From: Porticoccaceae bacterium
GTDB taxonomy: Bacteria > Pseudomonadota > Gammaproteobacteria > Pseudomonadales > Porticoccaceae
Direction: 5' to 3'
Length of the DNA: 54,608 nucleotides
Assembly (NCBI GenBank): GCA_029242085.1
Contig: JAQWUP010000002.1
Location: 1 to 54,608 of the forward strand
The notes beneath the pieces are model-generated. The model made no database searches and had not been told where the DNA came from. It saw only the letters and a list, made by a program, of their open reading frames with translations. The translations under genes were made by a program, and so were the position numbers. Shown here piece after piece: positions 1-54,608 of the stretch (positions within the stretch are counted from its first letter, which is position 1; every line of letters starts with the position of its first letter).

Positions 1-598
1 CCATAGCGCCACACATAGCAGCACGCATATCGTGGAGGCTGTCTACTGGAGGCACGGGGAAGTAACCACCTTTAACACCTGGACGGTGACCCATATTGCC
101 ATCAGGAAGGTCGGCAGATGATGACCAAGCAGCTTCCTCAGAAGAGATCTTATAGAAAGCTCCGCTCATGTCTGCGCCCCACTTAACATCATCAAATACG
201 AAGAACTCAGGCTCTGGACCAAAGAAAGCTGTATCGCCAAGGCCAGTTGAGTTCAAGTACTGCTCAGCACGCAGAGCGATGGAGCGTGGATCACGCTCAT
301 AACCTTGCATGGTGGAGGGCTCAACAACGCCACAGCGAACAATAACGGTGGGCTCATCGGTAAAGGGATCCAATACCGCGGTGCTGTCATCAGGCATAAG
401 AATCATGTCTGATTCGTTAATGCCCTTCCAACCGGCAATAGACGAGCCATCAAACATTTTGCCTTCAGTAAAAAAGTCTTCACCAACTTCGCTAATCGGA
501 ATAGAAACGTGCTGTTCCTTACCTTTTGTGTCAGTGAACCGAAGGTCAACCCATCGGGCTTCGCTATCTTTGATCAGATTAAGAGTCTTCTCAGACAT
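1..598 (-). CDS. glnA: Glutamine synthetase type I, N-terminal part (cut by the window edge)
   Basis: Reading leftward from an ATG at 598, about 199 codons stay open to the window edge. The product is the N-terminal part of type I glutamine synthetase, which makes glutamine from glutamate, ammonia and ATP. Visible family stretches are KWVDLRF-like '[17 protein letters not shown]', '[13 protein letters not shown]', 'ESDMILMPD' and '[12 protein letters not shown]'; the last carries catalytic-site glutamates. The start is preceded by GGAGG at a good distance. Transcription runs out of the window from a sigma-54 promoter with upstream NtrC-type sites, so nitrogen control is expected. The tyrosine adenylylated by GlnE lies outside the window. 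The rest of the gene is not visible. Confidence 0.97.
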
Positions 599-704
599 TG
601 TATCCTCCACTATGGAATCATTTAATGCTTTATTGAACAGCCAGTCGGCGCATTGAAACCGGTCTGGCCTAACTAAAATAAATTTATTTCACCCGTTGAA
701 TATA

Positions 705-719
705 GCAATTGTCATGCCA
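705..719 (-). promoter_or_regulatory. Sigma-54 promoter of glnA
   Basis: On the minus strand the sequence reads TGGCATGACAATTGC. It has the -24 GG and -12 GC with exactly ten bases between them, close to the sigma-54 consensus TGGCAC-N5-TTGC. Transcription should start near 693, leaving a leader of about 95 bases before the glnA ATG at 598. Together with the NtrC-type sites upstream this matches the glnAp2 arrangement of enterics. Confidence 0.85.
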
Positions 720-823
720 ATGATTTGCATCCAGATTGTCGCGATCAAAAGCGCCGGCCCTCCCGTACCTCAAGGGCTAGCCATAACTCACTGGATTTAG
801 CAGTGCATTTTGAATACCACGCA

Positions 824-839
824 TGCACCAAAAAAGTGC
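824..839. promoter_or_regulatory. NtrC-binding site, glnA-proximal
   Basis: TGCACCAAAAAAGTGC matches the NtrC dyad (GCAC, seven bases, GTGC). Its centre lies about 138 bases upstream of the predicted sigma-54 start of glnA, a normal enhancer distance. Confidence 0.8.
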
Positions 840-853
840 TTATCAGGCGGAGT

Positions 854-870
854 CGCACCATTATTGTGCA
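854..870. promoter_or_regulatory. NtrC-binding site, glnA-distal
   Basis: CGCACCATTATTGTGCA is a second dyad with GCAC and GTGC arms. Its centre is about 30 bases from the first, roughly three helical turns, as expected for cooperative NtrC binding. It also lies only about 40 bases upstream of the -10 box of the rhodanese gene. Confidence 0.78.
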
Positions 871-902
871 TAAATAGGCTGATATAGTATTATTCTTGTT
901 CG

Positions 903-921
903 GGTGGGTATAATGCCCACC
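903..921 (+). promoter_or_regulatory. TATAAT -10 box framed by a perfect 6-bp inverted repeat
   Basis: A consensus TATAAT (909-914) is flanked by GGTGGG (903-908) and CCCACC (916-921), which are exact reverse complements. The hexamer fits a promoter for the rhodanese gene starting at 943. No good -35 box is seen 16-18 bases upstream, so an activator may be needed. The repeat could be an operator covering the -10, or chance. Confidence 0.4.
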
Positions 922-942
922 TAACAAGGCACTGTCACCTTT

Positions 943-1272
943 TTGCACCAATTTGTACTCGAGGACGTCATTATCTGCCCCTCAATATCAAACAGTTCCA
1001 GCGCAGATATTGAAACTATTTCAGAACCCTGCGTCGACGATATTATTATTGATATTCGCCATCCAGCAGAGGTGGATGCGAGGCCTCTGAATCCGGGTAA
1101 AAACAAGCTCTTGGCTCTGCCGTTCTTTAACCTTGAGCAGCAACTCGGTCAGCTGGATAAAAATCTCTGTTATTTACTTTATTGTGAAAAGGGCATTATG
1201 AGCCGACTTCAGGCCATCTTGATGCGCGAGAAAGGTTTTAACCGAGTTGGCATTTTCAGCGCCAAAATCTAA
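943..1272 (+). CDS. Stand-alone ThiI-type C-terminal rhodanese domain (reduced thiI)
   Basis: The 109-residue protein matches only the C-terminal rhodanese-like domain of ThiI. Visible landmarks are 'DIIIDIRHPAE', 'LLALPFFNLEQQLGQLD', 'YLLYCEKGIMSRLQA' and 'REKGFNRVGIF'. The cysteine of YCEKG corresponds to the persulfide-carrying Cys of ThiI (Cys456 in E. coli). Full ThiI is about 480 residues, with ferredoxin-like, THUMP and PP-loop domains before this one; none of them is encoded upstream here. Homology begins at about 'FVLED', the linker before the domain. The start is a TTG, since an in-frame stop lies at 922-924. The position between glnA and typA is where Pseudomonas carries full-length thiI. 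Inferred role: sulfur carrier for thiazole synthesis, without tRNA 4-thiouridylation. A decaying relic is the alternative. Confidence 0.75.
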   Translation: MHQFVLEDVIICPSISNSSSADIETISEPCVDDIIIDIRHPAEVDARPLNPGKNKLLALPFFNLEQQLGQLDKNLCYLLYCEKGIMSRLQAILMREKGFNRVGIFSAKI

Positions 1273-1409
1273 CTGGCTTTTAGTTCTACCCGCTAAATGT
1301 GCGGTTTATCACAGTATTATCTTGAATCATGCCCATGTTTAGACTTTAACGACTATATTTAGGTATCGAGAATTGAGTTAAGTTACAAATCAGCCGCAGG
1401 ACGCAGCCG

Positions 1410-3563
1410 ATGACAAAAGCAGATACGAATACTGTACAGAGCATGGACGCAAATGCTGCCGATTTTGCCTCTCCGTATCCGTCGTTGACCATTGCATTAC
1501 TTCAGCAAAACACCGCCAACTCCAAGGCTGGGTTGGCGCTTTCTGTGGTTGCTGGAATTATGCTGCTTCTGATCAGCCGGCAGCAGCTCCCACCCGATCT
1601 CATTTGGAGTTGGCTGGGTGCTCTCTGTGTCGCCAGCCTAGTACTCTGGCTATGGCTCAACCAGCGGCCATCACCGTTGCTTATCAATGTGACAGCGACC
1701 ATCTGTGCATTATTTTGGGGACTTGCGAGCATCCTGTTTGTCACCTCAGGTCAACTTGAAAATGCACTGCTGGTCGCCGCTATTATTATCGCATTGACTA
1801 CGGCATGGCCCCCGCTGCATATTCAAACAGCGCTGTTTCGTCATCTTTTTTCATTTACCATCTATATCCCTTTGGCCGCCAGCCTCTGCATCCATTTCCC
1901 ACCCCAGAGCCCAATATTTATTGCGCTGCTGAGCATAATTTATATCGCCTTCGACAAAGCCTGTCGCTCTTATCGGCAGAACTTTATTGATAGGGCCCTA
2001 AGTAATCAGCGCGCCGAAGAGAATAGCCAACAGGTGGTTACTACCAGCAAAAAAATCACCAGCCTGATTGAGCAGACGCCGCTGGGATTTATTGAATGGA
2101 ATGAACACCGCGAAATTATTGGCTGGAATCCGGCTGCCACCACTATTTTTGGCTTCAACAAATCCGAAGTTCTCGGTCGCACCACAGATTTTCTGTTTGA
2201 AGATAAAAAGACATTTTTAATGCAGCAGGCCGAACATGATCTGTTTTTATTTGGTAAGGATTTTTCTGGTACTGCGGAGAATATCACCAAAGACGGCACT
2301 AAAATTACCTGCGAATGGAATGAGACACCGCTTTTTGATGATGCCATGAATGTCATAGGCGCCGCGTCGTTTGTCGAGGACGTCACCGATCGCGTCAAAA
2401 TGCAGTCACGCATCAAGCAACAGGCTTACTTTGATCCGCTTACCGGGCTACCTAATCGACACCGGCTGATGGAAGAGTTGAACCGCGTTATTTCCCTGGC
2501 TCAGCGCACACAAAACTTCTGTTCGCTGCTGTTTATTGATCTCGACCACTTCAAAGAAATCAACGATAGTCGCGGCCACCATTACGGCGATCTGGCACTG
2601 ACACTTTTTGCCCAGCGCCTGCGCAAAGTTATTCGTACTCAGGAAACAGTGGCGAGACTCGGGGGTGATGAGTTTGTAGTGCTGCTGGAGAGGCTGGGTA
2701 CCGAAGGGGAAACTGCACGCCTGCAAATCGCTCAGGTAGCTGAAAAGATTATCGATGCCGCCAGCGAACCCTTTGTGATAAAGGGCGAGAAGTTCCAGAT
2801 TAGCTGCAGCATTGGTATTGTCTTTTTTAACGATGGTGCGGCCGATGGAAAAACCATTCTAGAACAGGCGGATCACGCCCTTTACACCATCAAGCGGGAG
2901 GGTAAATCCAATTACTATTTCCATGACCGCAAGCTCTCGCTGGCCATGCAAAAACAGATGGAGTTACTGGAGCGGCTGCGCGACGAGTCCAGAGCCGAGT
3001 CCTTTGTGCCGTTTTATCAGCCAATCCTTAACAGCCAAACCAACTTAATCAATGGCTTGCAGGTGTTTCTGCGCTGGCAAAAACCCGATGGGGACGTTGT
3101 CGAGACCCATGAATTTATTCAGGTGCTGGAATCTGGCTCTATGATTGTGGATATTTCCCTGTCGCTGATTGAACAGGTATGCAAGCAGATTAATCTGTGG
3201 CAAGGACAGGGCCTGTGGCAGGATTCTCAGCGCATATACTTCACCCTGAGCCTGCGCGAACTGGAGCACACCTCTTTTGTCACTCAGGTGCAGGAAATTA
3301 TGCGCCGCTATGGCACCAAACCCAGTTTATTTATGTTCGGTCTGCACACTGAAAGTCTTGGCAAACTCAATGCATCATTACAATTACAGCTTAATCGCCT
3401 CAGTGACATTGGTTGCGGTCTCATTATCGACAATGTCGGCTACCAGAGCCTGCCACTGCAAAAATTGCGCGAGCTGCAGATCGAAACCATCCGTATTTCT
3501 CACCGATTAATGGCCGAGACCAAGGAATTGAGAGCTCGTGGAATCTGGTCAAAGGGCTTATAG
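1410..3563 (+). CDS. Membrane PAS-GGDEF protein with a degenerate, frameshift-truncated EAL domain
   Basis: The 717-residue protein has about five or six membrane segments (residues 40-185), a PAS domain (about 212-327), a GGDEF domain (about 335-505) with intact GGDEF at 418-422, and a partial EAL domain from about 530. It is probably an active diguanylate cyclase. The usual RxxD inhibitory site reads RTQE, so product inhibition is doubtful. The EAL signature is replaced by Gln551-Val-Phe; the NLS position reads TLS, and the DD pair reads DN. The EAL domain is therefore not a working phosphodiesterase. The frame stops at 3563, but the missing end continues in another frame to 3757. The ATG at 1410 has AGGA eight bases upstream. 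Confidence 0.9.
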   Translation: MTKADTNTVQSMDANAADFASPYPSLTIALLQQNTANSKAGLALSVVAGIMLLLISRQQLPPDLIWSWLGALCVASLVLWLWLNQRPSPLLINVTATICALFWGLASILFVTSGQLENALLVAAIIIALTTAWPPLHIQTALFRHLFSFTIYIPLAASLCIHFPPQSPIFIALLSIIYIAFDKACRSYRQNFIDRALSNQRAEENSQQVVTTSKKITSLIEQTPLGFIEWNEHREIIGWNPAATTIFGFNKSEVLGRTTDFLFEDKKTFLMQQAEHDLFLFGKDFSGTAENITKDGTKITCEWNETPLFDDAMNVIGAASFVEDVTDRVKMQSRIKQQAYFDPLTGLPNRHRLMEELNRVISLAQRTQNFCSLLFIDLDHFKEINDSRGHHYGDLALTLFAQRLRKVIRTQETVARLGGDEFVVLLERLGTEGETARLQIAQVAEKIIDAASEPFVIKGEKFQISCSIGIVFFNDGAADGKTILEQADHALYTIKREGKSNYYFHDRKLSLAMQKQMELLERLRDESRAESFVPFYQPILNSQTNLINGLQVFLRWQKPDGDVVETHEFIQVLESGSMIVDISLSLIEQVCKQINLWQGQGLWQDSQRIYFTLSLRELEHTSFVTQVQEIMRRYGTKPSLFMFGLHTESLGKLNASLQLQLNRLSDIGCGLIIDNVGYQSLPLQKLRELQIETIRISHRLMAETKELRARGIWSKGL

Positions 3564-3757
3564 AACTCACAAAATCCGTGGGCCTAGACTGTATTGCACC
3601 CTGTATCGAGGACCCTCATAGACATCATTTGCTGCTGGATATAGGCTGCCAATTACTGCAGGGAAATCTGATTGCACCCCCCTCGCCGCCGACATCAATC
3701 ACACGAATGTTGATTGAGCGCAATTCCGCCCCCAAACAAGAAGTGTCGTCTTCGTAA
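3542..3757 (+). pseudogene. Out-of-frame C-terminal end of the EAL domain
   Basis: From 3542 the frame reads NLVKGLIELTKSVGLD, then CIAPCIED and IGCQLLQGNLIAPP. This is the normal end of an EAL domain (helix, AEGVE position, 'GCdxvQGyl'). It joins the preceding gene if one base is restored near 3540-3543, for example GGAAT from an earlier GGCAAT. The EGVE position reads PCIE, so the domain was already catalytically dead. The local bases are not a homopolymer or a classic slippery site. A real deletion or a sequencing error are the main options. Confidence 0.75.
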
Positions 3758-3788
3758 AAAGAACGGTAGTAGTTTCCTTAGATTCTCG

Positions 3789-3794
3789 TATAAT
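3789..3794 (+). promoter_or_regulatory. Candidate -10 box for typA
   Basis: A consensus TATAAT lies 30 bases before the typA ATG. No clear -35 hexamer is seen at the right distance, so this is a weak call. Confidence 0.35.
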
Positions 3795-3824
3795 CGCGGC
3801 TTTTTGCGCCTACTGGTATCTTTA

Positions 3825-5636
3825 ATGTCCATTGAAAACTTGCGAAACATTGCGATCATCGCCCACGTTGACCACGGTAAGACTACGCTGGTTGATAAAC
3901 TTCTGAGTCAATCAGGCACTCTCGATCGTAAAGATGTGGGTTCTGAGCGCCTTATGGACTCCAACGATCAGGAAAAAGAGCGCGGTATTACCATTTTGGC
4001 AAAGAACACTGCTATCAAATGGAATGACTACCGCATCAATATCGTGGACACCCCGGGTCACGCTGACTTCGGTGGTGAAGTTGAGCGCGTTCTATCGATG
4101 GTTGACTCAGTATTACTGCTAGTCGACGCTGTTGATGGTCCTATGCCGCAAACACGTTTCGTTACGTCAAAAGCATTTGAACAGGGTTTGCGCCCAATTG
4201 TCGTTATCAACAAAGTTGACCGTCCGGGCGCTCGTCCTGACTGGGTAATGGACCAAGTATTTGATCTCTTTGATAGCCTGGGAGCCACTGACGAGCAACT
4301 GGATTTTCCGGTTATCTATGCCTCGGCACTCAATGGCATCGCGGGAACCGAGCTCGATGAAATGGCAGAAGATATGACGCCGCTGTATGAGATGATTGTC
4401 GCAGATGTACCCAGCCCCAAGGTGGATATTGATGGGCCATTTCAAATGCAGATTTCGGCACTGGCCTATGACCCCTATGTGGGCGTTATTGGCGTTGGCC
4501 GCATTACTCGCGGTACGCTTAAGCCGGGACAGCAAGTGGTTATTAAGTCCTCCGATGATAAAGAGCGCAAAGGCAAGGTACTCAATGTCAAAGGCTATTT
4601 GGGCCTTGAACAGGTAGAGACAGACTTGGCCGAAGCGGGCGATATCGTCTGTATCAATGGCATCGATGGCCTCGGTATCTCTGACACTCTCTGTGATCCA
4701 GAATATATTGAAGCGCTGCCTGCGCTGAGTGTTGATGAGCCAACGGTAAGCATGACCTTTATTGTTAACAACTCACCTTTCGCAGGTCTGGAAGGCAAGT
4801 ATGTTACCACCCGAAATATTAAAGACCGCCTTGATCAGGAACTGATTCACAACGTGGCCCTGCGTGTTAAACAGGGTGACTCTCCGGATAAATTTATTGT
4901 TTCTGGTCGCGGTGAACTGCATCTGTCGGTACTGATTGAAACCATGCGCCGCGAAGGCTTTGAAATGGGTGTGTCGCGGCCTGAAGTTGTGACTAAGATT
5001 ATCGACGGCAAGGTTCAGGAGCCCTATGAACAGGTGGTGATTGATGTGGAAGACCAGCATCAGGGTTCAGTGATGGAAGAGCTGGGCCAGCGCAAGGCTG
5101 AGCTGACCAATATGGAGCCCGACGGCAAAGGCCGTGTGCGCTTAGAGTTCTCAATGCCATCACGTGGCCTAATCGGCTTCCGTGGCACCTTCCTGACGCT
5201 GACCTCTGGCTCCGGCATTATGACCAGTATCTTTGATAAATATGGTCCGCTTAAAGAAGGCGAGGCCCACAGCCGCCAGAACGGCGCTCTGATCAGTATG
5301 GTTAAGGGTAAAACTGCCGCTTTCGCACTGTTTAATATTCAGGCCCGCGGACGCCTGTTCTTGGGTCATGCTGTCGATGTCTATGAGGGCCAGATTGTCG
5401 GCATTCACTCGCGCAACAATGACCTGGTCGTCAATCCAATTAAGGGCAAGCAGCTAACCAACGTTCGCGCCTCCGGGACAGATGAAGCACTGACCCTGGT
5501 GCCGCCAATCAAGCACACGCTTGAGCAGGCGCTGGAGTTTATTGAAGACGACGAGTTGGTAGAAGTAACTCCTGACAGTATCCGCCTGCGCAAGAAGCTG
5601 TTGACTGAAACCTTGCGCAAGCGAGCCCCCAAGTAA
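3825..5636 (+). CDS. typA: Ribosome-associated translational GTPase TypA/BipA
   Basis: The 603-residue product is a translation-factor GTPase that binds the 70S ribosome and supports large-subunit assembly and stress growth. All G motifs are present: [22 protein letters not shown] and NKVD. The EF-G-like C-terminal part contains '[19 protein letters not shown]' and the BipA-specific end '[13 protein letters not shown]'. E. coli BipA has 607 residues. The open frame extends upstream to 3714, but those residues resemble no BipA and '[18 protein letters not shown]' is the family start, so 3825 is chosen. No strong ribosome-binding site precedes it. It lies downstream of the GGDEF gene with its own candidate promoter. 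Confidence 0.97.
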
Positions 5637-5651
5637 GCCTCTTCGCAGTCA

Positions 5652-5676
5652 TCGCCAGATAAGGAATATCTGGCGA
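5652..5676 (+). terminator. Perfect 10-bp hairpin after typA
   Basis: TCGCCAGATA and TATCTGGCGA form a perfect stem with loop AGGAA, 16 bases after the typA stop. It is followed by AACTTCGATTT rather than a clean T run. It may be a weak terminator or an mRNA-stabilising hairpin. Confidence 0.5.
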
Positions 5677-5738
5677 AACTTCGATTTAGCGTGACATTTG
5701 AACTAATATAAAAGTGAATAATGTCTCCAAGGCGCAGC

Positions 5739-6770
5739 ATGGCGAAAGTGGATAACAAGGATTTAGTTACCGGCGGATTTCTGTCCTTCTCATTGATGGC
5801 GCAAGAAATTATCGCCACTATGTTCGCCTTTTATTCCTACCGTCAGGGCGAGATGGCACTGGCCACATTTTATCTTGCTATTGCCGGCGTACTTCTCGTT
5901 GCTCTTGGCATCTTCTATATCTTCGAGCGCCATAACCTCGCCCGCCTGTTGTTGGCCGGCACATTACTTATTGGCTTCTTTTTTCTACTACTGGGCGCAT
6001 CAGATCCCTCATCATTGATGTGGTGCCTGACCATTGTTCCGGTGATTATAGGATCCTTCGGCTATCGCCAAAGCCTGTTTATGTTGATAGGTACCTTTGC
6101 CGCAGCCACTTGGATAATGACGGGTGGATCGGTTCCTTTTGCGGTGCCCGACTACAGCGATATTGTGGTGGTACGCTTTCTGTCAGCCTATGCCATCTTG
6201 GCTGCCTTTGCTGTGGCCATGGATAACTCTCGCTTTGACAGTCTGAGCAAATTTCAGGATCTGTCTTCTCGGGTTGATCAAATTGCCCATCAGGATCAAC
6301 TGACCCAACTGCCCAATCGCAATAATATGGAAGGGCGGCTGGAAAAAAAATATCAGCAATATCGACTGACCAATCAGCCTTTCTCAATCTTGCTGGCAGA
6401 TCTGGATAACTTTAAATTTATCAATGACCGCTATGGCCATGATGTGGGTGACGATATTCTCTACGCCATAGGCCAGGTTCTGAGTGAACCACTGCGCGGC
6501 GAAGATATTGTCGCGCGCTGGGGAGGTAATGAATTTATGGTGTTACTGCCAACGGCCAACTGCGAGGCTGCGGTCAATATCGCTGAACGCCTGCGCACAG
6601 CCGCGGGCGAATTGGATATGGATGCTCAGGGAGACAAGCTTAGAATCTCATTGAGTGTCGGCGTTGCCTCAATTGATAAGTGTACCGGCATCGATGACCT
6701 GCTATCGACCGCCGAAAACGGTCTCTACCAGGCAAAACATATGGGCCGCGATATGGTGGTGGTAGGTTAG
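5739..6770 (+). CDS. Membrane GGDEF-domain protein with GGNEF active site
   Basis: The 343-residue protein has a hydrophobic N-terminal half (about five or six segments, residues 20-160), a short helical linker, and a GGDEF domain from about 180 with 'LTQLPNRNNMEGRL', 'LLADLDNFKFINDRYGH' and 'SLSVGVAS'. The signature reads GGNEF (262-266), with Asn at the metal-binding Asp/Glu position. The RxxD inhibitory site (RGED, 253-256) is intact at the usual five-residue spacing. It may be a weak cyclase or a c-di-GMP-binding receptor. The ATG at 5739 has AAGG six bases upstream; an in-frame ATG at 5721 lacks one. Its end overlaps the tag stop by 4 bases, tail to tail. Confidence 0.9.
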   Translation: MAKVDNKDLVTGGFLSFSLMAQEIIATMFAFYSYRQGEMALATFYLAIAGVLLVALGIFYIFERHNLARLLLAGTLLIGFFFLLLGASDPSSLMWCLTIVPVIIGSFGYRQSLFMLIGTFAAATWIMTGGSVPFAVPDYSDIVVVRFLSAYAILAAFAVAMDNSRFDSLSKFQDLSSRVDQIAHQDQLTQLPNRNNMEGRLEKKYQQYRLTNQPFSILLADLDNFKFINDRYGHDVGDDILYAIGQVLSEPLRGEDIVARWGGNEFMVLLPTANCEAAVNIAERLRTAAGELDMDAQGDKLRISLSVGVASIDKCTGIDDLLSTAENGLYQAKHMGRDMVVVG

Positions 6771-7333
6771 CACTCTCGGTAACGATAACAGTCGACTGTA
6801 TGATCGTTGACCATGCCCATCGCCTGCATAAAGGCATAGCAGATAGTAGAGCCAAAAAACTTAAAACCGCGTTTTTTCATATCTTTGGCAATTGAGTCAG
6901 ACAGCGGTGTGGTCGCTGGAATTTCGCTGTGACTGGCCCAGCTGTTGACTATCGGCTGATTGTCCAGATAGCCCCAAAAATAGTCGCTAAAGCTGCCAAA
7001 CTCTTTTTGAACTTCGATAAATAGCTGCGCATTTGAAACCGCGCTCTTGATCTTTAAACGATTGCGCACAATACCGGCATCCTCAACACAGCGCTCAATA
7101 TCGAGCTCGGTAAAAGCTGCGACTCGAATGACATCAAAATCAGCAAAGGCTTGACGATAAGCTTCGCGCTTGCGCAGTATAGTTATCCACGACAGTCCAG
7201 CCTGCGCCCCCTCCAACAGCAAAAACTCGAATAGCTTTTTATCATCGCGACAGGGCACGCCCCATTCATTGTCGTGATACTGCTGGTACAGCGGATCATC
7301 TCCGCACCAAATACAGCGAGTCTGTTCACCCAT
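6767..7333 (-). CDS. tag: DNA-3-methyladenine glycosylase I
   Basis: The 188-residue protein matches Tag, which removes 3-methyladenine from alkylated DNA in base excision repair. Visible features are 'RCIWCGDDPLYQQYHDNEWG', 'LEGAQAGLSWITILRKRE' and 'KKRGFKFFGSTICYAFMQA'. The Cys near the N terminus, the His of YHDNEW, and the His and Cys of 'NDHTVDC' fit the zinc-binding set. Length matches E. coli Tag (187). The ATG at 7333 has AGGA seven bases upstream; a TTG one codon earlier is also possible. It stands alone on the minus strand, divergent from the iminopeptidase. Confidence 0.95.
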   Translation of the reverse strand: MGEQTRCIWCGDDPLYQQYHDNEWGVPCRDDKKLFEFLLLEGAQAGLSWITILRKREAYRQAFADFDVIRVAAFTELDIERCVEDAGIVRNRLKIKSAVSNAQLFIEVQKEFGSFSDYFWGYLDNQPIVNSWASHSEIPATTPLSDSIAKDMKKRGFKFFGSTICYAFMQAMGMVNDHTVDCYRYREC

Positions 7334-7433
7334 CAATTATTCCTCGATCCGATAACCGGCCTTATTTAAGGTAGTTTAGCTAAGAAATCTTGTCTATATT
7401 AACCTGATTAGATAACCGTCAGGAATGGCCCCA

Positions 7434-8396
7434 ATGAGAAAAGCGTTTCCGGCAATTCGCCCTTATAGCACCCAGACTATTGCTGTGACTGAACCTCATC
7501 AGCTGTATATCGAAGAATCTGGTAATCCCGAGGGTATTCCAGTTTTATTTGTACATGGTGGCCCCGGCGGCGGCACGCGACAGACTGATCGCTGTTTTTT
7601 TGACCCAGATAAATACCGTATTATTCTGTTTGATCAGCGTGGTTCGGGACAGTCTAAGCCTCATGCCAGCCTGCAGGATAACAACACTGAGGCACTGATC
7701 GCAGACATTGAAGTTATTCGCACCACACTGGGCATTGAACGCTGGGTTATTTTCGGTGGCTCCTGGGGTTCCACCCTCGGTCTGGTCTATGCACAGACTT
7801 ATCCGGGACTGGTACTGGGTCTTATTCTGCGCGGTATTTTTCTGTGCCGCGATGAAGATATCCAATGGTTTTATCAGTATGGCGCCAGTCAGGTTTTCCC
7901 CGACTACTGGCAGCAGTATATGCAGGTCATCCCTGAAGCAGAGCGCGGTGATATGCTCCGCGCCTACTATGCAAGGCTGACCGGCGACAATGAAATTGAA
8001 CGCATGGCTGCGGCCAAAGCCTGGTCTGTATGGGAGGGCCGCTGTGCCACACTGCATGCCAACGATGCACTGGTGGATCATTTTGCCAACCCCCATATGG
8101 CTATGGCCATGGCGCGGATCGAAGCGCATTTCTTTGTTAACAAAGCCTTTTTGGAGCCCAACCAAATCATTAATAATGCGCACAGACTGAAGGATATTCC
8201 GGGCACCATTGTCCATGGTCGCTACGATATGGTGTGCCCGGTCAATCAGGCATTTGAGCTCAGTTATGCCTGGCCAGAGGCAAAGCTAAAAATCATTGCT
8301 GATGCAGGCCATTCCTCCAGTGAACCGGGCACCACTGATGCTCTGCTGTGTGCCACTGAGCAACTAGCGCATCAGATAAAGACTGAGAGCCACTGA
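7434..8396 (+). CDS. pip: Proline iminopeptidase (alpha/beta hydrolase, S33)
   Basis: The 320-residue enzyme should release N-terminal proline from peptides in the cytoplasm. It has the oxyanion motif HGGPGGG, 'LFDQRGSGQSKPH', the nucleophile elbow GGSWGS, the acid in 'GRYDMVCP' and the His of 'DAGHSSSEPG'. Length and motifs resemble the Serratia/Xanthomonas Pip family. The ATG at 7434 has AGGA nine bases upstream and is preferred; another ATG at 7425 abuts that AGGA. It probably forms an operon with dtd, which starts two bases after its stop. Confidence 0.93.
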   Translation: MRKAFPAIRPYSTQTIAVTEPHQLYIEESGNPEGIPVLFVHGGPGGGTRQTDRCFFDPDKYRIILFDQRGSGQSKPHASLQDNNTEALIADIEVIRTTLGIERWVIFGGSWGSTLGLVYAQTYPGLVLGLILRGIFLCRDEDIQWFYQYGASQVFPDYWQQYMQVIPEAERGDMLRAYYARLTGDNEIERMAAAKAWSVWEGRCATLHANDALVDHFANPHMAMAMARIEAHFFVNKAFLEPNQIINNAHRLKDIPGTIVHGRYDMVCPVNQAFELSYAWPEAKLKIIADAGHSSSEPGTTDALLCATEQLAHQIKTESH

Positions 8397-8397
8397 T

Positions 8398-8838
8398 ATG
8401 CTGGGACTGATTCAGAGAGTATCCTCAGCCTCAGTGTCTATCGATAGTCGCGTTAATGGCAAGATAGATCGCGGCATCTTACTGCTTCTCGGCATGCAAA
8501 AAGGCGATAACCAGAGCAGCGCAGATCAACTATTGAAAAAGGTACTCAGCTACAGAATATTTGCCGATGCCAATGGCAAGATGAACCTGTCGCTAACAGA
8601 TGTCGGCGCTGGCCTACTGGTTATTTCGCAGTTCACTCTGGCGGCAGATACGAGTAAAGGATTGCGGCCGGGCTTCTCAACTGCCGCACCGCCTGAAGAG
8701 GCCAAAGCGCTCTACGATTATTTTTTAACTCAGGCCAAAACAGCCCATTGTGCCGAGGTCGAGAGCGGAATCTTTGGCGCTGATATGCAGGTCAGTCTGT
8801 GCAACGATGGCCCTGTCACATTTATGTTATCGACCTAG
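8398..8838 (+). CDS. dtd: D-aminoacyl-tRNA deacylase
   Basis: The 146-residue protein hydrolyses D-aminoacyl-tRNA (and glycyl-tRNA-Ala) for translation quality control. The start 'MLGLIQRVSSASV', the SQFTLA motif and the cross-subunit motif near the C terminus (NDGPVTF) are all present. Length matches the family (145). It follows pip with almost no gap, so the two are likely cotranscribed. Its last 12 bases overlap the 3' end of mpl on the opposite strand. Confidence 0.96.
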   Translation: MLGLIQRVSSASVSIDSRVNGKIDRGILLLLGMQKGDNQSSADQLLKKVLSYRIFADANGKMNLSLTDVGAGLLVISQFTLAADTSKGLRPGFSTAAPPEEAKALYDYFLTQAKTAHCAEVESGIFGADMQVSLCNDGPVTFMLST

Positions 8839-10179
8839 ACGCTCTGTCAACAGACCGTGGAATCCTTCAAAACCGCCATTACTCATAATCACAATATGCG
8901 TCTCTGCGGTCGCCATTTGAACCACCATCTGTAGCAGCTGTTGAATATCTGCGGTCGCCGTTGCTGGCACCGAACAGGCACTGGCCACGGCATTAATGTC
9001 CCAATCAATCGCAGGGTTTTGATACCAGTAAACCTGGTCCGCTCCACTTACCGACGCACTGAGACTATCTTTATGGATGCCCAGCTTCATGGTCGCTGAG
9101 CGCGGCTCAATCACCGCAATAATTGCGTCTCCCCCAACCTTCGCGCGCAGACCTTCAATGGTCGTTTTAATCGCAGTTGGGTGATGGGCAAAGTCATCGT
9201 AGACGGTGATTCCGCGATTCTGATAAATCACTTCCATGCGGCGTTTAACACCGACAAAATCACTGAGTCCCACGCAAGATTGTTCCAGGCTTACTCCCAC
9301 TTGATGGGCGGCGATAACGGCCGACAGTCCATTTAAAACATTGTGCAGGCCGCTCTGCTGCCAATTTACACTGGCAATTTGATCCCTATACAACACCTCG
9401 AAGCTAGACCCATCCTCAGCCTTGAGTCGGTATTGCCAATCCGACGCCTCAGCGCCAAATGCTTGCAGTTGGCTCCAGCAACCCTGCTCAATAACGGTGG
9501 CTATATTGGTATCTGCGGCAGGGTAAATTACCGTGCCGGTACTTGGCACAGTACGCACCATATGGTGGAACTGCTTTTGAATCGCCGCCAGATTCTCAAA
9601 AATATCGGCATGATCAAACTCCAAATTATTAATCACCAATGTATTGCTGAAGTAGTGCACAAACTTAGAGCGCTTATCAAAAAAGGCACTGTCATATTCA
9701 TCCGCTTCGACCACAAAGTAACCGCTGTCTGTCAGTCTGGCTGAGACCCCGAAGTCCTGCGGCACACCGCCAATTAAAAAACCTGGATTGAGCCCCGCCG
9801 CGTCGAGAATCTTGGCCAGCATACTGCTCGTCGAGGTTTTACCATGGGTGCCAGAAACCGCCAGCACATGTTTGTTGCGCAGCAGATTTTCACCCAGCCA
9901 CTGGGGACCAGAAATATAAGCGAGTTGCTGATCAAGCATATATTCGACACAGGGATTGCCTCGGGACAGAGCATTGCCAACCACAATTAAATCTGGTGCT
10001 GGCTGCAACTGCTGTGGATCAAAGCCTTCTATCAGGGTAATCCCAGCCTGCTCAAGCTGCGTACTCATAGGTGGATAAACATTGGCATCACAGCCGCTTA
10101 CCCGGTGTCCTGCAGACTTGGCCAGCTGTGCAAGGCTGCCCATAAACGTGCCACAGATGCCAAGAATATGAATGTGCAT
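8827..10179 (-). CDS. mpl: UDP-MurNAc:L-Ala-gamma-D-Glu-meso-DAP ligase
   Basis: The 450-residue Mur-ligase-family enzyme attaches recycled murein tripeptide to UDP-MurNAc in the cytoplasm. The N-terminal nucleotide-binding start 'MHIHILGICGTFMG', the ATP loop GTHGKTST (110-117), 'VVEADEYDSAFFDKRSKF' and 'VYDDFAHHPTAI' are diagnostic. The start has AAGGAA five or six bases upstream. The 3' end overlaps dtd tail to tail. No partner gene for murein recycling lies nearby. Confidence 0.96.
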   Translation of the reverse strand: MHIHILGICGTFMGSLAQLAKSAGHRVSGCDANVYPPMSTQLEQAGITLIEGFDPQQLQPAPDLIVVGNALSRGNPCVEYMLDQQLAYISGPQWLGENLLRNKHVLAVSGTHGKTSTSSMLAKILDAAGLNPGFLIGGVPQDFGVSARLTDSGYFVVEADEYDSAFFDKRSKFVHYFSNTLVINNLEFDHADIFENLAAIQKQFHHMVRTVPSTGTVIYPAADTNIATVIEQGCWSQLQAFGAEASDWQYRLKAEDGSSFEVLYRDQIASVNWQQSGLHNVLNGLSAVIAAHQVGVSLEQSCVGLSDFVGVKRRMEVIYQNRGITVYDDFAHHPTAIKTTIEGLRAKVGGDAIIAVIEPRSATMKLGIHKDSLSASVSGADQVYWYQNPAIDWDINAVASACSVPATATADIQQLLQMVVQMATAETHIVIMSNGGFEGFHGLLTERLGR

Positions 10180-10289
10180 GGAGTTCCTTTTTACGTCGGG
10201 AGTCTTTCATCCGCCTGTTTACAAGAGATTATCGCCAATATAGGCTAGAGTTAACAGGTAAAAAGAATAACAACGACCTTAGGCATATT

Positions 10290-12842
10290 ATGCGTATCCC
10301 GATTTTAAGTCGTTTCGACCCTACATCTGTTGCAATAATACTGATCAGCCTCTTTGCTCTCAGTGCCTGCGGAGGCGGCGGTGGCAGCAGCCCGTCAGCC
10401 AACAGGCCAACAGTCGCGCCGCCCTCAACACCTCCAGCTGCTCCAGTTGAATCCGGACCACCCTATGCTAACTTCACGGCTCAGGACCAGGATCCAGATG
10501 ATTTCGTCAGTCTAGTCGCCAGCGCTGAGACAGAGGAATATGCGGGTATGGGCGGTCTGACCCTAATCAATGCCTCCAGCGCCTATGCCAGAGGCGCGAC
10601 CGGCGAGGGCGTCAGCGTTGGTGTGATTGATTCTGGGGTCTATGAGGAGCACTACGAATTTACTGCTGGGTCGGGGGACAAGATCAGCATTGCAGGATCA
10701 GATTACTCTGATAGCACCCCGCGCACTGATAGCGCGATTAATCATGGTACGCAGGTCGCCGCTGTTATCGCCGCCAATAAAAATGGTGATCTGGGCACCG
10801 GCTTTAAAATGCATGGCGTAGCCTATGATGCGGATATCCTCACCTACGAGATCCCACTGGGATCCAGTGATGGCCCCTACCAACCGCTAGATGAAGATAG
10901 CGTTGGTTTTAGTGACGACAATTACTTTGCCAGTCGCTTCACGACTATGGCCAACCAAGTCGATATTGTTAATATGAGTTTTGGCTTTTCTGGGGTTGTG
11001 ACTTCTTACTCAGCACCATCAGTCGAAAATGCCTTTAGTCTCTTGCTCGACTCCCTGCGCCAGCAGAACACTCCCCGCAGCGATCGCGCTATCTTTGTTA
11101 TCTCGACCGGCAATGCCTGGGGCGACGAGGACGAATTCGGTGTTGAAGTAGACGCCACCAGCCCTGAACTTTTCCCCGGACTACCCTATTTATTTCCCGA
11201 GCTGCAAGATCATATGCTGGCCGTGACTGCAGTCGACAGCTCTGGTGAAATTTCTTTTTACGCCAATCACTGTGGTGTAGCTGCAGCATTTTGTCTGGCC
11301 GCACCTGGCGGTGGTGATGCCAATAATGATGGCAATTTTGATGATGATGAAGTGATATGGTCTGCTATCACACCTCCGGAAGATGCAGAGGAAGGGCGAG
11401 ATTATTATGGCAGTGCCATAGGCACATCTTTCGCAGCGCCGCTGGTCAGTGGCTCATTGGCTCTGCTTAAACAGCTGTTTCCCACGGTAGGTAATCATGA
11501 GCTGGTCAATCGCCTGTTAGTCTCCGCCGACAAAGCAGGTATCTATGCCAACAGCGCTATCTATGGGCAGGGACTGTTGGATTTAGATGCCGCCACCCGC
11601 CCCGTTGGGGGGCTGAATGTCGCTACCGGTGCAAGTCTCGATCGCGGTATGCAGAGTGCAGCTCAGGGTAACTTCACAGGGGGTGCGCTGGGGACTAGTC
11701 TGGCCGCCACATTGAGCGGCAATCATGTCGCGCTATTTGATGACCTCGGCTTTCCATTCTATCAATCCGCCACGGCCCTAGTTAACAGCACAGCCACCTC
11801 GGCTTTGGCCAGCGGCCCGGCGCTGCGCCATGGCAGTCAGCAATCGATCAATGGCACCAAAATTTCATTTGGCAGCGCACCGGACCTCTGGCAACAGGAC
11901 GCTCGTTTTAATGGCAATCCCAACGATCGAGTTCAAGCCGACTATATTGCCCTGCAATTTGAAGATACTCAGGGCGTTGAACGCTTTGCCGGTATCAACG
12001 CCAATGCCGGCTGGTTCTTTGGTGTCTATGCCAACTCAATGGTGAGCCCTTCATCAACTGATGATGACAGTAGTTTTGCCGCACCCTGGCTGCGCTTTGC
12101 GCGTCAGGGCTGGAGTAGCGGTGGCGCTATTCCATTGCAGGGCAACAGGGCAAAGTTGCGCATAGGCCTGTTTAATGGCACTGGCAGCTGGAATAAATAT
12201 CAGCCTGTGAGTGAACATCAGGGCAATGGCGCGATGGTCGAATACGCCTTTGCAACTAGTCGAAGCAGCCTCAGCATACAGACTGGCCTCGTTCGCGAAG
12301 AAGAGACTTTCCTCGGTACTGAGATTGGCTCGGCCCTCGGCAGTATTGAACAGAGTAAAACCTTGTTCACTGGTATCAATGGGCATTTACAACTCAGCGC
12401 CCAGTGGCAGGGCGTGGTGGCGTTTTACTCTGGCACAACAGATAGTGGACTGACCAACATGGGTCAACTGCAACTGCCCGATCAGATTACCAGCAGTTCC
12501 TGGGCAATGGGTTTTAAAAGTCATTCCCTGTGGCGCGACAACGATCAACTGAGCCTCTACCTGGCCCAGCCTTTGCGCATCGAGGGTGGCCGCGGCCAAT
12601 TGCAGCTGGCCACGGGGCGCACGCTGGACCGACAGGTAATTTATGAGAATATCGCCTTTGATCTCAAACCTCAGGGTCGCGAGCAACAGCTAGAAATTAA
12701 CTATCACAGGCCCTGGAAATTGGCAGGCAGAAAGGCATGGCTCGGAGCCGCTGCAGAATACAGACACCAGCCCAATCACAGTGCGCTCAATAGCAGTCAG
12801 TTTGAAATGCGGCTAACGATTTCAATGCCCGCTGATTTATAA
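10290..12842 (+). CDS. Subtilase (S8) lipoprotein with probable C-terminal beta-barrel
   Basis: The 850-residue protein starts with a signal peptide ending in the lipobox LSAC (Cys27), then a Gly run and a Pro/Ser/Ala-rich linker. The subtilisin domain has Asp114 (VIDSG), His152 (NHGTQVA), 'NMSFGF' and Ser380 (GTSFAAP). Residues 343-354 (DANNDGNFDDDE) match a 12-residue EF-hand calcium loop. From about 560 the sequence is rich in alternating hydrophobic strands ('LSLYLAQPLRIEGG', 'FEMRLTISM'), typical of autotransporter barrels. The layout recalls NalP-type surface protease lipoproteins, though the final residues PADL are not the usual aromatic ending. Substrate unknown. It is divergent from mpl and upstream of pfp. 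Confidence 0.88.
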   Translation: MRIPILSRFDPTSVAIILISLFALSACGGGGGSSPSANRPTVAPPSTPPAAPVESGPPYANFTAQDQDPDDFVSLVASAETEEYAGMGGLTLINASSAYARGATGEGVSVGVIDSGVYEEHYEFTAGSGDKISIAGSDYSDSTPRTDSAINHGTQVAAVIAANKNGDLGTGFKMHGVAYDADILTYEIPLGSSDGPYQPLDEDSVGFSDDNYFASRFTTMANQVDIVNMSFGFSGVVTSYSAPSVENAFSLLLDSLRQQNTPRSDRAIFVISTGNAWGDEDEFGVEVDATSPELFPGLPYLFPELQDHMLAVTAVDSSGEISFYANHCGVAAAFCLAAPGGGDANNDGNFDDDEVIWSAITPPEDAEEGRDYYGSAIGTSFAAPLVSGSLALLKQLFPTVGNHELVNRLLVSADKAGIYANSAIYGQGLLDLDAATRPVGGLNVATGASLDRGMQSAAQGNFTGGALGTSLAATLSGNHVALFDDLGFPFYQSATALVNSTATSALASGPALRHGSQQSINGTKISFGSAPDLWQQDARFNGNPNDRVQADYIALQFEDTQGVERFAGINANAGWFFGVYANSMVSPSSTDDDSSFAAPWLRFARQGWSSGGAIPLQGNRAKLRIGLFNGTGSWNKYQPVSEHQGNGAMVEYAFATSRSSLSIQTGLVREEETFLGTEIGSALGSIEQSKTLFTGINGHLQLSAQWQGVVAFYSGTTDSGLTNMGQLQLPDQITSSSWAMGFKSHSLWRDNDQLSLYLAQPLRIEGGRGQLQLATGRTLDRQVIYENIAFDLKPQGREQQLEINYHRPWKLAGRKAWLGAAAEYRHQPNHSALNSSQFEMRLTISMPADL

Positions 12843-12917
12843 AACCGGCTGTTACCTGCAGGCCTAAAGCAGTACCATAGCGACCTCTCAAATGGACTCA
12901 GGGAAACGACGTTAAAA

Positions 12918-14192
12918 ATGGCGATTTCAACAGCTAAGAAAAATGCGTTTTATGCGCAATCGGGTGGCGTAACAGCCGTGATCAATGCCTCAGCTTGTGG
13001 CGTAATTGAGGCCTGCAGGGAGCACAAAGATAAAATCGGCACGCTCTACGCCGGCCAAAATGGAATTATTGGCGCTCTGCAAGAGAATCTGATTGATACG
13101 AATAAAGAGCTTGCCTCGGCAGTGGCCGCACTCAAACACAGTCCAGGTGGCGCCTTTGGTTCATGCCGCTACAAGTTGAAAGATATCAACGACAGCAGCG
13201 CCGAATACGAGCGTCTGGTGGATGTATTTAGAGCCCATAATATCGGCTATTTCTTTTATAACGGTGGCGGTGATTCTGCAGATACCTGTCTGAAGGTTTC
13301 ACAGATCTCGGCAAAGATGGGCTACCCCATTCAAGCCATACATATTCCTAAAACCATCGACAATGACCTGCCATTTACTGACTGCTCACCCGGCTTTGGC
13401 TCGGTCGCAAAATATGTTGCCGTGTCGACCAGAGAGGCCAGCCTTGATATTGCCTCAATGGCAGCCTCATCGACCAAAATATTTATTCTCGAAGTGATGG
13501 GCCGTCACGCTGGTTGGATTGCCGCATCAGGCGGACTTGCAGCGCAGGAGGCCGGTGATGCACCGCATATTATTATCTTTCCTGAAATTCCATTTAACCG
13601 CGAACAATTTGTTGCCAAGGTTCAGCAGACAGTTAAAGAAAAAGGCTTTTGCGTAGTCGTTGCATCTGAGGGCGCCAGCTATGCAGATGGCGCACTGATC
13701 TCCGGTTCATTAAATAAAGATGCCTTTGGTCATCAGCAGCTCGGTGGGGTTGCACCGACATTGGCCAGCATGATTAAGCATTCGCTGGGCTATAAGTATC
13801 ACTATGCTCTGGCTGATTATCTGCAGCGCGCAGCGCGCCATATAGCGTCCAAAACCGATGTTGATCAGGCCTATGCCGTGGGCCGTGCCGCAGTGGAAAA
13901 AGCCCTCGAAGGCAAGGGATCAATCATGGTCACCATTGAACGTGGTAGCGGCAAGAAATACAGCTGGTCTCTGGGTGAAGCATCACTGGCCAAAGTAGCC
14001 AATGTGGAAAAGAAAATGCCCAGGTCATTTATCAGTAAAGATGGCTTCGGTATTACTCAGAAAGCGCGAGACTACTTGCAGCCGCTGATTGCCGGAGAAG
14101 ATTTCCCGCCCTTTAAACATGGCCTGCCCTATTACCCTAAACTGAAAAAAATCCTCGCGGCTAAAAAGCTCAAGACTGATTTCAGCCTCTGA
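12918..14192 (+). CDS. pfp: 6-phosphofructokinase, pyrophosphate-dependent type
   Basis: The 424-residue enzyme phosphorylates fructose 6-phosphate reversibly in glycolysis. It begins with 'SGGVTAVINAS'; the two specificity positions read GGGDS (Asp119) and PKTIDND (Lys145). ATP-dependent enzymes have Gly at both, so pyrophosphate is the likely donor. 'EVMGRHAGWIA' is the usual substrate-binding stretch. Spacing to the protease gene is only 75 bases, but no functional link is obvious. The nearest purine-rich site (AGGGA) is 13 or so bases from the ATG. It converges with the hydroxyacid dehydrogenase. Confidence 0.93.
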   Translation: MAISTAKKNAFYAQSGGVTAVINASACGVIEACREHKDKIGTLYAGQNGIIGALQENLIDTNKELASAVAALKHSPGGAFGSCRYKLKDINDSSAEYERLVDVFRAHNIGYFFYNGGGDSADTCLKVSQISAKMGYPIQAIHIPKTIDNDLPFTDCSPGFGSVAKYVAVSTREASLDIASMAASSTKIFILEVMGRHAGWIAASGGLAAQEAGDAPHIIIFPEIPFNREQFVAKVQQTVKEKGFCVVVASEGASYADGALISGSLNKDAFGHQQLGGVAPTLASMIKHSLGYKYHYALADYLQRAARHIASKTDVDQAYAVGRAAVEKALEGKGSIMVTIERGSGKKYSWSLGEASLAKVANVEKKMPRSFISKDGFGITQKARDYLQPLIAGEDFPPFKHGLPYYPKLKKILAAKKLKTDFSL

Positions 14193-14214
14193 ATAGAGAG
14201 ACTGAGGCAGGGAT

Positions 14215-15174
14215 TTAGTTGACCTGATTGCGTGGCTTGCCATCGAGGAAGCCACCAATGTTATCCGCAAGCTGATCAATCAGTCTCTGTCGCGCTTCCT
14301 GTGCGACCCAGGCGCTATGGGGTGTAATAATAAGATTCGGAATATCCGGGTCCAGTAAAAGATTGCCGTCGACCGGTGGCTCCACTGTCAATACATCGGT
14401 TGCTGCACCGGCGATATCTCCATTGCACAGAGCCCGCTTCAATGCCGCTTCGTTAACAATGCCGCCGCGGGCGCTGTTAATAACAAGGGTTGAGCTCTGC
14501 ATCAGCGCAAACTGCGCCTCGCCAATGAGATCGGTAGTGTCTTCGGTTAAAGGACAGTGAATACTAATAACATCGGCACGGGCTAAAAACCCATCAAAAG
14601 GCACCCGCTCAACCGCAGAATTATGTGCCCGTCCGGGCAGCTCGGCAAAGATCACTTGCATACCAAATGCCTCGGCAATTTTGGCAACACCCAGCCCCAG
14701 TTCACCGGCACCAATAATACCCATTACCTTGCCACCCAGTTCGCGCACCGGAAAATCCATAGAGCAGAAGAATCGACTCTGCTGCCAGCGACCGCCAACA
14801 GCCGCCTGATGGTAGGACTCAAGCTTGGTTGTAAGGGCCAGAATCAGCGACCAGCAATGCTGCACCACCGACCCGGTGCCATAACCAATCGCATTGCTCA
14901 CCACAATTCCCGCTGTAGTTGCGGCCTCGAGATCAACCTGATTAGTGCCGGTAGCCATCACCGCAATCAGTTTTAGGCGCGGCGCCTGAGCAATAGCCAG
15001 GGCTGAAACCAGCGCTTTATTAGTCAGTACAATATCAGCGCCTGCAATGCGTTCAGCGACTTGCTGATCCAAACAATGGGGATAGATAGTCCAGTTTATC
15101 GGAAGGTTATGCAAAGGACTGAGATCAAGGGAATCTGGGCCAAGGCTGTCACAGTCGAGAATTACGCCATTCAT
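14215..15174 (-). CDS. D-2-hydroxyacid dehydrogenase (glycerate/hydroxypyruvate type)
   Basis: The 319-residue protein has the NAD-binding motif 'GIIGAGELG', the catalytic Arg in 'NSARGGIVNE', Glu in 'TVEPP' and His in 'TPHSAW'. The features 'VMATGTNQVDLEAA' and 'NAIGYGTGSVVQH' resemble HprA/glycerate dehydrogenase rather than PdxB or SerA, and no ACT domain follows. The substrate cannot be fixed from sequence. It stands alone on the minus strand with no clear ribosome-binding site before its ATG. Confidence 0.88.
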   Translation of the reverse strand: MNGVILDCDSLGPDSLDLSPLHNLPINWTIYPHCLDQQVAERIAGADIVLTNKALVSALAIAQAPRLKLIAVMATGTNQVDLEAATTAGIVVSNAIGYGTGSVVQHCWSLILALTTKLESYHQAAVGGRWQQSRFFCSMDFPVRELGGKVMGIIGAGELGLGVAKIAEAFGMQVIFAELPGRAHNSAVERVPFDGFLARADVISIHCPLTEDTTDLIGEAQFALMQSSTLVINSARGGIVNEAALKRALCNGDIAGAATDVLTVEPPVDGNLLLDPDIPNLIITPHSAWVAQEARQRLIDQLADNIGGFLDGKPRNQVN

Positions 15175-15305
15175 AATATTTACTGGGAAGTTATTGAGAT
15201 AGCGAATTGTAGTGGAAAAATCTCTGTCGAGGTCACAGTTTTAAATCATCAGTCAGGGTCGCGATAACCTCGCTCAAGTCAATCACCTAATAATCGGCGA
15301 TGCCC

Positions 15306-15311
15306 TATAAT
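15306..15311 (+). promoter_or_regulatory. Candidate -10 box upstream of the RND exporter
   Basis: A consensus TATAAT lies 65 bases before the exporter ATG, in a 201-base divergent gap. No good -35 is visible. This region otherwise shows nothing recognisable. Confidence 0.3.
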
Positions 15312-15375
15312 CTTGCCCTGCAAAACCGCATAATAGCGGCCTGTTTAACGCCAACACGCAGAGAAAATAATAACC

Positions 15376-17919
15376 ATGAGCTCACCATTATTTGAACTAT
15401 ACAATAAGACGGTTCTCCGTCATCCACTGGCCTCGCTATTAGCGGTCATTGCGCTGACCATTGCCATGGCTCTGGGCTTGCCAAATTTTAAACTGGATGC
15501 CTCTGCTGACTCGCTGACCCTGGAACATGATGACGACCTCAACTTCTTTCGCGAAGTTGTGCAACGCTACGGCAGTGACAACTACCTGATTGTGACCTTT
15601 TCCCCCAAATCCGGCGACCTGTTTGATGATGCCAATCTTGCCACTATGGCTGCTCTGCGTAACGACCTGACAACCATCAGCGGTGTCGAAGGTATTCTGT
15701 CGATGCTGGATGTACCCCTGCTCTACAGCCCCAAAATTGGCGTTGCTGATCTGAAAGAGGATCTCAATACACTGCTATCTGAGGGTGTTGACCGGCAGTT
15801 GGCCAAGCAGGAATTTCTCAATAGTCCGATTTATAAAAACGTTATCCTCAGTGCCGATGGCCAGACTACCGGACTGCTGGCGACGCTGGCGCTGGATGAG
15901 ACCTATTTAAAGCTGGTCACCGAGCGCGATGATCTGCGCCTGATTCGCGCCACTCAGGGTTTAACCCCAGAGCAGCAGATTCAGCTGGATGCTGTTAGTT
16001 TGGACTTTCTTAACTATCGCACCGCTAAGGCGGCGCAGGACCACCAGCGGGTCGCTGAGGTTCGAGCGCTTATCGGCGGCTACCGTGATCGCGCGACCAT
16101 CTTCCTCGGCGGTCCAGATATGATCACCGCGGACATGGTGGACTTTATCAAGAGCGATCTGGTGATTTTTGGCACTGGCATTTTGCTGTTTATTATCGCC
16201 ACATTGGCGCTTATTTTTCGCCAGATTCGCTGGGTGGTATTGCCCTTGGCTACATGCGCCCTGTGTCTGACGATCATTCTTGGCTTCCTGAGCTGGATTG
16301 ATTGGCGCCTCACGGTGATCTCCTCAAACTTTGTCTCGCTGCTGCTGATTATTACTCTGGCGCTGACTATTCATCTGATTGTGCGCTACCGCGAATTGCA
16401 GGCGCAACAGCCCGATGCCAGTCAGCATCAGCTGGTCAGTGAAACCGTTGTCTCTATGGCCAAGCCCTGCCTCTACACCGTACTGACAACCATCGTTGCC
16501 TTTATGTCACTGGTGGTGAGTAATATTCGCCCGGTGATCGACTTTGGCTGGATGATGACCATGGGTATCAGTCTCGCGCTCGTGGTTGCCTTTATCGTTA
16601 TTCCGGCTGGCATGATGCTGTTTGGCAAGGGCAAAAATAGCGCTGACAATGATAACTCCGCGGCTATAACCACCAGATTTGCACAGTTTACAGAGCACAA
16701 TGGCGCCTTTGTCCTGTTTATGGCCGGCGCACTGACCGCGCTTTCTATCTACGGCATTTCACGCCTCGAAGTCGAAAACCGCTTTATTGATTACTTCCGC
16801 GCTGATACCGAAATCTATCAGGGCATGGAGATAATCGATACGGCCATGGGTGGCACTACACCACTGGATATCATTCTGCAGGCGCCAACCTTTACCGCCG
16901 TCGACGTCGATAGCTTTGAAGATAGCGCCGACGATGAATATGGCTATGATGATGCCGACGAATACGGCGAAGATGACGGCTATGGCGATGACCTTTCATT
17001 TGATGACGCCTCTGGGGAAGACGAACTCAAAGATACCTACTGGTTCTCTTCAACTGGCCTTGCCGATCTGGCCAAGTTACAGGCCTTTATCGATGCCCAG
17101 CCTGAAGTGGGCAAAGTTAGCTCGCTGGTACAGATTTATGATGTTGCCAGTGACCTCAGCGGTCATAAGCTCAATGACTTTGAAATTGCCTTTATGCGCA
17201 AGAGCCTGGGTCCAGATATTTATCGGCAGATGGTGTCGCCCTTTCTACTTGAAGATCGCGATGAAGCGCGCATTCAGTTGCGTGCCATGGAGACCGGTGG
17301 TCAATTGCGGCGTGCCGATCTGCTAAAGAAGATCAATGACTACGCCGTCAATGAAGTGGGCATCGCCCAAGAGGATATCCGATTTACTGGCCTGCTGGTG
17401 CTATATAACAATATGCTGCAAAGCCTGTATCGCTCGCAGATACTCACGCTAGGCGCAGTATTTGTAGGCATTATGCTGATGTTTTTGGTGCTGTTCCGCT
17501 CGGCCAAAATTTCTGTGATTGCGATCTTGCCTAACTTTTTAGCCGCTGGAATTGTACTGGGTGGTATGGGTATCAGCGGTATCCCGCTGGATATGATGAC
17601 CATTACCATTGCCGCCATTACAGTGGGTATAGGTGTGGATCATGCGATTCATTACATCACCAGATTCAGGCGTGAGTTTAAAGTCGACGGCAACTACATT
17701 GCCTCTATGCACCGCGCCCATGCCAGTATTGGCCGGGCGCTGTTCTATACCGCCATGACTATCATTATTGGCTTTTCAATTCTGGCACTGTCTAACTTTA
17801 TCCCGTCGATTTACTTCGGCCTGCTAACTGGTCTGGCGATGACAGCAGCTCTGTTGGGCTCAATGACGTTGCTACCCAAATTAATTCTTATGACCAAGCC
17901 ATTTGGCGCAGGACAATAA
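15376..17919 (+). CDS. RND-superfamily (MMPL/HAE3-type) exporter
   Basis: The 847-residue inner-membrane protein has the two-fold layout of the family: one N-terminal segment, a periplasmic loop, a five-helix block (about residues 260-420), then the same again, with the second block at about 695-840. 'VGIGVDHAIHYITRFRRE' is the conserved helix motif of predicted RND exporters. Such proteins export lipids or hydrophobic compounds by proton motive force; this substrate is unknown. About residues 509-553, in the second periplasmic loop, form a strongly acidic Asp/Glu/Tyr/Gly stretch not typical of the family. The uup ATG follows its stop directly, so they are cotranscribed. Confidence 0.88.
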   Translation: MSSPLFELYNKTVLRHPLASLLAVIALTIAMALGLPNFKLDASADSLTLEHDDDLNFFREVVQRYGSDNYLIVTFSPKSGDLFDDANLATMAALRNDLTTISGVEGILSMLDVPLLYSPKIGVADLKEDLNTLLSEGVDRQLAKQEFLNSPIYKNVILSADGQTTGLLATLALDETYLKLVTERDDLRLIRATQGLTPEQQIQLDAVSLDFLNYRTAKAAQDHQRVAEVRALIGGYRDRATIFLGGPDMITADMVDFIKSDLVIFGTGILLFIIATLALIFRQIRWVVLPLATCALCLTIILGFLSWIDWRLTVISSNFVSLLLIITLALTIHLIVRYRELQAQQPDASQHQLVSETVVSMAKPCLYTVLTTIVAFMSLVVSNIRPVIDFGWMMTMGISLALVVAFIVIPAGMMLFGKGKNSADNDNSAAITTRFAQFTEHNGAFVLFMAGALTALSIYGISRLEVENRFIDYFRADTEIYQGMEIIDTAMGGTTPLDIILQAPTFTAVDVDSFEDSADDEYGYDDADEYGEDDGYGDDLSFDDASGEDELKDTYWFSSTGLADLAKLQAFIDAQPEVGKVSSLVQIYDVASDLSGHKLNDFEIAFMRKSLGPDIYRQMVSPFLLEDRDEARIQLRAMETGGQLRRADLLKKINDYAVNEVGIAQEDIRFTGLLVLYNNMLQSLYRSQILTLGAVFVGIMLMFLVLFRSAKISVIAILPNFLAAGIVLGGMGISGIPLDMMTITIAAITVGIGVDHAIHYITRFRREFKVDGNYIASMHRAHASIGRALFYTAMTIIIGFSILALSNFIPSIYFGLLTGLAMTAALLGSMTLLPKLILMTKPFGAGQ

Positions 17920-19794
17920 ATGCCCCTGGTAACAATGCAAGACGTTTTTTTAAGCTATGGCCAACCGCCGCTCATCGATCATCTGGATCTGGTTATTGAA
18001 CCCAATGAGCGCGTCTGTCTGATTGGCCGAAATGGCGCGGGCAAATCGACGCTGATGAAAATCATTACCGGCCAGATTACGCCGGACGAGGGATTAATCA
18101 AGCGCGCCAGCGGTGTAAAAGTGGCCCAGCTTGAGCAGTCTGTTCCACAGGAAACCAGCGGTAGCGTGTTTGATGTAGTCGCACAGGGTATGGGTGCCGA
18201 GGGCGCGTTGGTAAAAACATTCCACCACCTTATTCAGCAGCTCAATACAGATCCCAGCCCCAAGGTAATGAACGCCTATGAAGACTGTCAGGCTGAACTT
18301 GATCGAGTTAATGGCTGGGATATTAACCAGCGGGTCGAGTCGATTATTACCAAGATGGAGCTCGACCCAGATGTTGATATCTCCAGCCTCTCTGGCGGCT
18401 ATAAGCGCCGGGTACTGTTGGCTCGAGCACTGGTCTGCGACCCAGACCTGCTGCTTCTCGACGAGCCTACCAACCATTTGGATATCGAAGCTATTCAATG
18501 GGTTGAGCAGTTTCTGTTGAAGTGGGAAGGTTCATTATTATTTATCAGTCACGATCGGCGCTTTATGGATAATCTGGCCAACCGATTTATTGAGATTGAT
18601 CGCGGCAAGTTACAAGACTACAACTGTGACTACAGTACCTATCTGGTGCGTAAAGAAGAAAATCTAGAAATTGAAGACCGTCAAAATGCACTCTTCGACA
18701 AGCGCCTCTCGCAGGAAGAAGTGTGGATTAGACAGGGTATTAAGGCGCGACGCACTCGCAATGAAGGGCGTGTACGAGCCCTCGAGTCTATGCGCAGAGA
18801 GCGTGCTGACCGCCGCAATCAGCTGGGCACTGCACGCATGGATATTCAGCAGGCAGAAAAATCTGGCAAAATTGTTGCCGAGGCGACCAATGTCAGCTTT
18901 GCCTTTGACGATGGTAAAGCGGTGGTAAAAAACTTCTCTACCCTGATACAGCGCGGCGACAAAGTCGGCTTTATTGGCCGCAACGGTGTGGGCAAAACCA
19001 CGCTAATCAAATTACTGCTCGGTGAACTAACACCGCAGCAGGGCAGTATTAAGACTGGCACCAACCTTAATATTGCTTATTTTGATCAGTACCGGTCAGC
19101 TCTGGATGAAGAGAAAACCGTACAGGACAATGTCTCTGGCGGTCGTGATATGCTCGAAATCGGCGGTAAGTCTCGCCATGTGATCAGTTACCTGCAGGAC
19201 TTTCTGTTTGCGCCAGAGCGATGCCGACAGCCGGTAAAGGCGCTATCTGGAGGTGAGCGAAATCGCCTGCTTTTAGCCAAATTATTTACTCAGCCGTCGA
19301 ATATTCTGGTGCTCGATGAACCGACCAATGATCTCGATATCGATACTTTGGATCTACTCGAAGAACTGCTCATAGATTATAAGGGCACAGTAATTCTGGT
19401 GAGTCACGATCGCGCCTTTCTAAACAATGTGGTCACCAGCACATTGGTATTTGATGGATCTGGCACCATTGAACAGTATATTGGCGGATACGACGACTGG
19501 TTGCGTCAACGCAAGACCGAGCAGGCGGTTAAAGTTGCCACACCCAAGGCACAAACTAAAAGTACCACTGCCAGCAAAAAGTTAAGCTACAAAGATCAGC
19601 GCGAGCTCGACGGCTTGCCGGCACAGATAGAACAGCTGGAAACTCAGATCAGTGCGACCTCTGAGTTAATCAGCCAACCCGGCTTCTATCAAAGCGACAG
19701 ATCGACTACCGAAGCTATCGAAAACCAGCTGGCCAGTGCACAGAAACAACTTGCCGAGTCCTATGCACGCTGGGAGCTATTGGAAAATCAATAG
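17920..19794 (+). CDS. uup: ABC-F ATPase Uup
   Basis: The 624-residue soluble protein has two ABC domains without membrane parts: Walker A GRNGAGKST and GRNGVGKTT, signatures LSGGYKRR and LSGGERNR, and LLLDEPTNHLD / LVLDEPTNDLD. The ABC-F linker carries 'EEVWIRQGIKARRTRNEGRV'. A C-terminal coiled coil (about 560-620, 'KKLSYKDQRELDGLPAQIEQLE') is the nucleic-acid-binding arm of Uup. The family acts on ribosomes and affects transposon excision. Length is close to E. coli Uup (635). The start abuts the exporter stop, indicating translational coupling. Confidence 0.95.
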   Translation: MPLVTMQDVFLSYGQPPLIDHLDLVIEPNERVCLIGRNGAGKSTLMKIITGQITPDEGLIKRASGVKVAQLEQSVPQETSGSVFDVVAQGMGAEGALVKTFHHLIQQLNTDPSPKVMNAYEDCQAELDRVNGWDINQRVESIITKMELDPDVDISSLSGGYKRRVLLARALVCDPDLLLLDEPTNHLDIEAIQWVEQFLLKWEGSLLFISHDRRFMDNLANRFIEIDRGKLQDYNCDYSTYLVRKEENLEIEDRQNALFDKRLSQEEVWIRQGIKARRTRNEGRVRALESMRRERADRRNQLGTARMDIQQAEKSGKIVAEATNVSFAFDDGKAVVKNFSTLIQRGDKVGFIGRNGVGKTTLIKLLLGELTPQQGSIKTGTNLNIAYFDQYRSALDEEKTVQDNVSGGRDMLEIGGKSRHVISYLQDFLFAPERCRQPVKALSGGERNRLLLAKLFTQPSNILVLDEPTNDLDIDTLDLLEELLIDYKGTVILVSHDRAFLNNVVTSTLVFDGSGTIEQYIGGYDDWLRQRKTEQAVKVATPKAQTKSTTASKKLSYKDQRELDGLPAQIEQLETQISATSELISQPGFYQSDRSTTEAIENQLASAQKQLAESYARWELLENQ

Positions 19795-19852
19795 CACCAG
19801 AGGCCAGTTGTCTTTAGAATCATCAACTTACAATCAGGATCTTAGATAACCC

Positions 19853-21397
19853 ATGACCGATCAACGCAAACCTTTAGTACTGCTTATTCTTGATGGCTTC
19901 GGCTACAGCGACGACAACAAATATAATGCCGTTGCCAAAGCCGATGCACCCACATGGGGAAAACTCTGGACCAATAATCCGAAAACGCTGATTCACACCT
20001 CTGGTCTTGAAGTCGGTCTCCCCGCCGGGCAAATGGGCAACTCAGAAGTTGGCCATATGACATTGGGTGCTGGGCGCGTGGTTTACCAAAACTTTACCCG
20101 TATCAATAAAGCGATTGCCGAAGGTGACTTCTTCACCAACCCGGTGTTCTGTGACGCCATCGACAAAGCCGTGGCCAACGGTAAGGCCGTGCATATTATG
20201 GGGCTGCTATCGCCCGGTGGCGTACACAGTCACGAAGATCATATCAATGCCATGCTCGAGCTGGCGGCTGGGCGCGGTGCCAGCAAGGTCTATCTGCACG
20301 CTTCACTGGACGGCCGCGACTGCCCGCCGCGCAGTGCAATGCCATCACTGCAAAAAACTCAGGCGCTGTGTGAAAAACTTGGTGTCGCTAAAATTGCGTC
20401 TCTGATCGGTCGCTTTTACTCCATGGACCGTGACAATCGCTGGGACCGTGTCGAGCAGGCCTATCGACTAATGACTGAGGGTGAGGCACCTTTTACTGCG
20501 ACTGATCCTATGAGCGCACTGGAGGCCGCATATGCCCGCGACGAGAATGATGAATTTGTCGCCGCCACTAGCATCGTTGGCGAGGGGGAAACCGCTGTCA
20601 AAATCGAAGAGGGTGATGCCGTTATCTCCATGAATTTCAGACCGGACCGCGCTCGCGAGATCACCCATGCACTGGTCGATGAACATTTCGATGGTTTCGA
20701 GCGCCATGTGGTCGCTAAATTATCGACCTTTGTTATGACCACAGAATACGAAGCCAATATTGATGTGCCCTGTGCCTATCCGCCAGAAAACCTGGTCAAT
20801 TCACTGGGCGAATACCTGGCCGCGCAAAACAAACAACAGCTGCGTATTGCCGAAACTGAAAAATATGCCCATGTCACTTTTTTCTTTAGTGGTGGCCGCG
20901 AGTCTCTCTACAGCGGGGAAGAGCGCATATTAATTCCGTCTCCCGATGTTGCGACCTACGATGCAAAACCAGAAATGAGTGCGCCAGAGGTTACCGAAAA
21001 ATTAATCGAAGCCATTGGTTCAGGTAAATTTGATAGCATCATCTGCAACTATGCCAACTGCGATCAGGTCGGCCATACCGGCAATTTCGAAGCCTCAATA
21101 AAAGCGGTTGAAGCGGTGGACGACAGTCTCCGTCAAATACTCGACGCATTGGAAAAAGTCGGTGGCGAAATGTTGATTACCGCCGATCATGGCAATGTAG
21201 AAAAGATGTTTGATGAGGCTAACGACCAGCCGCATACTCAGCACACCACATTGCCGGTACCTCTGGTTTATGCGGGTCCAAGACATCTCTCGCTGCAGCA
21301 AAGTGGCGGCTCACTCGCTGATATTGCCCCCACCATGCTCGACCTGATGGGTCTGGCGCAGCCAGCCGAAATGACTGGTCAATCGCTAGTTTCATAA
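19853..21397 (+). CDS. gpmI: 2,3-bisphosphoglycerate-independent phosphoglycerate mutase
   Basis: The 514-residue alkaline-phosphatase-fold enzyme interconverts 3- and 2-phosphoglycerate using two manganese ions. The nucleophile region '[17 protein letters not shown]', '[14 protein letters not shown]', '[13 protein letters not shown]', '[14 protein letters not shown]' and 'ITADHGN' are all present. Length matches E. coli GpmI (514). The gpmI-envC-ctpA order is conserved in gammaproteobacteria; the stop overlaps the envC start by one base (TAATG). Confidence 0.97.
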
Positions 21398-22539
21398 TGA
21401 AAAGCCAAGGGATAGCCTCTGTTTTAGCCACAGCTATGATGCTATCCCTTAGCAGCCTCAGCGTTGCAGATGATAAACAGCAGGCGCGCCTTGACGATCT
21501 CAAACGCTCGATTACCAGCCTTGAAAAAAAACTCATTGCTAGCGACAAGGAGAAAGACAGCCTACAGAGCGAACTCAAAAAAGTCGAAATTGAAGCCAGT
21601 CAAATCAATCGTAATCTACGTCAACTGCGCAAAAAGATTACTGGGGTTGAGAATAAATTAACTGGCCTCAGCCAGCAGGAGACCGAATTACAAAATGACA
21701 TAGCGTTGCAAAGCGGCGCCATTGTCGATCAGATCTCCGCTGCCTATAAACTCGGCAATCAAGAGCCAATCAAATTATTGCTCAACCAAGAGGACCCACA
21801 GAAGATTGCCAGAGTATTTAAATACTACGGTTATTTCCTGCAGGCGCGTACTGAAAAAATTCAGCGCTATATGGCAGATGTGAATAAGTTATCCGAGGTG
21901 ATCGAGGATATTAATCGCCAGAAATTAGAACTGACCAAGTCACGTGCAGCGCTGGAAACTGGGCAGGAAAAATTGCGCGGCCGGGTTGCAAAACGCTCTG
22001 GTACCCTCAGTGCATTGCAGGCATCACTGCGCACCGATAAAAAGAAACTTGGCAGTTTGCAAAAAGAGCGCGGCAAGCTTGAAGAAATACTGAGTGCGGT
22101 AGAGGAGGCAGTTACAGATATGAAACTGCCGAAAAACTATCAGCCTTTTGTCTCGCGCAAAGGCAAACTCAAGTGGCCACTAAAAGGGAGAGTCGCGCAT
22201 AGCTATGGCAGCCCGCGCAGTGGCGAATTGCGCTGGGAGGGCTGGTTAATCAGTGCCAAGGCAGGTGCCGCGGTCAATGCCGTGCACAATGGTCGGGTAG
22301 TATTTTCGAACTATCTGCGCGGCTTTGGTCTATTAATAATTCTCGACCATGGCGATGGTTATATGACGCTGTATGCACATAATCAGGAGCTTCTAAAAGA
22401 TACTGGTGACTGGGTGCAAAGCAGCGAGACCTTAGCGCGCGCTGGCGATACCGGCGGTCTCTCAAAGCCAGCACTGTATTTTGAAATTCGCAAACAGGGT
22501 AAGCCGGCGGATCCAAAATCCTGGCTGGGTAAACGCTAG
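21397..22539 (+). CDS. envC: Murein hydrolase activator EnvC
   Basis: The 380-residue periplasmic protein has an N-terminal signal peptide ('ATAMMLSLSSLSVAD'), long coiled coils (about 25-245) and a C-terminal LytM/M23 domain (about 268-378). The metal-binding residues of active M23 enzymes are missing: the usual HxG-D region reads 'RWEGWLIS', and the HLHFE motif reads 'ALYFEIR'. This is the known degenerate state of EnvC, which activates AmiA/AmiB amidases at the division site via FtsEX. It overlaps gpmI by one base and precedes ctpA. Confidence 0.95.
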   Translation: MKSQGIASVLATAMMLSLSSLSVADDKQQARLDDLKRSITSLEKKLIASDKEKDSLQSELKKVEIEASQINRNLRQLRKKITGVENKLTGLSQQETELQNDIALQSGAIVDQISAAYKLGNQEPIKLLLNQEDPQKIARVFKYYGYFLQARTEKIQRYMADVNKLSEVIEDINRQKLELTKSRAALETGQEKLRGRVAKRSGTLSALQASLRTDKKKLGSLQKERGKLEEILSAVEEAVTDMKLPKNYQPFVSRKGKLKWPLKGRVAHSYGSPRSGELRWEGWLISAKAGAAVNAVHNGRVVFSNYLRGFGLLIILDHGDGYMTLYAHNQELLKDTGDWVQSSETLARAGDTGGLSKPALYFEIRKQGKPADPKSWLGKR

Positions 22540-22638
22540 AGAATCACCGCTGTAATCGTTTGCATCTGCGTGCAACCAAGCTGACTTTTTACACTCCAAG
22601 TAGAGTCTGAAGATTGGGCAATAATAAGGAACCTATTT

Positions 22639-23940
22639 ATGTCAAGAATGTTACTCGCTTCATGGCTGTCCCTCACCTGCGCTATTTTTCCATTGTTATC
22701 AGTCGCTGATGAAGCTGCCACTGACATTGCAGCTGAATCATCTTCCATAGAATCTCGTTTACCACTGCGTGAATTGCGTCTGTTTACCCAGGTATTCGAG
22801 CAGATTCGCCTCGGCTATGTCGAGGAAGTTACTGATGCTGAGTTATTGAATAATGCGATTGCCGGGCTGTTGTTAGAGCTGGATCCGCATTCCGTCTATC
22901 TCAATACAGAGCGCTATAGCGACCTGCAAGAAAATTCCACCGGCGAGTATGGTGGCCTTGGGCTCGAGTTGGGTGGAGAGAGTGGTTTAATTAAAGTCAT
23001 CTCACCGATCGATGACACGCCCGCTGCCAAGGCGGGTATAGAAGCCGGTGATCTAATCGTTGAAATGAATGATGCTCCAGTACGCGGCATGGGCGTACAG
23101 AAAGCCATTGATAAGCTGCGTGGAGAGAAGGGCACCAGTATCAAGTTAACCGTCTATCGCGAAGGTCAGGATGGCCCCTTAGAGTTTGAGGTGGTGCGCG
23201 ATACCATTCAGATAAGTTCGGTGCGCAGCCGCCTTCTGGAACCCGGTTATGGCTATGTGCGCGTGTCACAGTTTCAGCGCAGTTCCGGATCGGATTTTAT
23301 CGACAATATAGAAACTCTTAAAGCCGATAATAAGAAAATGCTCAAGGGCGTTGTTCTCGATCTGCGCAATAATCCAGGTGGTCTGGTGCCTGCATCTGTC
23401 GAGATGGCCGGCGCGCTGATCGATGGCGGCACTGTCGTCTACACTGAGGGTCGTCTGCCCAGTGCCAACCAGAGTTTTGAAGCACAGGCGGGAGATATTC
23501 TCGATGGCGTGCCAGTGGTGGTATTAATTAATGGTGGCAGCGCCTCGGCCTCTGAAATTGTTGCTGGCGCATTGCAGGACCGCGAGCGCGCCGCTGTTAT
23601 TGGCACCCAGAGTTTTGGCAAAGGCTCTGTACAAACGGTGATCCCGCTTGGCGATGGCCGTGCCGTAAAGCTGACTACGGCCCGTTACTTCACCCCCAAT
23701 GGGCGCTCAATCCAGGCCGAAGGGATTGTTCCGGACATGGTGGTGGAGCGAGCGGAGATACGCCCCTATAAGATCCGTGAGAGAACGCGAGAGGCTGACC
23801 TCGAAGGACATTTAGAGACTGCACAAAGTAATGACTCAGCGGACTCCAAGAACGCGACTATTGAAGACCTCAGCGGTGACAACCAACTTTATGAAGCCGT
23901 AAATTTATTAAAAGGCTTTCACCTACTGGGAAGTAAATAA
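22639..23940 (+). CDS. ctpA: C-terminal processing peptidase (S41) CtpA
   Basis: The 433-residue periplasmic protease has a signal peptide (about 1-23), a PDZ domain (about 100-185, with 'YGGLGLELGGE') and an S41 catalytic domain. The Ser/Lys dyad is Ser303 (SASASE motif) and Lys328 ('SFGKGSVQ'), with the family's 25-residue spacing. CtpA enzymes cut cell-wall hydrolases and lipoproteins near the C terminus. The ATG has AAGGAA seven bases upstream. A 99-base gap separates it from envC; both probably share the gpmI operon. Confidence 0.95.
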   Translation: MSRMLLASWLSLTCAIFPLLSVADEAATDIAAESSSIESRLPLRELRLFTQVFEQIRLGYVEEVTDAELLNNAIAGLLLELDPHSVYLNTERYSDLQENSTGEYGGLGLELGGESGLIKVISPIDDTPAAKAGIEAGDLIVEMNDAPVRGMGVQKAIDKLRGEKGTSIKLTVYREGQDGPLEFEVVRDTIQISSVRSRLLEPGYGYVRVSQFQRSSGSDFIDNIETLKADNKKMLKGVVLDLRNNPGGLVPASVEMAGALIDGGTVVYTEGRLPSANQSFEAQAGDILDGVPVVVLINGGSASASEIVAGALQDRERAAVIGTQSFGKGSVQTVIPLGDGRAVKLTTARYFTPNGRSIQAEGIVPDMVVERAEIRPYKIRERTREADLEGHLETAQSNDSADSKNATIEDLSGDNQLYEAVNLLKGFHLLGSK

Positions 23941-23956
23941 CGTTACCTGATCGAAA

Positions 23957-23996
23957 TATCCTGTTCACAACTGCCGGGGCAATTGTGAACAGGATA
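23957..23996. terminator. Long perfect hairpin between convergent genes
   Basis: TATCCTGTTCACAA (23957-23970) and TTGTGAACAGGATA (23983-23996) are exact reverse complements, a 14-bp stem. The 12-base loop has its own TGCC/GGCA pairing. It starts 17 bases after the ctpA stop and ends 4 bases before the end of the convergent GlsB-like gene. There is no strong T run. A bidirectional terminator is likely. Confidence 0.65.
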
Positions 23997-24000
23997 GGTC

Positions 24001-24249
24001 TTAGCTTTTCACTTTGTTATAAATAAACAGCAGTACCAGCGCGCCAACAACAGCGGTGATCAAACTGCCAATGCTAAACTCACCGGTGCTGCCAAGGCCG
24101 ACAAATGAACCGAGCCAACCGCCCACAAAGGCACCAGCGATACCCAACAATGCGGTAACCACCAACCCGCCGCCATCTTTACCCGGCATAATGTATTTAG
24201 CCAGTACGCCTGCCAGTAAACCCAATAATATCCATGATAAAAATCCCAT
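24001..24249 (-). CDS. GlsB/YeaQ/YmgE-family stress membrane protein
   Basis: The 82-residue protein is almost wholly hydrophobic, with three predicted membrane segments and Gly-rich helices ('LLGLLAGVLAKYIMPGKDGGG', 'LLGIAGAFVGGWLGSFVG', 'AVVGALVLLFIYNKV'). This is the transglycosylase-associated/GlsB family, linked to general stress responses; no enzymatic activity is established. Its start lies 11 bases after the mscS stop, so the two are probably cotranscribed, which fits an envelope or osmotic stress role. Confidence 0.92.
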   Translation of the reverse strand: MGFLSWILLGLLAGVLAKYIMPGKDGGGLVVTALLGIAGAFVGGWLGSFVGLGSTGEFSIGSLITAVVGALVLLFIYNKVKS

Positions 24250-24260
24250 AGCAATTTCTC

Positions 24261-25094
24261 CTATTTGGTTAATTCTCCAGCTGTATTTTCTACATTGTGT
24301 AGATATAAATCTCTCTGCGGAAACGGGATTGAAATGCCAGCATTGTCCAAGGCCTTTTTTGCCGCTTCGGTAATTTCAAAATAGGCAGCCCAGTAATCTG
24401 CACTCTTTACCCAGGGCCGACAAACCATATTGACACTGCTATCAGCCAGTTCCACCACTGCAATAGTTGGTGCAGGATCACTGAGTACCTGAGCGTTATC
24501 GGCAACTACCTTTTCAAGCACCGCTTTGGCAGCATCTATATCATCGCCATAGCCCACGCCGAAAATAAGGTCGACACGGCGAGTGTCATTGGCCGAATAG
24601 TTGGTGATATTGCGACTGATAACACCACCGTTTGGCACAATTATTTTTTTATTGTCGGGTGAATTTAATTCTGTAGTGAAAATCTGAATACTCTGGACCA
24701 CCCCTGAGACGCCGGCTATTTCGATAAAATCCCCCACCCTAAATGGACGAAAGATCAGTATCAGTACTCCGGCGGCAAAATTTGCCAGTGATCCCTGTAG
24801 AGCCAGGCCCACAGCAAGACCTGCAGCACCGACAATGGCTACAAAAGATGCGGTCTGAATGCCCAGTTGACCCAGTGCGGTGATACTGACAAATATCAAT
24901 AGTGCCCAGTAGACCAGACTGCCAACAAAGTTGCGGATAGCCGGGTCGACATTATTTTTACTCATTGTCTTTTCGATGATTCCGGCTATTTTTTTCACTA
25001 GCCATTTACCAATCACAAAGATCACTAGCGCCATTAATATTTTGACGCCGTAGAGCAGTGCCAGCTCCTGTATTAATTCTAAATTCTCACCCAT
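24261..25094 (-). CDS. mscS: Small-conductance mechanosensitive channel (MscS family)
   Basis: The 277-residue protein has three N-terminal membrane segments and the MscS beta/C-terminal domains. The pore helix 'GLAVGLALQGSLANFAAGVLI' has the usual Gly/Ala packing, followed by 'FRPFRVGDFIEIAGVSGVV' and 'IIVPNGGVISRNITNYS'. Length is near E. coli MscS (286). It releases solutes on hypo-osmotic shock. The ATG has AAGGA seven bases upstream. It precedes the GlsB-like gene; the parC terminator lies between it and parC, so it is a separate unit. Confidence 0.95.
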   Translation of the reverse strand: MGENLELIQELALLYGVKILMALVIFVIGKWLVKKIAGIIEKTMSKNNVDPAIRNFVGSLVYWALLIFVSITALGQLGIQTASFVAIVGAAGLAVGLALQGSLANFAAGVLILIFRPFRVGDFIEIAGVSGVVQSIQIFTTELNSPDNKKIIVPNGGVISRNITNYSANDTRRVDLIFGVGYGDDIDAAKAVLEKVVADNAQVLSDPAPTIAVVELADSSVNMVCRPWVKSADYWAAYFEITEAAKKALDNAGISIPFPQRDLYLHNVENTAGELTK

Positions 25095-25213
25095 GGTTAA
25101 TTCCTTTTATAATGCTCAAATGGTATCTGATGTCATATTGCAGAAAACAGGTATTCTCGTTAAGCGTAGTCCAACAATGGAGGTTTTTCTAAGCGGAAAA
25201 CCGATAGATAAAA

Positions 25214-25243
25214 AAAAGGGCCCAGTAAAAACTGAGCCCTTTT
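25214..25243 (-). terminator. Rho-independent terminator after parC
   Basis: On the minus strand the hairpin AAAGGGCTCAGT-TTTT-ACTGGGCCCTTT (one G-U pair) is followed by a run of Ts. It lies about 33 bases after the parC stop and should end the parE-parC transcript. Confidence 0.85.
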
Positions 25244-25275
25244 GCATACAGCAGGTTTATAATAAAATTTTTCTA

Positions 25276-27528
25276 TCAACTGCCCTGCACATCCAATCTG
25301 TCTACTTTCTGAAAACCTCTGGGTAACTTGTGGCCGCGCCGGCCGCGCTCGCCACGATAATGTTCGAGATCTGCAGCCTTCATGACCAGATAGCGTTTTC
25401 CGGAGTGCACAACAAGGGATTCGCCGGCAGGAATAACAGCATAGTCAATCACAAATTCTTCACGGCTCTGCAAGCGTGACCCGGGTATATTAAGAATTTT
25501 ATTACCCTTACCCCGCGCCAATTCTGGCAGGTCGGCGATGGGAAATACCAGCATTCGCCCCTCATTGCTTACGGCCGCAATTAGAGAGCCGGCATCATTG
25601 ACCATTTTCGGGCTCAGTATCCTGCCACCCTTGGGAATAGAGACCACCGCCTTACCGGCCTTATTCTTGGTGAACAGATCGCCAATCTTACCGACAAAAC
25701 CATAGCCCGCATCAGTACCCAAAAGCACCTTCTGGTCATCTGCACCCATCAACACATCGGTAAACAGCGCCCCAGAGGTTATATTGAGACGACCAGTCGC
25801 CGGCTCACCCTGACCCCGAGCCGATGGCAGAGTATGACCGGCCAACGCGTAAAAACGCCCACCGCTATCCTGTAAGAATAGATTCTGATTACTGCGGCCA
25901 CGGGCTGCAGAGAGGAACTTATCACCGGATTTATAATTCAGCGTTGTCGGATCAATCTCATGGCCCTTGGCCGCACGCAACCACCCTTTATCGGACAGCA
26001 CAGCCGTAATTGGCTCAGCCGTCAGCAGATCTTTTTCATTAAAGGCCTGGGCTTCACCACGCTCATTCAATGGTGAACGGCGATCATCACCATATTCTTC
26101 AGCCGTAGCTTTAAGCTCTTTCTTAACCAGCGTCTTAAGTCGCGCATCAGAACCCAGTAGCAGCTCCAACTCAGCTTTTTCTTTCGCCAACTCGTCCTGC
26201 TCACTGCGAATCTTAAACTCTTCCAGTCGCGCCAACTGACGCAACTTTGTGTCGAGAATATATTCCGCCTGAGTATCCGAAAGACCAAAGCGAGCAATCA
26301 AAGCCGGCTTGGGTTCATCTTCGGTACGGATAATGTGAATCACTTCATCGATATTCAAAAACGCAACTAACAAACCATCCAACAGGTGCAGACGCTTTTC
26401 AACCTTCTGCAATCTGTAGTCGAGACGACGACGAGTAACATCGATACGGAAACTCAACCACTCTTTAAGAATCTGACGCAGATTCATCACCGAGGGACGG
26501 CCATCGATACCAATAATATTCATATTGATACGGTAGCTGCGCTCCAAGTCTGTAGTCGCAAACAGATGATCCATCAACGCTTCTATATCAACGCGATTAG
26601 AGCGCGGCGTAATCACCAGACGGGTTGGATTCTCATGGTCTGACTCATCGCGCAAGTCTTCAACCATAGGCAATTTTTTATTGCGCATCTGCGCGGCAAT
26701 CTGCTCCAAAACCTTCGAGCCAGATGCCTGAAACGGCAGGGCGGTAACAATAATATCGCCGTCTTCTTTGGTCCACAGAGCACGCATTTTCACCGAGCCG
26801 CGGCCGGTCTCGTAGGTATTTAAAATATCCGCCTGGCTGGTAATAATTTCCGCTTCTGTGGCGAAATCCGGCGCTTTAATAAACTCCATCAGCTCCGGGA
26901 TTGTCGCCTTGGGGCTATCTAGCAAATGTAGGCAAGCACTCACCACCTCATTGAGATTGTGGGGTGGAATATCGGTTGCCATACCCACAGCAATACCAGT
27001 GGTGCCGTTAAGCAGTACATTGGGTACACGGGCCGGCAGAATTTCTGGCTCTTCCATGGTGGCATCAAAGTTAGGGCGCCAATTGGCAGTGCCCTGACCC
27101 AGTTCCGAGAGCAGAACATCAGCGTATTTGGAAAGCTTGGATTCGGTGTAACGCATAGCGGCGAAGGATTTTGGATCATCTGCCGAACCCCAGTTACCCT
27201 GACCGTCGACCAGTGGATAGCGATAGGAGAATGGCTGCGCCATCAACACCATGGCCTCGTAGGCAGCACTATCACCATGAGGGTGGAACTTACCGATCAC
27301 ATCACCTACGGTTCGCGCAGACTTCTTGTATTTGGCGCTGGCTTTTAGACCCAGCTCACTCATGGCATAGACAATGCGTCGCTGCACCGGCTTGAGGCCA
27401 TCACCAATATGCGGCAGTGCGCGATCGAGAATGACATACATGGAGTAATCCAGATAGGCCTGCTCTGCATAGTCGCTGAGAGGTCTGCTCTCAACGCCCT
27501 GATCATTAAAGGTTACGATATCGTTCAT
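25276..27528 (-). CDS. parC: DNA topoisomerase IV subunit A
   Basis: The 750-residue protein is the DNA-cleaving subunit that decatenates chromosomes. The active-site tyrosine is Tyr127 ('[11 protein letters not shown]'). The quinolone-determining region reads [12 protein letters not shown], with Ser87 and Glu91 at the sites usually mutated in resistance, so the sensitive type. '[20 protein letters not shown]' and the C-terminal beta-pinwheel follow. The ATG at 27528 ('MNDIVTF') has AGGA upstream; a TTG six codons earlier (27546) is less likely. parE ends 24 bases upstream on the same strand. Confidence 0.97.
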
Positions 27529-27552
27529 CGTTTTTCCTGTGGTCAATACGGT

Positions 27553-29439
27553 TTAAAGGTTGTCGGCTAAATTGCCTTTGTTTTCCAGCCAGGCGCGTCG
27601 ATCTGAGGCGCGCTTTTTGGCCAGTAACATATCCATAATGCTGTTGGTGTCATCACCGGGTTCAAGGGTTAGCTGAACCAGTCGTCGAGTATCCGGATCC
27701 ATGGTGGTCTCTCGCAGCTGCAGCGGGTTCATCTCACCCAACCCTTTAAAACGCTGCACATTGACCTTGCCGCGCTTACCCTCGGCCTGAATACGATCGA
27801 GAATTCCCTGGCGCTCAGCATCGTCGAGCGCGTAGTAGACATCTTTGCCAACGTCGATTCTAAACAGTGGCGGCATGGCGACATAAACATGACCCTGAGC
27901 AACCAGTGGGCGGAAGTGACGAACAAACAGCGCACAGAGCAGTGTCGCAATATGCAGACCATCGGAGTCAGCATCGGCGAGAATACAGATCTTGTGATAG
28001 CGCAGTGAATCGACATCTTCGAGCGCCGGGTCTACGCCCAGAGCAACGGAGATATCGTGAACTTCCTGAGAGCCGAGAATCTCTTGAGAATCGACTTCCC
28101 AGGTATTAAGAATCTTACCTCGCAGAGGCATAATCGCCTGATTCTCTCGGTTGCGTGCCTGCTTGGCAGAACCGCCAGCCGAATCACCCTCGACTAAAAA
28201 TATTTCGCACTGCTCTGGCTCGCCACTGGAACAGTCGGCCAACTTACCCGGTAAGGCCGGACCCTGAGTAACCTTTTTACGCACCACTTTTTTGCTCGCG
28301 CGCATTCGGCGCTGGGCGGCAAAGATACACAGCTCGGCAAGTTTCTCGGCCTCTTCAGTATGCTGGTTTAGCCACAGGCTAAAGGAGTCTTTAACCACAC
28401 CTGAGACAAAGGCAGCCACTTCTCGCGATGAGAGTCGATCTTTGGTCTGACCGGAAAACTGCGGATCGGCCAGCTTGCAAGACAACACAAAACTACAGCG
28501 ATCCCAAATATCATCCGGGGTTAATTTAATACCTCGCGGCAGCAGATTTCTAAATTCACAGAACTCGCGCATGGCATCTAAAAGCCCACTGCGCAGTCCA
28601 TTGGCATGGGTGCCGCCCTGCGGGGTTGGAATCAGGTTTACATAACTCTCCTGCACCAGTTCGCCGCCTTCGGGCATCCACTGCACAGCCCAGTCGACCG
28701 CTTCATTGGAAGAGGCAAAGGTGCCGATAAAAGGCTCTGATGGCAGAACTTCCCAACCGTGCAGTGCACCGGCCAAGTAATCTTTTAAGCCGTCCTCGTA
28801 ATACCACTCTTCATTTTCATTGGTATTTTCATTGTAAAAGCCAACGGTTAAGCCGCCGCAGAGTACTGCTTTGGCGCGCAGCACATGGCGCAGTCTGCTG
28901 ACCGAGAACTTTACCGAGTCAAAGTAGCTGGGATCGGGCCAAAAGCGCAAAATAGTGCCTGTATTGCGTTGTCCGCAGCTGTCGATTACCTGCAGGTCAG
29001 AAGTCTTTTCGCCGCCGGCAAAAACAATCTGATGAACATTGCCGTCACGCTTTACAACCACATCCAGCTTGGTCGATAGCGCATTGACCACCGACACACC
29101 AACGCCGTGCAAACCGCCGGAGAACTGGTAGTTGTCGTTGGAGAACTTACCACCAGCATGCAGGGTAGAGAGAATTACTTCGACTCCGGGAAGGCCCTGT
29201 TCGGGATGGATATCTACGGGCATACCGCGGCCATCATCACAGACTGATAGCGAGCCATCTTTGTGCAGACTGACTTCAACTCGCTTGGCATGGCCAGCGA
29301 GTGCTTCATCGACACTGTTATCGATCACTTCCTGGGCCAGGTGATTGGGACGACTGGTGTCAGTGTACATACCCGGCCGTTTACGTACCGGATCCAAGCC
29401 TGTTAAAACTTCAATATCTTTTGCGTTGTAATTACTCAT
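27553..29439 (-). CDS. parE: DNA topoisomerase IV subunit B
   Basis: The 628-residue GHKL ATPase partners ParC. The start 'MSNYNAKDIEVLTGLDPVRKRPGMYTD' contains the family entry, followed by 'DNSVDEALAG', 'DDGRGMPVD', 'SGGLHGVGVSVVNALS', then the TOPRIM motifs 'LVEGDSAGGSA' and 'ILADADSDG'. Length fits the 630-residue ParE rather than the longer GyrB. Six bases separate it from yqiA upstream. The yqiA-parE-parC order is conserved. Confidence 0.97.
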   Translation of the reverse strand: MSNYNAKDIEVLTGLDPVRKRPGMYTDTSRPNHLAQEVIDNSVDEALAGHAKRVEVSLHKDGSLSVCDDGRGMPVDIHPEQGLPGVEVILSTLHAGGKFSNDNYQFSGGLHGVGVSVVNALSTKLDVVVKRDGNVHQIVFAGGEKTSDLQVIDSCGQRNTGTILRFWPDPSYFDSVKFSVSRLRHVLRAKAVLCGGLTVGFYNENTNENEEWYYEDGLKDYLAGALHGWEVLPSEPFIGTFASSNEAVDWAVQWMPEGGELVQESYVNLIPTPQGGTHANGLRSGLLDAMREFCEFRNLLPRGIKLTPDDIWDRCSFVLSCKLADPQFSGQTKDRLSSREVAAFVSGVVKDSFSLWLNQHTEEAEKLAELCIFAAQRRMRASKKVVRKKVTQGPALPGKLADCSSGEPEQCEIFLVEGDSAGGSAKQARNRENQAIMPLRGKILNTWEVDSQEILGSQEVHDISVALGVDPALEDVDSLRYHKICILADADSDGLHIATLLCALFVRHFRPLVAQGHVYVAMPPLFRIDVGKDVYYALDDAERQGILDRIQAEGKRGKVNVQRFKGLGEMNPLQLRETTMDPDTRRLVQLTLEPGDDTNSIMDMLLAKKRASDRRAWLENKGNLADNL

Positions 29440-29445
29440 TCGCTC

Positions 29446-30042
29446 TTAGCTTTCAATTTGGTTATGACTGGTTGAAGTCAGAAACTGGTGGATATCCGCC
29501 AGGTGCTGCTCGTAATTTATAAAACTGTGATCGCCACCCTCTTCGACGACAATACTACTTCCCTGATAGCGTATCTGTGCTTCGCGATAATCAAGCACCT
29601 CGTCACCACTTTGCAATAGCACATGGTAATTATTTTTGTTGGCCAAATTCGGTGGATCCAAGTCTAGGTATTGATCGATATGACAGGGCTCAAAAATCCA
29701 TTTCTCGCCAGTCATATAATTAGCATTTTCACCGAGCCAACCATGAAGGCCTCGACCCGGACTGACCGCTGGATTAATCAATACGCCGCGCAGGTTGTAA
29801 CACTCAATTAAACAGGTGGCAAAAAAACCGCCCATTGAACTGCCCACCAAATATATGGGCGGCTCGGCTCGGTCTTCTATTATTGTCCTGAGTGTCGCCA
29901 TGGCATTATTGGCAAAGGGCGACAGCGGTGGACAGATAAACGTTATTTCAGGGGCGTTGCGCGCGAACCATAACTGAGTCTGCTGTGCCTTTTTAGATTG
30001 CGGTGAGCTGTTAAACCCATGTAAATATAGCAGTGTTGGCAT
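29446..30042 (-). CDS. yqiA: YqiA-family esterase
   Basis: The 198-residue alpha/beta hydrolase begins 'LLYLHGFNSSPQSKKA' and has the nucleophile elbow GSSMGG, an acid region 'LQSGDEVLDYREA' and His in 'GGDHSFINYE'. E. coli YqiA shows esterase activity on short acyl esters; its natural substrate is unknown. It sits in its conserved place between cpdA and parE. Confidence 0.93.
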   Translation of the reverse strand: MPTLLYLHGFNSSPQSKKAQQTQLWFARNAPEITFICPPLSPFANNAMATLRTIIEDRAEPPIYLVGSSMGGFFATCLIECYNLRGVLINPAVSPGRGLHGWLGENANYMTGEKWIFEPCHIDQYLDLDPPNLANKNNYHVLLQSGDEVLDYREAQIRYQGSSIVVEEGGDHSFINYEQHLADIHQFLTSTSHNQIES

Positions 30043-30100
30043 ACTGAGCTAACCTGAAAGTCAGGCTCCATTATAGCCAAGAATGGTGGCTTGTCAGCCG

Positions 30101-30892
30101 CTAATAGTTCGAGCAATCAAGGTCGGGGACCTGATTAAAATCCTGTAGAAATTTAACACCTGTTTTGACCCTGCCCTCAGGGTAGAGATCGAGCCAACGG
30201 TAACCTGGAGGCTGATCCGACAGTGCGAAGTCATCGCTGTATTGCTTAAATTGAACACAGCTCGACGGTGCAGAATAAATTGGCAGTTCGCCCCAACTGC
30301 CATCGAACTGCTGATGCACATGGCCAGTAATAACCGCTTTGACATTACCATGGGCGAGCAGCAGCAGATGTAACTGATGCTGATTATCGATCTGCTGCAG
30401 ATCCAACCAGGCACAGCCTACATCAACCGGACTGTGGTGCATGGCCAGTAGTACAAACTTATCCTGCAGCCGCTCTAAGCCCTGCTCGACCTGTGCTAAC
30501 TGCTTATCGGAAATATGGCCCCCAGGCTTATGTGGCTGCGAGCTATCCAGGGTGAGTATCGCCCAGTCGCCCATGTTATGACTCTGTACCTGCGGGTAGT
30601 CGACCAGATTCGCAGCCATAGTATCAGCGTCATCATGATTGCCAGGCAACCAGATCGCCTGCTTACTCTGTTCTCCCAGGATGCGGTTGAGCAACTGGTA
30701 GGCTTGCGGCTCAGAGTCGGCAGCCAGATCTCCAGTCAGTAGCAACAGGTCGGTGCCGCGACCATCCTGTTCGACAGCGCGCAGTACCGATTGAAAACTT
30801 TCTAATGTGCGCACGCCGCCCAACTTTGAGCCGCTGTCGGGTCCAAGGTGGAGATCTGTAATCTGTGTGAGACGCACAACCGTCATTGCCAA
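30101..30892 (-). CDS. cpdA: 3',5'-cyclic AMP phosphodiesterase
   Basis: The 263-residue metallophosphoesterase has the full metal set: 'QITDLHLGP', 'LLTGDLAAD', 'LPGNHDD', 'MHHSPV' and 'ITGHVHQQ'. It hydrolyses cAMP and so tunes Crp activity. The start may be the TTG at 30892, with GGAAA before it, or the ATG two codons later at 30886. The yqiB stop lies directly upstream, indicating coupling. The nudF-yqiB-cpdA-yqiA-parE cluster is conserved in gammaproteobacteria. Confidence 0.94.
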   Translation of the reverse strand: MAMTVVRLTQITDLHLGPDSGSKLGGVRTLESFQSVLRAVEQDGRGTDLLLLTGDLAADSEPQAYQLLNRILGEQSKQAIWLPGNHDDADTMAANLVDYPQVQSHNMGDWAILTLDSSQPHKPGGHISDKQLAQVEQGLERLQDKFVLLAMHHSPVDVGCAWLDLQQIDNQHQLHLLLLAHGNVKAVITGHVHQQFDGSWGELPIYSAPSSCVQFKQYSDDFALSDQPPGYRWLDLYPEGRVKTGVKFLQDFNQVPDLDCSNY

Positions 30893-31333
30893 TTAGGTTT
30901 CCAGTTCCGTTATGCCGTGACGCAATCCATGGGACAGCAGTTCGCTTAAAAACATATTCCACTGCCACTTTTCGTCCCGCGCCTGCATCCCCTTATGTTC
31001 AGATAGCGCCCAGGGAATAGTCCTGTCACTGCACCATTCAATCACTTCTGCCATGCGTGCATCGCGGTACACGCGAACTTTTATCTCAATTTCAGGCAAC
31101 CATTGGGGACCCGCTTTGTCAGCCACAATAAGCAGGGTGCTGGTGTATTTTGTGACTTCGATGACCTCTATCAGCATGCCGCTGCTAGGCTGATCCTGAT
31201 ACTGGATTTTGGTCGCCGCGGCCTGTCGCTTTGAATCTGGCATAACCTGCTGCAGACGCCGATAATTGCGCTCACATTCCTCATGTAAGCGCATTAAATC
31301 CAGCTGCCGTCTGCGGGTCTCGAATACTGACAA
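30893..31333 (-). CDS. yqiB: YqiB family protein (DUF1249)
   Basis: The 146-residue protein has the family features 'LMRLHEECERNYRRLQQVMPD', 'VIEVTKYTSTLLI', 'VRVYRDARMAEVIEW' and a C-terminal 'KWQWNMFLSELLSHGLRHG'. Its function is unknown. The start is a TTG at 31333 with AGGAAACAG before it. It lies between nudF and cpdA, as in E. coli and Pseudomonas. Confidence 0.9.
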   Translation of the reverse strand: MSVFETRRRQLDLMRLHEECERNYRRLQQVMPDSKRQAAATKIQYQDQPSSGMLIEVIEVTKYTSTLLIVADKAGPQWLPEIEIKVRVYRDARMAEVIEWCSDRTIPWALSEHKGMQARDEKWQWNMFLSELLSHGLRHGITELET

Positions 31334-31399
31334 TTCTCTGTTTCCTGTTGCTGATCGAAGTAACTATTGTAATGGACTACCCTTATCTTAGCTCTTAAT

Positions 31400-32014
31400 T
31401 CAGGGCCTGTTGCGCAATTTTTGGCTATTCAACTGCAGCCACAGCAGCGCTACAGTGACAGCTGCGCTGTTTAGTAGGCCTTCAGATTGCGCCTCCATGA
31501 CCTCATCATAGGGCCAAACCTGCAACAGAATATCTTCACCCTCAGTCTCGAGACCAAAGACTCCCTCGCGATCCTTGAGGTCAACGAGTGCACAATACAT
31601 ATGCATTTTTTCATCGCTGCCGCCTGCACTGACCAGGTAGTTACAGATAGGAATCAGATTTTCCACCTCGATCCCAGCTTCCTCCTGACATTCTCTCGTC
31701 GCGACCTCTGCTGGAGACTCCTGAGGCCCGATCATCCCGGCAACTACCTCATACTGCCAGGGACCAAACTGATCCCGCATGGCACCGATACGAAACTGTT
31801 CTACCAGACCTACAAGGTGGTGTCTGGGGTCATAGAGCAATACACCCACGGCATCACCGCGCTGAAATAGTTCGCGCTTTAGTGGCGCACTCCAGCCACC
31901 ACCAAAAAGGCGATGACGTACCAGCATCCTTGTAATGCGGAAAAACCCTTGGAAGACGGTTTCTTTTGCTTCAACGCGGTAATCGTCGGCGCCAAAACGA
32001 TGCTGTTTAATCAT
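31400..32014 (-). CDS. nudF: ADP-ribose diphosphatase (Nudix)
   Basis: The 204-residue Nudix hydrolase cleaves ADP-ribose to AMP and ribose 5-phosphate. The Nudix box is complete: Gly, 'QESPAEVAT', then RECQEEAGI. 'FERGHA'-like 'LFQRGDAVGVLL', 'LVEQFRIGA' and 'NSAAVTVALLWLQL' match the family. The ATG at 32014 lies at the position of the E. coli start and has AGGGA before it. A longer form from 32062 adds 16 residues but has no ribosome-binding site. It is divergent from tolC. Confidence 0.94.
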   Translation of the reverse strand: MIKQHRFGADDYRVEAKETVFQGFFRITRMLVRHRLFGGGWSAPLKRELFQRGDAVGVLLYDPRHHLVGLVEQFRIGAMRDQFGPWQYEVVAGMIGPQESPAEVATRECQEEAGIEVENLIPICNYLVSAGGSDEKMHMYCALVDLKDREGVFGLETEGEDILLQVWPYDEVMEAQSEGLLNSAAVTVALLWLQLNSQKLRNRP

Positions 32015-32145
32015 ATCTAAGGTCCCTGCGAGAACGGTTTTAAAGGAGCCTCCGCCTACCATGGGGTAAACGAATTAGTCAGCTGATGCGTATTACTAAG
32101 TTACTCAACTCTGCTAGACTTAGCGGCACTATTATTGGAGATCGT

Positions 32146-33528
32146 ATGCACATCATCAAACAAGGAATATTCGCGATTTGTACGACCTTAGTCGCTGCTC
32201 AGATCAGCACTGCTGATACCCTGAATGACATCTATGAGTCTGCCCTGCGCAATGACCCGGTACTGAGTGCAGCTCGGGCCAGCCGCAATGCCGATCGTGA
32301 AACCAAGAACATAGCTCGCGGCGCTCTACTGCCGCAGCTGGCGCTGTCCGGTGACTATACAACATCGGAGATCAATGACGACTCGAGGTCGGTGATTATT
32401 ATCAATGGCACAGCCGTGAACTCTGGCGCCACAGGTCTGATTGACAGCGATGAAACGTCCTATGGGGTGTCGCTGGAACAGGCTTTCTTTGATATGCCCT
32501 CTTGGTATAGTTTTAAAAGTGGCAAGGCACTGGGAGAGAGCGCTCAGGCCCAGTTTGCCGCTGAGCAACAGTCGCTGATTATTCGCGTTAGTGAAGCCTA
32601 CTTCACTGTTTTGCGCGCCTACGACAACCTGCAAACTCGCAGCGCCGAAGAGCGAGCGATTGAACGCCAGCTTGAGCAGACTCGCGAACGCTTTGAGGTA
32701 GGCCTGCTCCCGGTGACCGATGTTCATGAAGCTCAGGCTGTATTTGATGATGCCGCAGTTAATAGCCTGGAGGCTCGGGGATCACTGAATATTGCGTTTG
32801 AGGGCCTACAGGTGCTGACCGGCCAAAACCATCAGGTATTGGCGGGCCTCACTGATAAGTTTATGGCCACCAATCCCGAGCCACTGAGTAATCAGGAATG
32901 GGTCGATTTTGCGATTGGCAATAACTTCCAGCTAAAGGTTGCTGAACTGGGTAAAGACGCTGCCTACAATCAAGCCAAGGCTGCCGCTGCGGCGCGCTTG
33001 CCCAAGATCACGGGTAGCGCCACCTATTTTGAGTCTGATGGTGACGGCACCAGATACACATCGCCCTTTGAGTCTCAGCAGGACGGCCATTCGTTTGTTG
33101 TCTCGGTAACCATGCCAATCTGGATGGGGGGCTCAGTGGACGCTCAGAGCCGTCAGGCCAAGCAGCGCTCGATTGCCTCTAATGAAAGCTATACCGCGAC
33201 CAAGCGCAATGTTATTCAGGCCTCTCGCTCGTTGCACCAGCGAGTGGTAACAAACACAGCGCGGGTCAAGGCGCGCAAGCAGTCGATTACTTCTGCCGAC
33301 AGCGCTCTGCAGGCGACCCAGGCTGGCTATGAGGTGGGAACCAGAAATATTGTTGATGTACTGGTCGCTCAGCGCTCTGTGTATCAGGCGCGGCGCAACT
33401 ATGCCAATGCTCGCTATGACTATATCTTGTCGATGATGCGCCTAAAGGAAGTGGCGGGACAACTCTCGCCAGATGATGTGTATCAGCTCAACGGCTGGTT
33501 GGACCCGCAACTGTCTATTGCTCGATAA
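32146..33528 (+). CDS. tolC: TolC-family outer membrane efflux protein
   Basis: The 460-residue protein has a signal peptide ('GIFAICTTLVAAQISTAD') and the duplicated TolC layout: 'ALRNDPVLSAARASRNAD', the repeat entry 'AIGNNFQLKVAELGKDAA', and 'YEVGTRNIVDVLVAQRSVYQ'. It forms the outer-membrane channel for tripartite efflux and type I secretion. The ATG at 32146 has GGAG upstream and leads directly into the signal peptide; the frame is open from 32086. No pump gene is adjacent. The 3' end overlaps waaA by 14 bases on the opposite strand. Confidence 0.95.
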   Translation: MHIIKQGIFAICTTLVAAQISTADTLNDIYESALRNDPVLSAARASRNADRETKNIARGALLPQLALSGDYTTSEINDDSRSVIIINGTAVNSGATGLIDSDETSYGVSLEQAFFDMPSWYSFKSGKALGESAQAQFAAEQQSLIIRVSEAYFTVLRAYDNLQTRSAEERAIERQLEQTRERFEVGLLPVTDVHEAQAVFDDAAVNSLEARGSLNIAFEGLQVLTGQNHQVLAGLTDKFMATNPEPLSNQEWVDFAIGNNFQLKVAELGKDAAYNQAKAAAAARLPKITGSATYFESDGDGTRYTSPFESQQDGHSFVVSVTMPIWMGGSVDAQSRQAKQRSIASNESYTATKRNVIQASRSLHQRVVTNTARVKARKQSITSADSALQATQAGYEVGTRNIVDVLVAQRSVYQARRNYANARYDYILSMMRLKEVAGQLSPDDVYQLNGWLDPQLSIAR

Positions 33529-34804
33529 ATCGGTCTATCACTGCCACTAGATTATCCAGCGCGCCGCGATTGGCTTCGGCTATAAGGCGCGCTTGATTTC
33601 CCATCTTCTCCCGTCGCTCCTGGCTCTCAAACAGTGCTATAGATTGCTCGGCTAGTTGCTTGGCATTGTTGGCTACCTGCATGGCACCGCCGTCTATCAA
33701 AAGCTGCGAGGCCTCGGTAAAATTAAACAGATGTGGCCCAGTTAATACTGGCACTCCCCAGGCCGCTGGCTCAATCATATTATGCCCGCCATTTGCCACC
33801 AAACTGCCACCGACAAAAGCAATATCGCAGGCACCATAGAAAGCCATTAATTCGCCCATGCTGTCACCCAGCAAAATATCTACACCGCCCACCTGATCCG
33901 ATTGACTGCGTCTGGCCAAATTAAAGCCAGCTGTCTTGCACAGCTCTGCCACCTGATTAAACCGCTCGGGGTGTCTTGGCACTAGAACCAACAGGGCCTG
34001 ATCTATCTGTTGTCTAATTTGATTAAAGGCATCAATAATAATCTCGTCTTCACCGCGATGAGTGCTGGCAGCTAAAAATACCAGTCGCTTACCCTGACCA
34101 GACCATTGTTCAGACAGCTCCGCAGCTTTTGTCTGAACAGCCTGATCCAGACTTAAATCAAATTTAATATTACCGGTTACCTGCATCGCTGCCTCTGGCA
34201 GACCCAGGTCGACAAAACGCGCGCCATCGTCTCGGTGCTGAGCAGCTACTGCTGACAAACTCGACAGCATTGGTTGCGCCAATGATCTGATACGCTGGTA
34301 AGCCTTAGCCGAACGAGCAGATAGGCGCCCATTGGCCAAGATCACTGGGATATTGCGACGCTGACAGGCGGCAATAGTATTCGGCCACAGCTCAGTTTCC
34401 ATAATAATCAGCAGCTTGGGATTTACCCGTGCTAGGAACCGTGCCACAGCATCCAGCGTATCGTATGGGGCATAGCAGTGATCAACGGAATCGCCAAAGG
34501 CTGATTTAATACGATCAGAGCCTGTTGGGGTCATGCAGGTAACAAGGAGCCGATACTGTGGATATTTGGCCTGAAGCGCCTTTACTAATGGCACTGCAGC
34601 CAGCGTCTCACCCACAGAGACTGCATGTAGCCAAATAATGTTTCCGCTCGATGGGGCGCAAGCTGAAAAACCAAAACGCTCAGCCCAGCGCTGCCGATAG
34701 GCCGGTGCCCTTGTTGAGCGATAAAGCAAGCGCAACAAGATAATGGGTGTCAGCAGATAAAATATCATGCTGTAAATAAATCGGCTCAAAATCACTGATC
34801 TCAA
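33515..34804 (-). CDS. waaA: 3-deoxy-D-manno-octulosonic acid transferase
   Basis: The roughly 429-residue inner-membrane-anchored GT30 enzyme adds Kdo to lipid A. Visible motifs are the N-terminal helix, 'APAYRQRWAERFGF', 'HAVSVGETLAAVPLV', 'METELWPN', 'RLSARSAKAYQ', 'VPRHPERF' and 'FVGGSLVANGGHN'. The start is uncertain: TTG at 34804, or GTG at 34795 with GAG before it; an ATG at 34768 would clip the anchor. Its presence indicates a normal Kdo-lipid A envelope. Confidence 0.95.
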   Translation of the reverse strand: MRSVILSRFIYSMIFYLLTPIILLRLLYRSTRAPAYRQRWAERFGFSACAPSSGNIIWLHAVSVGETLAAVPLVKALQAKYPQYRLLVTCMTPTGSDRIKSAFGDSVDHCYAPYDTLDAVARFLARVNPKLLIIMETELWPNTIAACQRRNIPVILANGRLSARSAKAYQRIRSLAQPMLSSLSAVAAQHRDDGARFVDLGLPEAAMQVTGNIKFDLSLDQAVQTKAAELSEQWSGQGKRLVFLAASTHRGEDEIIIDAFNQIRQQIDQALLVLVPRHPERFNQVAELCKTAGFNLARRSQSDQVGGVDILLGDSMGELMAFYGACDIAFVGGSLVANGGHNMIEPAAWGVPVLTGPHLFNFTEASQLLIDGGAMQVANNAKQLAEQSIALFESQERREKMGNQARLIAEANRGALDNLVAVIDRFIEQ

Positions 34805-34890
34805 AATCTGAAAATTAATTACGTTCTCTATGCGGGCTGTAAGTTATCAAAGTCTATGGCTGAATAACAGATTAACTTTGTTGTCATCAC

Positions 34891-34918
34891 AACTATACTT
34901 ATATGTTTATGTATAGTT
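34891..34918. repeat. 8-bp inverted repeat in AT-rich gap
   Basis: AACTATAC and GTATAGTT are exact complements around a 12-base spacer, in the 186-base AT-rich gap between waaA and the sulfotransferase-like gene. It could be an operator for either gene or a hairpin. Nothing else is recognisable in the gap. Confidence 0.4.
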
Positions 34919-34993
34919 TAATGCAGTATTATCATCCCGGTCTGATTAATAAAAATATGTTAATTGAATAATAAGAATCCGTAAGGGATCATG

Positions 34994-35653
34994 ATGCCGT
35001 TTTTCAAAATCAAAAATGAAAATAAATTAGTGATTACTAATTTTAAAGTGATGTTCTCTTCCTTTAAGAAAACATCTCATTTCACTAAAATTAAACGCTA
35101 TCACGCCTACTTCAATATTAAATGCGCAAACCCATCGGTATATTTAGTTGTTCGTGACCCCTACCAAAAAGCGGCCTCATTTTATCGCGATAAGTTTCAG
35201 CTAATTCCGCAGCGAGCCGATCTGAGCAACCCCTTCAAATGGGAAAAGCCACAGCGCGTATTTTTTCCTGCACTCGGACTCTCAGTTAAAAATAGTACTG
35301 ATGAAGAAATTAAACAGACCTTGATCAACACTTCATTTGAAAGATTTATCGAGCTATTGGCTGACTGCTATCATTTGGATGAGCATATCCAGCCTCAACA
35401 TTGGGTACTCAATCATCCGAAATATTGGCATTTAGCCAACCTAAATATCAATGCCGAATCCCTGAAAATATTTAAAATGGATGAGGCGCAAGGTATCCAA
35501 CAATTTTCTAATGAAACTGGGTTCGATTATGGGCAACGCGCTAACAGTACGAAAGCGATAGGTAAGATACAGCCGATGAACAAAAATATGCTCAGCATCC
35601 TCAATCAAATCTATCAGCAGGATTTTGAAAAGTATAATTACCCTATGCAGTAA
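34994..35653 (+). CDS. Sulfotransferase-family-2-like protein
   Basis: The 219-residue protein contains 'VYLVVRDPYQKAASFYRDKF', the 3'-phosphate-binding motif region of carbohydrate sulfotransferases. The N-terminal 'NKLVITNFKVMFSSF' may stand for the 5'-phosphosulfate loop, but the usual PK-GT/S pattern is poor. 'HVQPQ'-like 'DEHIQPQHWVL' also fits the family. The gene is AT-rich (about 38% G+C in six lines counted by hand, against about 50% nearby), suggesting transfer. AAGGG precedes the ATG at 34994; 34991 is also possible. It lies between waaA and two glycosyltransferases, so surface-glycan sulfation is inferred. Confidence 0.65.
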   Translation: MPFFKIKNENKLVITNFKVMFSSFKKTSHFTKIKRYHAYFNIKCANPSVYLVVRDPYQKAASFYRDKFQLIPQRADLSNPFKWEKPQRVFFPALGLSVKNSTDEEIKQTLINTSFERFIELLADCYHLDEHIQPQHWVLNHPKYWHLANLNINAESLKIFKMDEAQGIQQFSNETGFDYGQRANSTKAIGKIQPMNKNMLSILNQIYQQDFEKYNYPMQ

Positions 35654-35667
35654 GCTTTAGTGGATAA

Positions 35668-36489
35668 TTATTCTTTCCAGAAATGCTCGACCCATGGCGT
35701 GGGTAAAATAAAATGCCTGAGATGGGCCGCCAATGATCTGGGTCGCTCGCCACGAAGACCAGCTAGCAGATGCTCCCCGGGAGACATAACCGCCTCATTC
35801 TCATGATAGCGGCCATCAATAGCATCTTGCGGATTGAGATCGCCAGGGAATATGACTATCTTGGCGTCCTTATGCAGCTTGGGAATCTTAAAGTAATTAA
35901 ACGGAAAACTGCGCCGACATTTTTGACGGAAGTGCAGAACCGACGATTTTGGCCAGAACTTAATACCGCCCGGCGCATTATTGGTTACGTAGCGCTGTTC
36001 ATACTTATACTGCTCAGCAATTTCCAGTGGCGATTTGGCAAAGCGCTCTAACAGAGGCAGCAACTTTCCAACAGGAAAACGATAAACCGATGTTTGACCC
36101 AAGCGCTCTAATGGATTACTTGGATTGCGGGCAAGAATCACATCTTCTGGATCGCCATAGTCGAAAAAGCTATCCAGGCTGCCGGTCACCACGATATCTA
36201 AATCTAAAAACAGTACTGGGCCGGTTAAATCTGCAAGCTTCTCATTCCACAGCCGACACTTGGGCCAGATACCTTTTTTGGTGACGGGCAGTTCGAAGTC
36301 TAACTCAGGCAGCGGTACTGCATTGACCTCTGAACGAATGCCATCTGGATGATCTGTAAAGCAAGTCAGGGTAAATGGTGGCGTGATATTGCGCGCGACC
36401 ATACCGTACAGTCGATTGATATAGTTGGGACCATACTTGGTTCCCCAATTAATACAGATTACCTGCTTGACGTTATCTGACCGGCTCAA
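35668..36489 (-). CDS. Putative glycosyltransferase, GT-A/DxD type (second of a pair)
   Basis: The 273-residue protein reads 'ICINWGTKYGPNYINRLYGM', then 'VLFLDLDIVVTGSLDSFF' with a DLD metal motif, as in GT8-like enzymes. It is a paralogue of the next gene upstream, sharing the WGTKY start, the DLD block and a 'VHRNEQ/YKYEQ...WP' middle. It has a C-terminal extension ('HLRHFILPTPWVEHFWKE'). The frame opens at 36561 inside the neighbour, but a TTG at 36489 has GGAG six bases upstream and begins at the conserved region, so it is chosen. Acceptor and donor sugars are unknown; surface glycan is inferred. Confidence 0.78.
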   Translation of the reverse strand: MSRSDNVKQVICINWGTKYGPNYINRLYGMVARNITPPFTLTCFTDHPDGIRSEVNAVPLPELDFELPVTKKGIWPKCRLWNEKLADLTGPVLFLDLDIVVTGSLDSFFDYGDPEDVILARNPSNPLERLGQTSVYRFPVGKLLPLLERFAKSPLEIAEQYKYEQRYVTNNAPGGIKFWPKSSVLHFRQKCRRSFPFNYFKIPKLHKDAKIVIFPGDLNPQDAIDGRYHENEAVMSPGEHLLAGLRGERPRSLAAHLRHFILPTPWVEHFWKE

Positions 36490-36509
36490 CTGAATCTCCT
36501 CGGCACTGA

Positions 36510-37250
36510 TCAATGCCAGTGCTCTGCAACCCAGGTCGCAGGCTTGAAGTGTCGATACCATTTACCGCTGACACCGGCAATTGCTTCATGGGGATCGGGC
36601 TTACCATGAAATACAAGTACACGGGTATCTGCTGGCATTTCAGTTTCTCTGGCTATAAAAAATGAAAATGGTTTTATGCAGTGACGCTTAAAACTGCGAC
36701 ACCAATGATCGGGCCAATAGACCAGCGCATTTTTTGCCATCAGCGCCGCCGACAGATATTCCTGTTCGTTGCGATGGACTTTTTTAATCTGTGCAAACGA
36801 TTGCTCAAACTCCGCTAGCACATACGGATGAGCACCGACTTCGAAACGGTATACCGATGAATTGCCGGTACCATCTTTTTTAATCCAGTCTTTAATAATC
36901 ATGACCTCACCTGGATAATCAAATAGATCATCCAGACTTCCGGTAATAATCAGATCGAGATCCAAGCATAAAACCTTGCCTTTAAGGTCGTACAAGGTCT
37001 CTGCAAATACCGCGAGCTTGTTCCAGCCGCGCTCCGGCCCACCAAGATCAACCGACAGTTCGGGCAGAGGAAATACTTCGACGTTGTCATGCAAGCCAGA
37101 TCCATCTTCGGTCAAACAGATAAAACGAAACTCTCTACTCATATTGCGCGCGACCATGGAATAAAGAGTATTCACATAGTCACCGGAATATTTGGTGCCC
37201 CACTTCATGCACAGCACATTTACAATTTCGTTAGCGGTAGAAATCGCCAT
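36510..37250 (-). CDS. Putative glycosyltransferase, GT-A/DxD type (first of a pair)
   Basis: The 246-residue protein has 'VLCMKWGTKYSGDYVNTLYSM', 'GWNKLAVFAETLYDLKG' and 'VLCLDLDLIITGSLDDLFDY', giving a DLD motif for metal and nucleotide-sugar binding. No signal peptide or membrane segment is seen. GGAA precedes the ATG. It follows ilvE by 60 bases and the second copy follows 20 bases later, so they look like a tandem duplication in one operon. In Pseudomonas the slot after glnE-ilvE holds LPS-core heptosyltransferases, which suggests a core or surface-glycan role here. Confidence 0.8.
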   Translation of the reverse strand: MAISTANEIVNVLCMKWGTKYSGDYVNTLYSMVARNMSREFRFICLTEDGSGLHDNVEVFPLPELSVDLGGPERGWNKLAVFAETLYDLKGKVLCLDLDLIITGSLDDLFDYPGEVMIIKDWIKKDGTGNSSVYRFEVGAHPYVLAEFEQSFAQIKKVHRNEQEYLSAALMAKNALVYWPDHWCRSFKRHCIKPFSFFIARETEMPADTRVLVFHGKPDPHEAIAGVSGKWYRHFKPATWVAEHWH

Positions 37251-37310
37251 AACTTTAATTCCGTTTGACTAGACTATTTTTATCAAAAGTCGCGCTTTAA
37301 CTCAGGCTGC

Positions 37311-38240
37311 CTATTCGGCAACCGGTGCCAACCAGTTTTGATACTTGGCATTCTTGCCTCGCACAAGGTCAAAATAAGCGGCCTGTAATGCTGTCGCAAT
37401 GGGTCCACGTTTACCTGAGCCAATAATGCGACTGTCATATTCACGGATAGGGACAATCTCTGCCGCAGTACCGGTGAAAAATGCCTCGTCACAAATATAA
37501 ACCTCATCGCGAGAGATACGCTTTTCACGCACTTCAATGCCATGGTCGGCCGCCAATTTAAACACTGTGTCGCGGGTCAGCCCATCGAGACAGGAGGTTA
37601 AGTCGGGCGTATAGATCACACCATCGCGAACCATAAAGAAGTTTTCTGCACTGCCCTCGGCAACATAGCCCTCCGGGTCGAGCATGATAGCTTCGTCACA
37701 TCCAGAGTCCAGCGCTTCACGCAGAGCCAACATTGAGTTGATGTAGTTACCGCTGGCCTTGGCCTTTACCATTGTAATGTTGACATGGTGTCTGGTGTAG
37801 GAGGAAGTGCGTACCTTGAGGCCCGTCTCCAGAGTTTCGGGCGACATGTAAGAGGGCCAGTCCCATGCGGCGATACCCACATGAATCTTAAGGCCCTCAG
37901 CGCGTAGCCCCATACCTTCAGAGCCTAAAAATACTAGCGGGCGGATGTAAGCGGCTTCAAGATTATTACTGCGCACGACTTCGCGATGCGCATCACAGAT
38001 TTCCTGCTGGCTAAAAGGCAACTCCATGTGCAAAATTTTTGCCGAATTAAACAGTCGTTTAATATGGTCTTCCAGACGAAAGATACAGGTTCCTGCAATC
38101 TCGGTTTCATAGGCGCGAATGCCTTCAAAAACCCCGTTGCCGTAGTGCAGAGATGAGGTGAGAAAATGAATTTGCGCATCGCGCCAATCAATTAACTTGC
38201 CGTCCATCCAAATAAAACCATCGCGGTCTGAAAATGACAT
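37311..38240 (-). CDS. ilvE: Branched-chain amino acid aminotransferase
   Basis: The 309-residue fold-type IV PLP enzyme makes valine, leucine and isoleucine from their keto acids. 'SSLHYGNGVFEGIRAYET', the PLP lysine in 'MVKAKASGNYINSMLALRE', 'GYVAEGSAENFFMVRDG' and 'FFTGTAAEIVPIREYD' match IlvE. Length equals E. coli IlvE (309). It follows glnE by 21 bases and precedes the glycosyltransferases; ilvD lies nearby on the other strand. Confidence 0.97.
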   Translation of the reverse strand: MSFSDRDGFIWMDGKLIDWRDAQIHFLTSSLHYGNGVFEGIRAYETEIAGTCIFRLEDHIKRLFNSAKILHMELPFSQQEICDAHREVVRSNNLEAAYIRPLVFLGSEGMGLRAEGLKIHVGIAAWDWPSYMSPETLETGLKVRTSSYTRHHVNITMVKAKASGNYINSMLALREALDSGCDEAIMLDPEGYVAEGSAENFFMVRDGVIYTPDLTSCLDGLTRDTVFKLAADHGIEVREKRISRDEVYICDEAFFTGTAAEIVPIREYDSRIIGSGKRGPIATALQAAYFDLVRGKNAKYQNWLAPVAE

Positions 38241-38261
38241 CGACCTAATTCCTCTTTTTAA

Positions 38262-41129
38262 TTAATTATTGCCAAATAAACTGTGCCACTGAGTCACCAC
38301 CATCTCCCTCTCCTCAACAAACTCTGACACAGCTACTTCCGCCAGCTGGTTGTGCAGCTGTAAACGATGCCCTGCGGTGCGGAATCTCTTGTAGGCGTCT
38401 ATCAACTGGAGCGCTTGTTGTTCTGCTAACAAACCACATTGAGACAATGACTCTATAATGCGGATAGTATCGCTCCAGCGAGTAAGCGAGGGATGGTCAT
38501 GTGACCAAGCCAAGACTGCAAATTGAACCATAAATTCAATATCGACGATACCTCCAGAGCCATGCTTGAGTGACAATTTGCCATCTTTAGTGCTCTGATC
38601 TTGGTGTTTACGCATTTTCTCACGCATTTGTCTTACTTCCGTGCCCAGAGATTGCGTATCTCTCACCCCCGTGAGAACCGCATCTCTGACTTTAGCAAAG
38701 TCGACGGCCAGATCTGCGTCACCGGCAACAACTCTCGAGCGCACCAGCGCCTGATGCTCCCAGGTCCAGGCATCGCTGTGCTGGTACTTTTCAAAACCGA
38801 CCAAGGAGGACACCAACATACCTGAATTACCGGAGGGCCGAAGACGCATATCAATTTCGTAGGCTCTGCCAGAATGCGTTGGTGTCGATAAAATATGAAT
38901 AATGCGCTGACCCAGTCGCATAAAAAAGGTGTTGTTATCGATACTGCTTAAGCCATCAGTCACCTGGTTGGCTTCGGCGCTATGTAAGAACACCAGATCG
39001 AGATCGGACTTATAGCCCATCTCAATGCCACCCATCTTGCCGTAGGCGACCACAATAAAGCCCGGCGTTTGGCTCTGTTTGTCACGCTCGCTGGCTCTCG
39101 ATATCTGCGGCTGACCATAGCTGGCCACTAACTGCTGCCAGGCAATATTGACCACGTGCTCAACCACCACCTCTGCAAGCCATGTCAGATAATCGCTGAC
39201 CTGCATAAGCGGCAATACATCCATTACCTCACAGGCAGCAACACGCAGAGTATAGGAGCGGCAAAAATAGCGAATCGCTTCCATCTGCTGCTCTTGATCT
39301 TCATCTGGTATACGCAGGGTTTGCTGGCGCAACTGATCGCGCAGCACCTGTTTGTCAGGTGCGGTATACAGCGAACGCGGATCTAGCAGTTCGTCTAGCA
39401 GCGCGGGATAGGCCGCTAGCTCCTCGGCAATCCAACTGCTGCTCTCACAGAGAACCGCGAGCTGCTCGAGTGCTTGGGGGTTTTCAACCAGTAATGCCAG
39501 ATAGGCGCTGCGTCGCAGCACCCCCTGAATCAAGCCCAGCGTTCTGCCCAGAGTCAGACTGTTATCAGAGCGATCGGCACAGGCAGCAATAAGCTTGGGT
39601 AACAGCGCTTCGAGACGATTGCGCGGCAGGGCATCGAGGTTCTGCACCGATCTGCTCTGATAAAAACTTGCCAGCTGCTCCGCCACTGCCTGCGGCTGCT
39701 GATAACCCTGTTCCTGCAAGTGCTGCCGGATAGCCTCTGCATTGGTATCCTGTTGCCAGATACTCTGCTCATCGTCGCAAGCCTGTGCTGTCTGCGACTG
39801 CTGATCCGAAATAATGGCACTGAAACTGCTGCGCACATGGTCTCGATGCGTTTGCAGCTGCCCATAAAAATCGCTCCAGGTGGCAAACCCCAACAGCACT
39901 GCCACTCGCTGCTGGCCCAGTTCATCTCGCGGCAGTTCCTGGGTCTGCTTGTCGGCAATGCCCTGCAGTGCATGCTCTGTATTGCGCAAAAATTCATAGG
40001 CCTGCCACAGTATCTGCTGCTCGGCATGAGTCATTATCTGCTCTGCCGCGAGAACTTGTAATGCCTGATACAGAGACTGAGTTTGCAGATGGGTGTCGCG
40101 ACCACCGCGAATAAGCTGCAAGGTCTGGGCAATAAACTCGACCTCACGAATACCGCCGGGCCCAAGTTTTATATTGTCCTGCATGCCTTTGCGCGACACT
40201 TCGCGGTTGATAGTCCGCTTTAAATCGCGCAGAGATTCAATCGAACCATAATCAAGGTATTTGCGGTAGACGAAGGGCCGCAACATGGCCGCCAGATAAC
40301 CTGCGTCGGCTGGCTCACCGGTCACCACTCGCGCCTTGATCATGGCGTAACGCTCCCAGTCGCGCCCCTGAGTGAGATAGTATTCTTCCAACGCTGAAAA
40401 ATTTAGCACCAGCGCTCCGCTCTGGCCGTAGGGCCGCAATCGCATATCCACGCGAAAAACAAAACCATCAGCTGTGTGGCGATCAAGAGCGGCTATTAGC
40501 TGTTGCCCCAAGCGGACAAAGAACTCTTGATTTGAGATGCTGCGCTCGCCGCCTTGAGTCTGTCCTGCGTCGGGGTAGGCAAAAATAAGATCAATATCTG
40601 AGGATATATTTAGTTCATGGGCGCCCATCTTGCCCATGGCGATAATCACCAGCCGCTGCTCTTCACCCGAGGAGTTGACCGGCGTACCGAGTTGGGCACA
40701 CAAAAGCCTGTGCAAGATATCCAGAGCTCCAACAATACAGCTCTCTGCCAACAGGGTAGCGTCTCTGGTGGTTTCTAGCATGGGCGCGCTGCGGGTAAAG
40801 TCTCGCCATACAATGCGGATCATTTCACGACGACGAAATATTCTCAGCTGCTGGCTAAGCTGCTCTTCGCTGCTTACCTGAGCAAGCCACTGCTGCAGAC
40901 GCGTTGAGAAGGTGTCTGCCGCGTAACTCTGCGCTAAATCACCACTTTCTACTAATTGCTGAAACAGCTCTGGGTCGGCACTGCACTGCTCGGCAACAAA
41001 GTCACTACAGCCCCAGACCAACGCTAACTGCTGGGCAAAGGCTGAGTCAGACTGCAGACGCTGTTGCAGCCAGGGTGCATTGGGTATTGCCTTTAAAGAC
41101 AGTGGAACAGGAACATTTTTCAACGGCAT
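38262..41129 (-). CDS. glnE: Bifunctional glutamine synthetase adenylyltransferase/deadenylase
   Basis: The 955-residue protein has two nucleotidyltransferase domains: the N-terminal with 'IIAMGKMGAHELNISSDIDLIF' and the C-terminal with 'VVAYGKMGGIEMGYKSDLDLVF', each followed by 'DMRLRPYGQSG' or 'DMRLRPSGNSG'. It adds and removes AMP on GlnA under PII control. Length matches E. coli GlnE (946). It starts 12 bases after the ATPase stop with no clear ribosome-binding site, so translational coupling is likely. Its substrate enzyme GlnA begins at the left edge of this window. Confidence 0.97.
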   Translation of the reverse strand: MPLKNVPVPLSLKAIPNAPWLQQRLQSDSAFAQQLALVWGCSDFVAEQCSADPELFQQLVESGDLAQSYAADTFSTRLQQWLAQVSSEEQLSQQLRIFRRREMIRIVWRDFTRSAPMLETTRDATLLAESCIVGALDILHRLLCAQLGTPVNSSGEEQRLVIIAMGKMGAHELNISSDIDLIFAYPDAGQTQGGERSISNQEFFVRLGQQLIAALDRHTADGFVFRVDMRLRPYGQSGALVLNFSALEEYYLTQGRDWERYAMIKARVVTGEPADAGYLAAMLRPFVYRKYLDYGSIESLRDLKRTINREVSRKGMQDNIKLGPGGIREVEFIAQTLQLIRGGRDTHLQTQSLYQALQVLAAEQIMTHAEQQILWQAYEFLRNTEHALQGIADKQTQELPRDELGQQRVAVLLGFATWSDFYGQLQTHRDHVRSSFSAIISDQQSQTAQACDDEQSIWQQDTNAEAIRQHLQEQGYQQPQAVAEQLASFYQSRSVQNLDALPRNRLEALLPKLIAACADRSDNSLTLGRTLGLIQGVLRRSAYLALLVENPQALEQLAVLCESSSWIAEELAAYPALLDELLDPRSLYTAPDKQVLRDQLRQQTLRIPDEDQEQQMEAIRYFCRSYTLRVAACEVMDVLPLMQVSDYLTWLAEVVVEHVVNIAWQQLVASYGQPQISRASERDKQSQTPGFIVVAYGKMGGIEMGYKSDLDLVFLHSAEANQVTDGLSSIDNNTFFMRLGQRIIHILSTPTHSGRAYEIDMRLRPSGNSGMLVSSLVGFEKYQHSDAWTWEHQALVRSRVVAGDADLAVDFAKVRDAVLTGVRDTQSLGTEVRQMREKMRKHQDQSTKDGKLSLKHGSGGIVDIEFMVQFAVLAWSHDHPSLTRWSDTIRIIESLSQCGLLAEQQALQLIDAYKRFRTAGHRLQLHNQLAEVAVSEFVEEREMVVTQWHSLFGNN

Positions 41130-41141
41130 AAGGTGGTTTTT

Positions 41142-42911
41142 TCAGCGACCAAGCTCTGGTGTTACGCGCATTACCTCCTCTATTGAGGTAACTCCCTCTG
41201 CGACTTTTTCGGCACCAGCAAGACGCAACGGCTTCATTCCCTCTGCAACCGCTGCCTGGCGAATTTGTTGAATATCTGTATCGGCACCTATGGCGCTCAG
41301 TGGTGCACTGCTCAGGGGCATAATTTCATAGACACCCTGGCGCCCAGCATAACCTGTGTTGCGGCATTCAAGACAGCCCCCGGGCTGATAAATTGTTTTT
41401 GTTATAGGCATCTTAAAGGGATAAGTCAGCTCGGCCCAGGCCTGTGGATCTGGCGCGACCTCTTTGCGACATGCTTTGCATAGGGTGCGTACCAAACGTT
41501 GGGCCATCACGCCATTTAAGGTTGCTTTGAGCAGATGGACCGGCAAACCTAGGTCCAGCAGCCGGCTGATCGCGGTAGGCGCATCGTTTGTGTGCAGAGT
41601 AGATAGCACCAGATGTCCAGTAAGGGCCGCTTGCACGGCCATTTCTGCCGTCTCAGAATCGCGAATTTCGCCGACCATAATAATATCTGGATCCTGACGC
41701 ATCAGAGTGCGAATACCAGCGGCAAAATCAAATTCGATCGCTGGCTGAATCTGACTCTGGTTAAAAGCATCGACTACCATTTCAATCGGATCCTCTATGG
41801 TACTTAGATTGACCGACTCCGCGGCGAGATACTTGAGCGTTGAATAGAGGGTAGTAGTTTTGCCGGAACCTGTTGGGCCGGTAACCAAAACAATGCCATT
41901 GGCGCGTGCAGTCATGGCCTGCCAACGGGAAAAATCCTCTGCCACCAGCCCCAACTGAGTGAAGTTGCGCAGCAGCACATCGGGATCGAAAACACGCATC
42001 ACCAATTTCTCACCAAAGGCGGTGGGCATAGTCGAGAGTCGCAACTCAACCTCATTGGCATTGGGCGCCACAGTTTTGATTCGGCCATCCTGAGGACGTC
42101 TTTTTTCAGCGACATCCATGCGGCCCAATATTTTCAAGCGGCTGATCATCGCGGTCATCACATTGTCCGGCAATTCATAGACCAGATACAGTACCCCGTC
42201 TATGCGAAAGCGCACCTTACCCTTACCTCGCCGCGGCTCAAGATGAATATCACTGGCGCGCTGTTCAAAGGCGTATTGCAATAACCAGTCGACGATATTC
42301 ATGATGTGCTGATCCTGAGCGTCCGGATTTTTTAACTTGCCCACCTCTAGCAGCTGCTCAAAATTTGATATTTTGGTTCCCGCATTGGCTGAGGAACCGG
42401 CGCCAAATACGGATTTAGTCAAGGCGTAAAATTCCACCGTATACTTTGTGATATCCACAGGGCTGGCCACCACCGTGCGCACTGTTTTGCGACTTGTTTG
42501 TTGCAGGCTCTGTATCCAGCTCTGGTCAAAGGGCTGCATGGTCGCAATTACCAATTCTTGGGGAAGCACCTCAATACAGAGAATGTCGTAACGCTGGGCA
42601 TAGGCAAAGGACATAACCGCAGTGACCGCGGGTACATTTATTTTTAATGGGTCTATATGGACCAGTGCCAGTTTTGATTTTGTAGCCAGCCATTGGGTGA
42701 GCACATCGATATTAAGCGAGTCCTGATTACCGGCATGACTGCACTGTTTGCTGGCAATATACTGCAGTGGATGCGATAGAGCATCCTGCCTGTTCCGTCG
42801 CTCGGCCGCCAGTCTATTGGCATCTTCTTGCATAAGTAAGCCATCGCTAACTAAATATTTTAAGGTACTGCCAAGATCGAGAGATCGTCCTTTTATACTG
42901 GCCTGATCCAT
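41142..42911 (-). CDS. PilB/GspE-type secretion ATPase
   Basis: The 589-residue protein has an N-terminal GspE-like domain, then 'ASDIHLEPRRGKGKVRFRID', Walker A GPTGSGKTT, 'STIEDPIE' (Asp box), 'LRQDPDIIMVGEIRDSETA' (Walker B) and 'LSTLHTNDAPTAISRL' (His box). Paired cysteines 'CKAC' and 'CLEC' form the usual zinc site. Such ATPases drive type II secretion or type IV pili. No pilin, platform or secretin gene is adjacent, so the system it serves cannot be named. AGGAG precedes the ATG. It heads a likely operon with glnE and ilvE. Confidence 0.9.
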   Translation of the reverse strand: MDQASIKGRSLDLGSTLKYLVSDGLLMQEDANRLAAERRNRQDALSHPLQYIASKQCSHAGNQDSLNIDVLTQWLATKSKLALVHIDPLKINVPAVTAVMSFAYAQRYDILCIEVLPQELVIATMQPFDQSWIQSLQQTSRKTVRTVVASPVDITKYTVEFYALTKSVFGAGSSANAGTKISNFEQLLEVGKLKNPDAQDQHIMNIVDWLLQYAFEQRASDIHLEPRRGKGKVRFRIDGVLYLVYELPDNVMTAMISRLKILGRMDVAEKRRPQDGRIKTVAPNANEVELRLSTMPTAFGEKLVMRVFDPDVLLRNFTQLGLVAEDFSRWQAMTARANGIVLVTGPTGSGKTTTLYSTLKYLAAESVNLSTIEDPIEMVVDAFNQSQIQPAIEFDFAAGIRTLMRQDPDIIMVGEIRDSETAEMAVQAALTGHLVLSTLHTNDAPTAISRLLDLGLPVHLLKATLNGVMAQRLVRTLCKACRKEVAPDPQAWAELTYPFKMPITKTIYQPGGCLECRNTGYAGRQGVYEIMPLSSAPLSAIGADTDIQQIRQAAVAEGMKPLRLAGAEKVAEGVTSIEEVMRVTPELGR

Positions 42912-43026
42912 GTTTTAACTCCTGTACTTAACACCAAGCCTAAATAGTAGCCCTCTTTAGGGCACTGGGTAGGTCAAAGCGCAACGATCAGATAATTTAT
43001 AACTCAACTTATTGGCGCTGGTTGCT

Positions 43027-43032
43027 TATAAT
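43027..43032 (+). promoter_or_regulatory. -10 box immediately before argA
   Basis: A consensus TATAAT ends six bases before the argA ATG at 43039. A start of transcription at the usual distance would fall on the ATG itself. No ribosome-binding site is seen. The -35 is weak. Confidence 0.45.
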
Positions 43033-43038
43033 CACGCC

Positions 43039-44343
43039 ATGACTACAGACAGCTACGTACAGTTTTTCAGGCAGACTTCGCCCTATATACACGCACATAG
43101 GGGTAAGACCTTTGTTATTGCCCTTGGCGGCGATGCCATCGCCCATGCCAATTTCCATCGCACCGTGCATGATATTGCACTGTTGCAGAGTCTGGGCATT
43201 CGCTTGGTGCTGGTACATGGCGCACGACCACAGATCGATGCACGTATCGCTCTGTCTGGTATTGATACAAGTTTTGCCAAGCAACTTCGGGTCACTGATG
43301 CTGATGCCATGCACTGTGTCAAAGAAGCCGTGGGCAGCACTAGACTGATCATTGAATCTGAGCTCTCTATGGGCCTGCCTAACTCGCCGATGCATGGCGC
43401 ACAACTGAGTGTGATTGGCGGTAACTTTATGACTGCCAAACCGGTTGGCGTGCGCGATGGTGTCGATTTCCAGCGCACCGGTGAGGTGCGTCGTGTCGAT
43501 GCAGAAGCGGTTCAACAGCAGCTTGACCTCGGATCGCTGGTGCTGATGTCACCCATTGGCTTTTCGCCCACCGGCGAAGCATTCAATCTGAATTATCAGG
43601 ATGTGGCCACCCATGTGGCTATTGCTCTCAATGCCGAAAAACTAATTTTGGTCAGTGAGGCGCGCGGGATTGTTGATAACGAACAGCTGGTGCGCAGCAT
43701 CTCCTTACCGGAAGTGGCTGCTCTTCAAGCTAATAGTACTGATGATCATGAACACAGCTTACTGGCGTCCTCCTATCAGGCCTGCAGCAATGGAGTTGAG
43801 CGCGTCCATGTTGTCAGCTGCGCTGAAGACGGTGCGCTGCTATCTGAGCTATTCACCCGCGAGGGCAGTGGCACATTGATTATGAATGATCATTCTGAGG
43901 TTATTCGACCAGCCACCATTGATGACGTGGGCGGTATTCTCGATTTGATTTCACCGCTTGAAGATCAGCAGGTGCTGGTTAAACGCTCGCGTGAATTACT
44001 GGAAACAGAGATCTCGCGATTTATGGTGGTCATACATCCAGAGGGACTTTTGCTGGGCTGTGCTGCCCTTTATCCAACCATGCAAGAATCTAGTGGTGAG
44101 TTGGCCTGTGTCGCCACCCACCCAGAGTTTCATGATCAGGGTATAGCTACGCGCCTTCTGGCACGCATTGAAACTGCAGCTCAGGCAATGGGTATGTCGA
44201 CACTGTTTGCTCTGAGCACCCAGACCGCCCACTGGTTTCTAGAGAAAGGATTTGTCGAGGCGCAGGTGACAGATCTGCCTGCGCAGAAACAGTCACTGTA
44301 TAATTATCAACGTAATTCACGAATATTTAGCAAAGCTATTTAA
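43039..44343 (+). CDS. argA: Amino-acid N-acetyltransferase (N-acetylglutamate synthase)
   Basis: The 434-residue protein makes N-acetylglutamate, the first step of arginine synthesis. The N-terminal amino-acid-kinase domain has 'HRGKTFVIALGGDAIAH' and 'LVLVHGARPQID'; the C-terminal GNAT domain (about 285-434) has 'ATIDDVGGILDLISPLE', 'LACVATHPEFHDQGIATRLL' and the end 'QSLYNYQRNSRIF'. The ATG at 43039 aligns with E. coli ArgA; an in-frame TTG at 43012 is less likely. The gene is divergent from the PilB-like ATPase and may be read from a leaderless mRNA. Confidence 0.95.
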   Translation: MTTDSYVQFFRQTSPYIHAHRGKTFVIALGGDAIAHANFHRTVHDIALLQSLGIRLVLVHGARPQIDARIALSGIDTSFAKQLRVTDADAMHCVKEAVGSTRLIIESELSMGLPNSPMHGAQLSVIGGNFMTAKPVGVRDGVDFQRTGEVRRVDAEAVQQQLDLGSLVLMSPIGFSPTGEAFNLNYQDVATHVAIALNAEKLILVSEARGIVDNEQLVRSISLPEVAALQANSTDDHEHSLLASSYQACSNGVERVHVVSCAEDGALLSELFTREGSGTLIMNDHSEVIRPATIDDVGGILDLISPLEDQQVLVKRSRELLETEISRFMVVIHPEGLLLGCAALYPTMQESSGELACVATHPEFHDQGIATRLLARIETAAQAMGMSTLFALSTQTAHWFLEKGFVEAQVTDLPAQKQSLYNYQRNSRIFSKAI

Positions 44344-44390
44344 CCAGCTGCTATCCTTCGCCACCCAAGTTTTAATACAAGAGATTAACA

Positions 44391-46226
44391 ATGCCTAAGT
44401 ATCGCTCTCACACTACCACCCAAGGTCGGAATATGGCTGGAGCCCGCGCGCTTTGGCGTGCCACGGGAATGAAAGACGATGATTTTAACAAGCCAATGAT
44501 CGCCATTGCCAATTCCTATACGCAGTTTGTGCCCGGTCATGTGCACCTTAAAGATATGGGCGATCTGGTGGCAGCTGAAATCGCGAAGGCTGGTGGTATT
44601 GCCCGCGAATTTCACACCATCGCTGTAGATGACGGGATCGCTATGGGTCACGATGGCATGCTCTATTCTCTGCCCTCGCGCGATATTATCGCTGACTCTG
44701 TCGAGTATATGGTCAATGCGCACTGTGCCGATGCTCTGGTCTGCATTTCCAACTGCGATAAAATTACTCCAGGGATGCTGATGGCCGCGATGCGTCTCAA
44801 TATTCCAGTGATCTTTGTTTCTGGCGGACCCATGGAAGCCGGTAAAACTAAGTTGTCAGAGCATAAGCTCGATCTTGTCGACGCTATGGTTATTGCTGTG
44901 GATGACGCTGCCAGTGATGAGAAAGTTGCTGAGTACGAGCGTTCTGCCTGCCCAACCTGTGGTTCCTGTTCCGGTATGTTTACCGCCAACAGCATGAACT
45001 GTCTCACAGAGGCTCTAGGTCTGTCGCTGCCGGGCAATGGCACTGTTTTAGCAACGCATTCGGATCGTCGCGAGCTCTTCCAAGAAGCCGGTCGCACTAT
45101 TGTCGATCTGGCGCGCAAGCATTATGAAGAGGACGACTACAGTGTATTGCCTCGATCAATCGCTAATTTTAAAGCCTTTGAAAACGCCATGACTCTGGAT
45201 ATTTGTATGGGCGGCTCGACCAATACTATTTTGCACTTGCTCGGAGCCGTTCAGGAAGCCGGTATTGATTTTGATATGGATGATATAGATCGGTTGTCTC
45301 GAGTTGTGCCTCAGCTGTGTAAGGTGGCGCCGAGTACACCTGAGTACCATGTTGAAGATGTACATCGTGCCGGTGGCATTATGGGTATATTGGCGGAGCT
45401 GGAGCGGGCAGGCCTGATTCACGGTGAAATACCTACAGTACATTCCAAAACCTTAAAAGAGGCGCTGGAGAAGTGGGATATCGTGAGCGGTAATGTCAGC
45501 GAGGAAGTGAAGACATTTTACAAGGCTGGCCCTGCGGGTATACCCACGCAGACGGCCTTTAGTCAGAGCACAAGATGGCCGTCTCTGGATGCTGATAGAG
45601 AAAATGGTTGTATCCGGAATCTCGAAAATGCCTTTAGCCTCGATGGTGGACTGGCCGTATTGACCGGTAATCTGGCGCCGGACGGCTGCGTGGTTAAAAC
45701 CTCGGGGGTAGATGAGTCGATCCATGTCTTCGAGGGTCCCGCCTTTATTACTGAAAGCCAAGATGAAGCGGTTGCCTGCATTCTCGATGACAAAGTTAAA
45801 GCCGGTGACGTGGTTATTGTGCGCTACGAAGGCCCGCGCGGTGGACCAGGTATGCAAGAGATGCTCTATCCCACTAGCTATATAAAATCTAAGGATCTGG
45901 GCAAAGCCTGCGCCCTGATTACTGATGGTCGTTTCTCTGGGGGCACCTCGGGCCTGTCAATTGGCCATGTATCACCAGAGGCTGGTGCCGGCGGCAATAT
46001 TGGTCTGGTCAGGCAGGGAGATACTATTCGGATTGATATTCCCAACCGCAGTATTGATGTGCTGATCTCCGACACTGATTTGGAGGCGCGCCGAGCAGAG
46101 CAGGATAAGCTGGGTTGGAAACCTGCCGAGGAGCGTCCACGTAAAGTGACCGCAGCACTCAAAGCCTATGCCAAGCTGGCCACCAGTGCAGATAAGGGCG
46201 CGGTGCGCGATCTGTCTCAGCTCTAA
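44391..46226 (+). CDS. ilvD: Dihydroxy-acid dehydratase
   Basis: The 611-residue iron-sulfur enzyme forms the keto acids of valine and isoleucine, the substrates of IlvE. The cluster ligands are in '[12 protein letters not shown]' and '[18 protein letters not shown]'; '[19 protein letters not shown]' is the C-terminal signature. Length is as in E. coli (616). It follows argA by 47 bases and ends at a strong terminator. Confidence 0.97.
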
Positions 46227-46253
46227 TCAGGGAGACAAAAAGCCAGCAGACAT

Positions 46254-46291
46254 AAAAAAGCCCGGGACTATCTCTAGTTCCGGGCTTTTTT
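46254..46291. terminator. Bidirectional rho-independent terminator
   Basis: AAAAAAGCCCGGGACTA and TAGTTCCGGGCTTTTTT form a GC-rich stem (one G-U pair or mismatch) with a four-base loop and A/T runs on both sides. It serves ilvD on the plus strand and the TonB cluster on the minus strand. Confidence 0.92.
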
Positions 46292-46307
46292 GTGTCAGGC
46301 TAAAACC

Positions 46308-47672
46308 TTACTTGCTACATCCAGGCACCTTGGCACCTACATCACGCAGCTTGTCGAGTCTTGTTCCCTCAACATCAGCATAACGAATCCACTGAAGTGG
46401 GTAGCGTTTGCTCTTCTTGTCTTTAGCTTCTTTCAATGACTTCTGGAAGGCTGAAATCGCATCTTTGTAGCAGTGCAGATTGATCAAAGCATTGCCCATC
46501 ACCAGATAGTTACTGTCAGGACGCTTAACAGCGCCTTTCTTGGCCGCCTTCTTAGCGGCTCGGTACGCCTCTTTATCGCGGCCCAAATCCAGGTAAATAC
46601 CAGCGAGGCGAGACTGCAAATTGCCTGTATCTGAATACTTGGAAGCACTTTCAAGCGATTTGAGTGCACGCTTTAGATCTTTAGACTGATACCAGGCCGT
46701 TCCCAAAATCTCAAGATTCTTGGCGTTCCTCTCAATGATCTCGTCCTTCATTCCCTTCTCGATAATCAGAGCAGCACGGTAAGGCACTTCTGCACCGAGG
46801 TACATATAGGCCATACTCATCACCTGGCTCTCTTTATCGAGCTGGTTATTGAGGTACGAAATTTCAGTTGCAACCAAACGATCCATCTCGCGCTCAAGCT
46901 CACCATACATGCCACCTATCTGTTTCCAGTAGGTCCATTTTGGGTAGTGCGTGATCAGCTTCTCAAGAATGCTGGTGACTCGCCTGTAGTCGTTTTTCTC
47001 ATAGTACAAAACACGCTGCAAACCCCACCAACCCTCTTTGGGCAGGAGACCTTTAGACTCGGCATCCGTGATGGCCAATTCCAACATCGTCAGAGATTCA
47101 GCTTTACGGTCGAGCTGATAATAGATCTGCGCCAACAGCGAGCGTGCATCTCCACCGACGATAACAGCGGCGTCCATCCATATTTCCAGCTCAACTGCCG
47201 CTTTGGCGTACTTCTCCTCAGCAGTGTAAAGCTGCGCCACGGTGTAGCGAGTATCCAGAGATAGCTCAGGAGGTGTACCTGCACCGTTAATCACCTTGTT
47301 ATAGCTGCGAATCGCACCATTGAAATCATCGAGCGAGTAATAAACGTAACCTTCGAACTTCCAGATCTGCGTCTGCTCGTAGTCACTGGCACAAAGCTTT
47401 GGATTGCTTTCGATAGCCTTGAGCATCGCCATGGACTCAGGCCACTGCTCTTCTTCAAGAACAACCTGAATCTTTTCCAACGCCTTGGCACACTTGCCGC
47501 CAACAGACTGACGTTGACGTGTTTTTACATCTTTATACTTAGGCTGCTTCTTCTCTTCTTTTGCCGCAAATGCAGAGCCGCCAATTACCGCCTCTGGATT
47601 GGCTGTTGCCACCAGTAGGGGCAACAAAAAAGCAGCGCCGAATACGGCTAAAGTCTTTATGCTTCTAAACAT
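46308..47672 (-). CDS. Tetratricopeptide repeat protein of the TonB cluster
   Basis: The 454-residue protein has a signal peptide (about 1-24) and a series of TPR helices through most of its length, such as 'YYSLDDFNGAIRSYNKVI' and 'ALKSLESASKYSDTGNLQ'. A Lys-rich stretch follows the signal. It is the last gene of the six-gene cluster, as in Vibrio tonB2 loci, where a TPR protein follows TonB. The precise role is unknown; a periplasmic scaffold for the TonB complex is plausible. Ten bases separate it from tonB. Confidence 0.88.
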   Translation of the reverse strand: MFRSIKTLAVFGAAFLLPLLVATANPEAVIGGSAFAAKEEKKQPKYKDVKTRQRQSVGGKCAKALEKIQVVLEEEQWPESMAMLKAIESNPKLCASDYEQTQIWKFEGYVYYSLDDFNGAIRSYNKVINGAGTPPELSLDTRYTVAQLYTAEEKYAKAAVELEIWMDAAVIVGGDARSLLAQIYYQLDRKAESLTMLELAITDAESKGLLPKEGWWGLQRVLYYEKNDYRRVTSILEKLITHYPKWTYWKQIGGMYGELEREMDRLVATEISYLNNQLDKESQVMSMAYMYLGAEVPYRAALIIEKGMKDEIIERNAKNLEILGTAWYQSKDLKRALKSLESASKYSDTGNLQSRLAGIYLDLGRDKEAYRAAKKAAKKGAVKRPDSNYLVMGNALINLHCYKDAISAFQKSLKEAKDKKSKRYPLQWIRYADVEGTRLDKLRDVGAKVPGCSK

Positions 47673-47682
47673 CAGATACCCT

Positions 47683-48288
47683 TTATTTCGCCATCTGGAA
47701 ACTAAATTTGTATAGCACGTTTGGCACTTCCTGGCCTACGCCATCGACAACACGGGGGTTGTACTTAAGCTTGTTGGCGGCTTTCATCGCTGCGCGACCA
47801 AAACCCCATCCCTCTGGCCATTCTTCAACCATAACCGGATCACGTACACCGCCAGTCGTGGTAATAGTCACCTCGACCACTGCGTAGCCCTCTTTGCCTC
47901 TGGTTTGAGCACGACGAGGATACTGCGGCTGTGGAACATAAACGGGGATGTAGTCAGAATCTCTGGCAAAACCAGAGTTACCAATACTCAGGTTACCACC
48001 CGCCACTGGTGCCGCCATATTTACCGCATTATCGGGCACTTCAAATTCAACATTCTCTTCAGGAATATCTGGTGGAGGCGTCTCTGGGTCTTCAGGTTTC
48101 TCAACTTCGGTCTTATTCGCGTTCTCTGTTAACTGTCTGTCAACATGCAGGAAGTCTGGAATTTTAATTGATTCTTTTTCATCCAGCTCTTTGCTACCAG
48201 AGTCAATTAGCTTATACATTAAGATAATCAACGCAAAGGTAACCAGCACGCCAAGTGCAGCAGAGATACCAACTCTTATTACAGCCAT
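47683..48288 (-). CDS. tonB: Energy transducer TonB (TonB2 type)
   Basis: The 201-residue protein has an N-terminal membrane anchor ('AALGVLVTFALIILMYKLID'), a short acidic and Pro-rich span ('EDPETPPPDIPEENVEF') and a C-terminal TonB domain with 'PVYVPQPQYPRRAQTRGKEG', 'VVEVTITTTG' and 'AAMKAANKLKYNP'. It passes proton motive force to outer-membrane receptors. The short periplasmic span is typical of TonB2 proteins that work with TtpC. No receptor gene lies in the window. Confidence 0.93.
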   Translation of the reverse strand: MAVIRVGISAALGVLVTFALIILMYKLIDSGSKELDEKESIKIPDFLHVDRQLTENANKTEVEKPEDPETPPPDIPEENVEFEVPDNAVNMAAPVAGGNLSIGNSGFARDSDYIPVYVPQPQYPRRAQTRGKEGYAVVEVTITTTGGVRDPVMVEEWPEGWGFGRAAMKAANKLKYNPRVVDGVGQEVPNVLYKFSFQMAK

Positions 48289-48297
48289 ACTATTAAC

Positions 48298-48702
48298 TCA
48301 GTCGTTTTCTACAGAAACAGCCACAGGGGCAATACCGATATCGCGTGCGATATCAGCCACCTTGGCAACTGCTTCAATGTTGGACTCATTATCGGCCTGG
48401 ATTACCATGCCACCCTTGGGATTCTCATTAAACAATCTAGTCAGGTTGATTTTTAACGCGGTCGATTCAACACGTTTTTTATCAATCCAGTATTCATTGT
48501 TTTCACTGACAGCTACCAAAATACCTACTTTTTTGTAGGAGTCTTCTGTCGTGGTGTCAACTTTAGTGACATCCACACCAGGCAGCTTGATAAACGAAGC
48601 AGTAACAATAAAGAAGATTAGCATAATGAAAACCACGTCGAGCATTGGCGTGAGGTCAATCGTCTCACCCTGCCCCTGCGATTTTCTTGTTCTATTGCGC
48701 AT
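48298..48702 (-). CDS. exbD: Biopolymer transport protein ExbD
   Basis: The 134-residue protein has one N-terminal membrane helix with the proton-path aspartate in 'IDLTPMLDVVFIMLIFFIVT', followed by a small periplasmic domain. It works with ExbB to energise TonB. It lies between exbB and tonB. Confidence 0.95.
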   Translation of the reverse strand: MRNRTRKSQGQGETIDLTPMLDVVFIMLIFFIVTASFIKLPGVDVTKVDTTTEDSYKKVGILVAVSENNEYWIDKKRVESTALKINLTRLFNENPKGGMVIQADNESNIEAVAKVADIARDIGIAPVAVSVEND

Positions 48703-48759
48703 AGTTGTCTCTCGTAGGACGCCTGTCTAACCGATTTACAGCGAGACAGGCAGTTCCAA

Positions 48760-49284
48760 TTAGTGATCCATGGTCAGATGGTCTTCCAAAAGGTGCTTCT
48801 CGCGTTCTGCTTCGCCTTCGACATAGGTCATGCCAAACACGCCAGACAACGCTGCAACCATTCCCGACATTGTCGGCACAGTCGCCTGTGATACACCACC
48901 GGCCATCGCCTTAGCATCACCGCCACCAGTAAAGGCCATAACATCAAATACTGTGATCATTCCGGTTACAGTGCCCAGCAATCCAAACAGCGGGGCGAGT
49001 GCAACCAGAGTTTTTATCATCATAATATTTGCGTCAATCTCGATGCTCACTTCAGAAATCAGTTTTTCCCTGACCTGATGAGCGTGCTTGGATTTGCGCT
49101 CAGTGCGCGCCTCCCAGGCATCGAGGGCACGTTGTACATCAATGCCTACACTGGTTCGGAGATACCACATACGTTCGAATATGAGAGTCCACATAACGAA
49201 TAGCAGGACGACAATAGCCCAAAGGACCGCGCCGCCTGAATCCATAAACTTCCCAATTTCGGCCATCGTATCAACGAAGAACAT
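48760..49284 (-). CDS. exbB: MotA/TolQ/ExbB proton-channel protein (ExbB2 type)
   Basis: The 174-residue protein has three membrane helices; 'ALAPLFGLLGTVTGMITVFD' and 'GGVSQATVPTMSGMVAALSG' are the conserved channel helices. It is the short ExbB of TonB2 systems. It starts two bases from the stop of the TtpC gene. Its ExbD partner follows after 57 bases. Confidence 0.94.
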   Translation of the reverse strand: MFFVDTMAEIGKFMDSGGAVLWAIVVLLFVMWTLIFERMWYLRTSVGIDVQRALDAWEARTERKSKHAHQVREKLISEVSIEIDANIMMIKTLVALAPLFGLLGTVTGMITVFDVMAFTGGGDAKAMAGGVSQATVPTMSGMVAALSGVFGMTYVEGEAEREKHLLEDHLTMDH

Positions 49285-49285
49285 C

Positions 49286-50653
49286 TTAGCGACCCTCTAC
49301 TGAACCAGCAACGATACCTGCACTCTGCTCTTCGAGAACGTGGAGAATACGCTGCGCTTTGCCGTTGACTAAGGTGTGCATCAGTACAGTGGGAATAGCC
49401 ACAACCAGACCCAATACTGTCGTGATCAACGCCTGAGAAATACCGCCAGCCATTGCCTTAGGATCTCCAGCGCCAAACAGAGTAATCATCTGGAAGGTAA
49501 TGATCATACCGGTCACTGTTCCCAGTAGACCTAACAGCGGGGCTACCATCGCGATAATTTTCAGCAGGTTAAGCCCCGACTCAATCTCTGGGCGCTCTTT
49601 CAGCACAGCTTCGTGCAACTTGAGCTCGAGAGACTCTGGATCGAGACCAGGATTATCAGCGGCGACTTTCAACACGCGACCCAGTGGATTACTGGTATCG
49701 GCCGACTTGGCTTTCAGCTGAGAAGTTACCTTTTTGGACATACCCATCAACACGATAAGGCGCCAGATAGCTAATAGGATCGCAACAATAAATACAGCGG
49801 TGATCACGTAGCCTACGATGCCACCGAAGTGCCAGCGCTCAATCAGAGTCGGCGAGTTAATCAGAGCGGCCAATAAACCGCCACCCAGTGGACCCGTTGG
49901 ATCTAGGCCTACCTTGGTGAAGCCAGTCATAGCTTCCTGCAGGTCTGCGGCACTTGACTGATGGCTTGAAGGCTGTCGCGCAAGTTCAGAAACCAGACCG
50001 TTTTCAGGGCTGTACTCGAGGTACATTCCATCTGCCATCAGGTTGTATGTACCAACACGCACAACTTCCATTTCAGCTTGTTCACCATTGGCCAGCAGGA
50101 CAGTTCTATTGAACTTAACAATGCGGGCACTCTCAACCATCTCGCGCTGCTGCTCGTACCACAGCTTCTCGATATCTTCGATTGAAGGCAAGCGAGTGTC
50201 ACTGCTCATCTTGGCAATCAGTTCATCGAGGAACTCTGTACGACCAGGAATCTGTGCACTGACAATTGACTGATTGAGGTTGGCGCGAATGTCACCAGCG
50301 GCACCGGTCAGATGTCCGAATAGTTCTTTGAGTGAACCCAGACGCTTGTCACGCTGCTCACGCAAGCCAGCAAGAATCACATCGTTGTCACGGATAGTTT
50401 GTTCTAAACGATCTGAACGACGCTCTTCGGCAGTCTTAGTGTTCTGAGCCCGCTTGAGCAATGAAGCCTGCTTGCGTTGGTCAGATTTAAACGCAGCTTC
50501 ACGCTTGCGATAATCGGCCGACTCAGAGATCTTAGCGCCCTGAATCATTTGCAAAAGCTCATCTAGAGTCTTTGCGTCCTGTGCCATGGCCGGCATGCTG
50601 AAAGCAGCAGCGGCTATAAAAGCGGCACAAACTTTAACGAAATTCATGTTCAT
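49286..50653 (-). CDS. ttpC: TtpC-like MotA/TolQ/ExbB family protein
   Basis: The 455-residue protein has a signal peptide (about 1-24), a coiled-coil periplasmic part (about 30-130), a middle domain ('YNLMADGMYLEYSPENGLVSEL') and a C-terminal ExbB-like channel domain ('IIAMVAPLLGLLGTVTGMII', 'GGISQALITTVLGLVVAIP'). This matches TtpC, the extra component needed by Vibrio TonB2 systems. Its start overlaps the DUF3450 stop by four bases (ATGA), so the two are coupled. Confidence 0.9.
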   Translation of the reverse strand: MNMNFVKVCAAFIAAAAFSMPAMAQDAKTLDELLQMIQGAKISESADYRKREAAFKSDQRKQASLLKRAQNTKTAEERRSDRLEQTIRDNDVILAGLREQRDKRLGSLKELFGHLTGAAGDIRANLNQSIVSAQIPGRTEFLDELIAKMSSDTRLPSIEDIEKLWYEQQREMVESARIVKFNRTVLLANGEQAEMEVVRVGTYNLMADGMYLEYSPENGLVSELARQPSSHQSSAADLQEAMTGFTKVGLDPTGPLGGGLLAALINSPTLIERWHFGGIVGYVITAVFIVAILLAIWRLIVLMGMSKKVTSQLKAKSADTSNPLGRVLKVAADNPGLDPESLELKLHEAVLKERPEIESGLNLLKIIAMVAPLLGLLGTVTGMIITFQMITLFGAGDPKAMAGGISQALITTVLGLVVAIPTVLMHTLVNGKAQRILHVLEEQSAGIVAGSVEGR

Positions 50654-51432
50654 TGTGCAGTCTCCGGCGCAGTAATTGGCATTTCCATAACATCCTGCGG
50701 AGAGAGTTTCTTCGCAATTCGGATACCCTGGTCCACGGCTCTACGATACTCAGAACCCAACGTTTCCCAAGAACCGGTAGTCTTGTTCCAAGCACCAGTC
50801 TGAGATTTGTCTTTAGTCTGGTACATCAGTGCAACACGGCCGATGCGAAGCATTTCTACTTCTACTTCAGAACCGTCGGCATTGATATCAACCAGATCGC
50901 GGTAGGACTCGAGAGATAAGCTATACTCAGACTCAATGTCATAGACTTCGAGAATCTGACGGAATTTTTCAGCCGCCGAGAACTTGGCGCTGTCCATATT
51001 CACGTACAGAGCGTCAATTGCTTCGCTGCGCTGCTCTTTCTTGAACGGAACGTCTAAAGCAATGAAATCTTCGATCGCTTTAAGCATGCTTATCATCAGT
51101 GGCGAGATACCACGTTCGATGATAGTTGCATTCTCAATCGACTCTTTCAGTTCAGCCATCATTTGCTTCTGGCTGTCAATTTGGCGCTCGAGCTGAGAGT
51201 TATAAACTCGCAGTGACTCGATCTGCTTATTGACCTGTTTGAATTCTTGCAAGAGACCATCGGTTTGATCAGCGATACGATCAACTTTGGTTTGCGCGGA
51301 TTTAGCGGCTTGAACCTTAACGGCTCCAGCTTTGAGCACATCACTTACTTCAGCAGCTTGGACTGCACCAACAGTCAAACTACCAGCAAGAACGGCGAAA
51401 AGTGCCAGTGCTTTTAGTGGTTGCTTATTCAT
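50650..51432 (-). CDS. DUF3450 periplasmic coiled-coil protein
   Basis: The 260-residue protein has a signal peptide ('ALALFAVLAGSLTVGAVQAAE'), a long coiled coil (about 40-100, 'QVNKQIESLRVYNSQLERQ') and a globular C-terminal part ('VEMLRIGRVALMYQTKDKSQTGAWN'). It is the first gene of the TonB2-type cluster, as in Vibrio and Shewanella. The function is not established; its C-terminal part resembles the middle domain of TtpC ('MEVVRVGTYNLMADGMYL'), suggesting common ancestry or interaction. Confidence 0.88.
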   Translation of the reverse strand: MNKQPLKALALFAVLAGSLTVGAVQAAEVSDVLKAGAVKVQAAKSAQTKVDRIADQTDGLLQEFKQVNKQIESLRVYNSQLERQIDSQKQMMAELKESIENATIIERGISPLMISMLKAIEDFIALDVPFKKEQRSEAIDALYVNMDSAKFSAAEKFRQILEVYDIESEYSLSLESYRDLVDINADGSEVEVEMLRIGRVALMYQTKDKSQTGAWNKTTGSWETLGSEYRRAVDQGIRIAKKLSPQDVMEMPITAPETAQ

Positions 51433-51461
51433 AGTTCCCTCAATTTGGGTCTACCGGTTTA

Positions 51462-51489
51462 ATTATATTTCACTGTCTAAAATCGACAA
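51462..51489 (-). promoter_or_regulatory. Sigma-70 promoter of the TonB cluster
   Basis: On the minus strand, TTGTCG (51489-51484) and a consensus TATAAT (51467-51462) are separated by 16 bases, about 30 bases before the DUF3450 start at 51432. No Fur box is apparent. Confidence 0.55.
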
Positions 51490-51605
51490 AAAGCCATGCC
51501 GACAAAACACAAGCTTTGTTCGGGTTGTCTTTGTAACAGCCTCAACTTAAAGAATCAATTTGAGGCATGGGAAATATATAGGATAAAAGTGAGATCACAG
51601 GGTTA

Positions 51606-51622
51606 TGTTACCTAACGTAACA
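51606..51622. promoter_or_regulatory. Perfect palindrome TGTTAC-N5-GTAACA
   Basis: The two six-base arms are exact complements around CTAAC. It lies about 120 bases upstream of the TonB-cluster promoter and about 30 bases after the folA stop. It looks like a dimeric-regulator operator; no T run argues against a terminator. Confidence 0.45.
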
Positions 51623-51653
51623 ATTGCGCCAAAGAGTCGGATTTTTGCGTTAA

Positions 51654-52151
51654 CTAGGTGCGATCGAGAATTAAGAACCTGTAGGGGTGGGTATCAGTTT
51701 GCTCTGGCAACTGCACACTGACTTGCTGCCAAATGCTGGCGTCAATCTCTGGGAAAAAAGCATCGCCCTCAACCTCTGCATCTACCTGAGTTAAATACAG
51801 TCGGTCTGCGGAGTCTAGCGTCATGCGGTAAATCTGCTCGCCACCAATCACCATAATTTCCTCAACACCGGCGGCAGCACAGGCCGCTTCACCCAGTTTT
51901 AATGCGTCCTCCAGAGTTTGCGCTACCTCCACACCAGGCGCTGACCAATGGGCATCACGGGTAATAACGATATTGGTACGACCCGGCAGTGGCCGACCGA
52001 TGGAATCATAGGTTTTGCGCCCCATAACAATGGGTTTGCCCATGGTCACAGACTTAAAGTACTTGAGATCTTCAGGCAGATGCCAGGGCAGCTGATTGTT
52101 TAAACCAATCACACCATTGCGACTAACTGCGACTATAAGAGATAGCTTCAT
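51654..52151 (-). CDS. folA: Dihydrofolate reductase
   Basis: The 165-residue enzyme reduces dihydrofolate with NADPH. 'IVAVSRNGVIGLNNQLPWHL' leads to the active-site Asp28 in 'LPEDLKYFK'; 'VMGRKTYDSIGRPLPGRTNIV' and 'IMVIGGEQIYRM' bind the cofactor. Length is as in E. coli (159). It starts 14 bases after thyA, whose reaction makes its substrate. Confidence 0.96.
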   Translation of the reverse strand: MKLSLIVAVSRNGVIGLNNQLPWHLPEDLKYFKSVTMGKPIVMGRKTYDSIGRPLPGRTNIVITRDAHWSAPGVEVAQTLEDALKLGEAACAAAGVEEIMVIGGEQIYRMTLDSADRLYLTQVDAEVEGDAFFPEIDASIWQQVSVQLPEQTDTHPYRFLILDRT

Positions 52152-52165
52152 TGTTTGGGGTCCGA

Positions 52166-53071
52166 TTAAACCGCCACCGGCGCTGAGATCGGCCCGTGGG
52201 ATTGGTAGTTTTGCAATTCAAAGTCGTCGAACACAAAATCAAACAGATTATCGACGTCTGGATTTATCGCCAGTGTCGGCAGCGGATAGGTGGTTCGCGA
52301 AAGCTGCTCTTCGACCTGATCCATATGGTTACTATAGAGATGTGCATCGCCAAAGGTATGGACAAAATCACCGGGCTGCAGGCCAGTCACCTGAGCAATC
52401 ATAAGCGTCAATATTGCGTAAGAGGCTATATTGAAGGGTACGCCTAGAAACACATCGGCACTGCGCTGATAGAGCTGACAAGACAGGCGGCCCTCGGTCA
52501 CATAGAACTGAAACAGGCTGTGACAGGGTGGCAGGCCAGACTTCACCATCACCGGAATATCTTTTGGATTCCATGCCGAGACAATCAGCCGCCGCGAATC
52601 CGGGTTAGACTTTATATCCGCAACCAGCTGGGCCAACTGATCTACGCCTTCAAAATCGCGCCACTGTTTACCGTACACAGGCCCCAAATCGCCATATTGT
52701 TCAGCAAAGGCATCATCGGTCTTGATGCGCTCAATAAATGTTTTCATCCCCGCCTTCCACTCAGGGGAATACATAGCCAAATCCTGGTCTTGGCCAGTTT
52801 CGCGCAGCCAGCTCTGGTAGGGCCAGTCATTCCAGATACCGACGCCATTCTCAACCAGATAGCGAATATTGGTGTCACCGCACACAAACCATAGCAGCTC
52901 GTGGAGAATAGACTTTAAATGGACCTTCTTACTGGTTACCAGTGGAAAGCCCTCGGCCAGATTAAAGCGCATCTGATAGCCAAAAACACTTCGCGTGCCG
53001 GTACCAGTGCGGTCCTCTTTGGTCACACCGTGGTCGCGAATATGGCGAACCAGTTCTAAATATTGCTTCAT
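52166..53071 (-). CDS. thyA: Thymidylate synthase
   Basis: The 301-residue enzyme methylates dUMP using methylene-tetrahydrofolate. '[15 protein letters not shown]', '[17 protein letters not shown]', the nucleophile Cys in '[13 protein letters not shown]', '[18 protein letters not shown]' and '[14 protein letters not shown]' are diagnostic. E. coli ThyA has 264 residues; the extra length is an insert around '[18 protein letters not shown]', present in some other families. AAGG precedes the ATG. It sits between lgt and folA, a common operon. Confidence 0.97.
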
Positions 53072-53080
53072 AAAATGGCC

Positions 53081-53893
53081 TTAGTTCGGATTGCCTGCAA
53101 GGCGCAGAAAGGTTTTCCGCATAAGCCACAGGCCCACCAGAATCATTGGAATACAGAGGGCTTGGCCACGAGTCATCCAGTTAAATGACTCGAGTAGCGC
53201 TGACTGGCCCACAAATTGCGCATCTGGCTGACGCACGAACTCGACCATAAAGCGGAACAGACCATAGAAAACCAAAAACAGGCCCGAGACCTCTCCAAAC
53301 AGTCGCGGCTTGCGCGCAAACCAATTAATAATCAAAAAGAGCACCAGCCCTTCTAACAATGCTTCATAAAGCTGCGAGGGATGTCGTGGCAGCTGGGTTG
53401 GATCAGAGGGAAACACCATTGCCCAGGACACATCCGTAGCTCGACCGTAGAGCTCGCCACCAATAAAGTTACCAATGCGGCCAAAAAACAGCCCCGCAGG
53501 CACCAGGGGAACCACAAAGTCGGCCAGCCCCAAGAAGGACAGCTGATGTTTGCGCGCATAGATAAACAGCGCTACGGCAACACCGATTAAGCCGCCGTGG
53601 AAAGACATACCGCCCTCCCAGATACGCACCAGCATTGCGGGGTCAGCCAGCCATTTTTCGGCATTGTAGAAAAACATATAACCAAAGCGACCGCCAAGTA
53701 TGACGCCCCAGGCACCATAGACAATAAGGTCTTCGACCTGAGTTTTTTTAATCGGCGACCAGGGGCGCTGGCTATTGCGAGACGCCAAAAAATAGGCACC
53801 AGCAAATGCCAACAGATACATAATGCCGTACCAGTGAATTTGCAATGGGCCCAGCGACAGCGCCACCGGATTGATGGCTGGATAATTTATCAT
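53081..53893 (-). CDS. lgt: Prolipoprotein diacylglyceryl transferase
   Basis: The 270-residue inner-membrane enzyme adds diacylglycerol to the lipobox Cys of prolipoproteins. It has about seven membrane segments, 'HWYGIMYLLAF', 'GGRFGYMFFYN', 'EGGMSFHGGLIG' and the signature 'GRIGNFIGGELYGR'. It would process lipoproteins such as the lipobox subtilase in this window. It heads the lgt-thyA-folA operon and is divergent from the NRDE-family gene. Confidence 0.96.
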   Translation of the reverse strand: MINYPAINPVALSLGPLQIHWYGIMYLLAFAGAYFLASRNSQRPWSPIKKTQVEDLIVYGAWGVILGGRFGYMFFYNAEKWLADPAMLVRIWEGGMSFHGGLIGVAVALFIYARKHQLSFLGLADFVVPLVPAGLFFGRIGNFIGGELYGRATDVSWAMVFPSDPTQLPRHPSQLYEALLEGLVLFLIINWFARKPRLFGEVSGLFLVFYGLFRFMVEFVRQPDAQFVGQSALLESFNWMTRGQALCIPMILVGLWLMRKTFLRLAGNPN

Positions 53894-53997
53894 TACAGCG
53901 TTTACCCCTGAATATTTATGCGCAGATAATAGCGGGTTATTAGGTCATCTTCTACGTGGGATATCGGCTTAGGGCATAAATAGTTACACTGGCTGAC

Positions 53998-54608
53998 ATG
54001 TGCTTACTCGCAATCGCTTTCCAAACTCACCCAGATGCTCCCCTGATCGTTACCTCTAATCGTGACGAATTCTATCAGCGCCCAACACTGCCGATGCACT
54101 GGTGGTCAGACGCCCCTATTCTGGCGGGTCGAGACAGTCAGGCCGGCGGCACCTGGATGGGGCTGTCCCGCAATGGTCGATTTGCCGCGGTGACTAATTT
54201 TCGCCAAATGGTTGATGGTGCCATGCCAGAGGCCAAGCCATTGTCGCGAGGACAGCTCATCACCGACTTTTTAAGTTCCGATCAAACAGTCGATGATTGG
54301 GCCAATTCACTGGCAGCGACAAGCGCTGATTACGACGGCTTTAACCTGCTGCTCTACGATGGGTTTAATCTGCTGTATTTAAATAACCATGACCACAGCA
54401 GAAAACGATTGCCGCCCGGGATATATGCCCTGAGTAATCATCTGCTGGATAGCCCCTGGCCCAAGGTTGACCATGCTCGTGAGCAACTAAAGCAGGCCAT
54501 TGCTGTCGATAAAATCGGTGCTGAGCAGTTGCCGGATCTGATTGCCACGCTGTCCTTAGAAAAGACCTATGCCCCAGAGCTGCTGCCTGACACCGGGGTT
54601 CCGGCGCA
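53998..54608 (+). CDS. NRDE (TANGO2-like) family protein, N-terminal part
   Basis: From the ATG at 53998 the frame stays open to the window end (203 codons). The start 'MCLLAIAFQTHPDAPLIV' with 'TSNRDEFYQRPT' carries the NRDE motif and the conserved N-terminal Cys2; 'AGRDSQAGGTWMGLSRNGRF' and 'AVTNFRQ' are also typical. The family includes eukaryotic TANGO2, implicated in heme or lipid handling; bacterial roles are unclear. The gene is cut by the window edge and is divergent from lgt. Confidence 0.9.
   Translation, partial: MCLLAIAFQTHPDAPLIVTSNRDEFYQRPTLPMHWWSDAPILAGRDSQAGGTWMGLSRNGRFAAVTNFRQMVDGAMPEAKPLSRGQLITDFLSSDQTVDDWANSLAATSADYDGFNLLLYDGFNLLYLNNHDHSRKRLPPGIYALSNHLLDSPWPKVDHAREQLKQAIAVDKIGAEQLPDLIATLSLEKTYAPELLPDTGVPA

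Follow-up and report, generated by a model that had tools for sequence, protein, structure and literature searches.

What keeps a ThiI rhodanese domain that stands alone in a genome? The question is raised by a short gene in a member of the Porticoccaceae (GCA_029242085.1; G000 in our sample, 82.65% complete in 91 contigs), from which a stretch of 54,608 nucleotides, hereafter the window, was analyzed (contig JAQWUP010000002.1). The gene was compared across 50 genomes of the same genus, the SAR92/HTCC2207 group, with members including HTCC2207 (G012), MOLA455 (G013), and SAR92 clade H231 (G018) and H921 (G038), and across a family sample of 112 genomes.

A stand-alone ThiI rhodanese beside glnA

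In profile scans, the frame at 943-1272 (+ strand) was limited to ThiI's C-terminal rhodanese domain. The score with TIGR04271 (ThiI_C_thiazole) was 97.7 bits when the frame was read from 943 and 98.0 bits from 973, against a curated cut-off of 70, and Pfam Rhodanese, the sole Pfam family matched by the encoded protein, scored 26.3 bits (cut-off, 22.2). These scans detected no THUMP or PP-loop family in the frame, and the Pfam scan did not assign the protein to PF01206 (TusA). Judging by the TIGR04271 match, an aligned start site, and selection (see below), the coding sequence most likely spans 973-1272 (+), that is, 99 codons from an ATC at 973. The catalytic (persulfide) Cys is residue 71 of the 99 aa (codon 1183-1185, +), in the loop C-E-K-G-I-M-S, and occupies an invariant column in an alignment of 40 sequences. 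An AlphaFold2 model made with 40 aligned relatives had a mean pLDDT of 87.0. Foldseek returned two matches at E values up to 0.001 with this model and these, like the next-best ones below, were all of rhodanese type, which confirms the fold only; the closest PDB matches by sequence and fold include persulfide reductase domains and single-domain rhodaneses. The gene most likely encodes a functional single-domain sulfurtransferase, formerly the C-terminal domain of ThiI.

The earlier note on this DNA had described a thiI reduced to a rhodanese domain with its persulfide Cys, lacking THUMP and PP-loop upstream and lying in its ancestral slot between glnA and typA. All of this was borne out: TIGR04271 is well over its cut-off, the Cys is invariant in the aligned genus copies, the DNA upstream holds the beginning of an oppositely oriented glnA (5' part at 2-610, -, extending beyond the window edge), and typA (3825-5636, +, with its ATG at about 3825) forms the second flank of a slot in which genera g3, g4, and g6 carry a full ThiI. 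The picture of the slot needs one correction, since a GGDEF/EAL gene (1410-3563, +) intervenes between the rhodanese gene and typA. The latter is broken near its 3' end, where it switches frame at 3527-3563, while in the relative G018 it is a single frame of about 800 aa; the frame change may be genuine or stem from an error in the assembly. Ahead of the rhodanese gene, a TATAAT box (909-914, +) is the putative -10 element of its own promoter. In 28 of the 42 genus loci read, a count made without a chance control, a TATAAT stands 100 to 260 bases ahead of the core, and no full sigma-70 promoter was reported at 909-914.

Compared with the gammaproteobacterial ThiI, the SAR92 protein shares the rhodanese family (TIGR04271), the C-x-K-G-x-M-S persulfide loop, and the slot by glutamine synthetase and typA, but it stands alone, the THUMP and PP-loop domains being gone, as are ThiG and ThiC from 48 of the 50 genus genomes.

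Distribution and origin of the truncation

Across the family, TIGR04271 was over its cut-off in 83 of 112 genomes, 40 of them in the genus, three in genus g2, and 40 in other genera. The matching frames measured 95 to 160 aa in the genus (n = 40) and 99 to 108 aa in g2 (n = 3), versus 486 to 575 aa in 39 of the other genomes and 322 aa in the remaining one (G007). Counting copies that are below the cut-off, broken, or at contig ends (G041, G058, G020, and G024), the stand-alone gene is present in 44 of the 50 genus genomes. It is missing from an intact glnA-typA slot in five (G021, G030, G035, G055, and G060), and G023 falls in neither group, as its assembly lacks typA. An apparent absence in G024 proved to be an artefact, the gene being cut at a contig end.

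TIGR00342, over its cut-off in 39 of the 112 family genomes, reached it in none of the 50 genus genomes and in none of g2, and a second ThiI over cut-off was likewise sought without success in the 50 genomes. In G000, PF02568/TIGR00342 matched only an MnmA-like protein of 370 aa, and that weakly. The suggestion of a natural minimal ThiI therefore stands, the rhodanese-only form being genus-wide: a full-length thiI was found nowhere else in the G000 genome, and the locus is shortened alike in the other genus members, with no sign of a truncation specific to this strain. Since no ThiI with THUMP and PP-loop is over cut-off in the 50 genomes, the known enzyme of tRNA 4-thiouridine synthesis is missing from them.

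The slot itself is well conserved. Among 43 genus loci surveyed for neighbours (G024 not included), 41 extend upstream. Each of these has a divergent glutamine synthetase, which is the usual glnA in 30 and of GlnII type in 11; the other two loci begin at the gene. On the other side typA was found in 40 of the 43, and the remaining three loci end early. In the three g2 loci, GlnII adjoins the gene, again divergently, and typA is absent; the GlnII call rests on 379.7 bits with NF041605, under its cut-off of 500, together with Pfam glutamine synthetase domains over cut-off. The GlnII-type loci, 11 from the genus and three from g2, are L047, L051, L053 to L056, L059, L066, L072, L076, L080, and L086 to L088.

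In a typA tree with nine outgroup rows, the genus and g2 form one group (support, 99), so that one truncation suffices. Within this group g2 nests inside the genus, on long branches, and the shared GlnII is concordant with that position, which may nonetheless be an artefact. A scan of named genomes yielded 181 confirmed relatives. Of the 80 best, 33 were short frames, all in records of SAR92, HTCC2207, MOLA455, Porticoccaceae, or uncultured Pseudomonadales/Cellvibrionales, whereas the other 47 were longer (346 to 883 aa); more distant stand-alone forms may exist. The shortest of these 47 is a 346-aa frame of Candidatus Fukatsuia symbiotica, with the ThiI rhodanese at 6001-6264 of L273.

Selection, and the case against a role in thiamine synthesis

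Selection was assessed on an alignment of 41 genus copies, with G041 in and G058, G020, and G024 out. Within the active-site loop, Cys, Gly, Met, and Ser are invariant in 41/41 copies, as are the His and Pro of the DIRHP motif, with its Arg kept in 40/41. The dN/dS ratio was 0.04 to 0.18 in pairs with dS of 0.2 to 0.9; over the 66 pairs with dS of 0.2 to 1.5, of which the distant ones are unreliable, the median was 0.16 and the highest value, 0.53, involved G041. The rhodanese gene evolves under purifying selection. Non-AUG starts (see below), the decayed copy of G041 (60 to 62 bits with TIGR04271), and the broken frame of G058 might be taken as marks of a functionless remnant in decay, but ratios well below 1, catalytic residues invariant in all 41 copies, and start sites with a Shine-Dalgarno sequence that align across species make this very improbable.

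The earlier note had proposed that the gene may be kept for thiamine; in that role the rhodanese would pass sulfur to ThiS for ThiG. In Salmonella, the rhodanese domain alone suffices for thiazole synthesis (PMC5372745), and two genus genomes, G051 and G052, have both thiC and thiG. These are, however, the only ones: ThiG scored above 300 bits in 20 of the 112 family genomes, yet in just those two of the 50 in the genus, and ThiC was found in the same two. Full-score ThiG and ThiC are lacking in the other 48, including G000 and the single-contig assemblies G037 and G059. Partial ThiG matches of 18 to 29 bits in ten genus genomes (27.9 bits in a 341-aa frame of G000), some of them over the Pfam cut-off of 23, we read as other barrel proteins. 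Even the thi operon of G051 and G052 includes a gene for a ThiF/MoeB-type protein of 370 aa that already bears its own C-terminal rhodanese (44.7 and 38.6 bits). Because ThiG and ThiC are absent, we reject thiazole synthesis as the function; for the genomes without ThiG it is close to refuted, and for the gene as a whole it has scarcely any likelihood left. Annotated under the name ThiI, the gene would suggest a capacity for thiamine or s4U synthesis that SAR92 genomes probably do not have.

A second sulfur pathway is that of tRNA 2-thiouridine, in which the protein could be the carrier that feeds TusE-MnmA instead of TusA and TusBCD. TusA (PF01206) was found in none of the 50 genus genomes, although 19 of the 62 other family genomes have it, and DsrE (TusC/D) was over cut-off in no genus genome, with two weaker matches. 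TusE, in turn, is present in 45 of the 50, and something must load TusE or MnmA where neither TusA nor a TusC/D-type DsrE is found. Nevertheless, TusE is kept in all five genomes that lost the rhodanese gene, and most genomes of genus g14 and both of g8 have TusE without ThiI or TusA. As TusE survives without the rhodanese gene, we do not favour this relay and regard it as unlikely.

Co-occurrence with molybdenum cofactor genes

The absence of TusA bears on the molybdenum cofactor (Moco) as well. In E. coli, MoaD receives the sulfur of IscS through TusA; in humans, MOCS2A is fed by the rhodanese domain of MOCS3 (PMC5372717 for both). For MoeB proteins without such a domain, a stand-alone rhodanese has been proposed, and GlpE and PspE are not essential in that capacity in E. 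coli (PMC2593051). We found MoaE in 40 of the 50 genus genomes and MoeB frames of 246 to 269 aa, too short for a fused rhodanese, in 38. The other MoeB proteins were cut by contig ends (G017 and G035), had a frame of 346 aa (G030), or amounted to the thi-type protein only (G051). No rhodanese was found in the five short MoeB scanned with Pfam (G000, G059, G020, G042, and G024). In G000, G024, G042, and G059, where gene names were assigned by reading translations, the order, to the extent that the available sequence covers it, is moaC-moaD-moaE-(mobA)-moeB-moaB-moeA-moaA; moaE is missing in G000 because mobA is interrupted by the end of the contig. Given a short MoeB and no TusA, the ThiI rhodanese is a natural candidate for the donor. 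Its gene has no physical link to those of Moco.

Presence of the two goes together. Among the 35 genus genomes with a completeness of 85% or more, MoaE was found in 31/31 with an undecayed rhodanese gene (counting G058, whose frame is broken), and MoeB measured 246 to 269 aa in 30 of these and was contig-cut in G017. The Moco locus with short MoeB was found in 0/4 of those that lost the gene (G030, G035, and G060) or have it decayed (G041). Fisher's test, which ignores relatedness, gave p = 1.9e-5, or 6.1e-4 if G041 is counted as having the gene. The 85% threshold was picked after seeing the data; at 90% the counts were 26/26 versus 0/4. Five less complete genomes (G015, G016, G050, G051, and G056; 74 to 82%) have the gene and no detected MoaE or Moco-type MoeB.

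The starred branches of the typA tree force three independent losses of the gene. The first comprises G030 and G035, whose Moco clusters (L176 and L177) have a different order, moeA-moaA-moaC-moaD-moaE-moeB, and are probably acquisitions that replaced the native cluster. In G030, the C-terminal part of the 343-aa MoeB has a weak rhodanese match with the Cys in place (Pfam, 19.8 bits with a cut-off of 22.2; 24 to 26 bits with TIGR04271), while the MoeB of G035 runs off the contig. In the second, G021 (84% complete) has neither the gene nor Moco, both of which are present in its sister G042. In the third, G055 (78%) and G060 (92%) again have neither, and their neighbour G041 (90%) has lost Moco and retains the decayed copy.

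A Pagel-type test of correlated change on the typA tree (46 tips) gave likelihood ratios of 15.6, 15.5, and 13.1 (p = 0.004, 0.004, and 0.011) with loci that were not found treated as unknown, as absent, or as unknown in all genomes below 85%, respectively; the likelihood was custom-written and used one gene tree with few events, some rates being at their bounds. This supports a link between the gene and Moco and does not prove it. The independent events are few and all fall in one clade of small genomes, so that overall genome reduction is a confounder. In G051 and G052 the gene persists despite the rhodanese-bearing ThiF/MoeB-type protein of their thi operon. In g14 (14 genomes), which has no ThiI over cut-off and no TusA, nine genomes have MoaE and a MoeB of 259 to 276 aa; other sulfur donors thus exist, and a short MoeB does not always need the ThiI rhodanese.

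Rhodaneses are versatile, and the persulfide reductase domains and single-domain rhodaneses among the nearest PDB matches would also fit another or more general persulfide role, such as detoxification of sulfane sulfur or a later Moco step (molybdoenzyme sulfuration). Two observations speak against this and favour the MoaD step, namely that the gene is lost jointly with those of Moco and that it is lacking where a MoeB with its own rhodanese occurs; we consider such a role improbable, if less so than the tRNA relay. The MoeB of G030, with a rhodanese of its own where the gene is gone, points to the MoaD-MoeB step in particular.

We infer, for donor, recipient, and chemistry alike, a trans-acting sulfur donor for MoaD-MoeB, a role to which we give somewhat better than even chances. 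The rhodanese would take persulfide sulfur from a cysteine desulfurase, presumed to be IscS, onto its conserved Cys and pass it to MoaD activated by MoeB, a sulfuration that would recharge molybdopterin synthase. Acting in trans, it would do the work that falls to a rhodanese in cis in MoeB fusions or human MOCS3, and to TusA in E. coli. The likeness to MOCS3/Uba4 and to bacterial MoeB-rhodanese fusions lies in this proposed role of persulfide donor to a MoaD-type carrier, but the SAR92 rhodanese is free, would act in trans, and belongs to a different rhodanese family, the G030 fusion scoring just 24 to 26 bits with TIGR04271. With TusA it would share the transfer of IscS sulfur to MoaD, whereas fold and sequence are unrelated and TusA is absent from the SAR92 genus. 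If true, this would show, in a natural setting, a protein domain surviving both known functions of its parent and acquiring a third; the stand-alone rhodanese put forward for MoeB proteins without one (PMC2593051) would also gain a concrete candidate. No published account of a stand-alone ThiI rhodanese in SAR92, or of one as Moco donor, was found in titles and abstract openings, with subscription literature mostly outside the scope of the search.

Apparent AUC, AUU, and AUA starts

The earlier note had begun the gene at TTG 943. In G000 a Shine-Dalgarno-like GAGGA (961-965, +) lies 7 bases before ATC 973 and 4 before ATT 970, and the Shine-Dalgarno energies are -6.0 at ATC 973, -5.9 at ATT 970, and -3.0 at TTG 943. 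As close relatives are without that TTG, ATC 973 (or ATT 970) is probably the start. Four of the 42 genus loci read (G044, G045, G046, and G050) are devoid of ATG, GTG, and TTG from the upstream stop to the core, and another three (G017, G048, and G056) have only a GTG, at codon -9 or -7, without a Shine-Dalgarno sequence. The aligned start site reads ATC in G000, G054, G017, G048, G056, G044, G033, and G057, ATT in G038 and G046, ATA in G032, and ATG in G016 and G018; the sites of G050 (ATT) and G045 (ATC) were aligned separately. Energies at the 13 AUH sites range from -11.3 to -2.6, being weak in G046, G033, and G057; an energy of -6.3 is attained by chance at 5% of all in-frame codons. For G047 no start stood out clearly. 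In G038 the strongest Shine-Dalgarno score of the locus belongs to an upstream ATG (codon -44), and in G054 an upstream GTG (codon -38) scores like the ATC; since both lie on or just past the TATAAT box, we did not take them as starts, although either may be one. From these alignments, initiation seems to occur at AUC, AUU, or AUA in about a dozen species, probably including G000.

AUU is the start codon of two E. coli genes, infC and pcnB, and in infC it is discriminated against by IF3 (PMC9410913). The rhodanese gene resembles them in its apparent AUH initiation behind a Shine-Dalgarno sequence; it differs in encoding a sulfurtransferase and in a predicted start that varies among AUC, AUU, AUA, and AUG between species. 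We tentatively suggest, as a possibility somewhat short of an even chance, that the SAR92 genus shed the catalytic domains for tRNA thiolation and turned the leftover into a dedicated trans-acting sulfur donor for Moco, which part of the genus would make at low dose through AUC, AUU, or AUA starts discriminated against by IF3.

Gene finders restricted to ATG, GTG, and TTG would miss the start or misplace it in about a dozen species. The apparent AUC, AUU, and AUA starts of the 13 genus genomes are found at 961-975 of the window and in L049, L060, L061, L065, L071, L072, L073, L075, L077, L081, L082, and L083.
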